Assembly: GCF_007559335.1 (NCBI RefSeq)
Contig: NZ_VMBG01000001.1
Span: 1,178,001 to 1,242,000, forward strand
Reading direction: 5' to 3'
Length of the DNA: 64,000 bases
From: Rariglobus hedericola
GTDB lineage: Bacteria > Verrucomicrobiota > Verrucomicrobiia > Opitutales > Opitutaceae
Below, piece after piece: positions 1-64,000 of the stretch; position 1 is the first letter of the stretch, and the number at the start of each line of letters is the position of its first letter. The position numbers and the translations under genes are program-made. The notes beneath the pieces were generated by a model, which saw only the letters and a program-made list of their open reading frames with translations, searched no databases and had not been told where the DNA came from.

Positions 1-1171
1 CGAGCATGAGGTTTTCCATGATCGCCCTGAGCGCACGCGCTCCCGTCTTCAACTCGACGGCTTTTGCGGCAATGGCCTTGATGGCGTCACCCGTGAATTT
101 CAACCGCACGCCGTCCATCGCGAAGAGTTTCGAATACTGCTTCACCATCGCGTTCTTCGTGCGTAGCAAAATTTTTTCCAGGTCGGCGATCTGCAATGGT
201 TCCAGCACCGACACGACGGGCAGGCGTCCAATGAACTCGGGGATCATGCCGTAACGCACAAGGTCCCCCGGTTCGATGGACTTCATGATGCTTTCGGCGC
301 TCATCGTAGCTGACTGCGTTTGCTGCGCGGTGATGGAGCCGAAACCGAGTCCACGCTGACCGAGACGTTTCTCGATAATGCCTTCGAGTCCGACAAAGGC
401 GCCTCCGCAAATGAAGAGAATATTGGCCGTGTTGATCTGCACGTATTCCTGGTTCGGGTGCTTGCGTCCTCCCTGTGGAGGAACGTTGCATACGGTGCCT
501 TCCAAAATCTTGAGCAAGGCCTGCTGAACGCCTTCGCCAGACACATCGCGGGTGATGGAAACGTTCTCGGTCTTGCGGCCAATCTTGTCGATTTCGTCGA
601 TATAGATGATGCCGCACTCGGCGCGTTTCACATCAAAGTTCGCGGACTGCAAAAGCCGGAGAACCACATTCTCGACGTCTTCGCCGACGTAGCCGGCCTC
701 GGTCAGAGTCGTCGCGTCCGAAATGGCGAAAGGCACGTCGAGCACCTTGGCGAGCGTGCGGGCTAGCAGTGTCTTGCCGGAGCCGGTCGGACCGGTGAGG
801 AGAATGTTACTCTTCTCGATCTCGACCTCGTTGAACTCGGGTGCGAGCGCACCGTTGTCAGAGGGAGTCTGCCCCGCGCCGAACATGAGGCGCTTGTAGT
901 GATTATAGACGGCAACTGATAAAACTTTTTTGGCGTGATCCTGACCGATCACAAAATCATCGAGTGCCGCCTTCACTTCGGCGGGCTTCACCAGACGGAA
1001 CGCGGGCTTGGCATCAATGGCGGGCTGCTTCACTTCGCGATCGATGATCGTTTTGCAGACGTTCACGCAGGCGTCGCAGATATGCACGCCGGGACCGGCG
1101 ATGATCTTTTTGACCTCGGCCTGCGATTTACCGCAAAACGAGCAAAGGGTCATACGTGACGATTTGGCCAT
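1..1171 (-). CDS. clpX: ATP-dependent Clp protease ATP-binding subunit ClpX (3' end cut by window)
   Basis: This AAA+ unfoldase recognises tagged or misfolded cytoplasmic proteins and feeds them to ClpP. About 390 residues are present. The C-terminus lies beyond base 1, with roughly 35-50 residues missing compared with typical ClpX. Visible parts are the N-terminal zinc-binding domain (Cys10, Cys13, Cys32, Cys35), Walker A GPTGSGKT (127-134), the GYVG pore loop (160-163) and Walker B IIYIDEID (188-195). The start [15 protein letters not shown] matches the family. It lies downstream of clpP on the same strand, but an intrinsic terminator-like hairpin sits between them, so it may have its own promoter or depend on readthrough. 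Confidence 0.97.
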
Positions 1172-1214
1172 GAGAAGAAGGTGCGCCCAGTCGTGCGTTC
1201 TGTCCAGTGTGCAG

Positions 1215-1244
1215 AAAAAAGACGGTGACTGTTAGGTCACCGTC
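1215..1244 (-). terminator. Intrinsic terminator after clpP
   Basis: A perfect 9-bp stem (GACGGTGAC/GTCACCGTC, 1221-1229 with 1236-1244) has a 6-nt loop. On the minus strand it is followed by six T residues (A's at 1215-1220 on the plus strand). It lies just after the clpP stop and before the clpX start, so it should reduce cotranscription of the two genes. Confidence 0.85.
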
Positions 1245-1268
1245 TTCGTTAAAAACATCCAAGGCACC

Positions 1269-1898
1269 TTATGCCGCGCTGGGGATCGCGCTCGGAACGA
1301 CTTTTGCCACTTCCTTGGTGGACTCGACGACGTGATCGACGAGACCGTAGGCCTTGGCTTCGTGCGCGCTCAGATAGTAATCGCGATCCGAATCCTTCTC
1401 GACCTGCTCGGGGGTCTTGCCGGTGTGCTTGGCGATGACGCCGTTGAGCGTCTGGCGCCAGCGGAGGATTTCCTTCGAGGCGATCATGATGTCGGCCGTC
1501 TGGCCGCCGGCGCCACCGCTGGGCTGGTGGATCATCACACGGCTATTCGGCAGGGCGAAACGCTTGCCGGGGGTGCCGGCGGCGAGGAGCACCGTCGCCA
1601 TGCTGGCCGCCTGGCCGATGCAATAGGTGACGATGTCGCACTGCAGGAAGTTCATCGTGTCATAGATGGCCATGCCACCGGTCACGACGCCGCCGGGTGA
1701 GTTGATGTAGAAGTGGATGTCCTTCTTCGGGTCTTCCATCTGAAGAAACAACATCTGCGCGATCACCAAATTGGCGACCATGTCGTCGATCGGCGAACCG
1801 ATGAAGATGATGCGATCCTTCAGGAGACGGCTGAAGACATCCCATTGACGCTCACCGCGGCCGGTGCTCTCGAGGATGGTGGGAACGTAATAACTCAC
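1269..1898 (-). CDS. clpP: ATP-dependent Clp protease proteolytic subunit ClpP
   Basis: This serine peptidase forms the two-ring degradation chamber that docks with ClpX or ClpA in the cytoplasm. At 209 residues it has the normal length. The catalytic triad is readable: Ser99 in GQAASMA, His124 in VMIHQPSGG and Asp173 in DRDYYLSA. It lies between tig (upstream) and clpX (downstream), a widely conserved order. The gap to tig is only 28 bases, suggesting cotranscription with tig, while a strong hairpin plus T-tract lies after the stop. The short N-terminus ([11 protein letters not shown]) suggests little or no propeptide. Confidence 0.98.
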
Positions 1899-1926
1899 GA
1901 AGTTTTCCTTGGTTTAAGTGAACTGA

Positions 1927-3249
1927 TCACGCCTTCGCTGAGGCGGTCGTCACCGTAGCCTTGGAGACCAGTAAATCAAGGGCCTTGTCGAAAATGATCG
2001 ACTGCTGGATGGAGCGGAGCTTCTCGCGATCCTTGGTCAGTTCCTTGACGAGCTTTTCGGGCTTCTGGTTGTTCATCACGGACTCACGGTAGATGAAGGT
2101 GTCTATGTCGCGCTCGGTGACGGAGAGCTTTTCCTGCTCGGCGATTTTCGCGAGGAGGAGCTGCGTCTTCACACGGGTGCGAGCGGCCTTGCTGGCGCTC
2201 TCGTGGAGGGCGGCCTTGTCCTTTTCAAACTGGTCGGCGGGAACGCCGCGACGCATGTTTTCCTCGATGAAGTTGCGGAGAACCTGCTGGGTCTCGGACT
2301 CGACCAAGCTCTCGGGAACGGCGAATTCGACCTTGGCATTGAGGGCCTCGGTAACCTGACGACGCTGCGCCTGGCGGTTTTCGTAATCCTTGCGCTGTTT
2401 GAGATTGTTGCGGGCGTTGGTCTGAAGGCCTTCGAGGTTGTCGGCTTGGTTGGCTTTGAAGAAGGCTTCGTCCATCTCGGGGAGCACGCGCTCGCGGATT
2501 TCAAGGACTTCTACGGTGTAAATCGCGGTCTTGCCAGCGAGGGCCGGAACGGCGGCAAAGTCGGTGGGGAACGTGACGGTGACGTCTTTCTTGTCACCCT
2601 TGGAGAAACCGGCGAGCTGCTTGCCGAGACCGGGGATGAGACCTTCGTTTTCGCCATCAACTTCTTCCCACGTCTGAGGGACTTTGGCGTAGATCTGCTT
2701 CTCGGGAGCGATTTCGAGGATGGATTTGCCATCGACGGTACCTTCGTAGGAAAGCTTCACGTAGTCGCCCTTGGCGGAGGGGCGCTCGGCGATCTTGAAG
2801 TCGGCGCGCTCGGCACGGAGGGCATCAATGGCCTTCTCGACCTCGGCGTCGGTGACTTCGACGGACTGGATCTCGGTGGCGAGACCCGCGTAATCGGGCA
2901 GCGTGAAGGTGGGGCGCACGTCCAGCGTAATGGTGACGGTGGCGGATTTGTCGGCGGCGATTTCGCCTTCCTGCACGTCGGTGATGTTGAGGGGCTCAAG
3001 CTTGGACTGCTCAAGACCGCCGCGGTAGGCCTTGGCCAAAACCTTCTGCTTGAACTCTTCGCTGATCTCCTTGCCGTAACGCTTGATGATCATGGCGGCG
3101 GGAGCTTTTCCGGGGCGGAAACCGGGGAGGCGAGCCTGCTTGGAAATCTCACCGATCACAGCTTGGTGTTCGGCGGCGACTTCGGCTTGGTCGAGGGTGA
3201 CGACGAGGCTTTTACGGGTTTCGGAGACGTCTTTGATTTCGATGTTCAC
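1927..3249 (-). CDS. tig: Trigger factor, ribosome-associated chaperone/PPIase
   Basis: Trigger factor binds at the ribosome exit tunnel and shields nascent chains. The 440-residue product has the N-terminal ribosome-binding domain with the signature GFRPGKAP (43-50). An FKBP-type prolyl isomerase domain follows at roughly residues 150-245, then the helical C-terminal chaperone arms rich in Lys, Glu and Gln. The start codon chosen is GTG (encoding MNIEIKDVSETRK); no ATG alternative fits the conserved N-terminus and no clear Shine-Dalgarno sequence precedes it. It heads the tig-clpP-clpX block and is divergent from tsaB. Confidence 0.97.
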   Translation of the reverse strand: MNIEIKDVSETRKSLVVTLDQAEVAAEHQAVIGEISKQARLPGFRPGKAPAAMIIKRYGKEISEEFKQKVLAKAYRGGLEQSKLEPLNITDVQEGEIAADKSATVTITLDVRPTFTLPDYAGLATEIQSVEVTDAEVEKAIDALRAERADFKIAERPSAKGDYVKLSYEGTVDGKSILEIAPEKQIYAKVPQTWEEVDGENEGLIPGLGKQLAGFSKGDKKDVTVTFPTDFAAVPALAGKTAIYTVEVLEIRERVLPEMDEAFFKANQADNLEGLQTNARNNLKQRKDYENRQAQRRQVTEALNAKVEFAVPESLVESETQQVLRNFIEENMRRGVPADQFEKDKAALHESASKAARTRVKTQLLLAKIAEQEKLSVTERDIDTFIYRESVMNNQKPEKLVKELTKDREKLRSIQQSIIFDKALDLLVSKATVTTASAKA

Positions 3250-3375
3250 AGTAGAAAAAGAGCAGAGGGTTTTATTGACAGAATTGGCAAAAATACGCGT
3301 CCGGCTCAGGTGCGGTCAATGCCTGATTCTACGCGCTTGAAAGCCGCGCGACGGCCCAGCTTGATGCCATCAACC

Positions 3376-4032
3376 ATGCCCAGCCTACGCCAATTGCTCG
3401 CCGAGCACCCCACCCTGCTCCTGATCGACACCACATCAGCGCGCGTGCAGATCGGTCTCTGGGAAAATGGCGAATCACGGGCCGCACGCTGGAAAACGAG
3501 CGATACGGAAGCGAGCACAGGGCTGTTCGATTGCGTGGAGTCACTTCTTTCAGAGGCCGATCTGCGCATCGCTGATATAAAAGCCTTCGTGTTTTGCGAA
3601 GGCCCGGGATCGGTGCTGGGCATCCGGACCGCCGCAGTCGCTTTGCGGAGCTGGCGCGTGCTTGCCCCCGCTTCTGTCTGCTACCGCTACCAGAGCCTCG
3701 ACCTCGTGGCCCGTGCACTGAACCAACCTGAAAGCCACATCATCGCCGACGCCCGTCGTGATACCTGGCATGTCGCGCGGATCGGTGAACCGCTCAAACG
3801 TGTTCCCACGGCCGAGCTGCGCGGCGAGTTGATCATGCCGGAGTTTTTCCGTCACTGGACGCCACTCCCTGCCGGCGTGACCACCACCCGCTACGCGGTG
3901 AATCTATTGTTCATGACTTTGATGGATGCTGAACTTTTTCAACCATCTTCTGAACCCGATGCGTTCATGCATGAGGATCCGACTTACGTCACGTGGTCTC
4001 CGCAAGTTCACCAAGCGCCGCGCACCAGCTAA
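3376..4032 (+). CDS. tsaB: tRNA threonylcarbamoyladenosine biosynthesis protein TsaB
   Basis: TsaB is the non-catalytic ASKHA-fold partner of TsaD in making the t6A37 modification of ANN-decoding tRNAs. The product is about 218 residues. It shows the N-terminal LLLIDTTSARVQIGLW strand-loop typical of the family and the GPGSVLGIRTA loop corresponding to the usual GPGSFTGLRIG. I chose the ATG giving MPSLRQLLAEHP; in-frame ATGs at 3319 and 3364 would add up to 19 poorly conserved residues. An open frame extends far upstream over tig but is only antisense shadow. The alanine racemase gene follows after 8 bases, so the two are probably cotranscribed. Confidence 0.85.
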   Translation: MPSLRQLLAEHPTLLLIDTTSARVQIGLWENGESRAARWKTSDTEASTGLFDCVESLLSEADLRIADIKAFVFCEGPGSVLGIRTAAVALRSWRVLAPASVCYRYQSLDLVARALNQPESHIIADARRDTWHVARIGEPLKRVPTAELRGELIMPEFFRHWTPLPAGVTTTRYAVNLLFMTLMDAELFQPSSEPDAFMHEDPTYVTWSPQVHQAPRTS

Positions 4033-4040
4033 TTTTACCG

Positions 4041-5189
4041 ATGTCCACTGCTTCACGTCTGCCACTTCGTTGCTGGGCCGAGATCGACCTTGCGGTGCTT
4101 GAACGCAACCTGCGCCTCATCCGCGCGTCCCTGCCCGCGCACATGCGCTACGTCGCGGTCGTCAAAGCCGATGCTTACGGCCATGGCCTGCACCAGACCG
4201 CCGCTCGACTCATGCACGCCGGCGCGGATTTGTTCGCCGTGGCCAACCTCGCCGAGGCCGCATCCCTGCGCGAACTCGGTCCCGGCTGGCCGATTCTGTT
4301 GTTAAGCGCACTTCTCCCCGACGAAGCCCGCCACGTGCTCGACTACGATGTCGCCGTGACCATTTCCTCCGCCGAAGAAGTGGACCGCCTGGATGCCGTC
4401 GCCCGCGCCGCCAGCCGCGAACTCAACGTCCACCTTAAAATCGACACCGGCATGGGCCGCCTCGGCGTCTGGCATGAACGCGCGCCCGCGCTCTACCAAA
4501 AAATCATCGCCTCCACGAACCTGCGTCTCGCCGGCGTGTTCACGCATTTCTCCAGCCCCGACGACGATCCCGTCTTCACCGCCGAACAACGCCGACGCTT
4601 CTTAGCCGCGCTACAAGCCTGCGAGGGCATCAACCTTTCCTCGCTCTTCATCCATGCCGACAACAGCGCCGGCCTCGAAACCATCGAGGTCGCCGGCCCG
4701 TTCAACGCCGTGCGGATCGGTCTGCTCCAGTTCGGCATCCTCCCGCACAACGGCGCCCTGCTCTCCCAAGTCCATGCCGAACCTGTATTCAGTTTTCGGA
4801 CACGTGTCGGTCTCGTGAAGCAACTTCCCGCCGGTTCCACCGTGAGCTACGGCCGAACGCACACGCTCAGTCGCGACACCACCGTCGCGATTCTCACCGC
4901 CGGCTACGGCGACGGCGTGCCCCGCGCCCTGAGCAACCGCGGACAGGTGCTCGTGCGCGGACACCATTGCCCTATTCTCGGCCGCGTGACGATGGACCAG
5001 ACCATCATCGACGTGACCGATGTGCCCGGAGTCGTCGCAGGCGATGAAGCCGTTCTCGTGGGCCATCAGCAAGGTGCGCAAATCGACCTCACCGAATTCA
5101 GCCGCTGGGCCGACACCATTCCTTGGGAGACGCTGTGCTCGGTGACAAAGCGCGTGCCCCGACTCTACAAGACTTCACTCGGGCTCTGA
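4041..5189 (+). CDS. alr: Alanine racemase
   Basis: This PLP enzyme interconverts L- and D-alanine for peptidoglycan. The 382-residue product has the PLP-binding Lys42 in AVVKADAYGHG and the second catalytic base Tyr270 in STVSYGRTHT. An N-terminal TIM-barrel is followed by the C-terminal beta domain ending in ETLCSVTKRVPRLYK. The ATG chosen gives MSTASRLPLRCWAEIDL, placing the conserved WAEIDL box at the usual distance from the N-terminus. An in-frame ATG upstream would overlap tsaB and add unconserved residues. No dedicated terminator is obvious in the 119-base gap that follows. Confidence 0.96.
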   Translation: MSTASRLPLRCWAEIDLAVLERNLRLIRASLPAHMRYVAVVKADAYGHGLHQTAARLMHAGADLFAVANLAEAASLRELGPGWPILLLSALLPDEARHVLDYDVAVTISSAEEVDRLDAVARAASRELNVHLKIDTGMGRLGVWHERAPALYQKIIASTNLRLAGVFTHFSSPDDDPVFTAEQRRRFLAALQACEGINLSSLFIHADNSAGLETIEVAGPFNAVRIGLLQFGILPHNGALLSQVHAEPVFSFRTRVGLVKQLPAGSTVSYGRTHTLSRDTTVAILTAGYGDGVPRALSNRGQVLVRGHHCPILGRVTMDQTIIDVTDVPGVVAGDEAVLVGHQQGAQIDLTEFSRWADTIPWETLCSVTKRVPRLYKTSLGL

Positions 5190-5308
5190 TCCTCTGATCG
5201 CAGGTTTTTCGCATTGGCGGGAAACTTCCGTATAGGTGGAACGTCCTATTGCCGTAGCGCACTAGAACACGCATACTCGTTTACTCAGTTTGCTTCCCAA
5301 AACCCCTC

Positions 5309-6802
5309 ATGAAGCTAAATCTTTCACCGCAAGATGCTTGGCAACCGCTACCGGCCTCCCAATGGAACGAAGACGCCGCGCGCCATCTGCTCCGACGCGC
5401 CGGTTGGGCCGCGCAGCCTGCTGAAGTGGCGCGCCTTATGTCCGATGGCTTGAAAGCGAGCCTCGACCGCCTGTTTCCCGCCAAAGCCAATCTGCTGCCC
5501 ACTCCGCGGCTTATTTCCAATCTTCAAGCGGCATCCCCCGCCTACGCGGAAAAAATCCGCAACGCCGAGACCCGCGAGCAACGCCAGGTCCTGCAACGCG
5601 AGCAACGCGAACGCCAGCAGCAAGCCGTCCAGGATCTCTCCATCAAATGGCTCCAATTCGCATCACGCCCCGAGAATGCCGTGACCGAAAAGTGGACGTA
5701 TTTCCTGAGCGACATCTACGTCGTCAGTCAGGAAAAAGTAAATAATCCCGCCTACATCCATCAGCACAACGACACGATTCGCCAAGGCTGTCTGGGACCG
5801 GCTCCCACTCTTACCAAGTCCATCTCACGCGATCCCGCGATGATCCGTTTCCTGGATTTGCAGGACAGCAAGAAAGCCGCTCCCAACGAAAACTTTGCAC
5901 GCGAACTGTTTGAACTCTTCGTGCTCGGCGAGGGCAACTACACCGAGGACGACATCAAGCAGGCCGCCCGCGCCTTCACCGGTTACCGGCTGCGCGGCGA
6001 TGAATTCGTTTTTGCCGCCAACCAGCACGATGACCGTGAAAAAACCGTGTTCGGAAAGACGGGAAAATTCACCGGCGACGACATCATCGATCTCGCCTAC
6101 GGCCTTCCGGCCGCCGGCCGCTTCGTGCCCCATGAAATGGCCAAGTTCTATCTGAGCGAAGAACTGCTTTCCGACGCTTATCTCACGCCTTTGGGCGAAT
6201 GGTGGAAATCCACCGGTTACGACCTGCGCCAGCTGGCCCAGCGCTTTTTCGGAAGCCGGCTCTTTTTCGATGAGGCATTTCGCGGCAACTACATCAAACG
6301 TCCGTCGCAATTCTATCTCGGTCTCGTTCAGGACTTGATGATCAATGTGGCGCCCTACCCGCGTCATTCGCTCAACACACTCCGCCTCATGGGCGAAGAA
6401 CTGTATCGCCCGCCCAATGTTCGCGGCTGGGTCGGCGGACGCCTTTGGATTAATTCCGGCACGCTCAACGCCCGTCGTCAGCTCGTGGAAACGCTCTTCG
6501 CGCCCGTCAACGAAGACAACCTCAACGCCGATGAACAGGTCGAGCTCGTCGCCGCCCGTTCTCAAGGCATCGGCACGTTCACCGTCACCGAGGAGCGTCT
6601 GGAAAAAATGCTTCAAAGCATGAACAGCGACCAGATCACCTCGCGCTTCGTCGATTACTTCCTGCCGGTAAAGGTAAGCGATGCCTTCCGCACCAACGTG
6701 CATTCATTTCTCGACGGCGAAAAAGAGGAGGCCAAGCGCCTCAACCGCCTTCGCAGCACCGCCGTCACCCTCCTGCAGTCCCCCGAATATCAACTCTGCT
6801 GA
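5309..6802 (+). CDS. DUF1800 family protein
   Basis: The 497-residue product belongs to the DUF1800 family. This shows in the N-terminal DAARHLLRRAGWAAQPAEV segment, the central NENFARELFELFVLGEG motif, and the later KRPSQFYLGLV and RPPNVRGWVGGRLWI boxes. The biochemical function of this family is not established. DUF1800 genes are very often paired with DUF1501 genes, as here (14-base gap), in Verrucomicrobiota, Planctomycetota and some Proteobacteria. No N-terminal signal peptide is visible, so export, if any, would depend on the Tat-dependent neighbour or be absent. The pair probably forms one transcription unit. Confidence 0.9.
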   Translation: MKLNLSPQDAWQPLPASQWNEDAARHLLRRAGWAAQPAEVARLMSDGLKASLDRLFPAKANLLPTPRLISNLQAASPAYAEKIRNAETREQRQVLQREQRERQQQAVQDLSIKWLQFASRPENAVTEKWTYFLSDIYVVSQEKVNNPAYIHQHNDTIRQGCLGPAPTLTKSISRDPAMIRFLDLQDSKKAAPNENFARELFELFVLGEGNYTEDDIKQAARAFTGYRLRGDEFVFAANQHDDREKTVFGKTGKFTGDDIIDLAYGLPAAGRFVPHEMAKFYLSEELLSDAYLTPLGEWWKSTGYDLRQLAQRFFGSRLFFDEAFRGNYIKRPSQFYLGLVQDLMINVAPYPRHSLNTLRLMGEELYRPPNVRGWVGGRLWINSGTLNARRQLVETLFAPVNEDNLNADEQVELVAARSQGIGTFTVTEERLEKMLQSMNSDQITSRFVDYFLPVKVSDAFRTNVHSFLDGEKEEAKRLNRLRSTAVTLLQSPEYQLC

Positions 6803-6816
6803 ACCCGTCTCGCGCC

Positions 6817-8070
6817 ATGAACAACGCTTTCCAATCTCTTCCCACCACGCGCCGCGAATTCCTTACTTGGGGCAGCAAAGGCATCGGCCTTCTCGCGTTC
6901 AGCCAGTTCGCCCCGTCCTTCCTCGTTCAATCCACCCTCGCCGCCACGCCGTCCCCCGAAAAGGACCGCTCCATCCTCGTGTTGGTCCAGCTCGCCGGCG
7001 GCAACGATGGCCTCAACACCGTCATCCCTTACGAAGATCCGGAATACTACCGCTTGCGCCCCACCATCGGCATCAAAAAGCAGGAAGCCATCCGTCTCGA
7101 CGACACGCTCGGCCTCCATCCTTCGCTGGCCGCCTTGCACGGGCTCATGCAGGATGGTAGCGCCGGTATCATTCAAAACGTCGGTTATCCAAACCCCAAT
7201 CACAGTCACTTCCGTTCCAGCGAAATCTGGGAGACCGGCAGCGAGAGCAATCAGTTCATGCCTACGGGCTGGATCGGGCGTTTCCTAGACAACGATTGCG
7301 GCGGCGCACCCGGCACCGCCGGAACCGGTGGCGATCCCGTGGCCGTCCATGTCACCAACGAGCTTCCTCAATCCTTCCAAGCCGACAAACCGCACTCCAC
7401 GTTCGGTCTGCGCGGTGGTGGCAATCGTAACAACAAGGAGAACCTCGCGTTCCTGGAAAAGCTCGTGAAAGAGGACGACCATCAGGCCAACGCCAACGCT
7501 TCGTTCCTTCGCGCCACCATGATGGATGCGCTCGTCACCGAACAACGCGTGCAAAAGGTCATCGGCAGCTACCGCGCTGAATCCGCCTATCCCGGCAACA
7601 ACTTCGCGCAATCCCTGCGGAACGTCGCCGCGTTGATTTCCTCGGGCATGTCCACCCGCGTTTACTTTGTCTCCCTCGGTGGTTTCGATACCCACAGCAA
7701 CCAGACAAATAACCACGCCAATCTGCTCAAAACGCTGTCCGAGGGCCTCGCTGCTTTCCAAAAGGATCTCGTCGCCCGTAAACTCGATTCCCAAGTCCTC
7801 ACGATGACCTTCTCGGAATTCGGTCGCCGCCCCAACGAAAACGAAAGCCGCGGCACCGATCACGGCACGGCCGCTCCGCTCTTTGTAATGGGCAGCCAGA
7901 TCAAGGGATCCCTTCACGGCACCCCGCCCTCCCTCGCGTTGCAGAAAAACAAGGACTTGGAATTCAGCACCGACTTCCGGCAAGTCTATGCGACCGTTCT
8001 TGATAAATGGTTTTCGTGCCCGACCGACCAAGTCCTCGGCAAAACCTACGCGCCATTACCTTTCATCTAA
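6817..8070 (+). CDS. DUF1501 family protein with Tat signal
   Basis: The 417-residue product is a DUF1501 protein, distantly related to sulfatases and alkaline phosphatases. It begins with a twin-arginine signal, TTRREFLTWG at 10-19, followed by a hydrophobic stretch and an Ala-x-Ala-like cleavage region near TLAATP. This predicts folded export, perhaps with a bound cofactor. Family motifs seen are LVLVQLAGGNDGLNTVIPY, NPNHSHFRS, LGGFDTHSNQ, FSEFGRRPNEN and the terminal DHGTAAPLFVMG. It is probably cotranscribed with the upstream DUF1800 gene. The true substrate is unknown. Confidence 0.92.
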   Translation: MNNAFQSLPTTRREFLTWGSKGIGLLAFSQFAPSFLVQSTLAATPSPEKDRSILVLVQLAGGNDGLNTVIPYEDPEYYRLRPTIGIKKQEAIRLDDTLGLHPSLAALHGLMQDGSAGIIQNVGYPNPNHSHFRSSEIWETGSESNQFMPTGWIGRFLDNDCGGAPGTAGTGGDPVAVHVTNELPQSFQADKPHSTFGLRGGGNRNNKENLAFLEKLVKEDDHQANANASFLRATMMDALVTEQRVQKVIGSYRAESAYPGNNFAQSLRNVAALISSGMSTRVYFVSLGGFDTHSNQTNNHANLLKTLSEGLAAFQKDLVARKLDSQVLTMTFSEFGRRPNENESRGTDHGTAAPLFVMGSQIKGSLHGTPPSLALQKNKDLEFSTDFRQVYATVLDKWFSCPTDQVLGKTYAPLPFI

Positions 8071-8194
8071 ACAGACCACACGGATTCATAATCTGGATAC
8101 ATCAAATACGGGCAGCTAATTGATTATCTTTAAGATGCCCAAAGGGGTTGCGCCAAGCTACGAATAGGGTTTATTACCTAATTCGAAAAACACC

Positions 8195-9589
8195 TTGAGC
8201 TGCTTCTTCCAAAACGTCCGCCCTCTTCGCCTTTGCGCCAGCTTAATGCTGACGCTGGCTGCGGCGTGCGCTCAAGCGGCCACATTTACTTGGGATGGCG
8301 GCGGCGGAGACAGCAATTGGGAAACCGCCAATAACTGGAATCCCAACGTTGCCCCCGGCCACAGCAGCAGCGGAGATAACTTTGTCTTCGCCGGCACCAC
8401 GCGCCTTTCAAACGACGCCAACAGCGGCGGGTGGGACATTGGTTCGCTCACTTTTAACAGCACGGCCGGCGCATTCACGTTGGGCGGCGGAACCCTGACC
8501 ATCGGCTCAGGCGGGGTGACCAACAACAGCACCAGCACCCAGACGATCAACAATCAGATCACACTCGCGGCCAACCAGACTTGGACTGCCGCCAGCGGTG
8601 CGATCACGTCCACGGGCTACTTCAACGCCAACAGCAAGGATCTTACCCTCGCGGGCTCCAAGACCATCACGGTCACCGGCCAGGTAAACAATGTCGCCAC
8701 TCTGAATCTTACCGGTTCAGGCAACCGCACATTCAGCAGCACCAATCAGGTCGCCGCAACCAGCGTTAATGTCGCCAACACCGGCACCAATACGTTCAAC
8801 GGCCAGATGAATGTAGGCACTCTCAATGCCTCCGCCGGCACCAGCACCTTTGCCAATGTCCAGGCGTCTTCCGGCATTAATGTAAGCGGCAGTGCCAACG
8901 CCAGCTTCACCGGGCCCGTCTCTGGCGGCACCAGCGGCATTTCGATTAGCAGCAGTGGCAACATCAATTTCTCCGGCTCGATCAACAGCGGTTCTCTGAC
9001 GCTTAACGGCACCGGCACCACCACTCTTTCGGGTAGTGGCAGCAAGAGCACCGGCGCAGTCGTGGTGAACAGCGGAACACTCGTTCTCAACCAGACCGGC
9101 GGCGGTGACGCCATTAACAACAGCCTCACGGTCAACTCCGGCGGCACCGTCATCTTTGCAGGCGACAACCAAGTCCCCGAATGGCAGACTGTTACGCTCA
9201 ACACGGGCAGCACGCTTTACTTGGGTGACACGACCCAGACATTTGCCAGCTTGGTGATCACGGGCGACTCCGTCATCGATTTCGGCTCCAGCGGCTCCCA
9301 GCTGAATGTTACCTACGGTGGCATCAGTATCGCTAGCGGTATCACTATCACCATCGTGAACTGGGATGCTTCCGCGGGTGACGTGTTCGCCGGTTCCAAT
9401 CCCGGAGCTCCGGTTGTGAACGTCCAATATGCCGATAGCAGCGGGCATGTTTATGCCAGCGGCACGTGGAGCGGTGGTTACGTCACTCCCGGCGCACCTG
9501 TTCCCGAGCCTGCCACCTACGGTTTGATCATGCTCGGAGCTGGCATCGGCTTCGTCGTGCTACGCCGCCGCCAGCGCGAGAAACAGTAA
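8195..9589 (+). CDS. PEP-CTERM sorted, beta-strand-repeat surface protein
   Basis: The 464-residue secreted protein has an N-terminal signal peptide ending near ACAQAA. It continues with a TFTWDGGGGDSNWETANNWNP start typical of autotransporter-associated repeat proteins. The long Ser/Thr/Asn/Gly-rich body contains repeated GxxTxxGxxxT-type strands. The C-terminal VPEPATYGLIMLGAGIGF plus the basic tail is a PEP-CTERM sorting signal, which is recognised by an exosortase; none is encoded in this window. The start is uncertain. TTG at 8195 gives a full signal peptide, while ATG at 8246 leaves it very short. An imperfect inverted repeat (8161-8185) lies just before the start. Confidence 0.88.
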   Translation: MSCFFQNVRPLRLCASLMLTLAAACAQAATFTWDGGGGDSNWETANNWNPNVAPGHSSSGDNFVFAGTTRLSNDANSGGWDIGSLTFNSTAGAFTLGGGTLTIGSGGVTNNSTSTQTINNQITLAANQTWTAASGAITSTGYFNANSKDLTLAGSKTITVTGQVNNVATLNLTGSGNRTFSSTNQVAATSVNVANTGTNTFNGQMNVGTLNASAGTSTFANVQASSGINVSGSANASFTGPVSGGTSGISISSSGNINFSGSINSGSLTLNGTGTTTLSGSGSKSTGAVVVNSGTLVLNQTGGGDAINNSLTVNSGGTVIFAGDNQVPEWQTVTLNTGSTLYLGDTTQTFASLVITGDSVIDFGSSGSQLNVTYGGISIASGITITIVNWDASAGDVFAGSNPGAPVVNVQYADSSGHVYASGTWSGGYVTPGAPVPEPATYGLIMLGAGIGFVVLRRRQREKQ

Positions 9590-9624
9590 GATCGTCGAGG
9601 AATTCGATTAATTCCCCGACGATC
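9590..9624. terminator. Convergent-gene hairpin between PEP-CTERM gene and ugd
   Basis: A 15-position stem (GATCGTCGAGGAATT with AATTCCCCGACGATC) has one mismatched pair and a 5-nt loop. It fills the gap between two converging genes, so it may act on both strands. No T-tract follows on either side, so termination efficiency is uncertain. Confidence 0.6.
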
Positions 9625-9632
9625 GAGACGAT

Positions 9633-10991
9633 TCAACGGCCGATGCCGTGAGCCCGGAAACCGATCGCCCGAAGCTTGGCCAAATCGACGATGTTACGAC
9701 CGTCGAAAAGCGATGCGGGTTTGTGCATGTCTGCAAAAATCTTCGTATAATCCAAAGTCTTGAACTCGTCCCATTCCGTCACGATCGCGATGGCGTGTGC
9801 ATCCAACGCCGCTTCGTAAGCACTGGTCGCGACTGTCAGCCGCGGGTTCGTCTCACCCTTCCCCAGCACATCGGACATAATCTCCGCAGCCGGCACCTTC
9901 GGGTCGTAAACCACGACGTTGGCGTGTTCCGCCAGCAAATCACGCACGACATTAATGGCGGCGGATTCACGCGTATCGTTGGTGTCTTTCTTGAAAGCGA
10001 ACCCGAATACCGCGATGCGCTTATCCGCCACCGTGTTGAACAATGACTTCAATATACGCGCTGAGAACCGGCGCTTTTGGTAGTCGTTCATCGAGACGAC
10101 TTGATTCCAATAAGCCGCCACTTCGGGCAATCCGAAGCTCTCGCATAGATAAACAAGGTTCAGGATATCCTTCTGAAAACACGATCCGCCGAAGCCCACC
10201 GACGCTTTGAGAAACTTGGGGCCGATGCGCGAATCCTTGCCAATGGCGTTGGCGACTTCGTCCACATCAGCGCCGGTAGCTTCACACAGGGCAGAGATCG
10301 CATTGATCGACGAAATGCGCTGCGCAAGAAACGCATTGGCTACCAGCTTCGAAAGTTCGGATGACCAGAGATTGGTCGTGATGATACGCTCCCGCGGAAC
10401 CCAGCGGGCATAGACGCTCACCAGCGTCTCGACGGCAGCATCACCTTCCGGCGTGCGTTCGCCACCGATCAACACCCGGTCCGGGTTAAACAAGTCCGGC
10501 ACCGCCGTGCCTTCGGCCAGGAACTCGGGATTCGACAGCACTTGGAATTTTGCGCCCGAGGTATTCGCCGCAAGAATCTGCTGAATCGTTTCGGCCGTCT
10601 TCACCGGAATCGTCGATTTCTCCACGATGATCTTGGGCGTCGTAGAAACCTCGGCGATCGTGCGGGCAACCGACTCGATGTAGCGCAGATCGGCGGCCCG
10701 GCCTGATCCGACGCCATAGGTTTTGGTCGGCGTGTTGACGGACACAAAAATGATGTCGGCGGCCGCGATAGTCGCCTTCACATCGGTCGAGAAAAAGAGA
10801 TTCCGTCCGCGCGCCTCTTTGACCACATCATCAAGACCCGGCTCGTAAATCGGCAGCGTGTCGGAATTCCACGCGGCAATGCGCGCCGCATTCATATCCA
10901 CGACGGTCACTTGGATATCCGGAGCTTTTAACGCGATGACCGCCATCGTCGGTCCACCTACATAACCGGCACCAATGCAGCAGATTTTCAT
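9633..10991 (-). CDS. ugd: UDP-glucose 6-dehydrogenase (eukaryote-like class)
   Basis: This enzyme oxidises UDP-glucose to UDP-glucuronate with 2 NAD+, supplying surface polysaccharide precursors. The 452-residue product has the Rossmann start [14 protein letters not shown], Glu156 in [10 protein letters not shown], Lys215 in [12 protein letters not shown] and catalytic Cys271 in [11 protein letters not shown]. From memory, these correspond with a constant offset to human E161, K220 and C276. Length, the [14 protein letters not shown] start and the [14 protein letters not shown] box resemble animal and plant UGDH more than the shorter E. coli-type Ugd. It lies alone between a hairpin and a sugar ABC importer. 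Confidence 0.96.
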
Positions 10992-11074
10992 AGAATACGT
11001 GGGGGTTAAAGTGTCGGCGCCCTTTCAGAAATCCAAGGAGGATTTTGCCCAAGTGCGTTAAATTCAAACGACCC

Positions 11075-11105
11075 AAAAAAGCCCGCTCCCATAAAGGAAG
11101 CGGGC
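11075..11105 (-). terminator. Intrinsic terminator after sugar ABC operon
   Basis: On the minus strand a GC-rich stem (GCCCGCTTCC/GGGAGCGGGC, one side shortened) with a short TTTAT-type loop is followed by six T's (A's at 11075-11080 on the plus strand). It lies 32 bases after the stop of the ABC ATPase gene. Confidence 0.88.
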
Positions 11106-11136
11106 GGGCTCGATCAGGCTGCGAGCAAAGAAAGAT

Positions 11137-12267
11137 TTATTTAAGAACCTTCTCTGTCGCGGCGTCGAACATGTGGGCGTTCTCCAGCTTGAGCGTGACC
11201 TTGATCTTCTGGTCGGTGTCAAAGCGGTCGGTGGGATTGACGCGTGCAATGAACGACGAGGCGCCCGTGGTGAGATAGAGGTAGGTTTCCGAGCCCATCG
11301 GTTCGGAAACTTCCACTTTCACCTCGATGGTGCGGCCGGCATCAGGGTTGGTGATGGTCAGCGTGTCCTGCACATCTTCCGGACGAATGCCGAAGACGAC
11401 CGGCTTGCCGACATAACCCGCCGCCTTGGCGGAGAGCTTGGCATCCAGTGTGATGACGATGGGAGCGGCCTTCTCGTTGGTTTCAACGAATTGAAGCGCA
11501 TTGTCGTTCTGTTTGATCGTGCCCTTGAAGAAGTTCATGGCCGGGCTGCCGATGAAGCCGGCGACGAACAAATTCTCGGGGCTATTGTAAAGTTCGAGCG
11601 GCGCGGCGACCTGCATGATGTAGCCGTCCTTCATGACGCAGATGCGATCGCCCATCGTCATCGCCTCGACCTGGTCATGTGTGACGTAAATCATCGTCGC
11701 ACCCAGCCGGGAATGGAGCTTGGAAATCTCGGTGCGCGTGGTCACGCGCATCTTGGCATCGAGATTGGAGAGCGGTTCGTCGAAGAGGAATACCTTGGGC
11801 TTGCGCACGATCGCGCGACCGACGGCGACACGCTGGCGTTGACCGCCGGAAAGCGCCTTGGGCTTACGGTCAAGATACGGGTCGAGGCCGAGCATGGCGG
11901 ATGCCTCGCGCACGCGCTGGTCGATCTCGGCCTTGGGGAATTTACGCAGCTTCAGGCCGAACGCCATGTTGTCGTAAACCGTCATGTGCGGATACAGCGC
12001 GTAGTTCTGGAAAACCATCGCGATGTCACGATCCTTGGGGAGCACGTTGTTCACCACGCGACCATCGATCGAAATCGTGCCGCCCGAAATCTCCTCCAAA
12101 CCGGCGACCATGCGCAGGGTCGTGGATTTGCCGCAGCCCGACGGACCGACGAGCACCATGAACTCACGATCATTGATCTCGAGGTTGATACCGTGAACGA
12201 CTTTTACGTCCGGGCCTCCGCTGCCGGGGTAGATTTTAACGAGATCCTTGATTTGAACAGTGGCCAT
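11137..12267 (-). CDS. Sugar ABC transporter ATP-binding protein (MalK/UgpC/MsmK type)
   Basis: The 376-residue ATPase energises a carbohydrate importer at the inner membrane. It shows Walker [10 protein letters not shown] (41-49), the Q-loop [13 protein letters not shown], signature LSGGQRQR (139-146), Walker B VFLFDEP (159-165) and the switch His in [15 protein letters not shown]-terminal TOBE/MalK regulatory region starts around residue 240, which separates this class from other importer ATPases. It is the third gene of the permease-permease-ATPase set on this strand, 60 bases after the second permease. The substrate cannot be read from the ATPase, and such subunits can serve several importers. 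Confidence 0.94.
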
Positions 12268-12327
12268 GAGGTTTATGGAATTTTATGCAACTAAGAGTAA
12301 TTTCAATGATGCGCGCCGAACAAAAAA

Positions 12328-13317
12328 TCAACCTTTCACGGCGCCGGCCGAAAGACCGCGGACGAAAAGACGCATGCAGAATAGGAAGATGACGATCAAG
12401 GGGATCGAAGCAATGAAGTAGGCGGCCATCATCTGGCCCCACTGCTTCACGTATTCGCCGTCGAGGTAGATCAGTCCCACGCCGAGGGTGAAGAGCTCCT
12501 TGTCGCGCAGAATGATCAGCGAGAGAAGGAAGTCATTCCATTGCCCAAGGAAGCACAGGATTGAAAGCGTGCCGATGATCGAGCCGGACATGGGGATGAC
12601 CACGTTGCGGATCTGATCGATGTGGGAAGCCCCATCCATTTCAGCGGCTTCGAACAGGTCCTTGGGCAGGTCCTCGATGAAGTTGCGTAGCACAAAAATA
12701 TTAAACACCTGGCCGCCGGCGACGCCGACGATGACCAGCGCCCAGAGCGTGTTGAGCAACGACAGCTCCTTCAACAGGCTGAACAACGGCACGATGTTGG
12801 CCACGCCCGGCATCAGCATGAGCACGAGAAACGCCGACCAAAGCACGTTGGAAAACGGCATCTTGTAACGCGCAAAGAAATACGCGCCAAAAATAGCCAG
12901 CGTGAGCGTGAAGAACGTTCCGGTCACCGCCACGAACACAGTGTTGGCGATGTAAGGTCCGATCAGCTTCAGACCGAAGTTCCAGTTTTTGACTTTGTAG
13001 ACGGACAGATCGAAGGACTTCTCCGCCGTCTTGACGGAAGGGTCGGACGGCTTGGCCGACGAAAAGGCCTCACTCCAGTCGGCGACGCGTGTTTTCACAG
13101 TCTCCGTGCCGTCGGCCGCCTGTCGCGTCTCGACCACACTGAAGGGCGGAGTCGGCGCCCACGGGTTGCGCAGGAAGCTGGCGTTGTCCTTAAAGGACAC
13201 TTGAAACATCATGTAGAGCGGGAACAGCTCGATGATGATAAATGCACAAATGATAAGGTGCTTGGGCCAGTCCTTCTGCTTGTGCGAACCGACGAAATCC
13301 TTGGGAGCGGTGCTCAT
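12328..13317 (-). CDS. Carbohydrate ABC transporter permease (MalG type)
   Basis: This inner-membrane permease has 329 residues. It carries an N-terminal TM segment (LIICAFIIIELFPLYMMF), a periplasmic region of about 90 residues containing a Ser/Thr/Lys-rich insert, and then about five more TM helices. The cytoplasmic EAA loop EAAEMDGASHIDQIRNVVIP, which contacts the ATPase, is clear. Its start lies one base after the upstream MalF-type gene ends, so the two are tightly coupled. The periplasmic loop (around KTRVADWSEAFSS) is longer than in most MalG homologues. Confidence 0.92.
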   Translation of the reverse strand: MSTAPKDFVGSHKQKDWPKHLIICAFIIIELFPLYMMFQVSFKDNASFLRNPWAPTPPFSVVETRQAADGTETVKTRVADWSEAFSSAKPSDPSVKTAEKSFDLSVYKVKNWNFGLKLIGPYIANTVFVAVTGTFFTLTLAIFGAYFFARYKMPFSNVLWSAFLVLMLMPGVANIVPLFSLLKELSLLNTLWALVIVGVAGGQVFNIFVLRNFIEDLPKDLFEAAEMDGASHIDQIRNVVIPMSGSIIGTLSILCFLGQWNDFLLSLIILRDKELFTLGVGLIYLDGEYVKQWGQMMAAYFIASIPLIVIFLFCMRLFVRGLSAGAVKG

Positions 13318-13318
13318 A

Positions 13319-14266
13319 TTATTTGTCCACCCTCACGTATTTGTTATTTAGGAAAGTCAGCAGGAGAATGAACACGAAGAGGATCATGCCCACCGCGCAC
13401 GCGTAACCGAATTCACCGGCCACGAACGCTTTGTTATACATCCACAAGCCGGGAACCATGCCACGGCCGCCCGCGCCGCCGGACTCGCCAAGGAGCAACA
13501 GCTGCAAGCCGTAACCCTGCAGCGTGCCGATCACCAGCAGCACGAGGGAAAGACGCACCTGCGTGAGAATCAGCGGCAGTTCGATGTAGATAAATTTCTT
13601 AAAAGGACCGACGCCATCCAGCTCGGCGGCTTCGTAGATTTCCTGGCCGATCGACTGCAAACCGGCGAGGTAGATGAGCACGCCCACCGCACCGATCCAA
13701 GGGAAGCCCCAGATGAAGAGCGAAGGCAGGATCAAGTCCGGTTGCGAAAGCCAGCCAATCGGGGCGTTTTCAAAAAACAGCCCCCAACCAAACACTTGGT
13801 CGAGCGATACGAGCAGGGTCTTGATGCCGGTAAAATCGAGGATGTTATTCAACACACCCATGTTCGGATCGAAAAAGAATTTCCAGATGAAGAGCGTCAC
13901 CAGGCTCGGCACGATCATCGGCACCACGAGCATGACACGGTAAAGATACTGCCACCGGTCGCTTTTCACGCGATGGATGAGCACGGCCATGATGATCGAA
14001 GGGATCATCTTGAAGAGATTGAAAACGATCAGGATAGAAACCGTCTTAAACGAGCCCCAGAGCACTTGGTCTCCGAACGCGCGCTTGAAGTTGTCCAAAC
14101 CGATCAACTGCTTGGTCTCGCCACCGGCCCAATCAAAAAAACTGTGGTAAATGGCACTGGCCGCAGGGAAGTAAGAAAAGGTTACGACGAGCAGCAGCGA
14201 GGGCACGATGAGGAAATAGAGTTTCCACTCGCGCAAAGCTTTCTGTCGGGAAATGGGGAATGCCAT
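13319..14266 (-). CDS. Carbohydrate ABC transporter permease (MalF type)
   Basis: This 315-residue integral membrane permease is the first gene of the importer operon. It has an N-terminal helix (LYFLIVPSLLLVVTFSYFPAA), further helices, and the EAA loop EAAELDGVGPFKKFIYIELP before the last helices. It lacks the long periplasmic domain of E. coli MalF and so is closer to the MsmF/LacF type. No periplasmic binding protein gene is adjacent; this is unusual for such an operon and means the substrate specificity factor is encoded elsewhere. A short palindrome lies 30 bases upstream of the start. Confidence 0.92.
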   Translation of the reverse strand: MAFPISRQKALREWKLYFLIVPSLLLVVTFSYFPAASAIYHSFFDWAGGETKQLIGLDNFKRAFGDQVLWGSFKTVSILIVFNLFKMIPSIIMAVLIHRVKSDRWQYLYRVMLVVPMIVPSLVTLFIWKFFFDPNMGVLNNILDFTGIKTLLVSLDQVFGWGLFFENAPIGWLSQPDLILPSLFIWGFPWIGAVGVLIYLAGLQSIGQEIYEAAELDGVGPFKKFIYIELPLILTQVRLSLVLLVIGTLQGYGLQLLLLGESGGAGGRGMVPGLWMYNKAFVAGEFGYACAVGMILFVFILLLTFLNNKYVRVDK

Positions 14267-14295
14267 TGGGTCGGGTTAACAAAGGGTAAAGTCAT

Positions 14296-14307
14296 CCGGT
14301 AAACCGG
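14296..14307. promoter_or_regulatory. Candidate operator palindrome upstream of sugar importer
   Basis: CCGGT-AA-ACCGG is a perfect 5-2-5 inverted repeat 30-41 bases upstream of the first permease start. LacI-family regulators of sugar operons use short symmetrical sites of this kind. No regulator gene is next to it, so the assignment is tentative. Confidence 0.3.
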
Positions 14308-14392
14308 CAGATTTTTAAGACACACCTATGCACGCGCCGCCGTCCACCCTTTTTTACGCGGAAACCAAAAACCAACGCCGCCCCCTTTGGAC

Positions 14393-15388
14393 TTATGCGA
14401 ACGTAATCACGATTTTGCCGAACTGACCGCCCTTCTCCATCAGATCAAAAGCCGCTTCCGCCTCGGTCAGCGGAAACGTGTCGCTCACCACCGGCACGAT
14501 CCGGTGGCGGTCAACCAACACCATCATTGCCTCCCAGTCCCCCGGGCTGCCCATCGTCGTCCCCAAAAGCGAAAGCTGACGCCAGAAAATCTTCCGCATC
14601 GGTAGCACCGGCGGATTACCCCGCGTCGCTCCAAAAAACACCAAGCGACCGCCCGGCGCCGCCAGATCGACCAGCGACTCAAACCCGTCACCACCCGCGC
14701 TGTCCACGATCACATCAAACGCATGCCCCGCGTGAACCGCCGTCTTGGCCCATCCCGTGTGCGTATAATTAAATCCGCCCGCCGCACCCAATTGAATGGC
14801 CTTGGCGATTTTTTCATCGCTGCCCGAGGTCACATAGACCTGCGCGCCGTGCGCGACCGCAAATTGCAAAGCGAACAACGCCACGCCGCCGCCCACGCCG
14901 CTGATCAGCACTTTCTCACCGGGACGGACTGCCGCCCGACTGAATAACGCCCGATACGCCGTCAGTCCTGCCAAAGGTAACGCCGCCGCCTCGGTCCATG
15001 ATAGATGCGACGGTTTTACGGCGAGCTGAGTCACCGGCACCGAAATGACCTCGGCCAGCGTGCCGTCGCGCGGCAATCCGAGGATGGTGAAATCGGGGCT
15101 TTGCGCGCGCTCCTGCGCCCCCCAGCCAAATGACGGATTTATAATCACCTCGCTGCCCACCCAGACGGGATCGACTCCGGCGCCCACGCTTTCCACCACG
15201 CCGGCGCCGTCTGAACCCGGTTGCGCCGGAAACTTCAGCCCGGCGTATTGCCCAAGTTTGATCCATACATCGCGATGATTGAGTGCGGCCGCTTTGAGCC
15301 GCACCCGGGCTTCACCCGCCACCGGTTCCGGAGCAGGAATCTCCACAATAGAAAGGGCGTTAATGGCGGTGAGATGGACGGCGCGCAT
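14393..15388 (-). CDS. Zinc-independent medium-chain dehydrogenase/quinone oxidoreductase family
   Basis: The 331-residue product belongs to the medium-chain dehydrogenase/reductase superfamily. It has an N-terminal GroES-like domain (ARVRLKAAALNHRDVWIKLG) and a Rossmann NAD(P)-binding domain with VLISGVGGGVALFALQFA around residue 160. The four structural-zinc cysteines of classical alcohol dehydrogenases are absent, which favours a quinone reductase or enoyl reductase-like role. The exact substrate is unknown. It stands alone between the importer operon and the divergent pseudouridine synthase gene. Confidence 0.88.
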   Translation of the reverse strand: MRAVHLTAINALSIVEIPAPEPVAGEARVRLKAAALNHRDVWIKLGQYAGLKFPAQPGSDGAGVVESVGAGVDPVWVGSEVIINPSFGWGAQERAQSPDFTILGLPRDGTLAEVISVPVTQLAVKPSHLSWTEAAALPLAGLTAYRALFSRAAVRPGEKVLISGVGGGVALFALQFAVAHGAQVYVTSGSDEKIAKAIQLGAAGGFNYTHTGWAKTAVHAGHAFDVIVDSAGGDGFESLVDLAAPGGRLVFFGATRGNPPVLPMRKIFWRQLSLLGTTMGSPGDWEAMMVLVDRHRIVPVVSDTFPLTEAEAAFDLMEKGGQFGKIVITFA

Positions 15389-15488
15389 GATTGCCCATCC
15401 TATCCCGAAATCGCTCCAACGCCAAAAAAAACATCAAATTCCTGACTTCTGCCCGTTCGCTTCCTGCCCATAAGCTACCGCCCTTCCC

Positions 15489-16055
15489 GTGCTCCTCGCA
15501 TTCAACAAACCTTACGGCGTGCTTTCCCAGTTCACGCCCGAGCCCGGCTCGGCCTGGCGCACGCTGGCCGACTTCAAGCTCCCTAAAAACGTCTATGCGC
15601 TCGGCCGTCTCGACGCCGATTCCGAGGGTCTGCTCCTGCTCTCCGACGAACCCGGATTAAACTCCCGCTTGCTTGATCCCAAAAACGCCCACCGCCGCGA
15701 ATACTGGGTGCACGTTGAAGGAGTGCCCTCCGACACCGCTCTCGCTCAACTCGCCGGTGGCGTAAAAATCGGCGACCACCTCACCCTGCCCGCGCAAGCC
15801 CGCCGGCTCGATCCCGCACCGGCCATCCCGCCTCGCGATCCACCGGTTCGCTTTCGTAAAACCGTCCCCGACTCCTGGATCGCGATTGAATTGATCGAGG
15901 GCAAAAACCGCCAGGTGCGCCGTATGACTGCTGCCGTGGGCCATCCCACCCTCCGCTTGGTGCGCGCGCGGATCGGCACACTTGAATTGGGCCAGTTAAA
16001 AGCCGGGGCATGGCGTGAGCTCACCCCGGCCGAACGCACCGCAGTCTTTGGTTAA
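15489..16055 (+). CDS. RluE-like 23S rRNA pseudouridine synthase (RsuA family)
   Basis: This 188-residue enzyme isomerises a uridine in rRNA. The catalytic Asp is in the motif GRLDADSEGLLLLSDE. The N-terminal FNKPYGVLSQF and the C-terminal EGKNRQVRRMTAAVGHPTLRLVR box are characteristic. The short length without an S4 domain fits the RluE subgroup, which modifies U2457 in E. coli 23S rRNA; the target here is inferred by homology. The start codon is GTG directly before the conserved LLAFNKPYG; no upstream ATG in frame is plausible. Confidence 0.9.
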   Translation: MLLAFNKPYGVLSQFTPEPGSAWRTLADFKLPKNVYALGRLDADSEGLLLLSDEPGLNSRLLDPKNAHRREYWVHVEGVPSDTALAQLAGGVKIGDHLTLPAQARRLDPAPAIPPRDPPVRFRKTVPDSWIAIELIEGKNRQVRRMTAAVGHPTLRLVRARIGTLELGQLKAGAWRELTPAERTAVFG

Positions 16056-16066
16056 CTACGCGCCGT

Positions 16067-16717
16067 TCAGATGTGCGTGATCACATCCGCGATCGGGAAA
16101 CGCACCTTGGGCAGCGCCGCGTATTTATCATCCGCAGCGCGATAACCCGCCGGACACGCACACAGCGTCGTGTAGCCAGTTCCCGTCAGTCCGAGCAGCT
16201 CGTCATACTTGGCTGGCTCGATGCCTTCCATCGGGCAGGTATCGATCCCCAACAAAGCGGCCGACGCCATGAACTGTCCCAGCGCGATGTAAACCTGACG
16301 CGATTGCCATGTATCCAGAAACCCCTTGGCGCGTGCGCCATCGAGACTGCCCATGATCACCTTTTTGAAAGGTGCCATCGCTTCCGTTGTGATTCCGCGC
16401 ACCTCGGCAGTGCGCTCCATGTAACGGTCGATATGCGCCTCATCGAGGTTCGTCTTGAAAACAAAAATCACTAGATGCGAGGCCTCCGCGACCTGCGTTT
16501 GTCCCCACGAACAGGAAACCAATTTCGCGCGAAGCTCGGCATTATCGACGACGATAAACTTCCACGGTTGAGCGCCAAAGGACGACGGCGACAACACGAG
16601 TGATTCCTCGAGCGCGGTCCAGGTTTCAGCAGGTATCTTTTTTTGCGCATCAAACTTCTTGGTGGCGTAGCGCCATTTCAAAGCATCGAGCAACTGGCCG
16701 GTCGGAATGGTAGTCAT
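16067..16717 (-). CDS. Nitroreductase family NAD(P)H-dependent oxidoreductase
   Basis: This 216-residue FMN-dependent reductase is of the NfsB/YdgI type. The N-terminal WRYATKKFDAQKKIP with the SPSSFGAQPWKFIVV motif binds FMN. The segment GIDTCPMEGIEPAKYDELLGL near residue 160 and the C-terminal CPAGYRAADDKYAALPKVRF are typical. The likely role is reduction of quinones, nitroaromatics or electrophilic enals; the physiological substrate is unknown. It lies just downstream of the Old Yellow Enzyme gene (80-base gap) on the same strand, suggesting a common detoxification function. Confidence 0.9.
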   Translation of the reverse strand: MTTIPTGQLLDALKWRYATKKFDAQKKIPAETWTALEESLVLSPSSFGAQPWKFIVVDNAELRAKLVSCSWGQTQVAEASHLVIFVFKTNLDEAHIDRYMERTAEVRGITTEAMAPFKKVIMGSLDGARAKGFLDTWQSRQVYIALGQFMASAALLGIDTCPMEGIEPAKYDELLGLTGTGYTTLCACPAGYRAADDKYAALPKVRFPIADVITHI

Positions 16718-16797
16718 GGTATATAAAAGGAATTAACGCCGCCATCGGCTGATGAGGGAATCAGTATCAATCTGCGCAAATGGCGAGCCCAAGACCG

Positions 16798-17865
16798 TTA
16801 CGCCAACGCGGGATAATCGGTATAACCACGGCTGCGATCTCCCGCCTCGCCATTACTATAAAACGTGCCGCTATCCGGCGCGTTCAGTGCAGCCCCGGTG
16901 CTAAACCGCTCCGGTAAATCAGGATTGGCAATGAAGAGCTTTCCCCACGCCACCGCATCAGCATTGCCGGCGGCAATCTCCGCTTCCGCGCTTTCGGCGG
17001 TGAACCCCTGATTGGCAATAAACACCCCGCCAAACGCCTTCTTCAACGCCGGTCCGAGTCGGGGCTCCGCCTCACCTTCGCGTGCGCACAAGAAAGCAAG
17101 TCCCCGCCGCCCGGCTTCACGGGCAACATAACCGAACGTCTCCGCCGGGTTCGAATCCTTCATATCGTGGCTGTCACTGCGCGGAGCGAGATGCAGACCC
17201 ACACGATCCGCGCCCCACACCGAAACCGCGGCATCCACCGCGGCCAGCATCAACCGCGCACGATTCTCGATCGAACCGCCGTAGTTGTCCGTGCGTGTAT
17301 TCGTTCCGTCCTGTAAAAACTGATCGAGCAAATAACCGTTGGCCCCATGAATTTCTACGCCATCGAAACCGGCATCCTTCGCGTTTTGCGCACCACGGCG
17401 ATAAGCCTCAATCACACCGTCAATTTCCGCCAGCGTCAGCGCACGCGGCACGGGGAAATCCTGATAGGGGCGCAACAGGCTCACATGGCCCGCTGCGGCA
17501 ATCGCGCTCGGAGCGACCGGCTGCGCACCGTTCAGATAAACCGGATGCGAAATGCGTCCGACATGCCAGAGCTGCAAGACGATCAATCCGCCCGCTTCGT
17601 GCACGGCCTTCGTGACCGTCTTCCAACCTTCGACCTGTTCTTGGGACCAGATTCCCGGAGTGTCCGGATAACCCACGCCCATCGGGTCGACCGCCGTAGC
17701 CTCGGAAATAATCAAACCCGCGGACGCCCGCTGGCGGTAATACTCCGCCATGAGCAGGGTCGGCACGCGGCCGGCGCCTGCACGGCAGCGCGTGAGCGGA
17801 GCCATGACGATACGATTGCGAAGGTTGAACGCGCCCGCGCGCAAAGGTGTGTGAAGCTGGGACAT
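16798..17865 (-). CDS. Old Yellow Enzyme family alkene reductase (NemA-like)
   Basis: This 355-residue FMN protein reduces activated C=C bonds such as those of maleimides and enones. It shows NRIVMAPLTRCRAG at the N-terminus, LQLWHVGRISHP (substrate region), and GVEIHGANGYLLDQFLQDGTN followed by RTDNYGGSIENR. The phosphate-binding end is FIANQGFTAESAEA. The start MSQLHTPLRAGAF was chosen because it aligns with NemA; an ATG three codons upstream (17874) has a better-placed purine-rich GGAGG and is possible. A 7-bp hairpin lies between it and the TetR gene upstream, whose arrangement recalls nemR-nemA. Confidence 0.93.
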   Translation of the reverse strand: MSQLHTPLRAGAFNLRNRIVMAPLTRCRAGAGRVPTLLMAEYYRQRASAGLIISEATAVDPMGVGYPDTPGIWSQEQVEGWKTVTKAVHEAGGLIVLQLWHVGRISHPVYLNGAQPVAPSAIAAAGHVSLLRPYQDFPVPRALTLAEIDGVIEAYRRGAQNAKDAGFDGVEIHGANGYLLDQFLQDGTNTRTDNYGGSIENRARLMLAAVDAAVSVWGADRVGLHLAPRSDSHDMKDSNPAETFGYVAREAGRRGLAFLCAREGEAEPRLGPALKKAFGGVFIANQGFTAESAEAEIAAGNADAVAWGKLFIANPDLPERFSTGAALNAPDSGTFYSNGEAGDRSRGYTDYPALA

Positions 17866-17904
17866 GCATCCCATGCTAATTGGCCGCCTCCGCGTAACAA
17901 GTGG

Positions 17905-17925
17905 CCTGCGACGATTTTTCGCAGG
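17905..17925. promoter_or_regulatory. Inverted repeat between tetR-like and OYE genes
   Basis: CCTGCGA and TCGCAGG form a perfect 7-bp inverted repeat with a 7-nt spacer, 40-60 bases upstream of the OYE start. It lacks a following T-tract on the minus strand, so an operator or attenuator role is as likely as termination. Confidence 0.4.
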
Positions 17926-17941
17926 AATTTTGTTCTCCGGC

Positions 17942-18556
17942 TCAGGCCACCTGCGCCTCGGGGCACTTGGCGTGTAAATGCGCCAGCACCTGTTCGCCCA
18001 GATCGCGGAGCATCTCCGCATCATTATGAATGCGGGCCTGCGTGATCATGCCGGCGTAATACGCCAGCGCACAACGCGCCTTGGCCGCAGGGTCGCCCGC
18101 GCCGATCAGTCCGAGTTCCTGCGCATCGCGGATAGCCGTCTCCCAATACTTCGCGTTTCGCGCCAGGATTTCCTGTATTTTTTCGCGAATACGTTCGTCC
18201 TGGTTGCAAATCTCGGAGCCTACCGAACAGAGCGGACAACCCAGAACCTTGCCCGTGCGCACCTTGATATCGACCTGCTTCTGATAGCTGTAGGCGCAGC
18301 GCGCACGAATGCGATCCAGCGGATGAACCGCCGGCGAAAAATGTTCGTCCCAAAGAGCGCGTTGGTTGTTGGAATTCAGCTCCAACGCAGCCACGGCGAG
18401 ATCGGACTTAGATTCGTAGAAGTAGTAAAAGCTGCCTTTTTTGACCTTCGCGCGCTGGCAGATGTCGTCGATCGTGACCGCGCCATAGCTCTCTTCCCAC
18501 ATCAGGTCGAGGGCGGCGGTCATCAGACGTTCGCTGGCATCACTGGTTCTACCCAT
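17942..18556 (-). CDS. TetR/AcrR family transcriptional regulator
   Basis: The 204-residue repressor has an N-terminal helix-turn-helix: MTAALDLMWEESYGAVTIDDICQ then AKVKKGSFYYFYESKSDLA (residues about 12-55). The ligand-binding domain contains a cysteine-rich segment GCPLCSVGSEIC near residue 107, where many relatives have GCPLGNL-type sequence. Because the next gene is an Old Yellow Enzyme, the cysteines could sense electrophiles as in E. coli NemR; that is inference. A perfect 6-1-6 palindrome lies directly before its start codon, consistent with autoregulation. It follows the symporter gene by 30 bases on the same strand. Confidence 0.93.
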   Translation of the reverse strand: MGRTSDASERLMTAALDLMWEESYGAVTIDDICQRAKVKKGSFYYFYESKSDLAVAALELNSNNQRALWDEHFSPAVHPLDRIRARCAYSYQKQVDIKVRTGKVLGCPLCSVGSEICNQDERIREKIQEILARNAKYWETAIRDAQELGLIGAGDPAAKARCALAYYAGMITQARIHNDAEMLRDLGEQVLAHLHAKCPEAQVA

Positions 18557-18558
18557 GG

Positions 18559-18571
18559 GCGCAACTTGCGC
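18559..18571. promoter_or_regulatory. Candidate TetR operator (6-1-6 palindrome)
   Basis: GCGCAA-C-TTGCGC is a perfect inverted repeat immediately upstream of the TetR-like start codon, within a 30-base gap. TetR-family proteins usually bind short palindromes overlapping their own promoters or starts. Confidence 0.45.
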
Positions 18572-18586
18572 ACCGTCCGCTTAAGA

Positions 18587-19570
18587 TCAAGCCGTCTCTC
18601 GTAAATCGTCACCTGTCCGTCGCTCCCAGCGCCCCGCCAGAACCCCGCAAATCACCAGTTGCAACGGGTGATAGATCATCAGCGGCAGGAGAATGAGCCC
18701 CAACCGCGGATCACCGGCAAAAATCAACTGCGCCATCGGCACGCCCGCCGCGATCGACTTCTTCGAACCGCAAAAAATCGCGGCGATCCGGTCCGGCGCA
18801 TTGAATCCCGCCGTCTTGGAAATCGCGCTCACCGCGTAAAAAACCACATAGAACAACACCACCGAACCCAATACCGCCGTGATGACCGCCTCGCTTTTTC
18901 CCGACCACACGCCGCGCACGATCGAATCGCAAAACGACGTATAAATAATGAACAGGATCGTGCTGCGATCGATCTTGTTGATCAGCTTCTTGTTTTTCAC
19001 CGCCCACTCTTTCAGCCACGGGCGGCACGCCTGCCCGAGCGCCAACGGCAGCAAGAGCCACAGTAACAGATCAAGGATCACCTTGCCCAGCGGGATACCC
19101 GCGCCATCCGTGTGCAGCCACCAGCCGATCAACAGCGGTGTCACGAAAATACCAATCACACTCGAGAGCGTCGCATTGAACACTGCGACCGGCACGTTGC
19201 CCCGCGCCGCCGCCGTCATCACCACCGAGGATGAAACCGTCGAGGGCACGACGCATAAATAAAAGAAGCCGATCGCCAGCTCCGGAGCCATCCACTGCGA
19301 CGGCACCAGCATCATCAGCATGCCCACCAGCGGAAAAATCACGTAGGTGGTCGACTGCACGACTATGTGCACCGGCCAACGGCTCGCCCCGGCTTTCATC
19401 GCCACAAACGACAACGAAACACCGTTGAGGAAAAAGATCACCGCGACGCCGAGCTTGTTGACCAACTCCGGATGCAACCAGCCACCGGGCGCGCCCGCCG
19501 CCGGGAAAACCCAGGCCAGCGCCACCGCCACCGCCATGCCCACCAGAAACCAATCGAATTTCAAACGCAT
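18587..19570 (-). CDS. Bile acid:sodium symporter-like transporter (SBF_like)
   Basis: The 327-residue integral membrane protein has about nine or ten hydrophobic helices. It belongs to the bile acid/sodium symporter superfamily, in the YfeH-like subgroup, as judged by VIFFLNGVSLSFVAMKAG, STVSSSVVMTAAARGNVPVA and IAAIFCGSKKSIAAGVPMAQLIF. The real substrate of these bacterial members is usually unknown; organic anions or amphipathic acids are possible. It starts 11 bases after murJ ends on the same strand and precedes the TetR gene, so it may be transcribed with either. Confidence 0.88.
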   Translation of the reverse strand: MRLKFDWFLVGMAVAVALAWVFPAAGAPGGWLHPELVNKLGVAVIFFLNGVSLSFVAMKAGASRWPVHIVVQSTTYVIFPLVGMLMMLVPSQWMAPELAIGFFYLCVVPSTVSSSVVMTAAARGNVPVAVFNATLSSVIGIFVTPLLIGWWLHTDGAGIPLGKVILDLLLWLLLPLALGQACRPWLKEWAVKNKKLINKIDRSTILFIIYTSFCDSIVRGVWSGKSEAVITAVLGSVVLFYVVFYAVSAISKTAGFNAPDRIAAIFCGSKKSIAAGVPMAQLIFAGDPRLGLILLPLMIYHPLQLVICGVLAGRWERRTGDDLRETA

Positions 19571-19581
19571 GAGAATGCGCG

Positions 19582-21171
19582 CTATTTGGAGCCCTTTATC
19601 CGTCTTTGCAACAGAGCCGACACCTCATCGCGTCCTTCCACTCTGAATACCCAGACCAGTCCTGCATAAACACTCGCGCCCAGGACGATCAGCACCGCCA
19701 AGGCGACCGCATCGATGAACAAGGCCGGTGACGCAAACCGGCTGCGCACCCACCAGCCTGCCGCCACCACCGCGCCCATCAGCAAACTCGCCAGCAACAC
19801 CTTCGCCGCATCCTTGGCGAGATGATGAAACGCCAGTGACTGCTGTTTGCGCGCCAGATGCACCTGCAAATACCAGGCTTGCACCACGACCGCTACATTG
19901 CTCGCGATGGCCAAGCCCACCGTGGACAGCGGTCCCATCAACGCGAAGCTCAGTCCGAGATTAACCACAAAACTGATACACGCCGCCCGCACCGGAGTCG
20001 TCGTGTCCTTCTGCGCATAGAACGCGCGCAGCACCAGATTCACGAATGAGAAAAACGGCAGTCCCAGCGCAAACACGGCCATGATTGGCACCATCAACTT
20101 CGTATCATCCGCCGTGAACGCCCCGCGTTGAAACAGCAGCCGGATGATCGCCGGCGCCAGCACCGCCAGCCCGACCGCCGCCGGTGTATTGATCAGCAGG
20201 ATAAACCGCATGCCTTTCCGATAAGCGGCAGCCAGATTCACGTAATCGCCCTGCGCCGCATATTTCGAAATCAACGGAAACACCACCGTCGACACCGCGA
20301 TGGCAAACACCCCGATCGGCAGTTCCATCAAGCGCGTTGCCAGGTTCAACACCGACGCCGCCGCGTCGTTGAGCGAAAGCCCCACCATGCGCGACACCGC
20401 CATGTTCACGAGGTAGATCGCCGAGCCGAACAGCGTGGGCACCATCAAGCGCACGATGCCGCGCAGCGGATCGCTGGCCCCCAAATCAAACCGCGGACGC
20501 CAACCTTCACGCATCAACGCCACCGCCGGCACCACCATCTGCAAAAATCCGCCGATCAACACGCCTGCGCACAACCAGCGCATCGCCCCGTTCAGATCAT
20601 CCGCCCAACCCAGATAGGCCGCGCCCGCCAGCAGCGAGATCATCGACAGGTTCAGCCAGATCGGCGAAAGCGCCGGTTCCAAAAAGCGATTCAACGTCTG
20701 CAACGCCGCGCTGAACGCCGCGGCCAGACACACAAAAATCATGTAAGGGAAAAGCACTACGGCGAGATCCGCGCCTTGCAGCCAGCGTTGAGTCGTTCCC
20801 TCCGACACGCCCCAGTCCACCGCCGCCTTGGCCAGATGGCCCGCCTGGCTCAGCGCAATCATCGCCACCACCACGACACTCACCGTAATAATCAGCAGCC
20901 AGCTCGCCACCTGGCTCACCAACGCAAACGCACCTTCGCGCTGCTTTTTCTGCATCTCGTCGTGCAACGTCGGCACCAACGCCGCCGTCAGCGCGCCTTC
21001 GCCCAGCAGACGTCGAAACAAATTCGGGAGCGTAAACGCCGTCACAAACGCCGAATTCAACGCACCCGCACCGAACACCGCCGTCGTCAGCATGTCCCGG
21101 CCCAGACCGAGCACGCGCGACACCAGAGTCGCCGACGCCACGATGCCGATGTGTTTGAGGTTCTTGGACAC
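19582..21171 (-). CDS. murJ: Lipid II flippase MurJ (MviN)
   Basis: This MATE/MOP-superfamily flippase moves lipid II across the inner membrane for peptidoglycan synthesis. It has 529 residues with about 14 TM helices. The N-terminus carries the hallmark VSRVLGLGRDMLTTAVFGAG, then FTLPNLFRRLLGEGALTAALVP, and later ALMGPLSTVGLAIASNVAVVVQ. The start is GTG (21171) giving MSKNLKHIGIVASATLVSR; no ATG fits. It is divergent from pta with about 100 bases between. The shadow frame on the opposite strand is long but Arg/His-rich and not real. Confidence 0.95.
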   Translation of the reverse strand: MSKNLKHIGIVASATLVSRVLGLGRDMLTTAVFGAGALNSAFVTAFTLPNLFRRLLGEGALTAALVPTLHDEMQKKQREGAFALVSQVASWLLIITVSVVVVAMIALSQAGHLAKAAVDWGVSEGTTQRWLQGADLAVVLFPYMIFVCLAAAFSAALQTLNRFLEPALSPIWLNLSMISLLAGAAYLGWADDLNGAMRWLCAGVLIGGFLQMVVPAVALMREGWRPRFDLGASDPLRGIVRLMVPTLFGSAIYLVNMAVSRMVGLSLNDAAASVLNLATRLMELPIGVFAIAVSTVVFPLISKYAAQGDYVNLAAAYRKGMRFILLINTPAAVGLAVLAPAIIRLLFQRGAFTADDTKLMVPIMAVFALGLPFFSFVNLVLRAFYAQKDTTTPVRAACISFVVNLGLSFALMGPLSTVGLAIASNVAVVVQAWYLQVHLARKQQSLAFHHLAKDAAKVLLASLLMGAVVAAGWWVRSRFASPALFIDAVALAVLIVLGASVYAGLVWVFRVEGRDEVSALLQRRIKGSK

Positions 21172-21270
21172 GCGCGCCGTTTTTTGAAGCGGCCTTGCGG
21201 GTTAGCAAGTTCTTTACCCGGAAGCGGCATTGACGCTGCTAAGTTGGACAGACAATTTCCCTCATCCCCT

Positions 21271-22302
21271 ATGCCCATCGTCCCGAAGCTCGTTGAGAAA
21301 CTCCAGCGCCACCCCAAGCGCATCGTTTTCCCTGAAGGCGGAGACCCCCGCATTCTTCAAGCCGCCCGCCAATGGGTGACCAAGCGTATGGGTGCCCCCA
21401 TCCTGCTCGGCGATCGTGCCGCCATCAAAGCCGCCGCCGCCAAGCTCGATATCAATCTCCAGGGCATGCGCATCATCGAACCCGAGCGCAGTGAAGAGTT
21501 CGAAGCGCTTGCCGTGCAGCTCGAACAGATCCGCCGCATCAAGGGCCTGCGCAGCACCGAAGCCCGCGAAGCGCTCAAAAACACGAGCTACTACGCGACC
21601 ATGATGCTCGTTACCGGCCAGGCCGATGCGCTCGTCTCCGGCGCCACCGCCAGCGCCGCCAGCGGCCTCCGTCCTATTTTCCAAATCGTGCCGCGCTTCG
21701 AGCACGTTCAGACCGCCTCTTCGCTCATCGTCCTCGATTTTGATGAGAAAAAGGTCGGCAGCGACGGTTCTCTCTTCCTCGCCGATTGCGGCGTCATCCC
21801 CGAGCCCACCGCCGAGCAGCTTTGCGACATCGCCATCTCGACCGCGATGATCGCCCGCCATCTCACCGGCGAAACGCCGCGCGTGGCCATGCTCAGCTAT
21901 GCCTCGAAGAGCGCGTCCAACCATCCTTCGCTCATCAAGGTCCGCCAGGCCACCGAGCTCGCCCGCGCCCGCGCCCGTTCCGCGTTTCTCGATCTTGAAA
22001 TCGACGGCGAACTCCAGGTGGACGCCGCTCTCGACGCGGTTGTCGCCGACATGAAGGGCGTCACCAGCTCGGTCGCCGGCAAGGCCAACGTGCTTGTGTT
22101 CCCCGACCTCAACTCGGGCAACATCGCCTTCAAGCTCGTCCACGCCCTCGCCGGTGCGAACGCCTACGGCCAGATTCTCACCGGCCTCACCAAGCCGGCC
22201 GCCGAGATCAGCCGCGGTGCCAGCGCCCATGATGTTTTTGGCGCCGCCGCCATCGTCGGCTGCCAGGCCATCGACCGTCGCTTGCTGTTCGGCTCCGCTT
22301 AA
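21271..22302 (+). CDS. pta: Phosphate acetyltransferase, catalytic domain only
   Basis: This enzyme converts acetyl-CoA and phosphate to acetyl phosphate and CoA. The 343-residue product corresponds to the C-terminal PTA_PTB domain. Seen are RIVFPEGGDPRILQAA, ADALVSGATASAA, LADCGVIPEPTAEQL and RVAMLSYASKSA, with VFPDLNSGNIAFKLVHALAGA at the end. The ATG chosen follows the murJ-pta divergent region; upstream open frame is antisense to murJ and rejected. The next gene encodes the regulatory domain that in E. coli-type Pta is fused at the N-terminus. No acetate kinase gene is nearby. Confidence 0.95.
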   Translation: MPIVPKLVEKLQRHPKRIVFPEGGDPRILQAARQWVTKRMGAPILLGDRAAIKAAAAKLDINLQGMRIIEPERSEEFEALAVQLEQIRRIKGLRSTEAREALKNTSYYATMMLVTGQADALVSGATASAASGLRPIFQIVPRFEHVQTASSLIVLDFDEKKVGSDGSLFLADCGVIPEPTAEQLCDIAISTAMIARHLTGETPRVAMLSYASKSASNHPSLIKVRQATELARARARSAFLDLEIDGELQVDAALDAVVADMKGVTSSVAGKANVLVFPDLNSGNIAFKLVHALAGANAYGQILTGLTKPAAEISRGASAHDVFGAAAIVGCQAIDRRLLFGSA

Positions 22303-22365
22303 TAAGTCCCGTCAGGAAAGTCCGCCACGGGGAACCCAACCGCCCGTCACCTTACACTCTTCTTC

Positions 22366-23538
22366 ATGCCTAATTCCGACTCGGTCTCGCAAAATCCGTT
22401 TCTCCAACCTCCCCTGCCGTTGCTCCCCGCACCGACCAACCGGGAAACGAAACGCGTTTTCGTCGCCGCGACGCGCATGAACGATGGCAAGACGACCACC
22501 TGCCTCGGTCTCTTCGCCGCCCTCCAGTCCATCTACCCGCGCGTCGGTTTCATCAAGCCCGTCGGCCAGCGCTTCGTCGATGTGCAGGGCCAGCAGGTGG
22601 ACGAAGATTCATTCCTCCTCGATACGATCTACGACGTGCGCGTGCCCATCCAGAGCATGAGCCCGGTCACGATCGACGCGACCTTCACGCGCCGCTACTT
22701 GAAAAACCCCGGCCAGCTTCTCCCCGAGCTAAAGGACAAAATCTGCCGCGCCTTCGACCGCGTTTCTTGGGAAAAAGATTTCACCCTTATTGAAGGCACC
22801 GGTCACGCCGGCGTTGGCTCGGTGTTCGACCTTTCCAACGCCAGCGTCGCCAAACTTCTCAAGTCTCCCGTCGTCCTCGTCTGCCCCGGCGGCATCGGCC
22901 GCCCCGTGGACGAAATCGCGCTCAACAAAGCCCTCTTCGACAAGGCCGGCGTCGAGGTCATCGGTGCGATCCTCAACAAAATCGAACACGACAAAATCGA
23001 CATCGTGCGCGAATACGCCGGCCTCGGCCTGCAACGTCTCGGAGTTCCGCTCCTCGGCGTGCTGCCCATCGAGAAAATCCTCACCGCGCCCAATCTCACG
23101 CAGATTGCCGAAGACATCGAGGGCCAGTGGCTCAATGGTCGCAAAGGCGGCGCCAAACAGCGCGTCCAACGTGTCATCGTCGGCGCGATGACCGCCAAGG
23201 GCATTGTCGATTACCTCACGCCTGGCACGCTCATCATCACCCCAGGCGACCGCGACGACATCATCCTCGCCGCCGTCTCTAGCGCACGACTCTCCGGTGG
23301 CAGCACCATCGCCGGTCTCATTCTCACGAATGACATCCTGCCCCACCCGAAGCTGGCCGAGCTCCTCGCGCAGACCGACATTCCGGTCATCGCGGCCAAG
23401 GAGGAAAGCTACACGGTCACCTCGATCATCAATCGCATGACCGTGAAGACCCAGCCGCAGGACACCGACAAGATCCCGGTCATCAAAAAACTGATCACCG
23501 ACAACGTGGATCTGCAAAGCCTGCTGTCCCGCGTCTAA
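22366..23538 (+). CDS. P-loop BioD/CobB-like ATPase with DRTGG domain (Pta regulatory-type module)
   Basis: The 390-residue product has an N-terminal dethiobiotin-synthetase-like P-loop domain. It shows RVFVAATRMNDGKTTTCLGLFAAL (Walker-type NDGKTT near residue 41), DFTLIEGTGHAGVGS and VVLVCPGGIGRPVDEIALN. A C-terminal DRTGG domain covers roughly residues 245-355, with the PGDRDDIILAA motif. This combination matches the N-terminal part of long-form Pta (E. coli). It lies 63 bases after the catalytic pta gene, so a split Pta or a regulatory partner is likely. It lacks its own transferase domain. Confidence in the fold is high; the regulatory role is inferred. Confidence 0.85.
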   Translation: MPNSDSVSQNPFLQPPLPLLPAPTNRETKRVFVAATRMNDGKTTTCLGLFAALQSIYPRVGFIKPVGQRFVDVQGQQVDEDSFLLDTIYDVRVPIQSMSPVTIDATFTRRYLKNPGQLLPELKDKICRAFDRVSWEKDFTLIEGTGHAGVGSVFDLSNASVAKLLKSPVVLVCPGGIGRPVDEIALNKALFDKAGVEVIGAILNKIEHDKIDIVREYAGLGLQRLGVPLLGVLPIEKILTAPNLTQIAEDIEGQWLNGRKGGAKQRVQRVIVGAMTAKGIVDYLTPGTLIITPGDRDDIILAAVSSARLSGGSTIAGLILTNDILPHPKLAELLAQTDIPVIAAKEESYTVTSIINRMTVKTQPQDTDKIPVIKKLITDNVDLQSLLSRV

Positions 23539-23570
23539 CGCACGACCGCAGTTCCGCCGGTCAGCAACCC

Positions 23571-23918
23571 GTGCAACTCTTTCAACTCAAGACCTGGCAC
23601 CGACTGTGTGCCACGGCGTTCATTCTCTTTCCCGTGATTGTTGTCGGCTGGATGCTCACCGAGCGTCCACTCATCCAGACAATCGTCGCGCCCTTTTTCT
23701 TTTTATTTATGGTTCTCGGCGTGCTGGGCGCATTTCAAGGGATCCTCTTTGCCTTCAAAAAACTGCATGTCGGCTGCCCGTTATGTCGCAAAAAATCCCA
23801 CGTCGTCGACGGCAACAAACAGGCCATCTGGCTCGATTGCCCTGATTGCGGCCGGCTTCACGTTACCCATGGACTGGTCCGCTTGAAAATCACCCGGTGC
23901 AGATTCGGCCAGGGTTAA
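23571..23918 (+). CDS. Small membrane protein with C-terminal zinc-ribbon-like motif
   Basis: The 115-residue protein is of unknown function. It has two hydrophobic segments (residues about 13-30 and 37-60) and a cytoplasmic C-terminal part containing two CxxC pairs, CPLCRKKSHVV and CPDCGRLHV. These four cysteines are spaced to bind zinc. The start is GTG (23571), 32 bases after the DRTGG gene, so it may be cotranscribed with pta. I do not recognise a named family. The codon pattern matches its neighbours and the frame fills the gap before the convergent gene almost completely, which supports it being real. Confidence 0.7.
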   Translation: MQLFQLKTWHRLCATAFILFPVIVVGWMLTERPLIQTIVAPFFFLFMVLGVLGAFQGILFAFKKLHVGCPLCRKKSHVVDGNKQAIWLDCPDCGRLHVTHGLVRLKITRCRFGQG

Positions 23919-23925
23919 ACCGCCA

Positions 23926-25113
23926 TCACTTCCTCGGCGCGGTGTCCAACATCGCCCCCACGGCGTCTTCCAGTTCCCGCGCGTCAATCGCGTCTCGTTC
24001 CAATGCGGTCATCGCCTCCTTGAGGTTGCCCGCATCGCCCTTCAATGCGGCCGAGTAAACCCGCCCCATCGAGATCGCCGCGTTCGCATAAAACGGATGG
24101 ATCACGCCGAGAACCGACCGTGTCTGCTGGACCCGCTCGGTCAGTTCAGTTTTCACCCACGGTTCTTTTCTCAGGTCTGCCAATTCCGACAGCGGAAGAA
24201 CGACCTCACGACCATTGCGTCCGGCCAGCCAGCGACTGCGATCCGCGAGCCAGCTGCGCGACGCCGCCGCCGTCATCACCGGCAAACCCGGCAGCGTGCG
24301 CTGATGATGGAATGCAGTCTGCCACCACAGTTCCATCGTGAGGGCATCCGTCCACAATCCCGAATAAGAACGCGGCAGTGTATCCAACGGATCAGCACCG
24401 CCGACAATTCCGCGCACCCACCCGCCCCAGCGTGCCGGATCGGTGGCCTCGGCCTGCAATTGCAAAAACAACCACAGCGAGGACAGCTCCCAACCGCGTG
24501 ATTCGACCGCACCCCGCTCCCACAACAAGAGCGAACGCAGAGGCGGCACCGTGATGCCCGCCGACTCCTGCTGAAATAAATCCCTCATCGCCGGACGCTC
24601 GCGCACCAGACTCCACGCCGTGCAGGCCTGCTCCAGCCATAGCGGCACGGTCAGGTTCGGATTGGTCCCATTCCAGGATACCGCCTGCCTCAAAATCACT
24701 CCTTGCACAAACGCCCGCCGCACAAACAGCGGATCGGCATCTTTTGACCAGCGCACACTCACGTTAACCTGCCCGCCCGCCTCGACCGTGATGATAAATG
24801 GCGAGGGCGATGTCCACTGGTCCGCCGGCACCAACCGCACACTCACCGACGAAGAAAATCCGTCGGCGGGCAATCCCAGTGGAGCTTCCAACGCTCGCCA
24901 GACCGAACGCCCCAATGCCAGCGCCTGCTGGGCCTCATCGGCATTGAGCACGATGATCTCAAACTGGCCTTTTTTCGTATAAAATATCCGCGGCACGGGC
25001 TGCTCGGCCGCGGCTCGCAACGGCATGGGGGCCGCCTCCTGCGCGCTCGCGAACACGCCACCCGCCGCCAACAAAAAACCGGCCGTCAGCCAGCGCACGC
25101 AGGCGATTCCCAT
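23926..25113 (-). CDS. Secreted protein, possible inactive peptidase-MA-like
   Basis: The product has about 395 residues and an N-terminal signal peptide (VRWLTAGFLLAAGGVFASAQEA). The middle contains VPLWLEQACTAW, resembling the proline-Trp-Leu-Glu-Glu-Gly segment found after HExxH in peptidase MA-like proteins. The place where HExxH would be expected reads VILRQAVSW, so no metal site is evident. Function is therefore unknown. ATG at 25113 overlaps the upstream gene's stop codon by one base; a GTG at 25116 would add one residue. It is the last gene of a two-gene minus-strand set and converges on the zinc-ribbon gene. Confidence 0.75.
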   Translation of the reverse strand: MGIACVRWLTAGFLLAAGGVFASAQEAAPMPLRAAAEQPVPRIFYTKKGQFEIIVLNADEAQQALALGRSVWRALEAPLGLPADGFSSSVSVRLVPADQWTSPSPFIITVEAGGQVNVSVRWSKDADPLFVRRAFVQGVILRQAVSWNGTNPNLTVPLWLEQACTAWSLVRERPAMRDLFQQESAGITVPPLRSLLLWERGAVESRGWELSSLWLFLQLQAEATDPARWGGWVRGIVGGADPLDTLPRSYSGLWTDALTMELWWQTAFHHQRTLPGLPVMTAAASRSWLADRSRWLAGRNGREVVLPLSELADLRKEPWVKTELTERVQQTRSVLGVIHPFYANAAISMGRVYSAALKGDAGNLKEAMTALERDAIDARELEDAVGAMLDTAPRK

Positions 25114-25784
25114 CACGGCAGCACGAGGCGCAGCGAATTATCCTCCACCGCGACCAGCTTGAGTTTCTTCCACATGATTCGCAGGTCTTCGGGCAACTCC
25201 TGGGCGGCCAATATCCGCTTCATGAGCATCGGCGTCAGACCCGGCACGATGTGCGTGGGCAGCGAACCGATGTAGAGTTCGTCGGCAACAAACTCATATC
25301 CATCGGCACCTTGGGCAAACGTCCCGCTCGTCTGGAAAACAAGATCCTGGTTCAGCCCCACGGCCTTCAGCTTTCCTAGCAGGCCCACGTGAAGCACACC
25401 TTCGCGGATACGGAAATTAACCCGCTCCGGCGTGAACAATTCCGAGGCGCCCGCCGAACCGGCCTGGGGTTGCTGGGTCGCGCTGGCCATCCACGCGTTC
25501 AATTCCTCTTCATTAAAACTTACATCCGCAGAATTACCTTCGGCCAGCATCTGGCGCTTGCGCGTGCCTTGGCGCGCTTTGCTGGTGTTCGAAGAGCCTT
25601 CGACAAAATAAACTTGGCCGCGCTCGGGAGCCTCCACCGGCTTGTCCACGATCTCGACGGGCTTAAAAATCAGGTGAAGCGCGGCGAGCAGCACGCCCAG
25701 TGTCAGGCTCAGCAGCACGCCCAAGGTGATTTCAAACATTCCCGGACCATTTAAGGCGCGGTCGATCTTCTTATTGGAAGCCAT
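25113..25784 (-). CDS. Single-pass membrane protein of unknown function
   Basis: The 223-residue protein has one TM segment (MFEITLGVLLSLTLGVLLAAL, about residues 16-40) and a large probably periplasmic part. That part contains VSFNEEELNAWMASATQ and GVLHVGLLGKLKAVGLNQDLVFQTSGTF, which looks like a beta-rich lipid- or membrane-associated domain. I do not recognise a family. Its stop codon overlaps the start of the next gene by one base, implying translational coupling and a shared function with the secreted protein downstream. The start ATG gives MASNKKIDRALNGPG, immediately before the TM segment. Confidence 0.75.
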   Translation of the reverse strand: MASNKKIDRALNGPGMFEITLGVLLSLTLGVLLAALHLIFKPVEIVDKPVEAPERGQVYFVEGSSNTSKARQGTRKRQMLAEGNSADVSFNEEELNAWMASATQQPQAGSAGASELFTPERVNFRIREGVLHVGLLGKLKAVGLNQDLVFQTSGTFAQGADGYEFVADELYIGSLPTHIVPGLTPMLMKRILAAQELPEDLRIMWKKLKLVAVEDNSLRLVLP

Positions 25785-25846
25785 GTGAGTATGCTAAAAT
25801 TAGAATAGGCCGGCGGTTCCAAGTGGACGCCAGCATCGCGAAAGGT

Positions 25847-26452
25847 TCAGAGGCGGACCGTGCGTTTGCGAGATTCTTCCACGAAGCGGAACGAGACGGT
25901 GTAATACGTCCAACTGGCCGCCAGACCCACAAAAATGGTGAAGGTCATCAGCGGATATCCGGCCACCAGAAAGCCGATCAGGGCAAACGTCGGCACCCAG
26001 AAATACGATTTGGTCGAGCGCAACATCGCGATCAGGATCGATAGGCGGAACGCATCACGAAACTCCTCGTGCTTCTGATACTGGTAAATACCCGCCACCG
26101 TGAGCGGGCCGGCCAGCATGATCGCCGGCACCAAAGGCAGATAAATAAACGCCCCATAGTTCAAAAAGTGCAGTGGCCACACCAGCGCCCACGCCAGCAA
26201 AATCGGAATCACGCCCAGCACCATAAAAATCGCAAAAGCCGCCAGTCCATTGAGAAACAAACGTTTCCAATCGCCCCATTCAGGGAAATCCAGCGTCTCG
26301 CCGCGTCGGGCCTGCTCGATCATCGCATACAGGTATCCGAAGGCCAGAAAGTGGGCCACGGGCACGATTAACAACAGGGCTCCGAGGATGGCTTTAAGGA
26401 ACCACGACTGGTCGGAAAAGAGGCGTTTGCAAACTTGTTCAAGGGAAGGCAT
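25847..26452 (-). CDS. DUF4013-like membrane protein
   Basis: The 201-residue integral membrane protein has about four or five hydrophobic helices. The N-terminus MPSLEQVCKRLFSDQSWFLK leads into a first helix, then LYAMIEQARRGETLDFPEWGDWKRLFLNGLAAF. That last segment is the LPEW/FPEW-x-D pattern I associate with DUF4013 proteins. Function is unknown. The start ATG at 26452 was chosen because upstream sequence is antisense to ispA and has no hydrophobic character. It is divergent from ispA with a 40-base gap, so their promoters must overlap or be very close. Confidence 0.8.
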   Translation of the reverse strand: MPSLEQVCKRLFSDQSWFLKAILGALLLIVPVAHFLAFGYLYAMIEQARRGETLDFPEWGDWKRLFLNGLAAFAIFMVLGVIPILLAWALVWPLHFLNYGAFIYLPLVPAIMLAGPLTVAGIYQYQKHEEFRDAFRLSILIAMLRSTKSYFWVPTFALIGFLVAGYPLMTFTIFVGLAASWTYYTVSFRFVEESRKRTVRL

Positions 26453-26492
26453 TGCGGCGGGCGAAATTTGCCCAAAAGGTAGGTGCGCGCCG

Positions 26493-27383
26493 ATGGACTT
26501 CACAACCAAATTAAACCAGCTCATCACCCGGGTCGAAGCCTCGCTTGACCAGCTCGTCCCTGCCCACGTCGGCACCGAGCCCGGCCCCGTCCGCATCCAC
26601 GCGGCGATGCGCTACACATTGCAAGCCGGCGGCAAACGCCTCCGTCCCGTCCTCGCACTCTCCGCCGCCGAACTCTTCCAACCGCAGGCGTCCGCCCTGC
26701 CCGCCGCCGTCGCCTTGGAATGTATTCACACCTATTCGCTCGTGCACGACGACCTGCCGTGCATGGACAACGATGACCTGCGCCGCGGCCGCCCCACGGC
26801 CCACAAACAATTCGACGAAGCCACCGCCCTGCTCGCCGGCGATGGTCTCCTCACCCACGCCTTTCTGATTCTCGCAACACACTACGCCGCGGATCCCCGG
26901 CTCGTCACCGCCCTCGTCCGCGAACTCGCCGACGCCGCCGGCTCAGCCCGCCTCGTCGGCGGACAAATGCAGGACTTGCTCGCCGAGAAAAAATCCGACG
27001 CCACCGCCGCGGAGCTCGATTTCATTCATCTCAACAAAACCGCCGCCATGCTTGAAGCCTCGCTGGTCATGGGCGGGCTCGTGGGCGGCGCCGATGAGGC
27101 CACACTCAGCGGATTGCGCACCGCGGGCCGTCACCTCGGTCTCGCTTTTCAAATCATCGACGACGTCCTCGATGCCACCGCCGACAGTGCGACTCTCGGC
27201 AAGACCGCCGGCAAAGACGCCAAGTCTGGCAAAACCACCTACGTGAGTTTGCACGGGATCGATGCCGCCCGTCGCATGGCCAAGGATCAAACTGAAGCCG
27301 CGCTCGCCGCGATTCGCGCCTTGCCCGGCGACACCAGCTTTCTCCTGCAGCTCGCCGAATCGATGCTCCGCCGCTCCAAGTAA
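26493..27383 (+). CDS. ispA: Polyprenyl (farnesyl/geranylgeranyl) diphosphate synthase
   Basis: This enzyme condenses isopentenyl diphosphate with allylic diphosphates to make C15 or C20 isoprenoids. The 296-residue product has the first Asp-rich motif DDLPCMDND (near residue 87), the second motif QIIDDVLDATAD, and GGKRLRPVLALSAAELF at the N-terminus. The insert between the two Asp residues of the first motif (DDxxxxD) is the bacterial FPPS/GGPPS type. Chain length cannot be fixed from sequence. AAGGTAGG lies at a good distance upstream as a ribosome-binding site. Other isoprenoid genes (ispE, ispD, ispF) lie 5-8 kb downstream. Confidence 0.92.
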   Translation: MDFTTKLNQLITRVEASLDQLVPAHVGTEPGPVRIHAAMRYTLQAGGKRLRPVLALSAAELFQPQASALPAAVALECIHTYSLVHDDLPCMDNDDLRRGRPTAHKQFDEATALLAGDGLLTHAFLILATHYAADPRLVTALVRELADAAGSARLVGGQMQDLLAEKKSDATAAELDFIHLNKTAAMLEASLVMGGLVGGADEATLSGLRTAGRHLGLAFQIIDDVLDATADSATLGKTAGKDAKSGKTTYVSLHGIDAARRMAKDQTEAALAAIRALPGDTSFLLQLAESMLRRSK

Positions 27384-27404
27384 TCTCATCATACCAGCAC
27401 TCGC

Positions 27405-29972
27405 ATGCGCCTGATTTTTTCGTTCCTCGCCTTGATTATCACGAGCGGCGCATGGGGTGCGTCGTTCACCATCGCGCCGCCCTCGTCGTGGGTGGACCCG
27501 ATAACGCTTCCCGACACCACGACCCTCAAGGCGGCGGATCCCGCCTATGGTTACGACTACTTGTTGATCAACCATCAGGTGAACGTGGCCGAATCCGAGA
27601 CGTTTGATCAAAACGCCTACCGCCTCACCTCCGCCAGCGCCCTCGGTTCCGGCGCACGGATCACCTGGTCCTTCGACCCCACCTACGAAACGCTGACCCT
27701 TCATCACCTCCGCGTGATCCGCGACGGCGTAGTGCAGGAACGCCTGCGCGAGGGCGTCGTGCAAATCATCCAGCAGGAGCGCGATCTCGACCGCCACATG
27801 CTCAACGGACGGCTCACGGCCTTTGTGTTGCTTGAGGATGTTCGCGTGGGCGATGTGATCGACTACGCCTCCTCGCGTCGCGGCGCCAATCCCGTCTTCG
27901 GCGGGAAATACATGGAGGATCTCAGCACCGGCTGGTCCGTGCCGGTGCGCCACCAACGCATCCGCATCATCGTGCCTTCGGATCGCCCCTTGACCCATAA
28001 ACAGCTGGGCGACTCCGTGCTCATCCCCAGCTCCATCCGCAGCGGCAACGACACTATTCTCACATGGGAAGGCCGCGATTTGCCCGTGATCCAAGGCGAG
28101 GGCGAACTCCCGTCCTGGTATACACCGTATCCCTCGCTTCAACTCACCGAGTTTAAATCCTGGGCCGAAGTCGCCTCGTGGGCGGTCCCGCTCTACGCAC
28201 TGCCCGATGTGGTGCCCGAATCCGTAGCCACCAAAGCCGCCGAACTCACCGAGGGCCTGTCCACCGCTGAGGACAAAACCATCGCGCTGCTCAACTTCGT
28301 TCAGCAGGAGATCCGTTATCTGGGCTTGGAACTCGGGCCCGGCACGCATCGCCCCACCGCGCCCGCCGACGTCCTCGCCCGGCGCTTCGGCGATTGCAAA
28401 GACAAGACGCTCCTCTTCTGCACGCTCATGCGCGCATCCGGCCTCAAGGCCTGGCCTGCATTGGTCAACACTGACTACCGCGACCACATCAAAGACTGGG
28501 TGCCTTCACCCTACGCCTTCGATCACGTCATCGCCTGCGTTTCTCGCGGTCAGGCGCTCTGGTGGGTCGATCCCACGCTCACCAATCAAAAGGGCGGCGC
28601 GCTCTACCGCGGACTTCCCGATTACCGGCTGTCACTCCCCGTCGACCGCAACACCGATGCGCTCGCCCCGATCACCCGGCCCGAACTCGCCCAGCGTCGC
28701 ATGGAAATCGATGAACGCTTCGACGTCACCGCCTTTGACGCTCCCGCCCGCTTCAAGGTTGTCAGCCGTTACACCGGCCTCAGCGCGGACAGCATTCGCG
28801 CCTACTTCGCACGCACGTCCCTCGACGAGATCACCAAGGAATACGTCAACTACTACGCCACGGCCTACCCCGGCCTCACGAGCACGAAGCCCGTTTCGAT
28901 CAGCGACCGAGCGGAGACCAACACCGTGACGATCGAGGAAAACTACAGCGTTCCCGACCTCTGGAAATCCGAGGACTCCGAGCCCAATATCCTCAAGGCC
29001 AATTTCTATCCACAAATCATTTCCGACTACGCTACCCAGCCTTCGACCCGCGTGCGCACGATGCCGCTCGGCATTTCGTATCCGGTGAACGTGCTGCTCA
29101 CCACACGCATTCATCTGCATAAAGACTGGGAGGTTCCGCTCACCGAAAGCACCGTCACCGATCACGCGTTCCGCCTCACCGACAAGATGGTCGGCACCGG
29201 CCGGCTGGTCACGATCAACTATCGCTGGGAGTCGCTCGCCGACAACGTGCCCGCCGATAAAATCGCCTCGCACGTTTCCGCCATCAGCCGCGTGCGCGGC
29301 ACGCTCGGCTACAACCTCACGCACAACAAAGCCATCGCCGCCGCCAACGCCAACACCGCCGGGACCTCCGATGTCGTCCCTCGCTTTCGTTTCAACTGGA
29401 TGCCCATCGTGCTCATTCTGGTGACCTCGGTGGTCATGTTTTACGTCGGCCGTCACTTCTACGCATTGCCCGCATTGATGCCGCCTCCCGTGCCCGCTCC
29501 CGATGAAACCAACCTCGTCGGCCTCGGCGGCTGGCTCATTGTGGTCGCCTTGGGCGTCATCGGTCGGCCCATCTTCTGCATCGTTCAACTCATCCGCGAG
29601 TTTGGCGCCGTCTTCAACCTGGACACCTGGGAAGCGATCACCACGCCGGGCTCGGCAACCTATCAAGCCGCGTTCGGCCCGATCATCATCACGGAGGTCA
29701 TCGGCAACACCCTGCTCATCACCGGCGGGCTCTGGCTCGCGGTGTTTTTCTTCAAACGCAAACGGGCTTTCCCCGGAGCGTTCATCGCCTTGATGGTTTT
29801 CATTCTACTCTTCCTCAGCGTCGATACCTGGGCCGTCGACACGCTGCTCAAATCCGACGAACCGGAAAAGACCAAGACCATCTCAGAAATCACCAAGGTG
29901 GTGATTCAATGCGCCATCTGGATTCCCTACATGCTCAAATCGCGGCGCGTAAAACTCACCTTTACCCGCTAA
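27405..29972 (+). CDS. DUF3857/transglutaminase-like membrane protein with DUF2569 tail
   Basis: The 855-residue protein begins with a signal peptide (LIFSFLALIITSGAWGAS). An N-terminal DUF3857 domain comes next (residues about 50-230), followed by a transglutaminase-like core. The Cys-His-Asp triad is Cys331 in RRFGDCKDKT, His374 in YAFDHVIA and Asp389 in WWVDPT. About 180 residues of beta-rich sequence follow. The C-terminus has a TM helix near residue 670 and three or more helices resembling DUF2569 (ETNLVGLGGWLIVVALGVIG). The triad is intact, so peptidase or transamidase activity in the periplasm is plausible; the substrate is unknown. It is 21 bases after ispA. Confidence 0.88.
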   Translation: MRLIFSFLALIITSGAWGASFTIAPPSSWVDPITLPDTTTLKAADPAYGYDYLLINHQVNVAESETFDQNAYRLTSASALGSGARITWSFDPTYETLTLHHLRVIRDGVVQERLREGVVQIIQQERDLDRHMLNGRLTAFVLLEDVRVGDVIDYASSRRGANPVFGGKYMEDLSTGWSVPVRHQRIRIIVPSDRPLTHKQLGDSVLIPSSIRSGNDTILTWEGRDLPVIQGEGELPSWYTPYPSLQLTEFKSWAEVASWAVPLYALPDVVPESVATKAAELTEGLSTAEDKTIALLNFVQQEIRYLGLELGPGTHRPTAPADVLARRFGDCKDKTLLFCTLMRASGLKAWPALVNTDYRDHIKDWVPSPYAFDHVIACVSRGQALWWVDPTLTNQKGGALYRGLPDYRLSLPVDRNTDALAPITRPELAQRRMEIDERFDVTAFDAPARFKVVSRYTGLSADSIRAYFARTSLDEITKEYVNYYATAYPGLTSTKPVSISDRAETNTVTIEENYSVPDLWKSEDSEPNILKANFYPQIISDYATQPSTRVRTMPLGISYPVNVLLTTRIHLHKDWEVPLTESTVTDHAFRLTDKMVGTGRLVTINYRWESLADNVPADKIASHVSAISRVRGTLGYNLTHNKAIAAANANTAGTSDVVPRFRFNWMPIVLILVTSVVMFYVGRHFYALPALMPPPVPAPDETNLVGLGGWLIVVALGVIGRPIFCIVQLIREFGAVFNLDTWEAITTPGSATYQAAFGPIIITEVIGNTLLITGGLWLAVFFFKRKRAFPGAFIALMVFILLFLSVDTWAVDTLLKSDEPEKTKTISEITKVVIQCAIWIPYMLKSRRVKLTFTR

Positions 29973-29983
29973 ATCAATGCACT

Positions 29984-30008
29984 CGCTTTCCGCGCAACAC
30001 GGAAAGCG
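29984..30008. terminator. Convergent-gene hairpin between transglutaminase gene and ptsI
   Basis: CGCTTTCCG pairs perfectly with CGGAAAGCG around a 7-nt loop in the 42-base gap between converging genes. There is no T-tract on either strand, so this is a candidate bidirectional terminator only. Confidence 0.55.
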
Positions 30009-30014
30009 CGGCGC

Positions 30015-31784
30015 TCAATTCAACTTCACGCGCATGCGGCTGAACTCATTGCACAGCGTGAAGATTTCCTTCGCGGAGGTGAGTTTCAACGCATCCTCGG
30101 CGAGCTTCTGGGAATCGCTGAGCTTCATGGAACGAATCAGGTATTTAACCGCCGGGATCAGCGGGGGCGTCATACTCAATTCATCGACTCCGAGTCCGAG
30201 CAACAGCGGCGCATAAACCGAATCACCGGCCATCTCGCCGCACACGCTGACCTTGATCTTGTTCTTGTGGGCTTCATCGACCACGAGCTTCAACATGCGA
30301 ATCACCGCCGGATGCGTTGGCTCGTAGAGATGCGCGATCCGGTTGTTCACGCGGTCCACCGCGAGCAGGTATTGAATCAGGTCATTCGTCCCGATGCTGA
30401 AAAAATCGCAATCCTTCGCCAGCACGTCCGACGTGATGGCGGCGCTGGGGATCTCGATCATGGCGCCGACCTGCACCGCGGCATTGAAGGGGATTTTCTT
30501 GGCCTTCAGCTCTTCCTTGCACTCGGTGAGCATGACGTTCGCGCGCGTGAGTTCATCGCGCCCGCTGATCATCGGATACATCATCCGGATGTCACCGTGG
30601 GCGCTCGCGCGCAGGATGGCGCGCAACTGGTCTTTGAAAATTTCCGGATGATCCAGGCAGAACCGAATCGCGCGGTAGCCGAGGAAGGGATTGTCCTCCT
30701 TCGGGAAAAGGTGCGGGTGGCCCGCCATCGGTTTATCACCGCCGAGATCGAGCGTGCGAATGACGACCGGCGAGGGAGCGAGCGACTCGGCCACGGCTTT
30801 GTAAGCGTGAAACTGGTCTTCCTCGCTGGGGATGTGGCCCGCGTTGAGATAAAGAAACTCGGTGCGGAAAAGCCCCACGCCGTCTGCGAGGTATTCCTTC
30901 ACCAGCGCACACTCGTCGACCTTTTCGATGTTGGCGCGCAGCGTGATCGTGACGCCGTCCAGCGTGGTGGCGGGACGACGGTTGGCCTCCATGAGGCGCT
31001 GCTCGAAGCCTTTCTTCTGAATCTGAATCTGTCCGTAACGGAAAAGCGTCTGCTGGGTCGGGTTGAGAATGACCAGGCCTTCGTAACCATCCACGAGCAC
31101 CCAGTCGCCGGGCATCACTTGCTTCGTCAGGTCGCGCACGGCGACCACGGCGGGCACTTTCATCGAACGCGCCACAATCACCGCATGGCTCGTTTTGCTG
31201 CCGGAATCGGTGACGATCGCCAATGCCTGCGAGCTGTCGATACCGGCCGCGTCCGAGGGCGAGATGTCATTGGCGATGACCACGCGTTTTTCCACGAGCT
31301 GGCTGAGATTCTGGCTGGAGTGTCCGAGAAGATTCTGGAGAACGCGTTGCGCGACATCGCGGATGTCACCGGAACGCTCGCGCAGGTATTCATCATCGAT
31401 CTCGGAGAACGCCTTGATGTAACGCTGCGAAACTTTGTTGAAGCAGGTCTCGATGTTTCGCCCGCTCGTCTCGAACTCGCGGATCGTTTCCGAAATCAGC
31501 GCCTGGTCTTCGAGGACGAGGAGATGTGCATCAAAAATCTGGGCTTCCTCGGGCCCGAGATTCTTGTCCACCTCGGACATGATCTTCTGGATCTGCTGGC
31601 GCGTAACCAAGATCGCGTGATCGAAGCGCGAGATCTCCTGCATGCGTTTCTCGGGCTCGACCTGATAGGCCGGCACTTCGACGTCGCTCTGCAGATACAA
31701 AAACGCCTGGCCATAAGCGATTCCCTGCGAGGCGGCGATGCCTTGCACCAGAGTCTCGGTTTTACCGCGTTTATCCGTGGACAT
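30015..31784 (-). CDS. ptsI: Phosphoenolpyruvate-protein phosphotransferase (PTS enzyme I)
   Basis: Enzyme I takes phosphate from PEP and passes it to HPr, the entry point of the PTS. The 589-residue product has the N-terminal helical HPr-binding domain and the phosphorylated His200 in SGSKTSHAVIVARSM. The C-terminal PEP-binding TIM barrel contains FRTEFLYLN, RTLDLGGDKP, GTNDLIQYLLAVDR and KVSVCGEMAGD. Length and motifs are those of a complete enzyme. No HPr or sugar-specific EII genes are in the window, so the system may be regulatory rather than for sugar uptake. It lies downstream of ispE on the same strand. Confidence 0.97.
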   Translation of the reverse strand: MSTDKRGKTETLVQGIAASQGIAYGQAFLYLQSDVEVPAYQVEPEKRMQEISRFDHAILVTRQQIQKIMSEVDKNLGPEEAQIFDAHLLVLEDQALISETIREFETSGRNIETCFNKVSQRYIKAFSEIDDEYLRERSGDIRDVAQRVLQNLLGHSSQNLSQLVEKRVVIANDISPSDAAGIDSSQALAIVTDSGSKTSHAVIVARSMKVPAVVAVRDLTKQVMPGDWVLVDGYEGLVILNPTQQTLFRYGQIQIQKKGFEQRLMEANRRPATTLDGVTITLRANIEKVDECALVKEYLADGVGLFRTEFLYLNAGHIPSEEDQFHAYKAVAESLAPSPVVIRTLDLGGDKPMAGHPHLFPKEDNPFLGYRAIRFCLDHPEIFKDQLRAILRASAHGDIRMMYPMISGRDELTRANVMLTECKEELKAKKIPFNAAVQVGAMIEIPSAAITSDVLAKDCDFFSIGTNDLIQYLLAVDRVNNRIAHLYEPTHPAVIRMLKLVVDEAHKNKIKVSVCGEMAGDSVYAPLLLGLGVDELSMTPPLIPAVKYLIRSMKLSDSQKLAEDALKLTSAKEIFTLCNEFSRMRVKLN

Positions 31785-31895
31785 TCAGAGTGTCCGTTTG
31801 GCCGGGGTTGGACTCGGGACGCACTACGATAACGGCTCCGCGTCGCGCAGCGTCAACTCGCTTTTGTTAATGAGTGCGTGGTTTTTCCACACAAG

Positions 31896-32777
31896 TCAGG
31901 CCAGACGCGTCTCCGTCACAAATGCCTCCGCGCCCCAAAGCTCCCGAATCCGGGCCGTGATTGCGGCGACCGGGGCGTTTTCCGGCAGAAAAGCAAAGCA
32001 CGCGCTCCCGCTGCCACTCATACGCGGCGCCAGATCGAATTCCTCCCGCAAGCACTCCAATGCCACCGGCAGGGCAATATGTTTGGTGAACGCGGGCACT
32101 TCCATATTGTTAAACAACAACTCTTCGGCCGGCGCCGTAGCATCATCCATCCATGTCATCAACTGAGTCTCGGCCGCCACCGACGGCAGGTAACTGGCCG
32201 GCGCACCGGCCGCCAGTTGGCGGTAAGCCCAGACGGTGCTGATGCCAAACGCCGGCTTGAAGACCAACACGCGCCGTCCGCGCAACCGGTCGATCGCCTG
32301 CGGCGGCGGCACGCGCAACGACTCCCCTCGCCCGCGCATGATGACCGGCCCATCCTGCAAAAACAGCGGACAATCCGAGCCCAGCGTCGCGGCGACCGTC
32401 CCGAGTTCTTCCATCGTGAGCACGCCACCGGCCAGTTGATTCAACGCCAGCAGCGCCGTGGATGCATTGCTGCTGCCTCCACCCAAACCTGCTCCCATGG
32501 GAATGCGTTTCTGCAAAGAGAAATGCGCTCCACCCGTCCACGAGGCCGCCTCCGCGAAAGCCTGCGCCGCGCGCAGCACCAGATTCGTCCCGTCGATTTC
32601 CAAGGCCGGATCGTCACATTCGAGAGAGAATCCCGCCGGCCGCAGTTCGACCGTGAGCGTATCGCCGAACTCCAAAGGCGCCGCCACCGACACGAGGTCG
32701 TGAAAGCCGTCTGCCCTCCGCCCCGTGATCGCGAGGAAGAGGTTTAACTTGGCGGGACTGGATAAGACGAGCGTCAC
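31896..32777 (-). CDS. ispE: 4-diphosphocytidyl-2-C-methyl-D-erythritol kinase
   Basis: This GHMP kinase of the MEP isoprenoid pathway phosphorylates the 2-hydroxyl of CDP-ME. The 293-residue product has SSPAKLNLFLAITGRRADGFHDL at the N-terminus, the ATP-binding motif PMGAGLGGGSSNAST near residue 93 and the C-terminal MSGSGSACFAF. The start is GTG (32777) giving MTLVLSSPAKLN. A perfect TCACAA-AA-TTGTGA inverted repeat covers the start codon. It is divergent from pyrF, with ispD and ispF just beyond, so three MEP-pathway genes lie within 3 kb. Confidence 0.96.
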   Translation of the reverse strand: MTLVLSSPAKLNLFLAITGRRADGFHDLVSVAAPLEFGDTLTVELRPAGFSLECDDPALEIDGTNLVLRAAQAFAEAASWTGGAHFSLQKRIPMGAGLGGGSSNASTALLALNQLAGGVLTMEELGTVAATLGSDCPLFLQDGPVIMRGRGESLRVPPPQAIDRLRGRRVLVFKPAFGISTVWAYRQLAAGAPASYLPSVAAETQLMTWMDDATAPAEELLFNNMEVPAFTKHIALPVALECLREEFDLAPRMSGSGSACFAFLPENAPVAAITARIRELWGAEAFVTETRLA

Positions 32778-32787
32778 AAAATTGTGA
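32774..32787. promoter_or_regulatory. Inverted repeat over the ispE start codon
   Basis: TCACAA-AA-TTGTGA is a perfect 6-2-6 palindrome covering the ispE GTG start. It could be an operator or a small RNA hairpin. No regulator is linked to it. Confidence 0.35.
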
Positions 32788-32845
32788 CCATAACCTTAAC
32801 CGTGCGCGGGACCGATTCGAACGAATTTTCTTTCGATTGGCGGAT

Positions 32846-32861
32846 ATTAGCGTGGATTAGC
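32846..32861 (+). repeat. Direct repeat ATTAGC, 10-bp period, upstream of pyrF
   Basis: ATTAGC occurs twice at a 10-bp period (32846-32851, 32856-32861), the second copy within GTGGATTAGC, ending 11 bases before the pyrF start codon. It is one of seven such arrays near gene starts in this window. Confidence 0.5.
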
Positions 32862-32872
32862 ACCTCAACATC

Positions 32873-33571
32873 ATGCCTTGCGATCTCATCCTCGCCCTCG
32901 ACGTCCCCACCCGTGAAGAAGCCGCGCCGATTCTCCGTCAGCTCCGTGGCGAACTGCGCTGGGTCAAGATCGGTCTTCAAATGTTCACCGCCTACGGTCC
33001 TGATTATGTGAAGGCCGTCGCCGATGAAGGTTTTAATATCTTTCTCGATCTTAAGCTCCACGACATCCCCAACACCGTCGCCAAGGCCGTCGAGTCCCTC
33101 GCCCCGCTTCCCATCGGCATGCTCACGCTCCACGCCTCCGGTGGCCGCGAGATGATGACCTACGCCCGCAAAGCCCAGCTTGCCTCCAAGCCCGACTTGC
33201 TGCTCCTCGGCGTCACCGTGCTCACCTCGATGGACGCCACCGGCCTCTGCGAACTCGGCGTCTCCGTGTCTCCCGAATCACAGGTCTCGCGTCTCGGCCA
33301 GCTCGCCTCCGACTCCGGCCTCACCGGTCTCGTTTGTTCGCCGCTCGAAGTCTCCATGCTCCGCAAACATCTTCCCGCCGGCATCCAGCTCGTCACGCCC
33401 GGCATCCGTCCCGCCGGTGAAGCCGGTGGCGATGACCAGAAACGTATCATGACTCCCGGCGACGCCGCCCGCGCCGGCTCCAGTTATATCGTTGTCGGGC
33501 GCCCGATTCTCAAAGCCAAGGACCCCGTCGCCGCCACCCGTGCCATCCTCGCCGACCTCGCCTCTGCCTGA
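32873..33571 (+). CDS. pyrF: Orotidine 5'-phosphate decarboxylase
   Basis: This enzyme decarboxylates OMP to UMP, the last step of de novo pyrimidine synthesis. The 232-residue TIM-barrel product has LILALDVPT at the N-terminus, the catalytic Asp59-Lys61-Asp64 group in FLDLKLHDIPNT and VTPGIRPAGEAGGDDQKR, with IVVGRPIL at the phosphate site. The length and motifs fit the bacterial PyrF class I. The ATG used is preceded by a short tandem direct repeat rather than a Shine-Dalgarno sequence. It is followed by ispD after 35 bases. Confidence 0.97.
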   Translation: MPCDLILALDVPTREEAAPILRQLRGELRWVKIGLQMFTAYGPDYVKAVADEGFNIFLDLKLHDIPNTVAKAVESLAPLPIGMLTLHASGGREMMTYARKAQLASKPDLLLLGVTVLTSMDATGLCELGVSVSPESQVSRLGQLASDSGLTGLVCSPLEVSMLRKHLPAGIQLVTPGIRPAGEAGGDDQKRIMTPGDAARAGSSYIVVGRPILKAKDPVAATRAILADLASA

Positions 33572-33576
33572 TCTTC

Positions 33577-33599
33577 AACTTAAACTTTGAACTTAAACT
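33577..33599 (+). repeat. Direct repeat AACTTAAACT, 13-bp period, upstream of ispD
   Basis: The 10-mer AACTTAAACT occurs at 33577 and 33590, separated by TTG, ending 7 bases before the ispD start. The repeats are AT-rich in an otherwise GC-rich region. Confidence 0.6.
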
Positions 33600-33606
33600 A
33601 AAAAAC

Positions 33607-34287
33607 ATGCCACGCACCGCCGCCATCCTTCTCGCCGCAGGCAGCGGCCATCGCATGAACGGGACCGTCGAGGACAAGATCCTCGCCCCCCTCGGTGGTC
33701 GCCCGCTCTTCGTGCACTCGGCCACCGCGTTCGCCGAGAGCGGTGTCGCGGATTTCTACGTCATCGTTTACCGTGATCAGAAGCAGATGCTCGAGCTATC
33801 TGCCTACGCCCCGACTCCCGCCCTCTTCGTCCCCGGCGGCGAAGAGCGTCAGGACTCCGTGGCCGCCGCGCTCGCTGCTCTCCCGCCCGACATCGGCAAG
33901 GTGTTTATCCACGACTGCGCACGCCCGTTTGTCCGCGTCGACCAGCTCATCGCCCTGCACAAGATCGTTCTGCGCGAAGATGCCGTCGTCCTCGCCCATC
34001 GCGTGACCGACTCTATTAAAGAGCACCGTGCCGACGGCCACCTCAAGTCCCTCAACCGCGACAAACTCTGGGCCATGGAAACCCCCCAGGTTTTTGCCCG
34101 CGATCTGATCGACGCCGCCTACGCCAAGGTCGCCAAGAAAAAGCTCCACATCACTGACGACGCCGCCGCCGTGGAACTCCTTAAACACCCCGTCGCCATC
34201 TTGGAAAACTCGCACGCCAACCCCAAGCTCACCACGCCCGCCGACCTGCCTTGGTTCGAGTATCTCCTCTCGCAATCGCAGTCATGA
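33607..34287 (+). CDS. ispD: 2-C-methyl-D-erythritol 4-phosphate cytidylyltransferase
   Basis: IspD joins MEP and CTP to make CDP-ME in the non-mevalonate isoprenoid pathway. The 226-residue product has the nucleotide-binding loop ILLAAGSGHRMNG, Lys in EDKILAPLGG and the later VFIHDCARPFV and HRVTDSIKEHRADG motifs. The C-terminal AMETPQVFARDLI is typical. Its stop codon overlaps the ispF start (ATGA), so ispD and ispF are translationally coupled. Confidence 0.96.
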   Translation: MPRTAAILLAAGSGHRMNGTVEDKILAPLGGRPLFVHSATAFAESGVADFYVIVYRDQKQMLELSAYAPTPALFVPGGEERQDSVAAALAALPPDIGKVFIHDCARPFVRVDQLIALHKIVLREDAVVLAHRVTDSIKEHRADGHLKSLNRDKLWAMETPQVFARDLIDAAYAKVAKKKLHITDDAAAVELLKHPVAILENSHANPKLTTPADLPWFEYLLSQSQS

Positions 34288-34766
34288 CCTCCCTCCGCAT
34301 CGGTCACGGTTACGACATCCACCGCATCGTCGCGGGACGTCCGATGATCCTCGGCGGTGTGCGCTTCGAAGCCGACTACGGCCTCGACGGTCACTCCGAT
34401 GCCGACGCCCTCACCCACGCGATTTGCGACGCGCTCCTCGGCGCCGCCGCCCTGCCCGACATCGGTCATTTTTTCCCCAACACCGATCCCGCCTACAAGA
34501 ACATCGATTCGCAGGTTCTGCTCCAACGCGTGACCGCCGAGCTCGCCAAGCTCGGTTGGCGCATCGTCAACATCGACGCCTCGGTCATCGCCGAAAAACC
34601 CAAGATCTACCCGCGCCTCGCCGAGATGAAGTCCGCCCTCGCGCGCTCCACCGGACTCGGCGTCGGCCAGATCGGCCTTAAGGCCACCACCAACGAGGGC
34701 GTTGACCAAATCGGCGAGGGTCTCGCCATCGCCGCCCACGCCGTCGCGCTCATCGAGCACGTTTAA
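34284..34766 (+). CDS. ispF: 2-C-methyl-D-erythritol 2,4-cyclodiphosphate synthase
   Basis: IspF cyclises CDP-ME-2-phosphate. The 160-residue homotrimeric zinc enzyme has the DxH motif (Asp11, His13) in GHGYDIHRI, then GHSDADALTHAICDALLGAA, IGHFFPN and the C-terminal KATTNEGVDQIGEGLAI. The ATG chosen overlaps the ispD stop by 4 bases (ATGA). Nothing is missing compared with family length. The next gene (an oligopeptide-binding protein) begins 7 bases later, so the transcript may continue into transport. Confidence 0.97.
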   Translation: MTSLRIGHGYDIHRIVAGRPMILGGVRFEADYGLDGHSDADALTHAICDALLGAAALPDIGHFFPNTDPAYKNIDSQVLLQRVTAELAKLGWRIVNIDASVIAEKPKIYPRLAEMKSALARSTGLGVGQIGLKATTNEGVDQIGEGLAIAAHAVALIEHV

Positions 34767-34773
34767 CTTATCC

Positions 34774-36414
34774 ATGCGTCCGTCCGCCGCCCGTCCTCCG
34801 TCCTCCGTCCTCTGTCTTCTGTCCGCCGTCCTCTGTCTTCTGTCCATCACCGGCTGCACCAAACGCGAAACCGCCGTCGAACGCGGTAACCGCGAACAGA
34901 TTCTCATCCGCGGCATGGGCCCCGAGGTCGCCGATCTCGACCCGCACCTCGCCACCACCGCCAACGATTATACCGTCCTCTCCGCTCTCTTCGAGGGACT
35001 CGTGGCCGAAGACCCGCAGACTCTCGCCCCCGTCCCCGGTGTCGCCGAACGCTGGGAACTGTCCGCCGACGGGCTCACCTATACGTTTCACCTTCGCGCC
35101 AACGCCCGCTGGTCTAACGGCGAGCCGGTCACCTCGCGCGATTTCATCGGCTCCTGGAAACGCGTGCTCACGCCGTCCCTCGCCGCCGACAACGCGTATC
35201 TTCTCTACATCGTCCAGAACGCCGAGGCGTTTCACAAAGCCAAGCTCACGAATTTTTCCCAGGTCGGCTTCTCCGCACCCGACGACCGCACCGTCCGCAT
35301 CACGCTCGAGCACCCCGCCGCCTCCTTCCTCTCCATGGTGCAGCACTGGGTGTGGTGGCCCGTGCACGTGCCCACGCTCGAAAAATCCGGCTCACCCTAC
35401 ACGCGCGGCAACCGCTGGACGCTCCCCGCCACGTTCGTCGGCAATGGTCCGTTCGCCCTCAAGGAATGGCGCACCGGCCAGCACATCGACGTGGTCAAGT
35501 CCGCCACCTACTGGGACGCCGCGACCGTCCGCCTGAACGGCATTCGCTTCCTGCCCATCGAGGATCTCAACGCCGAGGAACGCGCGTTCCGCTCCGGCCA
35601 GCTTCACCTCACCGAGGCCATGCCCGTCGCCAAGGTCGACGCCTACCGCAAGGACAACCCCGCCGTCCTCCGCATCGATCCGTATCTCGGCACCTACTAC
35701 TACACGCTCAACACCAACCGACCTTTCCTTAACGACGTCAAAGTCCGCCGCGCCCTCGCCCTCGCCGTGGACCGCGCAGGCATCGCCGAAAAAATCCTTC
35801 GCGCCGGCCAGCAACCCGCCCACGCCTTCACCCCTCCAGGCACCGCCGGCTACACGTCCACCTCCGGCATTGCCACCGACTTCAACGAAGCCCGCCGCCT
35901 GCTCACCGAAGCCGGTTATCCCGAAGGCAAAGGCGCGCCCGTCCTCGAAATCCTGCTCAACACCTCCGACAACCATCGCATCATCGCCGAGGCCATGCAG
36001 GCGACCTGGCGCGCCGAGCTCGGCTTGGAAATCCGCCTGCTCAACATGGAAGGCAAAAGCGTGCTCGCCGCCCGCCGCGCAAAAGATTTCCAGATCCTGC
36101 GTTCGTCCTGGATCGGTGACTACAACGACCCCGCGACGTTCCTCTCCGTGTGGACGGCCGACAGCGGCAACAACCACAGCGGCTGGAGCAACCCCGCCTA
36201 CGACCAGTTGCTCTTCCAAGCCGCCCGCACCTCCGACGCCACCGCTCGCAACGCACTCTTTGAACAAGCCGAAGCGATCCTCATCGCCGATGCACCGTTC
36301 GTCCCGATCTATCATTACACGCACGTCTTCCTGTTAAACCCATCCGTGCAAGGCTGGCATCCAACGATCCTCGATCACCACCCCTACAAGCACGTTTGGC
36401 TTCAAAGCCAGTAG
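34774..36414 (+). CDS. Oligopeptide ABC transporter substrate-binding lipoprotein (OppA type)
   Basis: The 546-residue periplasmic binding protein (SBP family 5) has a lipoprotein signal ending LLSITGC. The mature part shows ADLDPHLATTANDYTVLSALFEG and the DGLTYTFHLRANARWSNGEPV motif, then YYYTLNTNRPFLNDVKVRRAL. It has no adjacent permease genes. Its closest relative in the window is the protein at 46216-47835, with many shared blocks, so the two are paralogues about 11.5 kb apart. The signal peptide contains a 7-residue duplication encoded by a 21-bp tandem repeat. The ligand may be peptides or other compounds. Confidence 0.92.
   Translation: MRPSAARPPSSVLCLLSAVLCLLSITGCTKRETAVERGNREQILIRGMGPEVADLDPHLATTANDYTVLSALFEGLVAEDPQTLAPVPGVAERWELSADGLTYTFHLRANARWSNGEPVTSRDFIGSWKRVLTPSLAADNAYLLYIVQNAEAFHKAKLTNFSQVGFSAPDDRTVRITLEHPAASFLSMVQHWVWWPVHVPTLEKSGSPYTRGNRWTLPATFVGNGPFALKEWRTGQHIDVVKSATYWDAATVRLNGIRFLPIEDLNAEERAFRSGQLHLTEAMPVAKVDAYRKDNPAVLRIDPYLGTYYYTLNTNRPFLNDVKVRRALALAVDRAGIAEKILRAGQQPAHAFTPPGTAGYTSTSGIATDFNEARRLLTEAGYPEGKGAPVLEILLNTSDNHRIIAEAMQATWRAELGLEIRLLNMEGKSVLAARRAKDFQILRSSWIGDYNDPATFLSVWTADSGNNHSGWSNPAYDQLLFQAARTSDATARNALFEQAEAILIADAPFVPIYHYTHVFLLNPSVQGWHPTILDHHPYKHVWLQSQ
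34805..34845 (+). repeat. 21-bp tandem duplication inside a signal peptide
   Basis: The 20-mer CCGTCCTCTGTCTTCTGTCC occurs at 34805-34824 and 34826-34845, one base apart. It doubles seven codons, giving VLCLLSA-VLCLLSI in the lipoprotein signal. Upstream there are further partial GTCCTCC units. Confidence 0.85.
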
Positions 36415-36473
36415 TCCACACTGACGGCGCTCCAAACTTTTTATAGAACTATATTTGAGAATGTTCGCTAATT

Positions 36474-37481
36474 ATGAAATCCAAACGAATCTTTTTTGTC
36501 GCGATATTTTTATTAATACTAGGTGTCAGCTTATGGTGGTCTATATCCCCAAAAAAGCCGGCCGAATCGTCGCATGCGGCTGCGTTAATCGAACCCTCAC
36601 AAGAACCAACGCAGCAAATCACGGAACCGACCTTAATCGTTCCGCCTCCTCGCAACGCAAGCCCTGAGGATCTGCATCAATGGTGGCTTAAAATGTCTAA
36701 GCTAGATCAAAAATTTGAATGGAAGATGCCAATAGAGTTTTACGGAAAAGTCATAGATGATGAAGGGCTTCCAGTATCGGCCGCAATCGTAAGCATGCAT
36801 TGGACCGATATCTCTCCCAATGGCACCTCCGAACGGACTATGACAGCTGATACTCAGGGAAATTTTAGTTTAAACGGAGTTAACGGTAAGCGCTTAATTA
36901 TTCGTATAAAGAAAGATGGTTACAGAATATATGATAGCGGCAACCGATTCAGCTTTGAATACGCTGCCTACTATGAACCGGAGTGGCACGTTCCGAATGC
37001 AGGCAACCCGGTCATCTTTAAGATGCATAAAAACCGCCAGGCCGACCCGCTTGTTGTTCGTGAAAATCAAGAGGCTGAACTTTCCTCAGGTCAAAAGCGT
37101 TCCTTTGTTATAGGCCCCAAAGGTGCGGCCGTGATGGTGGAACGTTTGCCCAATATAGATACTAGCCGCAAGGGTTGGGCGGCCCGTATAAGCGTTCCCG
37201 GTGGTGGTCTCGTTATATCGACAGTAGAGTTTCCGATTGAGGCTCCAGAAACTGATTACATGGAAACCATTGAGGTAACAGATAAAACACCCAAGCCAGT
37301 TGTTTGGCAGGGCGATAACGGCGCAGCCTTTTTTGTTAAAACGCAGCAAGGGTATGGTCGGGTCACAGTGCGCAACACACCTGGCGCGGCTTGGGTCTAT
37401 GTCACGTCCTACTTTAATCCGAACCCGGCCAGCCGGAACTTGGAATTTGATCCCGCCAAAGTGATAAAGCCCGCGCCGTAA
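36474..37481 (+). CDS. AT-rich orphan gene, membrane-anchored carboxypeptidase-regulatory-like protein
   Basis: The 335-residue product has an N-terminal hydrophobic segment (IFFVAIFLLILGVSLWW) then a proline-rich linker. A domain around residues 88-160 (FYGKVIDDEGLPVSAAIVSMHW ending IRIKKDGYRIY) resembles the carboxypeptidase regulatory or Cna-B-like beta sandwich. The remainder is unrecognised. Base composition is strikingly lower in GC than its neighbours: about 35% in two 60-base lines checked, against well over 60% around it. That suggests recent acquisition. Ribosome-binding signal and promoter are unclear. Function is unknown. Confidence 0.75.
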   Translation: MKSKRIFFVAIFLLILGVSLWWSISPKKPAESSHAAALIEPSQEPTQQITEPTLIVPPPRNASPEDLHQWWLKMSKLDQKFEWKMPIEFYGKVIDDEGLPVSAAIVSMHWTDISPNGTSERTMTADTQGNFSLNGVNGKRLIIRIKKDGYRIYDSGNRFSFEYAAYYEPEWHVPNAGNPVIFKMHKNRQADPLVVRENQEAELSSGQKRSFVIGPKGAAVMVERLPNIDTSRKGWAARISVPGGGLVISTVEFPIEAPETDYMETIEVTDKTPKPVVWQGDNGAAFFVKTQQGYGRVTVRNTPGAAWVYVTSYFNPNPASRNLEFDPAKVIKPAP

Positions 37482-37769
37482 CGTCTGCGCAACGTCCCCA
37501 ATCACCAAACGGCACACGTCGCGCCAGCCCTCCGCAGCCTCCGAGCCGTCAAGCAGTCTACTTCCTCCTCCGCCCGCGATAACGCGTGCTCCGTCCGGTG
37601 GAGTGCAACCCCGCTGGGAGCGGCCTGGACGGTGCAGTGGCTCGCGCGAAGCGGCACTCCGCCAGTCCGCGCCGTCACGTCTACGACGACCGTGCTCTGT
37701 GCCGCCTGTGCACGGAGGTATGCCCTCTTAAAGGTGACCGAAGGACACTTCAGATCCCGCCCAGCCTGC
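37482..37769. other. Intergenic region with no recognised feature
   Basis: This 288-base stretch between the orphan gene and the end of the convergent amidohydrolase gene has short open frames on both strands. None shows a convincing start, length or protein pattern. I see no RNA gene, clear terminator or repeat. It could be a decayed gene remnant at the edge of an insertion. Confidence 0.5.
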
Positions 37770-39011
37770 TTATGCGCTATGCTTGATCCACGTCATTGTT
37801 TTTTCCGCGAGGCGGTCGAACGCAACCACGCAGGCTTCGAGGTGTTCTTCTTTCGTGTCTTCGATTTTGTTGTGACTGATGCCGTGCAAACTTTGCACGA
37901 ACATCATCACCGTCGGCACGCCCGCTCCGCACATTTCCGCCGCATCGTGCAACGGGCCCGACGGCATGCGGTGCGATACTCCGCACGTTTCCTTAATCGC
38001 CTCGTCGCAGAGTTCGATTAACTCCGGCGCAAACGGACGCGGTTCGATGTGCCACAACCGTTCCCACTCCACGGTCATGCCTCCCTCCATCGCGAAGCGT
38101 TCGCTGGCCGCCTTCGCCTCGGCCAGCATGCGCGCCAGCGCGTCCGCATCCAGATGCCGTTGATCGAGCGTGATCCGGCACTCCGCCACCACACTTGTCA
38201 CGATCCCCGGCTTCGTCGTGCAGGATCCGATCGTGCACACGCCGCCGTTCCGGTCCGTGATCGCATAAATTTCCGGACTCATCCGTGCCGCCGCCAGGAA
38301 CGCATCCTTGCGCCGATTCATCGGCGTGCTGCCCGAGTGCGCCGCCTGGCCGCGAAACGTGATCGCATGCCGTTCCACGCCGAACGTCCCCAGCACTGCG
38401 GCCAGCGGCAGGTCGAGGTCCAGCAGCACCGGACCTTGCTCGATGTGCAATTCGATGTAGGCGGCCGCGGACTTCAACTCCACGCCGCTGTCCTTCACGC
38501 TCTCAAACTCCAGATCACACGCCTGCAACGCCTCGGGCAACCTCGTGCCCGTTTTGTCCGTCAACTTTCGTGCCTCGTCCATGTCGAGCGTGCCCGCGCA
38601 TGCCGACGAACCGAATAAACTTTTCCCAAAGCGCGCACCTTCTTCGTCCGCCCAATCCACGAGCCGCACCGTCACCGGCGGGCGTCCACCATATTGCGTT
38701 ACGATGCGCCGCAGAATCTCCACGCCCGCGACCACGTTGAGGCAGCCGTCGAGCCAGCCGCCGTTCGGAACCGAATCCAGATGACCGCCGATCACCAGCG
38801 CGCGCTCGGAATCACCCTTCAACGTCGCCCAGAAATTCCCCGCCGCGTCCGTGTGCATTTCCACCGGCAGCTCCTCGAGCTTGGCGCGCAGCCACGCGCG
38901 CGCGCTCAACCACGTTCCGCCAAACGCCACGCGTTGCGCACCGTTTTCATCACCGGTGAGCCGGCGCAATTCCTTCAGCTCGGCCACTGTTCGCTTCGGA
39001 TCTAAGGTCAT
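37770..39011 (-). CDS. M20-family N-carbamoyl-beta-alanine amidohydrolase-like enzyme
   Basis: The 413-residue enzyme hydrolyses N-carbamoyl amino acids, here most likely N-carbamoyl-beta-alanine, releasing CO2 and ammonia. The metal ligands are readable: His77 and Asp88 in GGHLDSVPNGGWLDG and Glu123-Glu124 in DWADEEGARFGKSLFGSSA. The Zn-dependent hydrolase (allantoate/hydantoin carbamoylase) subgroup fits by length. The start ATG gives MTLDPKRTVAELKELR; an earlier in-frame start would add unconserved residues. It is transcribed away from preA in the pyrimidine catabolism cluster, which decides the substrate inference. An allantoate or ureidoglycolate role is the main alternative. Confidence 0.85.
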   Translation of the reverse strand: MTLDPKRTVAELKELRRLTGDENGAQRVAFGGTWLSARAWLRAKLEELPVEMHTDAAGNFWATLKGDSERALVIGGHLDSVPNGGWLDGCLNVVAGVEILRRIVTQYGGRPPVTVRLVDWADEEGARFGKSLFGSSACAGTLDMDEARKLTDKTGTRLPEALQACDLEFESVKDSGVELKSAAAYIELHIEQGPVLLDLDLPLAAVLGTFGVERHAITFRGQAAHSGSTPMNRRKDAFLAAARMSPEIYAITDRNGGVCTIGSCTTKPGIVTSVVAECRITLDQRHLDADALARMLAEAKAASERFAMEGGMTVEWERLWHIEPRPFAPELIELCDEAIKETCGVSHRMPSGPLHDAAEMCGAGVPTVMMFVQSLHGISHNKIEDTKEEHLEACVVAFDRLAEKTMTWIKHSA

Positions 39012-39236
39012 GACATGTCGTGAGGTTGAGGCGGCCGGCATGCCCCGCTGCAGTTTAGGCACGGCCGATGCTAGAACCATGAGTCAGCAACTAATGAGCC
39101 AGCCCGCGTTCTCGCCCGCTCGCTCTCGCACGAATGATCTTTCAACAAGACACGCCCGCCGAGCACCCCCGGAGAACCTCACTCCCCATCCAGCGGCTCA
39201 TTCCTGCGCACACCCACCGCGCACCGATTTTTTAAC
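39012..39236. promoter_or_regulatory. Divergent control region of the pyrimidine cluster
   Basis: This 225-base gap between the amidohydrolase and preA must hold promoters for both directions. A pair of direct repeats, ATGAGTCAG (39079-39087) and ATGAGCCAG (39094-39102), is spaced 15 bases apart and could bind a regulator. No clear sigma-70 boxes or Shine-Dalgarno sequence are seen. No regulator gene lies next to it. Confidence 0.35.
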
Positions 39237-40376
39237 ATGCCCACCCTATCCACTGTCGTCGACGGCCTGAAGCTTCCCAATCCTTTCATCATCGGCTCCG
39301 GCCCTCCCGGCACCAACCTCAGTGTGATCAACCGCGCGTTTCGCGAGGGCTGGGGCGGCGTCATTGCCAAGACCGTCAGTCTCGACGCCTCGAAGGTCGT
39401 CAACGTTTCCCCCCGCTACGCCAAACTCCACTCCAACAACGGCGAGATCATCGGCTGGGAAAACATCGAGCTCATCAGCGACCGTCCCTTCAAAATCTGG
39501 GAGGACGAATTCAAGCGCTGCAAAGATGCCCAGCCTCCCGGTGCGTTGATCGCCTCCATCATGGAGGAGTTCAACAAGGACGCGTGGATCGAGCTCGTGC
39601 AGCGTTGCGAGGCGGCCGGCGTCGATGCGTTCGAACTCAACTTCTCCTGCCCTCACGGTTTGCCTGAACGCAAGATGGGCGCCGCCATGGGCCAGGACCC
39701 CGCGATTCTCGAGGAAGTGTGCGGTTGGGTGAAGTCCGCCACCAAGCTCCCCGTCTGGGCAAAGATGACGCCCAACATCACCCACATCGAAGATCCGGGC
39801 CGCGCCGCACTTCGCGGCGGCGCCACCGGTCTCGCAGCCATCAACACGATCCGCAGCGTGATGGGCGTTAACCTCGAAACGCTGCGCCCCGAACCCACCG
39901 TCGAGGGCTACACCACGCCCGGCGGCTATTCGTCGAAAGCCGTGAAACCCATCGCACTTCGCATGGTCATGGAGCTCGCGACCATGATTCAGAAAGAATT
40001 CCCCGATCGCAGTCTCTCCGGCCTCGGCGGAATCGAAACGGGCGAGGACGCCGCGCAGTTTATTCTCCTCGGTGCCGACACCGTTCAAGTCTGCACAGGC
40101 GTCATGAAGTTCGGCTACGAATGCGTGAAGCCCATGCAGGACCAGCTCCTCGCGTTCATGGAAAAACACAAATTCGAGACCATCGCGGACTTCAAAGGCA
40201 AGAGTCTCCCCTACTTCACCACGCACGCCGATCTCGTCGTCAAACAAACCGCCCGCAAGGACGCCCAAAAAGCCGCGGTCGCCGCCTCCGCTTCAGCCAC
40301 GAAAAAAATGGTCGCCAACGATGCGGAATGGACCGGCGACGATTTCGTCAAGCAGTCCAACGACCTCGCCCGCTAA
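39237..40376 (+). CDS. preA: Dihydropyrimidine dehydrogenase catalytic subunit PreA-like, no Fe-S tail
   Basis: This FMN enzyme reduces uracil or thymine to the dihydro form, the first step of reductive catabolism. The 379-residue product has NPFIIGSGPPGTNLSVI at the N-terminus. Active-site residues are Asn135, Ser137 and Cys138 in FELNFSCPHGLPERKMG and Asn-Thr in AAINTIRSVMG. From memory these match mammalian DPD N668-S670-C671 and N736-T737. The C-terminus ends in DAEWTGDDFVKQSND and has no CxxCxxC ferredoxin motifs, unlike E. coli PreA. The PreT partner is not in the window. It heads the plus-strand pyrimidine genes. Confidence 0.9.
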   Translation: MPTLSTVVDGLKLPNPFIIGSGPPGTNLSVINRAFREGWGGVIAKTVSLDASKVVNVSPRYAKLHSNNGEIIGWENIELISDRPFKIWEDEFKRCKDAQPPGALIASIMEEFNKDAWIELVQRCEAAGVDAFELNFSCPHGLPERKMGAAMGQDPAILEEVCGWVKSATKLPVWAKMTPNITHIEDPGRAALRGGATGLAAINTIRSVMGVNLETLRPEPTVEGYTTPGGYSSKAVKPIALRMVMELATMIQKEFPDRSLSGLGGIETGEDAAQFILLGADTVQVCTGVMKFGYECVKPMQDQLLAFMEKHKFETIADFKGKSLPYFTTHADLVVKQTARKDAQKAAVAASASATKKMVANDAEWTGDDFVKQSNDLAR

Positions 40377-40393
40377 CGTCCGACCAACGGACG
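40377..40393 (+). promoter_or_regulatory. Small hairpin between preA and the semialdehyde dehydrogenase gene
   Basis: CGTCCG-ACCAA-CGGACG forms a 6-bp stem directly after the preA stop and 4 bases before the next ATG. It could mask initiation and tune expression of the dehydrogenase relative to PreA. Confidence 0.3.
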
Positions 40394-40397
40394 CGTC

Positions 40398-41885
40398 ATG
40401 TCCCTTCCCATCTGTCAGAACTACATCGGCGGCCAGTGGATGCCCGCGTCGTCTTCAGCGACGACGCCCGTGTTCAATCCGTCGACCGGTGAGATTATCG
40501 CCACTTGTCCCGTCGGCACCTGCGTCGACGCCGAGGCCGCGATCGCAGCTGCTGCTGCCGCATTTCCTGCGTGGCGCGACACACCGCCTGTTGATCGCGC
40601 ACGTGTATTTTTCCGCTATCGCCATCTGATCGAACAAAACTTCGAACGCATCACTGCGTTGATCTGCCGCGAACACGGCAAGACCGCCATCGAAGCCAAA
40701 GGCGACCTGCATCGCGGACTCGAAAACGTCGAATACGCCTGTGGGATCCCCACGTTGCTCATGGGCGACACGCTCGAAAATATCGCCCGCGGCGTGGATT
40801 GCGAAACAATGAACCAGCCGCTCGGCGTCTGCGTCGGCATCACGCCGTTTAACTTTCCTGCAATGGTTCCGCTCTGGATGTTCCCGTTGGGAATCGCGTG
40901 CGGAAACACCTTCGTTTTCAAGCCGAGCGAAAAAGTCCCGCTCACCGCCATCGCACTCGTCGAACTCCTCATCGAAGCCGGCCTGCCCAAAGGCGTGATG
41001 AACCTCGTTCACGGTGGTCGTGAAGTCGTGGACACGCTCCTCACCCATCCGACCGTCAAAGCCATTTCCTTCGTCGGCTCAACTCCCGTCGCCAAACACA
41101 TCCACGAGACCGGCACGCGCCACGGCAAGCGCGTCCAAGCCAACGGCGGCGCCAAAAACTACATCGTCATCATGCCCGATGCCGACATGGGCAAAACCGT
41201 CGAAAACCTCGCCACCGCCGCCTTCGGTTGCGCCGGCGAGCGCTGCATGGCGGGCTCCACCGCGATCACTGTGGGCGCCGCCGCCGATAAACTTCTCCCC
41301 GATCTCATCACCGCAGCCAAGGCCATCAAGGTCGGCCCCACCGATCGCGCCGCGCAACCACACATGGGCGCCGTTATCACCGCAGCCCACCGCGATCGCA
41401 TCGCCAGCCTGGTCGACAGCGGCGAATCCGAAGGCGCCAAAATTCTGGCCGACGGCCGCACACTCAAAGTTTCCGAAGCGCCCGCCGGTTTTTATTTTGG
41501 ACCGACCATTGTCGACGACGTTCGAGACCACATGGCACTCGCCCGCGAAGAAGTTTTCGGCCCTGTGCTCAACGTCATCCGCATGGACGACCTTGATGCC
41601 GCCATCGAGACGACCAACCGATCCGCCTTCGGCAACGGTGCGGCGATTTTCACCAATTCAGGTCAGGCGGCCCGTGAGTTCAAACACCGCGTGAAGGCGG
41701 GCATGATTGGCATCAACGTGGGCGTGCCCGCCACCATGGCGATGTTCCCGTTCACCGGCTGGGACGATTCTTTCTTCGGCGACCTCCACATTCAGGGCAA
41801 GGAAGCCGTCCAATTCTACACGCGCCAAAAAGTCGTCAGCACCCGCTGGTTCTCCGAAGGCGTCGGCGATGTCTGGAAAAAGTAA
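40398..41885 (+). CDS. mmsA: CoA-acylating (methyl)malonate-semialdehyde dehydrogenase
   Basis: This 495-residue aldehyde dehydrogenase of the MmsA/IolA type turns malonate semialdehyde into acetyl-CoA and CO2 using NAD+ and CoA. The catalytic Cys283 is in GCAGERCMAGSTAIT. The N-terminal NYIGGQWM and GVCVGITPFNFPAMVPLWMF region, with FVFKPSEKVPLTA, is family-typical. Its position between PreA and the dihydropyrimidinase indicates the last step of uracil (acetyl-CoA) or thymine (propionyl-CoA) breakdown. Valine or inositol catabolism is the alternative in other genomes, but no such genes are near. Confidence 0.92.
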   Translation: MSLPICQNYIGGQWMPASSSATTPVFNPSTGEIIATCPVGTCVDAEAAIAAAAAAFPAWRDTPPVDRARVFFRYRHLIEQNFERITALICREHGKTAIEAKGDLHRGLENVEYACGIPTLLMGDTLENIARGVDCETMNQPLGVCVGITPFNFPAMVPLWMFPLGIACGNTFVFKPSEKVPLTAIALVELLIEAGLPKGVMNLVHGGREVVDTLLTHPTVKAISFVGSTPVAKHIHETGTRHGKRVQANGGAKNYIVIMPDADMGKTVENLATAAFGCAGERCMAGSTAITVGAAADKLLPDLITAAKAIKVGPTDRAAQPHMGAVITAAHRDRIASLVDSGESEGAKILADGRTLKVSEAPAGFYFGPTIVDDVRDHMALAREEVFGPVLNVIRMDDLDAAIETTNRSAFGNGAAIFTNSGQAAREFKHRVKAGMIGINVGVPATMAMFPFTGWDDSFFGDLHIQGKEAVQFYTRQKVVSTRWFSEGVGDVWKK

Positions 41886-41890
41886 CGCCC

Positions 41891-43273
41891 ATGAGCCTCT
41901 TCATTAAAAACGGCGAAATCGTCACCGCCACCGAACGCTACATCGCCGACATTTATTGCGAGGGTGAAACCATTTCAGCCATCGGCCGGAATCTCCCTGC
42001 GCCGACCGGAGCCGAGATCATTGATGCCACCGGAAAATACATCTTCCCCGGCTTCATCGATCCGCACACGCACATCTATCTTCCGTTCATGGGAACGTAT
42101 TCGAAAGATACTTACACCACAGGAACGCAGGCCGCTCTGGTGGGAGGAACCACCACCATCTTTGACATGTGCTGCCCTTCGCGCGCGATGTCAGCCAAGG
42201 AGGGCTTCGACACCTGGAATACCCAGTCCGACGGCAAAGCCTGCTGCGATTACAGCTACCACATGGGCGTGACCAAATTCGATGACGCCTCGGCCAATCA
42301 ACTCCGCGCCATCGTTGCGGCAGGCGTATCGTCTTTCAAAATCTTCCTGGCCTACAAAGGCGCGTTCGGCATCGACGACACGGAACTTTACCGGACCCTC
42401 AAACTGGCCAAGGAACTGGGCGTCATCGTCACCGCCCACTGCGAAAACGAGACGCTTATCGCCGAGCGTCAAAAGGAACTGCTCGCCGCGGGAAAAACCG
42501 ATCCCGCCCAACATCACGAGAGCCGTCCGCCACTCGTCGAGGCCGAGGGCGTCCACCACTTGATGACGTTCGCCGAGTTGACCGGCACTTCCGTTTACAT
42601 CGTTCACCTGAGTTGCGAAGAAGCCCTCAAGAACGCCGTTGATGCCCGCCTCCGCGGCGTCGATGTCTCCGTCGAAACACTCATCCAATATCTGCTCATC
42701 GACAAAACCTACGCCGAAAAAACCGACTTAGAGGGTGCCAAATTTGTCATGTCCCCACCGCTGCGCGACGCCCGCAACCAGCCCGTGCTCTGGAACGCTC
42801 TTCGCACCGGCCTCATTCAAACCGTCGCCACGGACCACGCTCCGTTTGATTTCAAAGATCAAAAACCCATGGGTGCCGCCGATTTCACGAAGATACCCAA
42901 CGGAATCCCCGCGCTCGAGGACCGCATCAACCTACTCTACACGTATGGCGTTAAAACCGGCCGCCTCGACCTGAATACCTTCGTGAATGTCGCCAGCACT
43001 CAAGCCGCCAAACTCTTCGGTCTTTTCCCTCGCAAGGGCTGCATTCAAATCGGCGCGGACGCCGATCTCGTCATCTACGATCCGGCTTATCGTGGTAAAA
43101 TTTCTGCCGCCACCCAGACGATGAACGTGGATTACAGCGGCTTCGAAGGCTGGCCCATCGAAGGTCGTCCGTCCGTCGTCACCGTTCGCGGAGAGGTCGC
43201 CGTCCGTGGCGGCAAATTCACCGGAACCATCGGCCGCGGCCAATTCCTGAAACGCGCTCCGAACCATTTCTGA
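41891..43273 (+). CDS. hydA: Dihydropyrimidinase (D-hydantoinase)
   Basis: This enzyme opens dihydrouracil to N-carbamoyl-beta-alanine. The 460-residue amidohydrolase has the metal-binding His59 and His61 in DPHTHIYLPFMGTYSKD. The carbamylated Lys150 is in SSFKIFLAYKGAFGID, followed by TAHCENE and VHLSCEEAL histidine ligands and the final Asp in VATDHAPFD. Length and motif spacing match the D-hydantoinase/dihydropyrimidinase subgroup closely. It starts 5 bases after the dehydrogenase gene. The dihydrouracil role rests on context; hydantoin derivatives are possible. Confidence 0.94.
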   Translation: MSLFIKNGEIVTATERYIADIYCEGETISAIGRNLPAPTGAEIIDATGKYIFPGFIDPHTHIYLPFMGTYSKDTYTTGTQAALVGGTTTIFDMCCPSRAMSAKEGFDTWNTQSDGKACCDYSYHMGVTKFDDASANQLRAIVAAGVSSFKIFLAYKGAFGIDDTELYRTLKLAKELGVIVTAHCENETLIAERQKELLAAGKTDPAQHHESRPPLVEAEGVHHLMTFAELTGTSVYIVHLSCEEALKNAVDARLRGVDVSVETLIQYLLIDKTYAEKTDLEGAKFVMSPPLRDARNQPVLWNALRTGLIQTVATDHAPFDFKDQKPMGAADFTKIPNGIPALEDRINLLYTYGVKTGRLDLNTFVNVASTQAAKLFGLFPRKGCIQIGADADLVIYDPAYRGKISAATQTMNVDYSGFEGWPIEGRPSVVTVRGEVAVRGGKFTGTIGRGQFLKRAPNHF

Positions 43274-43286
43274 TCCGTTAGCCCGC

Positions 43287-44735
<1,449 letters not shown>

Positions 44736-44750
44736 CCTCAGCCTTTCCCA

Positions 44751-44778
44751 CATTAGTGCCCATTAGTGTTCATTAGTG
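44751..44778 (+). repeat. Three CATTAGTG repeats at exact 10-bp period
   Basis: CATTAGTG occurs at 44751, 44761 and 44771, each followed by a different dinucleotide. The last copy ends 19 bases before the aminotransferase ATG and is followed by GTTAAAAA. A 10-bp period places the copies on one face of the DNA helix. Confidence 0.8.
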
Positions 44779-44797
44779 GTTAAAAATTCACTCCTCC

Positions 44798-46129
44798 ATG
44801 CCCACTCTCCCTCCCTGCTCCTACGTCCCTCAGCCCTACACCGGTCCCACTCCCGACGAAATTCTCGCGATGCGTCAGGCGCACGTGAACCCGGGCATTT
44901 TTCATTATTATAAAAAGCCACTCACCATCGTTGAGGGCAAAGGCCAGTGGCTCTTCGACGAAACCGGCCGCCGTTATCTCGATGGTTTTGGTGGCATCGT
45001 CACCGTCTCCGTCGGCCATTGCCACCCGCACGTCAACGCCGCCGCCAATGCCCAGAACGCGCTCATCCAGCACACGACGACGATCTACCTGAATCCCAAC
45101 ATCGCGCTCTACGCCCGCGACCTCGCGGCCAAGATGCCCGGCGATTTGAAGGTCGTTTACTTCGTCAACTCCGGCTCCGAGGCCAACGACCTCGCCCTCC
45201 TGATGGCCCGCGCCTACACCGGCAACTACGACGTCGTCGCCCTGCGCAACGCCTACCACGGCGGCAGCCAGTCCACCATGGGCCTCACCTCCCACCACAC
45301 CTGGAAATACAACGTTCCCGGCGGCTTCGGCGTCCACCACGCGCTCATGCCCGACTCCTACCGCGGCCCCTTCGTCGGTGATCCCGATGCCGCCACCAAA
45401 TATGCCGATGACATCCAGAACCTGATCCAATTCGGCACTAGCGGCCGCATCGCAGCCTTCTTCGCCGAATCCATCCAGGGAGTCGGCGGCACCATTGTCT
45501 TCCCTGACGGGTATTTGAAAAAGGCTTACGCCCACGCCCGCGCCGCCGGCGGTCTCTGCGTGGCCGACGAAGTTCAGGCCGGCTTCGGTCGCACCGGCAC
45601 GCACTACTGGGGTTTCGAAACCCAAGGCGTCATTCCCGACATCGTCACCATGGCCAAGGGCATCGGCAACGGCTGCCCGCTCGCCGCCGTCGTCACCACG
45701 CCCGAGATCGCCAAAACCCTCGCAGCCCGCATCCACTTCAACACCTACGGCGGCAACCCCGTTTGCACCGCGATGGGTCGCGCCGTCCTCGAGGTCATCG
45801 ACCAGGAAGGTCTTCAGGCCAACAGCCTCGCTCGCGGCGCCCAACTCAAAGCGGGCTTCGCCAAACTCGCCGAGAAACATACCTTGATCGGCGACATTCG
45901 CGGACTCGGCCTGATGCTGGGCGTCGAGCTGGTCAAAGACCGCACCACCAAGGAACCCGCCACCGCCGAGTGTCTCGCCGTCTTCGAAAAATGCCGCGAG
46001 CTAGGGCTGCTCATCGGCAAAGGAGGACTCAAGGGCAACACCCTCCGCATCAAACCCCCGATGTGCATCACCGAGGCCGACGCCGACTTCCTCCTCGCCG
46101 TCCTTGATGAGGCGCTGGCCGGTGTTTAA
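44798..46129 (+). CDS. Class III aminotransferase, probable beta-alanine aminotransferase
   Basis: This 443-residue PLP enzyme is of the omega-aminotransferase class (AGXT2-like). PLP-binding Lys287 is in VTMAKGIGNGCPLAAVV. VYFVNSGSEANDLAL, NAYHGGSQSTMGLT and CVADEVQAGFGRTGTHYWGFE are typical. The chain includes a N-terminal region with PGIFHYYKKPLTIVEGKGQWL. By context it would transfer the amino group of beta-alanine (or beta-aminoisobutyrate) to an oxoacid such as pyruvate, making malonate semialdehyde for the dehydrogenase at 40398-41885. Substrate is inferred, not read from sequence. Confidence 0.9.
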   Translation: MPTLPPCSYVPQPYTGPTPDEILAMRQAHVNPGIFHYYKKPLTIVEGKGQWLFDETGRRYLDGFGGIVTVSVGHCHPHVNAAANAQNALIQHTTTIYLNPNIALYARDLAAKMPGDLKVVYFVNSGSEANDLALLMARAYTGNYDVVALRNAYHGGSQSTMGLTSHHTWKYNVPGGFGVHHALMPDSYRGPFVGDPDAATKYADDIQNLIQFGTSGRIAAFFAESIQGVGGTIVFPDGYLKKAYAHARAAGGLCVADEVQAGFGRTGTHYWGFETQGVIPDIVTMAKGIGNGCPLAAVVTTPEIAKTLAARIHFNTYGGNPVCTAMGRAVLEVIDQEGLQANSLARGAQLKAGFAKLAEKHTLIGDIRGLGLMLGVELVKDRTTKEPATAECLAVFEKCRELGLLIGKGGLKGNTLRIKPPMCITEADADFLLAVLDEALAGV

Positions 46130-46215
46130 GCGGCGTTGATTCAAACAAAAGTTTCCTCGTTAAAAATACATGGGGACTCCCTTGCCGGACGCCCGTCAGA
46201 CGTTTAACTCGGCGC

Positions 46216-47835
46216 ATGTTCACGCCCCTTTTTCGTCGTGCCGGCCTGCTCGCCACCGCCTTTCTGCTGATCTTCATCGCCGGCTGTTCTAAAAAAGAAG
46301 TCTCCACCGAAACCGCGAACGGCAAAGTTCTCCGCATCGGCAACGGCGCTGAACCCGAGGATATCGATCCGCAGGTCGTGACCGGTGTCGGGGAAAACAA
46401 GATCATCACCGCGCTCATCGAAGGGCTCGTCACCTACTCGCCCGACGGTGGCATCGCCCCCGGTGTTGCGGAAACCTGGGAAATTTCCGCCGACGGCCTG
46501 CTCTACACGTTCCACCTGCGAGACAATGCAAAATGGTCCAACGGCGATCCCGTCACCGCCCAGGATTTCGTGCGTTCATTCCAACGCATGCTCACGCCGT
46601 CGCTTGGTGCCGAATACGCCTATAAACTTTTCCATCTCGTCAACGGCGAGGAGTTCAACACCGGGAAAATCACCGATTTCGCCCAAGTCGGCGCCAAGGC
46701 CCTCGATGCCCGCACGCTGCAACTCACGCTCAAGCACCGCACGCCCTTCCTCCTCGAATCACTCAAGCACTACGCGTGGTTTCCCGTGCATATTCCCACC
46801 GTCGAAAAATTTGGCGGACTCACCCGCAAGGGCAGCGCATGGACCCGTCCCGGCAACTACGTGGGCAATGGCCCGTTCAACCTCGTTAGCTGGAAACCCA
46901 ACCAGAAAATCACCGTCACCCGTTCCGCGACTTATTGGGACCACGCGACGGTGAAGCTCGATGGCATTGAGTTCTACGCGATCGACAAGGACGACACCGA
47001 GGAGCGCCTCTTCCGCACCGGCGAACTCGATTATTCCTACACGCTCCCGCTCAACAAAATCGAGACCTACCGCCGCGAACATCAGGACACTTACCGGCAG
47101 ACGCCTTACTACGGCGTTTACTTTTATCGCCTCAACACCACCCGAAAACCGCTCGACGACAAACGCGTTCGTCGCGCCCTCGCCCTCGCCATCGATCGTG
47201 AATCCTTGATCAAAAATATTCTGCGCAGCGGCGGCCAAAGTCCTGCGCTTAACTTCACGCCCCCTTCCGATAAATTCACCTCGAATGCTCGCATCGCCGG
47301 CGATCTCGACGAAGCCAAACGCCTGCTCGTCGAAGCGGGTTACCCTGAGGGCAAGAACATGCCGCCGGTTGAGATTCTCTTTAATACTTCGGAGAGCCAC
47401 CGCGTCATCGCCGAAGCCATTCAACAGATGTGGAAGACCCGTCTGGGTGTGAATGCCCTGATCGTAAATCAGGAGTGGAAAGTGTATCTCAACTCCCAGC
47501 AGACCCTGAATTATCAGGTCGCCCGCGCAGGTTGGATTGGCGACTACGATGATCCCAACACCTTCCTTGATATGTGGGTGACCGGCGGAGGCAACAACCA
47601 GACCGGCTGGTCCAACGCCGAATACGATCGCCTGCTTCACGGCGCACTGGCCACGCCCACCGAAGAAGCCCGCATGGCTGTATATCAAAAACTAGAAGCA
47701 ATCTTGGCCGACGAAGTGCCGGTCATCCCGATTTATTTTTACTCCCGCATCTATGCGATCAGCCCCAAGGTCAAAAACTGGATCACCACGCCGCTCGACA
47801 ACCGTGCATGGAAGTGGGTGGACTTGGCCGATTAA
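46216..47835 (+). CDS. Oligopeptide ABC transporter substrate-binding lipoprotein (OppA type), paralogue
   Basis: The 539-residue SBP family 5 lipoprotein has a signal ending AGCSKK. Features are GAEPEDIDPQVVTGVGENKIITALIEG and the DGLLYTFHLRDNAKWSNGDPV block, with KRVRRALALAIDRESL-like sequence later. It is clearly paralogous to the protein at 34774-36414. Two permease genes follow, so this copy is the true partner of the transporter. The ATPase genes expected for Opp/Dpp systems are not in the window. Ligands cannot be predicted; muropeptides and peptides are typical. Confidence 0.93.
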   Translation: MFTPLFRRAGLLATAFLLIFIAGCSKKEVSTETANGKVLRIGNGAEPEDIDPQVVTGVGENKIITALIEGLVTYSPDGGIAPGVAETWEISADGLLYTFHLRDNAKWSNGDPVTAQDFVRSFQRMLTPSLGAEYAYKLFHLVNGEEFNTGKITDFAQVGAKALDARTLQLTLKHRTPFLLESLKHYAWFPVHIPTVEKFGGLTRKGSAWTRPGNYVGNGPFNLVSWKPNQKITVTRSATYWDHATVKLDGIEFYAIDKDDTEERLFRTGELDYSYTLPLNKIETYRREHQDTYRQTPYYGVYFYRLNTTRKPLDDKRVRRALALAIDRESLIKNILRSGGQSPALNFTPPSDKFTSNARIAGDLDEAKRLLVEAGYPEGKNMPPVEILFNTSESHRVIAEAIQQMWKTRLGVNALIVNQEWKVYLNSQQTLNYQVARAGWIGDYDDPNTFLDMWVTGGGNNQTGWSNAEYDRLLHGALATPTEEARMAVYQKLEAILADEVPVIPIYFYSRIYAISPKVKNWITTPLDNRAWKWVDLAD

Positions 47836-47885
47836 TTCATGTCTGCCTTGGGGTGAGTATTCGCTTTTCACTTTAACCGCCTTCC

Positions 47886-48806
47886 ATGTTTCGCTTCATC
47901 GCCCGACGTCTTCTGGAGACGATTCCCGTCCTCTTCATCATCGTCACGGCCACTTTTTTCATGGTGCGGTTCGTCCCCGGCGGTCCCTTTGACAGCGAGA
48001 AGGCCACGACGCCCGAGATCCGCGCCAACCTCGAAGCCTACTACGGCCTGAACCTCCCGCTTCACCAGCAATACACCAACTACCTGAAGGCCGTCGTGCT
48101 CCACGGTGATCTTGGCCGCTCGACCAAATACGCCAGCCGCACCGTTAACGAAATCATCGCCGACAAGCTCCCGGCGTCCCTCCAACTCGGCGGGCTGTCC
48201 CTCCTCATCGCGCTGGCCCTCGGACTCACCGCCGGAGTGATCGCTGCGGTAAAGCGCAACACGAAGATTGATTACTTTGCATCGTCCTTCGCGATGGTAG
48301 GCATCTGCGTGCCGACTTTCGTGCTCGGGCCGTTACTGGTTCTCGTGTTCGCCATTCACCTCGGCTGGTTCAGCGCCTCGGGCTGGTATGAATGGCAGGA
48401 TCGCATTTTGCCCTCAATCACCCTCGGCATCGTTTACGCCGCCGGCATCGCGCGCCTGACACGCGGAGGCATGCTGGAGGTTCTCAACCTTGATTACATT
48501 CGCACTGCCCGCGCCAAGGGAGCTTCCGAAACCCGGATCATTTTCAAACACGCGCTACGCGGAGGCCTGCTGCCCGTGGTTTCTTATCTCGGGCCCGCGA
48601 TCGCAGGTATTCTCACGGGTTCGTTTGTCATCGAGACGATTTTCCAGATCCCCGGCCTCGGCCGCGAATTCGTCAACAGCGCCTTCAACCGAGACTACAC
48701 CTTGGTGCTCGGCACCGTGATTCTTTACGCAGTCCTTATCATTGCCCTCAACCTCGTCGTCGACGTGGTCCAGGTGTGGCTCAACCCGAAACTCAAATTT
48801 GAGTAA
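47886..48806 (+). CDS. oppB: Oligopeptide ABC transporter permease (OppB type)
   Basis: The 306-residue inner-membrane permease has an N-terminal helix (LLETIPVLFIIVTATFFMVRFVPGGPF) and about five further helices. The cytoplasmic EAA-like loop is LNLDYIRTARAKGASETRIIFKHALRGGLLP. FVPGGPF at the first helix end and VLGPLLVLVFAIHLGWFSASGW in the middle are typical of OppB/DppB. It lies 50 bases after its binding protein and 13 bases before the OppC-type gene, forming a binding protein-permease-permease set. Confidence 0.95.
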   Translation: MFRFIARRLLETIPVLFIIVTATFFMVRFVPGGPFDSEKATTPEIRANLEAYYGLNLPLHQQYTNYLKAVVLHGDLGRSTKYASRTVNEIIADKLPASLQLGGLSLLIALALGLTAGVIAAVKRNTKIDYFASSFAMVGICVPTFVLGPLLVLVFAIHLGWFSASGWYEWQDRILPSITLGIVYAAGIARLTRGGMLEVLNLDYIRTARAKGASETRIIFKHALRGGLLPVVSYLGPAIAGILTGSFVIETIFQIPGLGREFVNSAFNRDYTLVLGTVILYAVLIIALNLVVDVVQVWLNPKLKFE

Positions 48807-48819
48807 GCCACGCGCCCCC

Positions 48820-49728
48820 ATGTTATCGCCCGCCCCCGAAAAATTACCGTCCGCTGATCTCACGATCGCGCAGCTCGAAAAAGGCGTCTCCCCGTGGCGC
48901 GACGCCTGGCACCGCCTTCGCCGCAACCGCCTCGCCGTTTTCAGCGGAATAGTGCTGATCACTCTGGGCATCCTCTGCGTGGTCGGCCCTTGGCTCAGTC
49001 CTTATGGTTACGAGGACAACAATCTCGACAACACGTTCTCGCCTCCTTCGTTCACGCACTGGCTGGGCACGGATCAGTTGGGCCGCGACCTGTTTACGCG
49101 GTTGATGTATGGTGGTCGCATCTCGCTCATGGTCGGCCTCGTCGCGACATTTGTCGCGCTCACCATCGGCGTGATTTACGGAGCCGTTTCCGGTTACGCC
49201 GGCGGCAAGCTGGATCGCGTCATGATGCGCATCGTTGATATCATCTACGCACTTCCGTTCACCATTTTCGTGATTTTGCTCACGGTGATGTTCGGGCGGG
49301 ACATCAAACTCATCTTCATCGCAATCGGCGCGGTTGAATGGCTCACGATGGCCCGCATCGTTCGCGGTCAGATCATGTCGATTAAGCGCATGGAGTTCAT
49401 CGAAGCCGCCCGCTCGCTCGGACTTTCGCGGCCGCGCATCCTGTTTCGCCACATGATCCCCAACATCCTTGGACCGATCATCGTCTACACGACGCTCACC
49501 ATCCCGGGCGTCATGTTGCTGGAGGCCTTCCTCGGATTCCTCGGCCTCGGCGTGCAACCGCCCATGAGTTCCTGGGGCGTTCTCATCAAAGATGGAGCCG
49601 AGCGTATGGAAGAATACCCGTGGCTGCTCATGTTTCCCGGCACGGTATTTTCGTTAACCCTCTTCTCCCTCAACTTCCTCGGTGACGGCCTCCGCGACGC
49701 CCTCGACGTGCGCTCGGCCAAAGATTGA
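48820..49728 (+). CDS. oppC: Oligopeptide ABC transporter permease (OppC type)
   Basis: The 302-residue permease has an N-terminal cytoplasmic segment (SPWRDAWHRLRRNRLAVFSGIV) leading into a first helix. The GTDQLGRDLFTRLMYGGRISLMVGLV motif is characteristic of OppC/DppC. The EAA loop IEAARSLGLSRPRILFRHMIPN contacts an ATPase, and LEAFLGFLGLGVQPPMSSWG closes the family pattern. The ATG chosen lies 13 bases after oppB; an upstream frame overlapping oppB is shadow. The missing oppD/oppF genes must lie elsewhere. A different ABC exporter follows. Confidence 0.95.
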   Translation: MLSPAPEKLPSADLTIAQLEKGVSPWRDAWHRLRRNRLAVFSGIVLITLGILCVVGPWLSPYGYEDNNLDNTFSPPSFTHWLGTDQLGRDLFTRLMYGGRISLMVGLVATFVALTIGVIYGAVSGYAGGKLDRVMMRIVDIIYALPFTIFVILLTVMFGRDIKLIFIAIGAVEWLTMARIVRGQIMSIKRMEFIEAARSLGLSRPRILFRHMIPNILGPIIVYTTLTIPGVMLLEAFLGFLGLGVQPPMSSWGVLIKDGAERMEEYPWLLMFPGTVFSLTLFSLNFLGDGLRDALDVRSAKD

Positions 49729-49739
49729 GGTGGAATGCT

Positions 49740-49756
49740 AGGGTTTCGCAGGGTTT
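49740..49756 (+). repeat. Direct repeat AGGGTTT, 10-bp period, upstream of ABC exporter
   Basis: AGGGTTT occurs at 49740-49746 and 49750-49756 (period 10), ending 11 bases before the exporter start codon. Confidence 0.5.
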
Positions 49757-49767
49757 AGTGACTTTTC

Positions 49768-51516
49768 ATGCGTCGTTTCCGTCCCTACTTTTCCTACCTC
49801 AAAGCGGTTCGCGGATCCATCATCCTGGCGCTTCTGTGCGGCATCGTCTACGGCGCCGCCAACGGCGCCGGCCTGCCATTGATGGTAAAGAAAATCTTCC
49901 CCAAGATTTTCGATCCTGAAGCGGCGCGCCTGACCGATTGGCAGCTTATGCTGATCGCGCTGTGGCTGCCCACCATCTTTGCGCTGCGTGGAGTCGCCGG
50001 ATACTTCAACAGCTACCTGATCCAATACGCCGGCACCCGCATTCTGGAGGCTTTGCGTCTGGACTACTTCCGCAAGCTGCAGGTGTTGCCCGTATCGTTT
50101 CTGCAGCGGCAAAAAACCGGCGACCTCATCTCGCGAGGCATGACCGATACGCAGACGCTGCAGACCGCGCTCACGACGTTCGCCAACGATATTTTCAAAC
50201 AGCCGACCACCCTGATCGGCGCACTGGGTTATCTGGGTTATCTGGCCTACACGGAACGCGGCGTCTGGCTGGTATTGGTGAGTATGGCGGTGATCCCGCT
50301 GTGTATCCTGCCCATTCGCTATGTAGGCAAACGCCTGATCAATCGCGCGCGCCAATTGCAAGGCCAGCTCGGTCAGGTTAGTGAACGCTTCAGCGAGAAT
50401 CTCAACGCCGCCCGCGAAGTGCGAGCTTTCAGCCTCGAGGAAATCGAAATCAACCGTCTGCGCACGCTCACCAACAGTCTGGTGGTTTCGCAGATGAAGG
50501 TGACCAAATATACCCAGGCACTCACGCCTTCGATCGAGCTCATATCGGCCGCCGGCATCTCAATGACCCTAGTGTATGCCTACAAGACCGGCCTGTCCCT
50601 GCCGGCGTTTGTCTCCATCATCACCGCACTCTACACCTGCTACGATCCCATCAAGAAACTGGGCGCGCTGCAGAACATTACCAAGATCGGCTCGGCCGCA
50701 CTGGACCGTCTGGAAGTGGTGTTAAACGCCCCCAACTCCATCGCCGACCCGGTGAATCCCGTGCCCCTTGGCCGCGCCCAAGGCAATCTCGCGTTCGAGC
50801 ATGTAGTGCTCACGTATGACAACGACACCGCGGCGTTGCGCGATGTGAGCATTTCCATTCCGGCCGGCACCACCTGCGCACTGGTCGGTCCGAGCGGCGC
50901 CGGCAAATCGACCTTCGCCAACCTCGTGCCGCGGTTTTACGATGTGTCCTCGGGTCGCATCACGTTGGATGGTGTTGATATTCGCGATGTCTCCCTCGCT
51001 GACCTTCGTCGCAATATCGCCATCGTATCCCAGGAGCCGGTGCTTTTTAACGACACTGTCTACAACAACCTTCTCCTCGGCCGCCACGACGCCACGCGCG
51101 AAGAAGTCGAACAAGCCGCGCGCGATGCGTTCGCCCACGATTTTATCTTAACCCTGCCGCAAGGCTACGAAACCATCGTGGGAGAGCGCGGCGCCACGCT
51201 CTCCGGAGGCCAGCGCCAGCGTCTCGCGGTGGCCCGTGCCTTCCTGCGAAACGCACCGATCCTCATCCTTGATGAGGCCACCAGCGCCCTCGACAGCGAA
51301 AGCGAAGCCGCCATTCAGCTCGCGCTTCGCAAACTCGTCGTGGGCAAGACTGTGCTGATTATTGCGCATCGCTTCAGCACCATTCGCGATGCCTCGTTGA
51401 TCCTGGTGTTTGATCAAGGCCGGATCATCGATGCGGGCCCGCACACCGAGTTGTATGAGCGCAACCCTCTCTACAAGGGTCTCTATAACCGCCAAGGTTC
51501 GTTTGAGACGGCCTGA
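49768..51516 (+). CDS. ABC exporter, MsbA-like (fused membrane and ATPase domains)
   Basis: The 582-residue exporter has an N-terminal six-helix transmembrane domain with VLPVSFLQRQKTGDLISRGMTDT near residue 110. A C-terminal ATPase follows, with Walker A GPSGAGKST (near 374-382), signature LSGGQRQR and Walker B ILILDEATSALDSESE, and the switch His in IIAHRFSTI. The first helices are preceded by few cytoplasmic residues. The substrate may be lipid A, a glycolipid or another lipid; MsbA-like is by similarity only. The DciA-like gene follows closely. Confidence 0.9.
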   Translation: MRRFRPYFSYLKAVRGSIILALLCGIVYGAANGAGLPLMVKKIFPKIFDPEAARLTDWQLMLIALWLPTIFALRGVAGYFNSYLIQYAGTRILEALRLDYFRKLQVLPVSFLQRQKTGDLISRGMTDTQTLQTALTTFANDIFKQPTTLIGALGYLGYLAYTERGVWLVLVSMAVIPLCILPIRYVGKRLINRARQLQGQLGQVSERFSENLNAAREVRAFSLEEIEINRLRTLTNSLVVSQMKVTKYTQALTPSIELISAAGISMTLVYAYKTGLSLPAFVSIITALYTCYDPIKKLGALQNITKIGSAALDRLEVVLNAPNSIADPVNPVPLGRAQGNLAFEHVVLTYDNDTAALRDVSISIPAGTTCALVGPSGAGKSTFANLVPRFYDVSSGRITLDGVDIRDVSLADLRRNIAIVSQEPVLFNDTVYNNLLLGRHDATREEVEQAARDAFAHDFILTLPQGYETIVGERGATLSGGQRQRLAVARAFLRNAPILILDEATSALDSESEAAIQLALRKLVVGKTVLIIAHRFSTIRDASLILVFDQGRIIDAGPHTELYERNPLYKGLYNRQGSFETA

Positions 51517-51538
51517 TCTACGCCGCCGGCCCCGTCCA

Positions 51539-51925
51539 ATGCCTCCGGAACCAGCACCTTTTTCCTTCCAGGCGGAAAAACTCATCGCCGCGTTACGCCG
51601 TGTGCCCGACACCACGCCGGCGCGTATGAAAAAGCGTCCGACCAAGGAACTCTCCGGCTTGGTCGAGGAGCTGATGATCAAATTCCAGATCGGCCGCGAC
51701 TCCCCCGAACAGTTGATTCGCGATAACTGGGCCGAGCTCGTCGGCGCCGCCAATGCACATTATTCGCACGCCGTGCAGATCGATGCGCGCGGTCGTCTCA
51801 CGATTCTCGCCGGCCACGCCGTGGTTCGCAACGAGCTCTTCATTCATCGCAAGATGATCGTCGACCGCATCAAAAAGCTTCCAGGCTGCGGACACGTGAA
51901 GGAACTGAACATCCGCGCCGGCTGA
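51539..51925 (+). CDS. DciA-like (DUF721) DNA-related protein
   Basis: The 128-residue protein has the DUF721 pattern: AEELIAALRRV-like N-terminus, then FQIGRDSPEQLIRDNWAELVGAANAHYS and LFIHRKMIVDRIKKLPGCGHVKELNIRAG. Many DUF721 proteins are DciA, which loads the replicative helicase in bacteria lacking DnaC or DnaI, so a replication role is plausible. The start ATG gives MPPEPAPFSFQAEKLI, 22 bases after the exporter stop. No frame competes. Confidence 0.8.
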   Translation: MPPEPAPFSFQAEKLIAALRRVPDTTPARMKKRPTKELSGLVEELMIKFQIGRDSPEQLIRDNWAELVGAANAHYSHAVQIDARGRLTILAGHAVVRNELFIHRKMIVDRIKKLPGCGHVKELNIRAG

Positions 51926-52189
51926 TTCCCCGCAGATCTCCTGCAAATAGATACACCAAACCCAACGCGGGCGAAATTTTCGCTTGCCGACGCCTTGATG
52001 ATTCGGGAAGTTGGCTCCTTGCGTTAGTGAAGCTCCGTCGGTTACGGGGCTCCACCATGACTGGTTTGGCACTCCGCCAAATTGGAACGGTGACGCCGGC
52101 AAACGCCGTGGTTTTCGCCACGTCGGGAGCGGGTGGCACGGGGCCTGCAAATGGTCCCCTACAGTCGTGTAACCCAGTTAAACTAAACC
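51926..52189 (+). promoter_or_regulatory. rpsO leader with several small stem-loops
   Basis: This 264-base gap contains no gene but several predicted stem-loops: TTGGC-ACTCC-GCCAA (52066-52080), CGTGG-TTTTCG-CCACG (52107-52122), and GGGGCC with GGTCCCC (52140-52159, one bulged T). The last is 30 bases upstream of the rpsO ATG. Ribosomal protein S15 regulates itself through its leader RNA in several bacteria, so this is a candidate regulatory region. No obvious sigma-70 promoter and no Shine-Dalgarno sequence is seen before the ATG (GTTAAACTAAACC). Confidence 0.45.
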
Positions 52190-52453
52190 ATGTCAACGAT
52201 CGCCAAACCCGAAATCATCTCCAACTACAAAATCCACGATACGGACACCGGTTCTTCCGAAGTCCAGGTCGCGCTGCTGACCGCTCGCATCAATCACTTG
52301 ACCGAGCACCTCCGCACCCACCGCAAGGATTTCCATAGCCGCCGTGGCCTTCTCCAGATGGCCTCCCGCCGCCGCAAGCTGCTGGACTATCTGAAGCGCC
52401 ACAACCTGCCGAAGTATAACGAACTTCTGCAGCGTCTCAGCCTCCGCAAGTAA
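52190..52453 (+). CDS. rpsO: 30S ribosomal protein S15
   Basis: The 87-residue S15 binds the central domain of 16S rRNA and nucleates platform assembly. It carries the family blocks [48 protein letters not shown] and the Arg/Lys-rich end. Length is normal. The start lacks a Shine-Dalgarno sequence and is preceded by a structured leader. A stable hairpin lies 17 bases after the stop, then the polynucleotide phosphorylase leader, the classic rpsO-pnp order. Confidence 0.98.
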
Positions 52454-52469
52454 TTGCCCCTTTAGCAAC

Positions 52470-52498
52470 ACGGGCGCCCTCATCCGGAGGGCGCCCGT
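52470..52498 (+). terminator. Hairpin after rpsO
   Basis: A perfect 12-bp GC-rich stem (ACGGGCGCCCTC with GAGGGCGCCCGT) has a 5-nt loop. It is followed by TGTCTAT rather than a T-run, so it may be a strong but leaky terminator or an mRNA-stabilising structure between rpsO and pnp. Confidence 0.75.
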
Positions 52499-52526
52499 TG
52501 TCTATCCGACACTCGAGACTAGCGCG

Positions 52527-52590
52527 GGACATTTCTGATTGCCGCCGACCATCCGTCGGAACCAACCAGAAATCTCTCGTCCAAGACGAG
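52527..52590 (+). promoter_or_regulatory. pnp leader long stem-loop, possible RNase III target
   Basis: Two arms, 52531-52549 and 52555-52573, pair over 7, then 3, then 5 bases, separated by a mismatch and a 3x3 internal loop, around the loop CATCC. Extra GGAC/GTCC pairing (52527-52530 with 52579-52582) could extend it. A second hairpin, CTCGTC-CAA-GACGAG (52576-52590), is adjacent and overlaps it. In E. coli the pnp leader has a similar long stem cut by RNase III and then degraded by PNPase, giving autoregulation; that parallel is inference here. Confidence 0.6.
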
Positions 52591-52780
52591 GATTGCGAGA
52601 CGGGTCACCCGTTCAGTTCAGATTTCAAAAATTTTCCGCCGACACCCGCGCCTCCGTGCGCGGCCTTCGCCCGCCCTTCCGGCTGGCCTGTCGTCGAAAT
52701 CCCCGAGCCGTCCCTGCCGCGTGTCGCAGGCCGTCTCTTCTATCCGCGACGCGCAACCGTATCCGAAACAGAACTACATC

Positions 52781-54997
52781 ATGTCCCTTAAGCAGAAACA
52801 CTCCGTCACGATCCCCGAACTCGGGATCACCCTGTCCACCGGCACCTACGCCGCCCTAGCCAATGGCGCGGTCAACGTTGCCGTCGGTGAGACCAACGTC
52901 TTCGTCACCGCTTGCGTCGCCGCCAGCATGAAACCCGGCCAGGACTTCTTCCCCCTCACTGTCGATTACCGCGAGAAATACGCCGCCGCCGGCCGCTTCC
53001 CCGGCGGTTACTTCAAGCGCGAAGGCCGTCCGTCCGAAAAGGAAATCCTCACCTCCCGCCTTTGCGACCGTCCTTGCCGCCCCCTCTTCCCCGAGGGTTT
53101 CCTCAATGAGGTCCAGATCATCGGCCAGCTGATGTCGGCCGACCAGATCAACGAGGCCGACATCCCCATGGTCAACGGCGCCTCCGCCGCCCTCGCCATC
53201 TCCGACATTCCGTGGAACGGACCGATCGCCGCCGTGCGCGTTGCCGAAATCGACGGCGTGTTCGTCGCCAACCCGACCATCGAACAGATGTTCCAATCCT
53301 CCCTCGACCTCATCTACGTGGGCAACGAGAAGGACATGCTCATGATCGAAGGCTCCGCCGATCAGATCCCCGAAGACCGTTTCATCGAGGCCCTCGAATT
53401 CGCGCACAACGCCATCCAGCCGATCATCCGCGGCATCAAGGAACTCGTCGCCCTCGTCGGCAAGCCCAAGGCCCACTTCGCCCTCGTCGGCGCCAGCCCC
53501 GAGGCCCGCGCCATCATCGAGCGCGTCGTCCCCACCGAGCGCATCGTCACCGCGATCTTCGGCCACGAAAAAGCCGTCCGCTCCGCCAACGTCAAGGGCC
53601 TCAAGGCCGAAGCCCACGCCGCCCTCTCGCTCGAGCTCGGCGCCGGCCGCTTCAGCGACGTGGACCTCAACGTTGTCTTCGAAGACCTCCAATACAAAGC
53701 CTACCGCAAAGCCGTCCTCGAGCGCGGCGTCCGCGCCGATGGCCGCGATGCCAAGAGCCTCCGCCCGCTCCACTCCGAGGTCGGCATTCTCCCCCGCGTC
53801 CACGGTTCCGCCTCCTTCAAACGTGGCGACACCCAGAGCATAGTTCTCACGACCCTCGGGCCGACCAAGGAGGCCCAGGACCTCGACGCCCTCACCGGCG
53901 GCGTGAAGTCCAAGAGCTTCATCCTCCACTACAACTTCCCGCCGTTCTCCGTCGGTGAAACCGGTCGCTTCGGTTCCCCCGGTCGCCGCGAAGTCGGCCA
54001 CGGCGCCCTCGCTGAGCGTTCCCTCGTCCCCGTCCTCCCGCCCGAGGATGTGTTCCCCTACTCCATCCGCGTCGTCTCCGAGATCATGGCCTCCAACGGC
54101 TCGACCTCGATGGCCTCGATCTGCGGCGGCTGCTTGTCCCTCATGGACGCCGGCGTGCCCATCATCGCCCCCGTCGCCGGTATTTCCTGCGGTCTCATGA
54201 CCGAGACCGCCGCCGACGGCTCCATCGCCAAGTGGACCACCATCACCGACATCATCGGTGAGGAAGACCATTTCGGTGACATGGACTTCAAGCTCGCCGG
54301 CACCACCAAGGGCATCACTGGCTTCCAGCTCGATCTGAAGATCAACGGTCTTCCCTTCGAGATCGCCAAGGTCGCCATCCACCAGGCCCGCGAAGCCCGC
54401 GTCGAGATCCTCAAGAACATGATGGCCTCGATCCCCGCGCCCCGCAAAGACCTCAGCGCCTTCGCCCCCCGCATCCAGACCGTGCAGATCGATCCCGAAA
54501 AGATCGGCCTCCTCATCGGACCCGGCGGCAAAACCATCCGTCGCATCGTGGAAACGACCGGCGCGCAGATCGACATCGCCGACGACGATTCAGGCAAGGT
54601 GTTTATCTACTCCAACAACGCTGAAGCCTCGGCCCGCGCCCTCCAGGAAATCGACTCCCTCTGCGGTGGCGGCAGCGGTGGTGGCGGTCGCGGCGGCAAC
54701 GCCGGCGGCCCTCCCATCGAGGAAGGCAAGATCTACACCGGTCGCGTAACCGGCGTGAAAGAATTCGGCGCCTTCGTCGAATGCTTGCCCGGCAAGGAAG
54801 GCCTCTGCCACATCAGCGAACTCGCCGACTTCCGCGTGCGCCGCACCGAAGACGTCGTGAAGATGGGCGACAGCATCACCGTAAAGTGCATCGGCATCGA
54901 CGAGCGCTCCGGCAAGGTCCGCCTCAGCCGCAAAGCCGCGATGAAAGAACTCGAAGGCCAGGGCCAGCCCGCTGCCTCCGAAGCCCCCGTCGCCTAA
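52781..54997 (+). CDS. pnp: Polyribonucleotide nucleotidyltransferase (PNPase)
   Basis: PNPase degrades RNA phosphorolytically and can add tails; it forms a trimer and interacts with RNase E in degradosomes. The 738-residue product has two RNase PH domains (residues 10-230 and 320-550). The conserved [29 protein letters not shown] and [31 protein letters not shown] blocks are visible. A KH domain follows ([20 protein letters not shown]), then a Gly-rich linker ([11 protein letters not shown]) and a C-terminal S1 domain ([21 protein letters not shown]). The ATG chosen starts [15 protein letters not shown]; upstream frame is leader. The stop is followed by an intrinsic terminator. Confidence 0.97.
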
Positions 54998-55014
54998 TCG
55001 GCACCGCTCCCCAC

Positions 55015-55045
55015 AAAGCCGCAGCCTCACCGCTGCGGCTTTTTT
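55015..55045 (+). terminator. Intrinsic terminator after pnp
   Basis: AGCCGCAG pairs with CTGCGGCT around a CCTCACCG loop and is followed by five T's. It lies 18 bases after the pnp stop. Confidence 0.9.
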
Positions 55046-55073
55046 GCGTCGTCTGACTCCGTCTCCTTTCCGT

Positions 55074-55108
55074 CTACTCGCTACCCGCTGCTCACTACTC
55101 TCTACTTC
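55074..55108 (+). repeat. Five imperfect CTACTCN heptamers upstream of surE
   Basis: CTACTCG, CTACCCG, CTGCTCA, CTACTCT and CTACTTC are contiguous heptamers (period 7), ending 12 bases before the surE ATG. The stretch is pyrimidine-rich. Confidence 0.65.
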
Positions 55109-55120
55109 TCCAGCCTCCCC

Positions 55121-55915
55121 ATGCGCCTCCTCATCACCAACGACGACGGCATCGACAGTCCGTTCCTCCACGCGCTCACCGACGCCCTCCGCGCCGCCCG
55201 CCACGACCTGCGCATCGCCGCACCCAAGACCGAGCAAAGCTGGATCGGCTGCGCCAAATCCCGTCTTCGTCCCGTCGCCTCCGCCGTCGCCATCCGCGAC
55301 TTCGGCTGCCCCGCCTGGATGATCGATGGCACGCCCAGCGACTGCGTGAGCATCGCCCTCGCCCACCTCCTCCCGCCCGACGAACCCATCGATGCCGTCG
55401 TCTCCGGCATCAACATCGGCCGCAACGCCTCCCTCGGCTTCATCCTCGCCAGCGGCACCATCGCCGGCGCCTGGGAAGGCGCCGTCCACGGGCTTCCCGC
55501 CATCGCGTTTTCACAAGACCTCACCGCCGCGCAATTCGAGGCCTACCGCACCTCCGGTCACCGCGCCGACGCCGATCTTCAACACACGCTCGACGCCTCC
55601 GCCACCCGCGCTGCGCAACTCGTGCCCGGCCTGGTCGCCTCCACGCCCGCACGCGGCTTCATCGTTCACAACGTCAACTTCCCGTATCCATGCGGGCATG
55701 ACACACCCGTTCATCGCACGATTCCCGCCCGCGTGATCGTCCCCGGCCTCTTCGGCCCCGCCGCCGATGACGGCACGCATCGCTTCATCTTCAAATTTGG
55801 CGAAGACATCTCGCCGCCCTCCCCGCTTACCGACGCCGCCGCGCTCTCCGCCGGCTTCATCAGCCACACCGTTCTTGATTACACAGCGTTGGGAACAAAC
55901 GGGTTCCCAAGCTGA
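55121..55915 (+). CDS. surE: 5'/3'-nucleotidase SurE
   Basis: SurE dephosphorylates nucleoside monophosphates and helps survival in stationary phase. The 264-residue product has the metal-binding Asp8-Asp9 in LLITNDDGIDSP, then PKTEQSWIGCAKS, VSGINIGRNASLGFILASGTIAGAWEGA and GLPAIAFSQ. The usual Ser of the SGxG loop is replaced by SWIG, a small departure. The ATG is preceded by a heptamer array rather than a ribosome-binding site. A lipoprotein gene follows 25 bases later. A cell-surface or cytoplasmic role in nucleotide salvage is inferred. Confidence 0.93.
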   Translation: MRLLITNDDGIDSPFLHALTDALRAARHDLRIAAPKTEQSWIGCAKSRLRPVASAVAIRDFGCPAWMIDGTPSDCVSIALAHLLPPDEPIDAVVSGINIGRNASLGFILASGTIAGAWEGAVHGLPAIAFSQDLTAAQFEAYRTSGHRADADLQHTLDASATRAAQLVPGLVASTPARGFIVHNVNFPYPCGHDTPVHRTIPARVIVPGLFGPAADDGTHRFIFKFGEDISPPSPLTDAAALSAGFISHTVLDYTALGTNGFPS

Positions 55916-55940
55916 CAATGGTAAGGAACAACCCCTTATT

Positions 55941-56618
55941 ATGATGAAACCTCGCACCTCACTCTTTGCCCTTTCGTTTTCGGCCGGTCTCCTCGCGCTG
56001 ACTTTGACTGGATGCTCGTCCTTCTCCGGTCGCTCCGCCGGCCCCGATGCCACCAAGCCTGTTGGAGGCAAGGCCATCAACCTCCTGCAGCTTCGCGACA
56101 ACGTAAAAGCCACCCGCGTTTCGCTCAATCGCACGACCGATGCGCTCAACCGCATCCCTACCGCACCGAACGCCCAGGAAGCTTACGCATCCTTCAGCTT
56201 GGAGCTGGCCGCCTTCAAGAAACTGTCCGCAGAAACTCTTCAGGACTCAGCCGATGTCCGTAATCGCGGCCGCGAACTGTTCACCCAGTGGGACCTCGAA
56301 ACCCAATCGATCAAGAACCCCGATATCCGCGCGATTGCCGAGAAGCGCCGTAGCGCTCTTTCCGCCTCCTATAATGAGATGATCACGCCCTTGATCACCG
56401 CTCGCGTTGATCTCGCCGATGTCACCTCCGATCTCACCGACATCCAGAAGGCCCTCTCGCTTGATCTCACTCCCGCCGGTATCGACGCCGTCAAAAAGCC
56501 CATCGATAAGATCAACCGCTCCGCCAAAACCTCGGCCAACAGCCTTGATGCATTTGCGGACAAGCTGGACAAGATCGTCGCCGAACTTCCCTCGGCCACC
56601 GTCGCTCCGGTAAAATAA
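55941..56618 (+). CDS. DUF2959-like lipoprotein
   Basis: The 225-residue lipoprotein has a signal ending LTLTGC followed by SSFSGRSAGP. The mature protein is helical and charged: LLQLRDNVKATRVSLNRTTDALNRI, ETQSIKNPDIRAIAEKRRSALSAS and IDKINRSAKTSANSLDAFADKLDKIV. It resembles DUF2959 proteins. The start ATG at 55941 has AAGGAAC upstream as a ribosome-binding site. Function is unknown; a coiled-coil envelope role is possible. A clear terminator follows. Confidence 0.82.
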   Translation: MMKPRTSLFALSFSAGLLALTLTGCSSFSGRSAGPDATKPVGGKAINLLQLRDNVKATRVSLNRTTDALNRIPTAPNAQEAYASFSLELAAFKKLSAETLQDSADVRNRGRELFTQWDLETQSIKNPDIRAIAEKRRSALSASYNEMITPLITARVDLADVTSDLTDIQKALSLDLTPAGIDAVKKPIDKINRSAKTSANSLDAFADKLDKIVAELPSATVAPVK

Positions 56619-56643
56619 TCGGCATCTAGTCACCGATTCACCC

Positions 56644-56669
56644 GCCCGGCCCGAAACGGCCGGGCTTTT
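56644..56669 (+). terminator. Intrinsic terminator after lipoprotein gene
   Basis: GCCCGGCC pairs perfectly with GGCCGGGC around the CGAAAC loop and is followed by four T's. It lies 25 bases after the stop codon. Confidence 0.85.
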
Positions 56670-56713
56670 CATTGCATCCGCCCGACCACTGCGGCGAAAA
56701 CCGTAACAATCCC

Positions 56714-56739
56714 CTTTGCGTCAGCTTAGCTTTGCGTCA
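56714..56739 (+). repeat. Direct repeat CTTTGCGTCA, 16-bp period, upstream of ABC ATPase
   Basis: The 10-mer CTTTGCGTCA occurs at 56714-56723 and 56730-56739 separated by GCTTAG. The second copy ends 22 bases before the ATPase start codon. Confidence 0.7.
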
Positions 56740-56761
56740 CGTTGAACGACTCCGCTTTCCC

Positions 56762-57733
56762 ATGATCGAAGTTCGCAATCTCACCCGGGTCTTTCGCACC
56801 TATAAAAAACAGCCCGGTTTCTGGGGCGGCATCAAAGGGCTCTTTAAACGCGAGTTCGAGGAAACCGCCGCGGCGAAAGATATCACGTTCGACATCGCCG
56901 AGGGTGAATTCGTCGGCTTCCTCGGTCCCAACGGCGCCGGCAAGACCACGACCCTCAAAATGCTCTCGGGCTTGATTTACCCGACCAGCGGCACGGCCCG
57001 CGTGGCCGGTTACGATCCCACCAAACGCGAAAACGCCTACCGCCGTCTCTTCGCCTTGGTCCTCGGCCAAAAAAATCAACTTTGGTGGGATCTGCCCGCG
57101 CAGGAATCTTTCCTCCTGCTCCGCCATATTTACGGCATCCCCGCCAAACAGTATCAAGACACCCTCGACGAACTCGTCGACCTCCTCGATGTCCGCGCCA
57201 AGCTCAACGTCATGGTGCGCGAGCTTTCGCTGGGCGAACGCATGAAGATGGAGCTCATCGCCGCCCTGCTTCATCGTCCGCGCGTGCTGTTTCTCGACGA
57301 GCCCACCATCGGCCTCGACGTCGTTTCGCAGAAGGCCGTCCGCAATTTTCTCCGCGAGTATAATCGCAAATACAAGGTCACGATCCTGCTCACGAGCCAC
57401 TACATGGCCGACATCAAAGAACTTTGCGAACGCGTGATCGTGATCCACAAGGGCATCAAGATTTACGACGGCGCACTTGACCGCCTGGAAGCCACCGGCG
57501 GTCGCAAAAAGATCATCAAGTTCCGTCCCGCCCAGCTGCCGTTCCCCGCACTGGACGAACTCGCCGGAGGCAAATCGACCGTCGCTGACGACGGTGAAGT
57601 CGTTCTGCACGTGCCCAGCGATCAGGTGGTTTCCATTTCGCAACGCATCCTCGCCGCCGGCCCCGTCGCCGACATCACGATCGAAGATGTGCCGCTTGAG
57701 GATGTTATCACCGAACTTTTCAACGCGCACTGA
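56762..57733 (+). CDS. ABC transporter ATP-binding protein (ABC-2/NatA type)
   Basis: The 323-residue ATPase has Walker A GPNGAGKTTT, signature LSLGERMKMELIAALLHRP, Walker B VLFLDEPTIGLD and the switch His in LTSHYMADIKELCERV. The ATPase is of the ABC-2 exporter class. It contains an insert before the core (QPGFWGGIKGLFKREFEE) seen in NatA-like members. Normally a permease gene follows, but the next gene encodes a META-domain lipoprotein, so the membrane partner is elsewhere or the gene is an orphan. The start is an ATG giving MIEVRNLTRVFRTYKK. Confidence 0.9.
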   Translation: MIEVRNLTRVFRTYKKQPGFWGGIKGLFKREFEETAAAKDITFDIAEGEFVGFLGPNGAGKTTTLKMLSGLIYPTSGTARVAGYDPTKRENAYRRLFALVLGQKNQLWWDLPAQESFLLLRHIYGIPAKQYQDTLDELVDLLDVRAKLNVMVRELSLGERMKMELIAALLHRPRVLFLDEPTIGLDVVSQKAVRNFLREYNRKYKVTILLTSHYMADIKELCERVIVIHKGIKIYDGALDRLEATGGRKKIIKFRPAQLPFPALDELAGGKSTVADDGEVVLHVPSDQVVSISQRILAAGPVADITIEDVPLEDVITELFNAH

Positions 57734-57745
57734 GTCTTACGCTTT

Positions 57746-58219
57746 ATGTCACCTACCACCGCCTCCCGCCTGCTCGCCGTTCTTTTTGTCTTCGGTGGTC
57801 TCATCGCCTTATCCGGTTGCTTCAGCAGCACTTCACCTGCCAGCGGACAAAGTTCGATCCGCACACTGACCACATTGGGCAACACCAACTGGGTTCTGTC
57901 CTCCTGGACATCTGCGGATGGAAAAAAACAGCCCATCCTCAGTCCCGCGCCCACGCTTACGATCGGTTATCAAGGCCGCATCAGCGGCCAGTCCGGCGTG
58001 AACAACTATGTGGGCAACGTCCGGGTCTACGATGATCGGCTCAATTGGGGTGAGCATCTGGGAGTCACCCGCATGGCGGGCTCGCCCGAATTGATGGCCA
58101 GTGAAAATCGCTACCTCTCGGATTTGAAGCTGACCCAAAGCGTAACCGTGCGCGGCAACCTTTTGGTTTTCATGGGCAAAAAGAGCCCCCGTTTGGAATA
58201 CGTCCGCGCTGATCCGTAA
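57746..58219 (+). CDS. META/HslJ-like lipoprotein
   Basis: The 157-residue lipoprotein has a signal ending LIALSGCFSS. The mature part resembles META-domain (HslJ-like) proteins: TNWVLSSWTSADGKKQPIL, TLTIGYQGRISGQSGVNNYVGNVRV, MAGSPELMASENRYLSDL and VRGNLLVFMGKKSPRLEYVR. META domains are associated with heat-shock or drug-resistance proteins, but function is not established. It starts 12 bases after the ATPase gene and is probably cotranscribed with it. Confidence 0.8.
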   Translation: MSPTTASRLLAVLFVFGGLIALSGCFSSTSPASGQSSIRTLTTLGNTNWVLSSWTSADGKKQPILSPAPTLTIGYQGRISGQSGVNNYVGNVRVYDDRLNWGEHLGVTRMAGSPELMASENRYLSDLKLTQSVTVRGNLLVFMGKKSPRLEYVRADP

Positions 58220-58423
58220 ATCGTAAGCCTGTCTCTCTCGGACCAAACGCCTGAGTGATTCCACCAACCATATCTAGTGAATTCACACTAGCCTTGATGC
58301 GAACCAGCTGTAACTCAGGTTAAAGCGTTTTCACATCACGAACATACAGCGCAATTTTTTGAAGTTTCTCCGAGGATAAGTTCGCAATTATTTACTCAGG
58401 GCGATTTGAACCTGAACGTATAT
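58220..58423. promoter_or_regulatory. Intergenic region with dyad repeats
   Basis: This 204-base gap contains CTAGTG-AATTCA-CACTAG (58274-58291), whose centre GTGAATTCAC (58277-58286) is itself a perfect 10-bp palindrome. ACTCAGG occurs at 58313-58319 and 58394-58400, with the inverted CCTGAGT at 58250-58256. These may mark regulator sites before the methyltransferase-like gene. No clear sigma-70 promoter or terminator is identified. Confidence 0.3.
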
Positions 58424-59002
58424 ATGTCCATGCAACCCACCTTGGATTTACTCCCTGTTTTTTGCGCAATCGCTCTCTACATCGCACGCATCCGGGAGTT
58501 TTTTGTTAAACGGAATGTCATCGCCGGACAGGTGAATGAACGGGCTACTTTTCTCGCACTTTTGATCAGCGGCACGCTGGTGGTCACCCTCGCCTTGGTT
58601 GAGTATTTGGTGCGCGGGACCGGGTTTCATGCGCTGCCGTTTATCTGCGGCCTGATCGTGGCCGGATCGGCCTTCGTCATTCGCGCCGCCGCGGTTCGCG
58701 CCCTCGGCCGCATGTGGAGCGTTCATATTGAAATTCGTCGCGAGCACGAACTCGTGCGCGGAGGCCCATTTGCGTGGGTGCGCCATCCGATCTATCTGGC
58801 CGCCATTCTTGAACTCGTCGGAGCGATGTTATTGATGAACTCGCTCTATACTTGGATCGTCTTTGTGTTTTTCTTCATCCCGAGTTTATTTGCCCGCATT
58901 CGCCTGGAGGAACGCGCCATGATAGCCCAATTCGGCGACGCTTATGTGCGCTACCGTCAAACCACCCCCGCTGTCCTTCCCTGGCGAGGCCGCACCCACT
59001 GA
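58424..59002 (+). CDS. Isoprenylcysteine carboxyl methyltransferase (ICMT)-like membrane protein
   Basis: The product has about 192 residues and four or five hydrophobic segments. The C-terminal sequence HELVRGGPFAWVRHPIYLAAILELVGAMLL matches the RHP-x-Y signature of ICMT/PEMT-like membrane methyltransferases. The final ERAMIAQFGDAYVRYRQTTP is typical of bacterial members, whose substrates are unknown. ATG at 58424 was chosen; a TTG six codons upstream and an ATG two codons downstream are alternatives, and no ribosome-binding site settles it. It is 8 bases before the ketosynthase gene, so the two are likely cotranscribed. Confidence 0.82.
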   Translation: MSMQPTLDLLPVFCAIALYIARIREFFVKRNVIAGQVNERATFLALLISGTLVVTLALVEYLVRGTGFHALPFICGLIVAGSAFVIRAAAVRALGRMWSVHIEIRREHELVRGGPFAWVRHPIYLAAILELVGAMLLMNSLYTWIVFVFFFIPSLFARIRLEERAMIAQFGDAYVRYRQTTPAVLPWRGRTH

Positions 59003-59010
59003 TTCATCAC

Positions 59011-60261
59011 ATGGACAATCCTGAGCGCAGAGTCGTCATCACCGGTATCGGACTGCTCGCTCCCAATGGTCTCACGGTCGAAGCCTTTTGGGAAAGCCTC
59101 TGCGCGGGCCGCAGCGGCGCGGCCCCCATCACGCACTTCGACGCCTCCAAGCTGCCCACCCGCATTGCCTGCGAACTCAAGGGTTTTGAAGCCGGCGACT
59201 ACATCGATGCCAAAAAGGCCAAGCGGCTCGACCCGTCGCTGCAGTTTGGCGTCATCGCCGCCAAGACCGCCTTTGCCGATGCCGGCCTCACCGCCCAGAC
59301 AGTCGACCCCTCGCGTGTTTCCATTTTCGAGGGCACGTCGGTCGGCGGCATGCGCAGCACACTTGAAGGCAACCTGACGTATTTGGAAAAAGGTTACCGG
59401 GCCATGAGTCCGTTCGGCCTCATCAACGCCTACTGCGGTGGCGGCAGCTCCGAAATCGCCTTGGAACTCGAATTACCCGGCCGCGCAGTGACCATTTGCA
59501 CCGCGTGCTCATCAGGCAACGACGCCATTGGTTTCGGCCTTCAGGCCATTCGCGAGGATGATAGCGACATCGTGATCGCCGGTGCCACCGAGGCTCCCAT
59601 CGTGGGTGGTTACGTCGGCATCTTCTCCTCCGCCAAATCCCTCGCCCGCGGCAACGACAACCCGCAGACGGCGATGAAGCCCTTTGACCGCAAGCGCGAT
59701 GGATTCCTGCTCGGCGAAGGCGCCGCCTTTGTCGTTCTCGAAGAATTGTCCCACGCCCTCGCCCGTAATGCGCGGATCTATGCCGAGGTGCTCGGGCAGG
59801 GTTCGAGCTGCGAAGCCTATCACTCGGTCGCGCAAAACCCCGAAGGCACCGGCCTGTTTCGCGCCATGCAGAAAGCGATGCGCCTCGCCCGCATCACGCC
59901 CGACGAAGTGGACTATATTAACGCCCACGCGTCAGCTACTGAGAGCAACGATTTGGTGGAGACACGCGCCATCAAGCGACTCTTCGGCGTTCACGCCCGT
60001 CGCGTCGCCATCAGCGGAACCAAGCCGGTCACCGGCCATCTCGCCGGTGCCGCCGGCGCTCTGGAATCGGTCATTTGCGCGCTGGCCGTGCATCGCAAAG
60101 TGATCCCGCCCACCATCAATCTGACGGAGCCAGAGGAGGGTTGTGATCTTGATTATACCCCCAACGTGGCCCGCCCGTATCCGGTGCGCGTCGCCATGAA
60201 TCTCAATGCCGGATTTGGCGGAAAAAATTCCTGCCTGATTCTCCGGGAGTTCGTCGCCTGA
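59011..60261 (+). CDS. Beta-ketoacyl-ACP synthase (FabF/KAS II-like)
   Basis: The 416-residue thiolase-fold enzyme condenses acyl and malonyl thioesters. The catalytic triad Cys166 (CTACSSG), His306 (NAHASAT) and His343 (TGHLAGAAG) is complete, with Lys338. The motif around His306 reads NAHASATESND where typical FabF has NAHGTSTP, so this is a divergent subgroup. No acyl carrier protein or other fatty acid synthesis genes are next to it, suggesting a specialised product. Its stop codon overlaps the start of a histidine kinase by one base. Polyketide or polyunsaturated lipid synthesis is possible. Confidence 0.92.
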   Translation: MDNPERRVVITGIGLLAPNGLTVEAFWESLCAGRSGAAPITHFDASKLPTRIACELKGFEAGDYIDAKKAKRLDPSLQFGVIAAKTAFADAGLTAQTVDPSRVSIFEGTSVGGMRSTLEGNLTYLEKGYRAMSPFGLINAYCGGGSSEIALELELPGRAVTICTACSSGNDAIGFGLQAIREDDSDIVIAGATEAPIVGGYVGIFSSAKSLARGNDNPQTAMKPFDRKRDGFLLGEGAAFVVLEELSHALARNARIYAEVLGQGSSCEAYHSVAQNPEGTGLFRAMQKAMRLARITPDEVDYINAHASATESNDLVETRAIKRLFGVHARRVAISGTKPVTGHLAGAAGALESVICALAVHRKVIPPTINLTEPEEGCDLDYTPNVARPYPVRVAMNLNAGFGGKNSCLILREFVA

Positions 60262-62411
60262 TGAACTTTTTTTCGACCGCGCCGCTGATAGCAGCCGCCG
60301 GCAACCTGCTAATTGCCATCTTTGTTCTGCTCCAGGCGCCCGGCCAGAAGCTGAACCGGATTTTTTTCTTCTTCGGCATCTGTCTTACGCTTTGGACGTT
60401 TGGTGCGTTCATGATGTTTCGGGTTTCCGACGCCGAGGATGCTCTGGTGTGGGCGCGGCTTCTTCATGTCGGGGTCATTTTTCTACCGATCCTGCTTTTC
60501 GAACTTTCAATGCAGATCACGCGCTCGCCGCTGATCAAATTCATGCCGTTGCTGTATTGCCTCGGCTTCTTTTTTTTAATCGCCGACGCCACTCCGTATT
60601 TCATCCGCGACGTGCACTACGTCGGCTACGGTTATTTCGGAACCGTCGGGCCTCTTTATTGGTTATTCAGTCTCACCATTCCGTCTCTTTCCGTCCCCTC
60701 TTTGATCACGCTGATAAAGAAGCGGCAGACGGCTGTCTCCATTCAAAGACACCGGCTTACCCTGCTGATTCTGGCGGTGAGCATGCTGCTTGTTTTCGGT
60801 CTGCACGATGTCGGGCCTTTGTTCGGTTTCGATTATTACCCGGGCACCCGCATTCCCGTTTACCCGCTGGGAACCGCGGCCGCGTTGGTCTATGGCGGAC
60901 TGGTTGCCTATAGCGTGTTGCAACATCAGTTGCTGGACATCCGCCTGGGACTGGGCCGGGTGGCTGCAACCTTCACGCGTTTGCTCTTCTTTTGCGGCAT
61001 CGGTTTCATGCTGATATTTGTGCTGGCGTTGGGATTCCCTCATTTATTTTCGCTGGGCTCGATTCTCGGATTTTTGATGGTTCTGGCCCTCAGCGGATTG
61101 GTGAGTTCAGTGCTCTTTCCCCGGTTATTGGGTGGAAACACCGAGACCTTGGAGCGCCGTATTCTGGGAGACCGGTTCGAGTATCGGGACAAGGTCACCG
61201 CATTCATCGACAGCCTGCCGCAATACCGGCTCGTCGCCCCGTTGCTCGATGATTTGTTCACGCTACTTTCCGAAACGGTCAAAATAAACCGGTTTCAACT
61301 GACCCTCTTCGCCCCCTCCACCCGCGAAGTTCTCATCGGCCGTGTCTTTCCACCCACGCTATCCGGCACCACCCCGCCTGACTACAATTGCACGCTGATG
61401 CAGATCATCCAACAGCACCCGGAAAAACCTTGGTTCGACTTCTCAGACCTTCCCGGACCGACCGGTGAAAAATCCGGCGATGTGCAGAAAATCCGCGACC
61501 AGTTCGCCAGCCTTGAGCCGGCCTTCTGTTTCCCGCTTCGCTCCGCCGACGATATTTCGGGACTGCTCATTCTGGGCGAAAAAAGCGACCGCAGCTACTA
61601 TACCGCTGTAGACCTCGAGGTGATCAGCGAGCTAACCCAGAACATCAGCACGTTGATCGACCAGATCCGTCTCAAGGATCAGATTGGCATGGCCGAGAAA
61701 CTGGAGTCACTCGCCGTGATGTCGCGAGGACTCGCGCACGATCTCAACAATCTACTGACGCCGATTAACACTTACATCCAGCTCACCGGCTCGTCTCATC
61801 AAGTGGAAGATCCCGACCGCGAACTGCTCCAGATCGTATCCAAAAACATCACTGCAATAAAAACGTATGTGCGCGAGGCGGTGTTCTTCTCCACCACGCT
61901 GGCTCCCAAAATCGGTCCGCTGCCAATTCGAATGCTACTGGATGGGCTCGCTTCGATCTGCCTGCACCAGCTCAACAAAAAACAAATCGGCCTGCTCTTC
62001 GAAGTCCCCGAACCCTTCGAGTTCCGTGGCGACGCCGTCCTGCTGGAACGCCTGCTTTCAAATCTGGTTTTCAACGCCGTCGACGCATCCCCTGTCGATT
62101 CATCAATCACAGTTCGCGCCATCCGGTTGCCACGCGTGCCCGGACGTCCGCTCTGGATGCGCCTGCAGGTGATCGACCAAGGCACCGGTATATCACCTGA
62201 CAATCTGGGGAAAGTATTCGCGCCTTATTTCACAACCAAGGACCTCGGCGATCAAACACGAGGTTTCGGACTGGGCCTGACTATCTGTCAAAAGATTGTT
62301 CACCTTCACCACGGCACGATCACTTTGCACAGCATCGAAGGACAGGGAACCACCATTCAAATCGACCTACCGACCGACCCTGACGCCCCGCCCGCCGCCT
62401 CCCCTTCATGA
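60261..62411 (+). CDS. Membrane sensor histidine kinase, 7TM-GAF-like type
   Basis: The 716-residue kinase has an N-terminal membrane domain of seven or more helices, resembling the HisKA_7TM type (residues 1-290). A GAF-like region follows (about 325-465), then a dimerisation domain with His493 in GLAHDLNNLLTPI and a HATPase domain. The ATPase shows the N-box NLVFNAVDAS (601-610), DQGTGIS (639-645) and GFGLGLTICQK (668-678). The HDLNN H-box is NtrB-like. PEP-CTERM PrsK-type kinases share this layout, but no exosortase is near. The start overlaps the ketosynthase stop; the next gene overlaps by 4 bases (ATGA). Confidence 0.9.
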   Translation: MNFFSTAPLIAAAGNLLIAIFVLLQAPGQKLNRIFFFFGICLTLWTFGAFMMFRVSDAEDALVWARLLHVGVIFLPILLFELSMQITRSPLIKFMPLLYCLGFFFLIADATPYFIRDVHYVGYGYFGTVGPLYWLFSLTIPSLSVPSLITLIKKRQTAVSIQRHRLTLLILAVSMLLVFGLHDVGPLFGFDYYPGTRIPVYPLGTAAALVYGGLVAYSVLQHQLLDIRLGLGRVAATFTRLLFFCGIGFMLIFVLALGFPHLFSLGSILGFLMVLALSGLVSSVLFPRLLGGNTETLERRILGDRFEYRDKVTAFIDSLPQYRLVAPLLDDLFTLLSETVKINRFQLTLFAPSTREVLIGRVFPPTLSGTTPPDYNCTLMQIIQQHPEKPWFDFSDLPGPTGEKSGDVQKIRDQFASLEPAFCFPLRSADDISGLLILGEKSDRSYYTAVDLEVISELTQNISTLIDQIRLKDQIGMAEKLESLAVMSRGLAHDLNNLLTPINTYIQLTGSSHQVEDPDRELLQIVSKNITAIKTYVREAVFFSTTLAPKIGPLPIRMLLDGLASICLHQLNKKQIGLLFEVPEPFEFRGDAVLLERLLSNLVFNAVDASPVDSSITVRAIRLPRVPGRPLWMRLQVIDQGTGISPDNLGKVFAPYFTTKDLGDQTRGFGLGLTICQKIVHLHHGTITLHSIEGQGTTIQIDLPTDPDAPPAASPS

Positions 62412-64000
62412 ACCGGATATTAGTAATCGCAGCCCACGCCCATACCGCCGAGTCACTCAAGACCCTGATCCCCGCCGATCGCTTCAGCATCGTTCACCTG
62501 CCGCGTGCCGAGTTGATCCGCGAAACCTTGCCGCCGGCTTGCATCGATCTGTGTGTGCTCGACACCGACCTGATCGACACCGGCGCAATCCGCCTGATCA
62601 ACGAAGTGCGCCGACATTTGCCCGATGTGCCTTTAGTCGTGGCCGCGTCCGCATCCCTGCGCGAATGGGAGGAAGACGCCATTCTTCATGGAGTTTCGTT
62701 CGTCCTCAAAAAACCACTACGCAGCGCACTCGCCATCACAGTCCTTGACCGTCTGCTGGCTGGAAACGCGAGCTCTCCTTCGCGGACGGATGTTCCGGTC
62801 GAACCCCCGGCACGCACAGTGGCCGAGCCCACCGCAAGCATGGTCGGCGTGCCGTCCAACCTAGAAATTCTGCGGGATTTTTCACGGCTCTTCAGCCACT
62901 CGCTCAATGTGCGCAGTCTCCTTCAAGAGTTCGTCCTGAAGCTGCGCGAGGTCATAAGCGTCAACCGGATCGCGCTCTTCTTGCACCCGCCGCAAAATCC
63001 CTTTTTGCCCGGTCCTGTAGCGGCCTCCCGCCGCCTGCCCTGCGCTTGTTCCGCCGGAATCGCCACCGACCTTTATCGTTTTTTTGAACTTTCTCTGGAA
63101 GGCGGCATTGGCGCGGCCATAGCCACGCATGGCCGCATCCTCCGTGCCGATGATGGACCGGGGCTGCCCGCCGACGCCCGTCGCGAGTTCGAGATTCTCG
63201 GCGGCCACATCGCGATTCCCATTCTTGATCGTGAACGTCTCCTCGGCATCGCCGTGCTCGGCGGCCGCCTCACCGGACTTCGCTTGAACGATCAGGAGCT
63301 TCAACTCCTGTTTCATCTCCTCGAAGAACTCGGCCTGGCGATCAAGAACAGCTGGCTCCACGACCAGCTCTCCACCAATCACCGCCTGCTCGCCAACATC
63401 CTCGGGCAGATGGGTGCAGGCTGCCTCGTCGTTGCCCGCGATCTCACCATTCTCCAGGCCAATCCCGCGCTTGGGAAAATTCTCAACATCGCGCCGACCG
63501 TGGGTCGCGGCCTGGAATTTGCCGATCTCCCTCAACGTCTCGCGAGCATGCTATATGAGGTGCTCAACGGTGGACGCGAATCCGCCTGCTCTCACTATCT
63601 TCACGAAACGCGCACGCTCCTCGTCACCATCACCGCGTTTCGCCTGGACGACCAAGCCGCCACCTCGGCCATTCTTGTTACCATTGAGGATCATACCGCG
63701 ATCGAAGCCGCCCGTCGTGCCGAGGTCGGCAAGGAACACGCCCGCCTCATCGCGCTCATCGCGGAAAAGTTTTCCCACGAGATTCGCAACGCCTTGCTTT
63801 CGCTGGAGACGCACCGCCAGTTGTTGCCCACCGATTATGCGCGTGAAGATTTCCGCACTTCACTGGAAACCTCCATCGGTCGCGAAACCGTGCGCATTCT
63901 GCGTTGCGTGGATCAACTCACGTTTCTTTCGCGTCCGCTCAATGAGCCCGTGGAAACCCATTCGCTGGGTGACCTCCTCCGGCAGTCCGGCGAATACGCC
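62408..64000 (+). CDS. Receiver-GAF-PAS-histidine kinase (cut by window end)
   Basis: The first 531 residues are present; the C-terminal ATPase lies beyond the window. An N-terminal receiver-like domain (1-110) has Asp52 in LCVLDTDLID and Lys102 in VLKKPL. The usual acidic pair at the N-terminus is replaced by IAAHAHT, so phosphorylation may be impaired. A GAF-like domain (about 165-318), a PAS-like domain (about 325-430) and a HisKA domain with His457 in KFSHEIRNALLSL follow. It is translationally coupled to the membrane kinase upstream, so the two probably work in one phosphorelay. Confidence 0.88.
   Translation, partial: MNRILVIAAHAHTAESLKTLIPADRFSIVHLPRAELIRETLPPACIDLCVLDTDLIDTGAIRLINEVRRHLPDVPLVVAASASLREWEEDAILHGVSFVLKKPLRSALAITVLDRLLAGNASSPSRTDVPVEPPARTVAEPTASMVGVPSNLEILRDFSRLFSHSLNVRSLLQEFVLKLREVISVNRIALFLHPPQNPFLPGPVAASRRLPCACSAGIATDLYRFFELSLEGGIGAAIATHGRILRADDGPGLPADARREFEILGGHIAIPILDRERLLGIAVLGGRLTGLRLNDQELQLLFHLLEELGLAIKNSWLHDQLSTNHRLLANILGQMGAGCLVVARDLTILQANPALGKILNIAPTVGRGLEFADLPQRLASMLYEVLNGGRESACSHYLHETRTLLVTITAFRLDDQAATSAILVTIEDHTAIEAARRAEVGKEHARLIALIAEKFSHEIRNALLSLETHRQLLPTDYAREDFRTSLETSIGRETVRILRCVDQLTFLSRPLNEPVETHSLGDLLRQSGEYA

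Follow-up and report, generated by a model that had tools for sequence, protein, structure and literature searches.

The window, a stretch of 64,000 nucleotides of the Rariglobus hedericola genome, carries rpsO and pnp in this order on the plus strand. The interval between the two genes and the leader of pnp contain several inverted repeats and hairpins, among them a long stem-loop termed SL1. The features are as follows.

52190..52453, + strand: rpsO coding sequence (ribosomal protein S15), the gene upstream of pnp; from its translation and the rpsO-pnp order in relatives
52470..52498, + strand: perfect 12-bp inverted repeat 3' of rpsO, from the inverted-repeat listing; probably the rpsO terminator
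52525..52579, + strand: SL1, conserved stem-loop of the pnp leader; from folding, inverted repeat, alignment, covariation and covariance-model search
52526..52535, + strand: 5' conserved strand of SL1, GGGACATTTC; from alignment A1
52569..52578, + strand: 3' conserved strand of SL1, GAAATCTCTC; from alignment A1
52574 opposite 52530, + strand: unpaired C.C site of SL1; from the aligned copies
52576..52590, + strand: SL2, short hairpin CUCGUC-CAA-GACGAG; from folding and the CUCG common to SL2 and the base of SL1
52600..52612, + strand: SL3, small hairpin ACGGG-UCA-CCCGU; from the inverted-repeat listing and folding
52719..52754, + strand: SL4, start-codon-proximal hairpin GCGTGTCGC / GCGACGCGC; also in members of the same genus without SL1
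52781..54997, + strand: pnp coding sequence (polynucleotide phosphorylase); from its translation and homologues

A consensus terminator scan of positions 51900-52900 listed no terminator, and a promoter scan listed nothing on the plus strand. SL3-like hairpins are seen by eye at the same place in relatives, and a counterpart of SL4 (GCGTGTTGCGG/CCGCAACACGC) is found in one relative's leader (L171). Repeated ATCCG words precede many start codons of the relatives' pnp genes.

Folding of the pnp leader

The inverted arms of SL1 extend over 52525-52549 and 52555-52579, and its helix comprises 22 positions per arm, 20 of them paired. The segment 52527-52590 folds with an energy of -22.1 kcal/mol as compared to a mean of -11.45 kcal/mol for shuffled sequences (z -3.93; 0 of 200 shuffles as good). 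The excess is smaller for the whole leader, 52500-52800 (z -1.95; 2 of 100 shuffles as good). In the initial annotation, a short hairpin adjoins a two-arm stem that is interrupted by small internal loops, about 190 bases before pnp. This description holds: the 6-bp hairpin SL2 adjoins the two-arm stem, and the pnp start codon at 52781 lies 191 bases past position 52590.

The CUCG at 52576-52579 forms the 3' base of SL1 and is also part of SL2, so that the full SL1 and SL2 are mutually exclusive. When the segment 52520-52620 is forced into either state, the energy is -36.9 kcal/mol with the SL1 base closed and -33.8 kcal/mol in the SL2 form; the minimum for 52520-52615 is the SL2 form. With energies nearly equal, the two states are close. 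The position of SL2 is supported by a YGRG motif 9-21 bases further on in 43 of 52 SL1 copies. The fifth pair of the SL2 stem forms in 19 of 34 copies, as compared to 8.9 in shuffles; the next two inner pairs are near the shuffle level (13 versus 10.2 and 18 versus 15.6). Since one of three inner pairs exceeds the shuffles, SL2 as a switch is offered as a suggestion only.

Covariation and distribution of SL1

Copies of SL1 were compared in alignment A1, from which L017, L022 and L078, judged to be chance matches in or near coding sequence, had been dropped beforehand. The consensus strands are 5' CGGGACAUUUCCGnUUGCCGCC and 3' GGCGCCAAACGGAAAUCUCUCG. Over the 20-pair helix in 52 distinct copies, 91.8% of the cells pair. 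Compensatory changes, which the initial annotation had named as the check on the structure, proved abundant in the SL1 copies, with two-sided changes in 13 of the 20 pairs. Cells with two-sided changes number 64 versus 18.0 in shuffles, and on each of five measures all 500 shuffles stay below the alignment itself. Sliding the partner strand lowers pairing to 24.7-53.4%, and RNAalifold on the same 52-copy alignment returns the same helix with 18 pairs. Watson-Crick switches were counted over eight pairs on a quick PNPase tree, which holds the 34 of 52 copies with more than about 150 PNPase residues in the locus. They amount to at least 7, 1, 3, 3, 3, 2, 4 and 2 (sum at least 25), other pair types being left out of the count. 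A chance stem or a repeat was rejected in view of the covariation and of the single place that the element occupies in its own genome. SL1 is an RNA helix under selection.

The lower half of SL1 is almost invariant (GGGACAUUUC/GAAAUCUCUC); the upper helix and the apex vary freely. Within this conserved part, alignment columns 6 and 85 pair in 0 of 52 copies (CC in 45, AC in 4, CU in 3). In a wider, pattern-based collection, which includes some antisense or off-locus readings, the mismatch position is pairable in 3 of 70 copies. One of these (L006) is a true G.U exception, one (L032) an antisense reading and one (L231) an off-locus match.

The family of the window (f1, probably Opitutaceae) is represented by 150 genomes, 120 of them good. 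By DNA search the element was recovered from 30 of the 150. rpsO and pnp lie on one strand in 26 of these 30 loci, with gaps of 215-476 bases; as to the remaining ones, placement is inconsistent in L137, a pnp start is missing in L141 and L145, and rpsO in L142. The covariance model R1, built from the 52 distinct SL1 copies, matches at E <= 0.05 in 124 of the 150 genomes and in 103 of the 120 good ones, the neighbourhood having been read for a minority of the matches. In its own genome R1 matches one place, with 62.1 bits in sense versus 35.2 in antisense orientation. A search of the order gave 26 matches in 273 genomes, all of them in family f1; two records of unstated family (L015, L018) carry SL1 with 53.3 bits each. 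By tblastn, SL1 lies between rpsO and pnp in 33 of 52 copies. Of the other 19, 17 come from 1-kb stretches upstream of pnp that failed the tblastn check, and two are L137 and L142. In 44 copies the distance from the end of SL1 to the pnp start codon is 42-350 bases (median 197), exceeding 100 bases in 39 of them. The SL1 stem is thus real, and it is family-wide rather than private to this genome.

PNPase was sought in 24 genomes, namely 21 that were listed without a model match in the family and order searches and the three same-genus relatives G002, G008 and G012, and a strong match was obtained in 18. Thirteen of these 18 leaders were read, including those of the three same-genus relatives. 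Seven keep SL1, albeit with an extended apex or deviating letters (L160, L161, L162, L165, L166, L168, L171), five are without it (L157, L158, L159, L163, L164), and in one it is decayed (L170). Because seven model-negative leaders still carry SL1, the figure of 124 in 150 genomes is a lower bound. The apex of SL1 tolerates inserts of around 100 bases. SL1 is dispensable, as it is absent in G002, G008, G012, G076 and G107 and decayed in G133; the three same-genus relatives among them retain SL4. With filters off, R1 on seven SL1-less leaders (four from other families of the order, three from the genus) gave a best E of 0.097, for a palindrome in G012.

Repeat-like palindromes occur in the apical loop of SL1 in several leaders (L162, L165, L166, L168, L171, L005, L082), and in two others (L157, L159) they stand in place of SL1, as if mobile repeats insert there. 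The apical repeat-like hairpins of some relatives lie outside the conserved element. One draft genome (G154) has two contigs with rpsO and SL1 (L235, L236) and a listed contamination of 6%; its double SL1 is probably due to a mixed assembly.

A sister form in other families of the class

In Limisphaerales, Verrucomicrobiales and relatives, the intergenic sequences contain a comparable stem ahead of pnp, with GGGAAAUUUC facing GAAGUUCCUC. Among 14 copies of this sister form, 44 cells show two-sided changes as compared to 17.5 in shuffles, a count that none of 500 shuffles attains. The number of pairs with two-sided changes, 12 of 28, is less telling, since 9.2 are expected and at least as many arise in 17 of 500 shuffles. 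The core contains a position that is never paired, neither in the 14 aligned copies nor in 44 pattern-collected ones; compared with the unpaired position in SL1 it is shifted by one step. Between the end of the sister form and the pnp start codon there are about 10-28 bases. As this distance is 42-350 bases for SL1, the downstream step may differ between the forms.

Each form was searched with the model of the other. R1, trained on SL1 copies alone, was run with filters off on 73,644 bases, which comprise 11 of the 14 sister loci. It placed seven leader elements in its top eight matches, with E from 0.0069 to 1.6; in 4 of the 11 loci the element was not found whole. R2, trained on the sister form alone, was run on 22 SL1 loci (85,326 bases) and found 10 of the 22 SL1 elements, 8 of them in its top nine matches, with E from 0.0039 to 2.1. 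The cross-form scores are each weak, and it is the ranking that counts. Both forms align without gaps in the helix. The combined set has 101 cells with two-sided changes versus 34.1 (0 of 500 shuffles); its number of pair types is unremarkable (54 of 500).

A combined model, R3, was used for a gene-blind search of 384 genomes of the class. At E <= 0.02 it matches 65 genomes, of which 28 belong to the family and 37 to 14 other families. Outside the family, 36 genomes match with E < 1e-4, and in every one of them the match lies between rpsO and pnp. The sister core is recovered by pattern in 35 of these 36 matches, L229 being clearly divergent. Four of the 36 (the genomes of L059, L066, L067 and L081) apparently served in training R3, and 32 appear independent. 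R2 alone matched 3 of 337 genomes of the phylum, one strongly and at pnp and two weakly and not at pnp (G032, G434). These two weak matches, the weak R1 matches in the phylum (G468, G408, G611) and the weak R3 matches in the class (G870, G858:C20) do not lie near pnp and were treated as false. SL1 and the sister form are two related forms that extend across several orders and, in the loci examined, keep to the rpsO-pnp interval.

A third kind of pnp leader stem is seen by eye in Chthoniobacterales, Verrucomicrobiaceae and unplaced records (L043, L050, L063, L035, L047, L044, L046, L048, L058, L060, L039). In it, UUAGGUUUUAG stands opposite UUAAAACCUAC, or CUAGUCUUAG opposite CUACGAGCUAG, and variants occur. 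For two of these loci (L043, L058) Rfam gave no match apart from a tRNA.

Role of SL1 and comparison with known leaders

SL1 is a genuine covarying RNA structure and, at the loci examined, always part of the pnp leader. By far its likeliest role is therefore the control of pnp, which we strongly infer. By analogy to E. coli, and not by proven descent, we slightly favour a class-wide cis-acting leader element that serves as an RNase III processing stem with PNPase feedback. RNase III, which is encoded in the same genome, would cut the SL1 helix. The cut would leave a duplex, from which PNPase would remove the 5' strand, starting at its 3' end. The pnp mRNA would then be destabilised or refolded, the freed CUCUCG being able to form SL2, and PNPase would thereby limit its own synthesis. 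The invariant block and the mismatch may fix the position of the cut or may be read by PNPase itself. Cleavage by RNase III together with feedback by PNPase is the most likely mechanism, with about an even chance of being the right one. The RNase III gene was found in 21 of 22 genomes searched (E 1.1e-57 in the window's own genome), five SL1-less genomes included; the one genome in which the search did not detect it, G011, carries SL1. As the gene is present in SL1-less genomes and was not detected in G011, the presence of RNase III alone does not explain SL1. E. coli RNase III generally needs less strict sequence conservation than SL1 shows, which points to an extra reader.

A protein reader could also act without RNase III. 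SL1 might be a binding site of PNPase or of another RNA-binding protein, which represses translation or protects the mRNA without cleavage; the sister form, which ends so close to the start codon, would then act directly on the ribosome-binding region. We consider this reading possible, if rather improbable. It accords with the fixed mismatch of both forms, around which the sequence hardly varies, and with the confinement of strong matches to pnp, as observed in the own genome and the 36 class genomes examined. However, the long paired helix exceeds the need of a binding site, and SL1 is mostly separated from the start codon by over 100 bases. For PNPase itself the KH and S1 domains speak against it, since they generally bind single strands. 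S15, the product of the adjoining rpsO, might likewise read SL1 and so coordinate rpsO and pnp. S15 recognises a G.U/G-C kind of pair in 16S rRNA, and SL1 has a conserved G.U followed by G-C, the G.U occurring in 63 of 70 and 40 of 44 pattern-collected copies. Yet it is replaced by A-U in 7 of the 70 and by G-C or A-U in 4 of the 44, the predicted fold lacks a three-way junction and an Rfam match is absent, so that we regard this reading as highly improbable.

CsrA is the least probable of the candidate readers. The proposal is that SL1 works through it as on the processed pnp mRNA of E. coli, which Park is said to have reported in 2015. Direct control of E. coli pnp by CsrA is likewise stated in an excerpt of a further paper (PMC7652899). 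By eye, many copies have a GGA 3' of SL2, and csrA is present in the own genome. However, only 27 of 56 relatives have csrA; seven genomes that are at least 96% complete carry SL1 but give no csrA match (G003, G004, G013, G014, G021, G029, G030), and the same-genus relatives G002, G008 and G012 have csrA without SL1. CsrA as a general reader was rejected, as csrA does not track SL1. A DNA element with an inverted repeat, serving pnp as promoter or operator, would explain the inverted arrangement, but it is very unlikely: the covariation includes G-U pairs and the upper helix is variable, the spacer between the conserved arms varies widely and accommodates the long apical inserts, and the sense strand scores far above the antisense strand. 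We also give very little credence to SL1 as part of a separate small RNA between the two genes. In E. coli, sraG is annotated in the same interval, but antisense, whereas SL1 lies on the pnp sense strand and the sister form reaches almost to the pnp start codon.

RNase III processing with PNPase feedback thus remains our preferred reading, and it may be extended. SL1 and the sister form might be members of one RNA family that spans the class, has a sequence-specific core read at pnp alone and acts as a switch driven by processing; we put this forward tentatively and consider it doubtful as a whole. The proposed common core is GGGANAUUUC facing GAA(A/G)U(C/U)(U/C)CUC around the fixed mismatch. 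Cutting, and trimming of the 5' strand by PNPase, would free CUCUCG for SL2 and thus set the fate of the mRNA. If this is true, the level of PNPase would be sensed by its own leader via a defined recognition sequence, unlike in the loosely specified E. coli stem. A strongly covarying and apparently undescribed leader RNA extends over several orders of a poorly studied phylum. PNPase autocontrol is a textbook case in E. coli, and a repeated invention of leader-stem control becomes testable. The invariant core with its fixed mismatch offers a handle on the choice of cleavage site or on a protein reader, and SL1 is a ready candidate for a new Rfam family. Rfam models on positions 51000-56000 of the window gave four matches up to E = 5, all below the gathering score and none overlapping SL1, and on three other loci, one of them with the sister form, only a tRNA. 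In a literature search no description of the element was found, as far as the accessible text of the sources goes (PMC3071783 included).

Among known systems, the E. coli pnp leader resembles SL1 in lying in the same rpsO-pnp interval and in forming a long imperfect stem (leader z -5.05), and an RNase III gene is present in both genomes. In E. coli the mRNA is shorter-lived once RNase III has cut it 5' of pnp (PMC5371410, PMC2834685; excerpts), and a second stem-loop of the rpsO-pnp intergenic region is processed by RNase III (PMC5872136, excerpt). SL1 differs from the E. coli stem in its almost invariant block with a fixed mismatch. R3 on the E. coli leader (L175) gave no match up to E = 2. 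A 10-mer, CGAGGATGCG, lies 3' of the stem in this leader and in three Opitutaceae leaders (L030, L142, L092), which may be chance. The initial annotation had suggested ancient or convergent control. The element is indeed old within the class, where the sister form precedes pnp in 14 other families, but the R3 search lends no support to an origin shared with the E. coli stem. Judged from the sequences compared, shared descent of the Verrucomicrobiota and E. coli stems cannot be claimed, and the evidence fits convergence. Precedent for RNase III cleavage of an rpsO-pnp stem comes from E. coli as well as from Streptomyces (PMC5872136, PMC5371410; excerpts). In Streptomyces coelicolor an intergenic hairpin that RNase III cuts lies past the rpsO terminator and upstream of pnp (PMC5872136, excerpt), a placement like that of SL1. 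S. coelicolor belongs to a different phylum, and four promoters are described for its locus; the likeness considered is one of position. The species listed as having PNPase repressed by RNase III also include B. burgdorferi, S. coelicolor, S. pyogenes and C. jejuni (PMC8708148, excerpt). With such control described outside E. coli, its occurrence in a distant phylum would be less of a surprise than the initial annotation took it to be.
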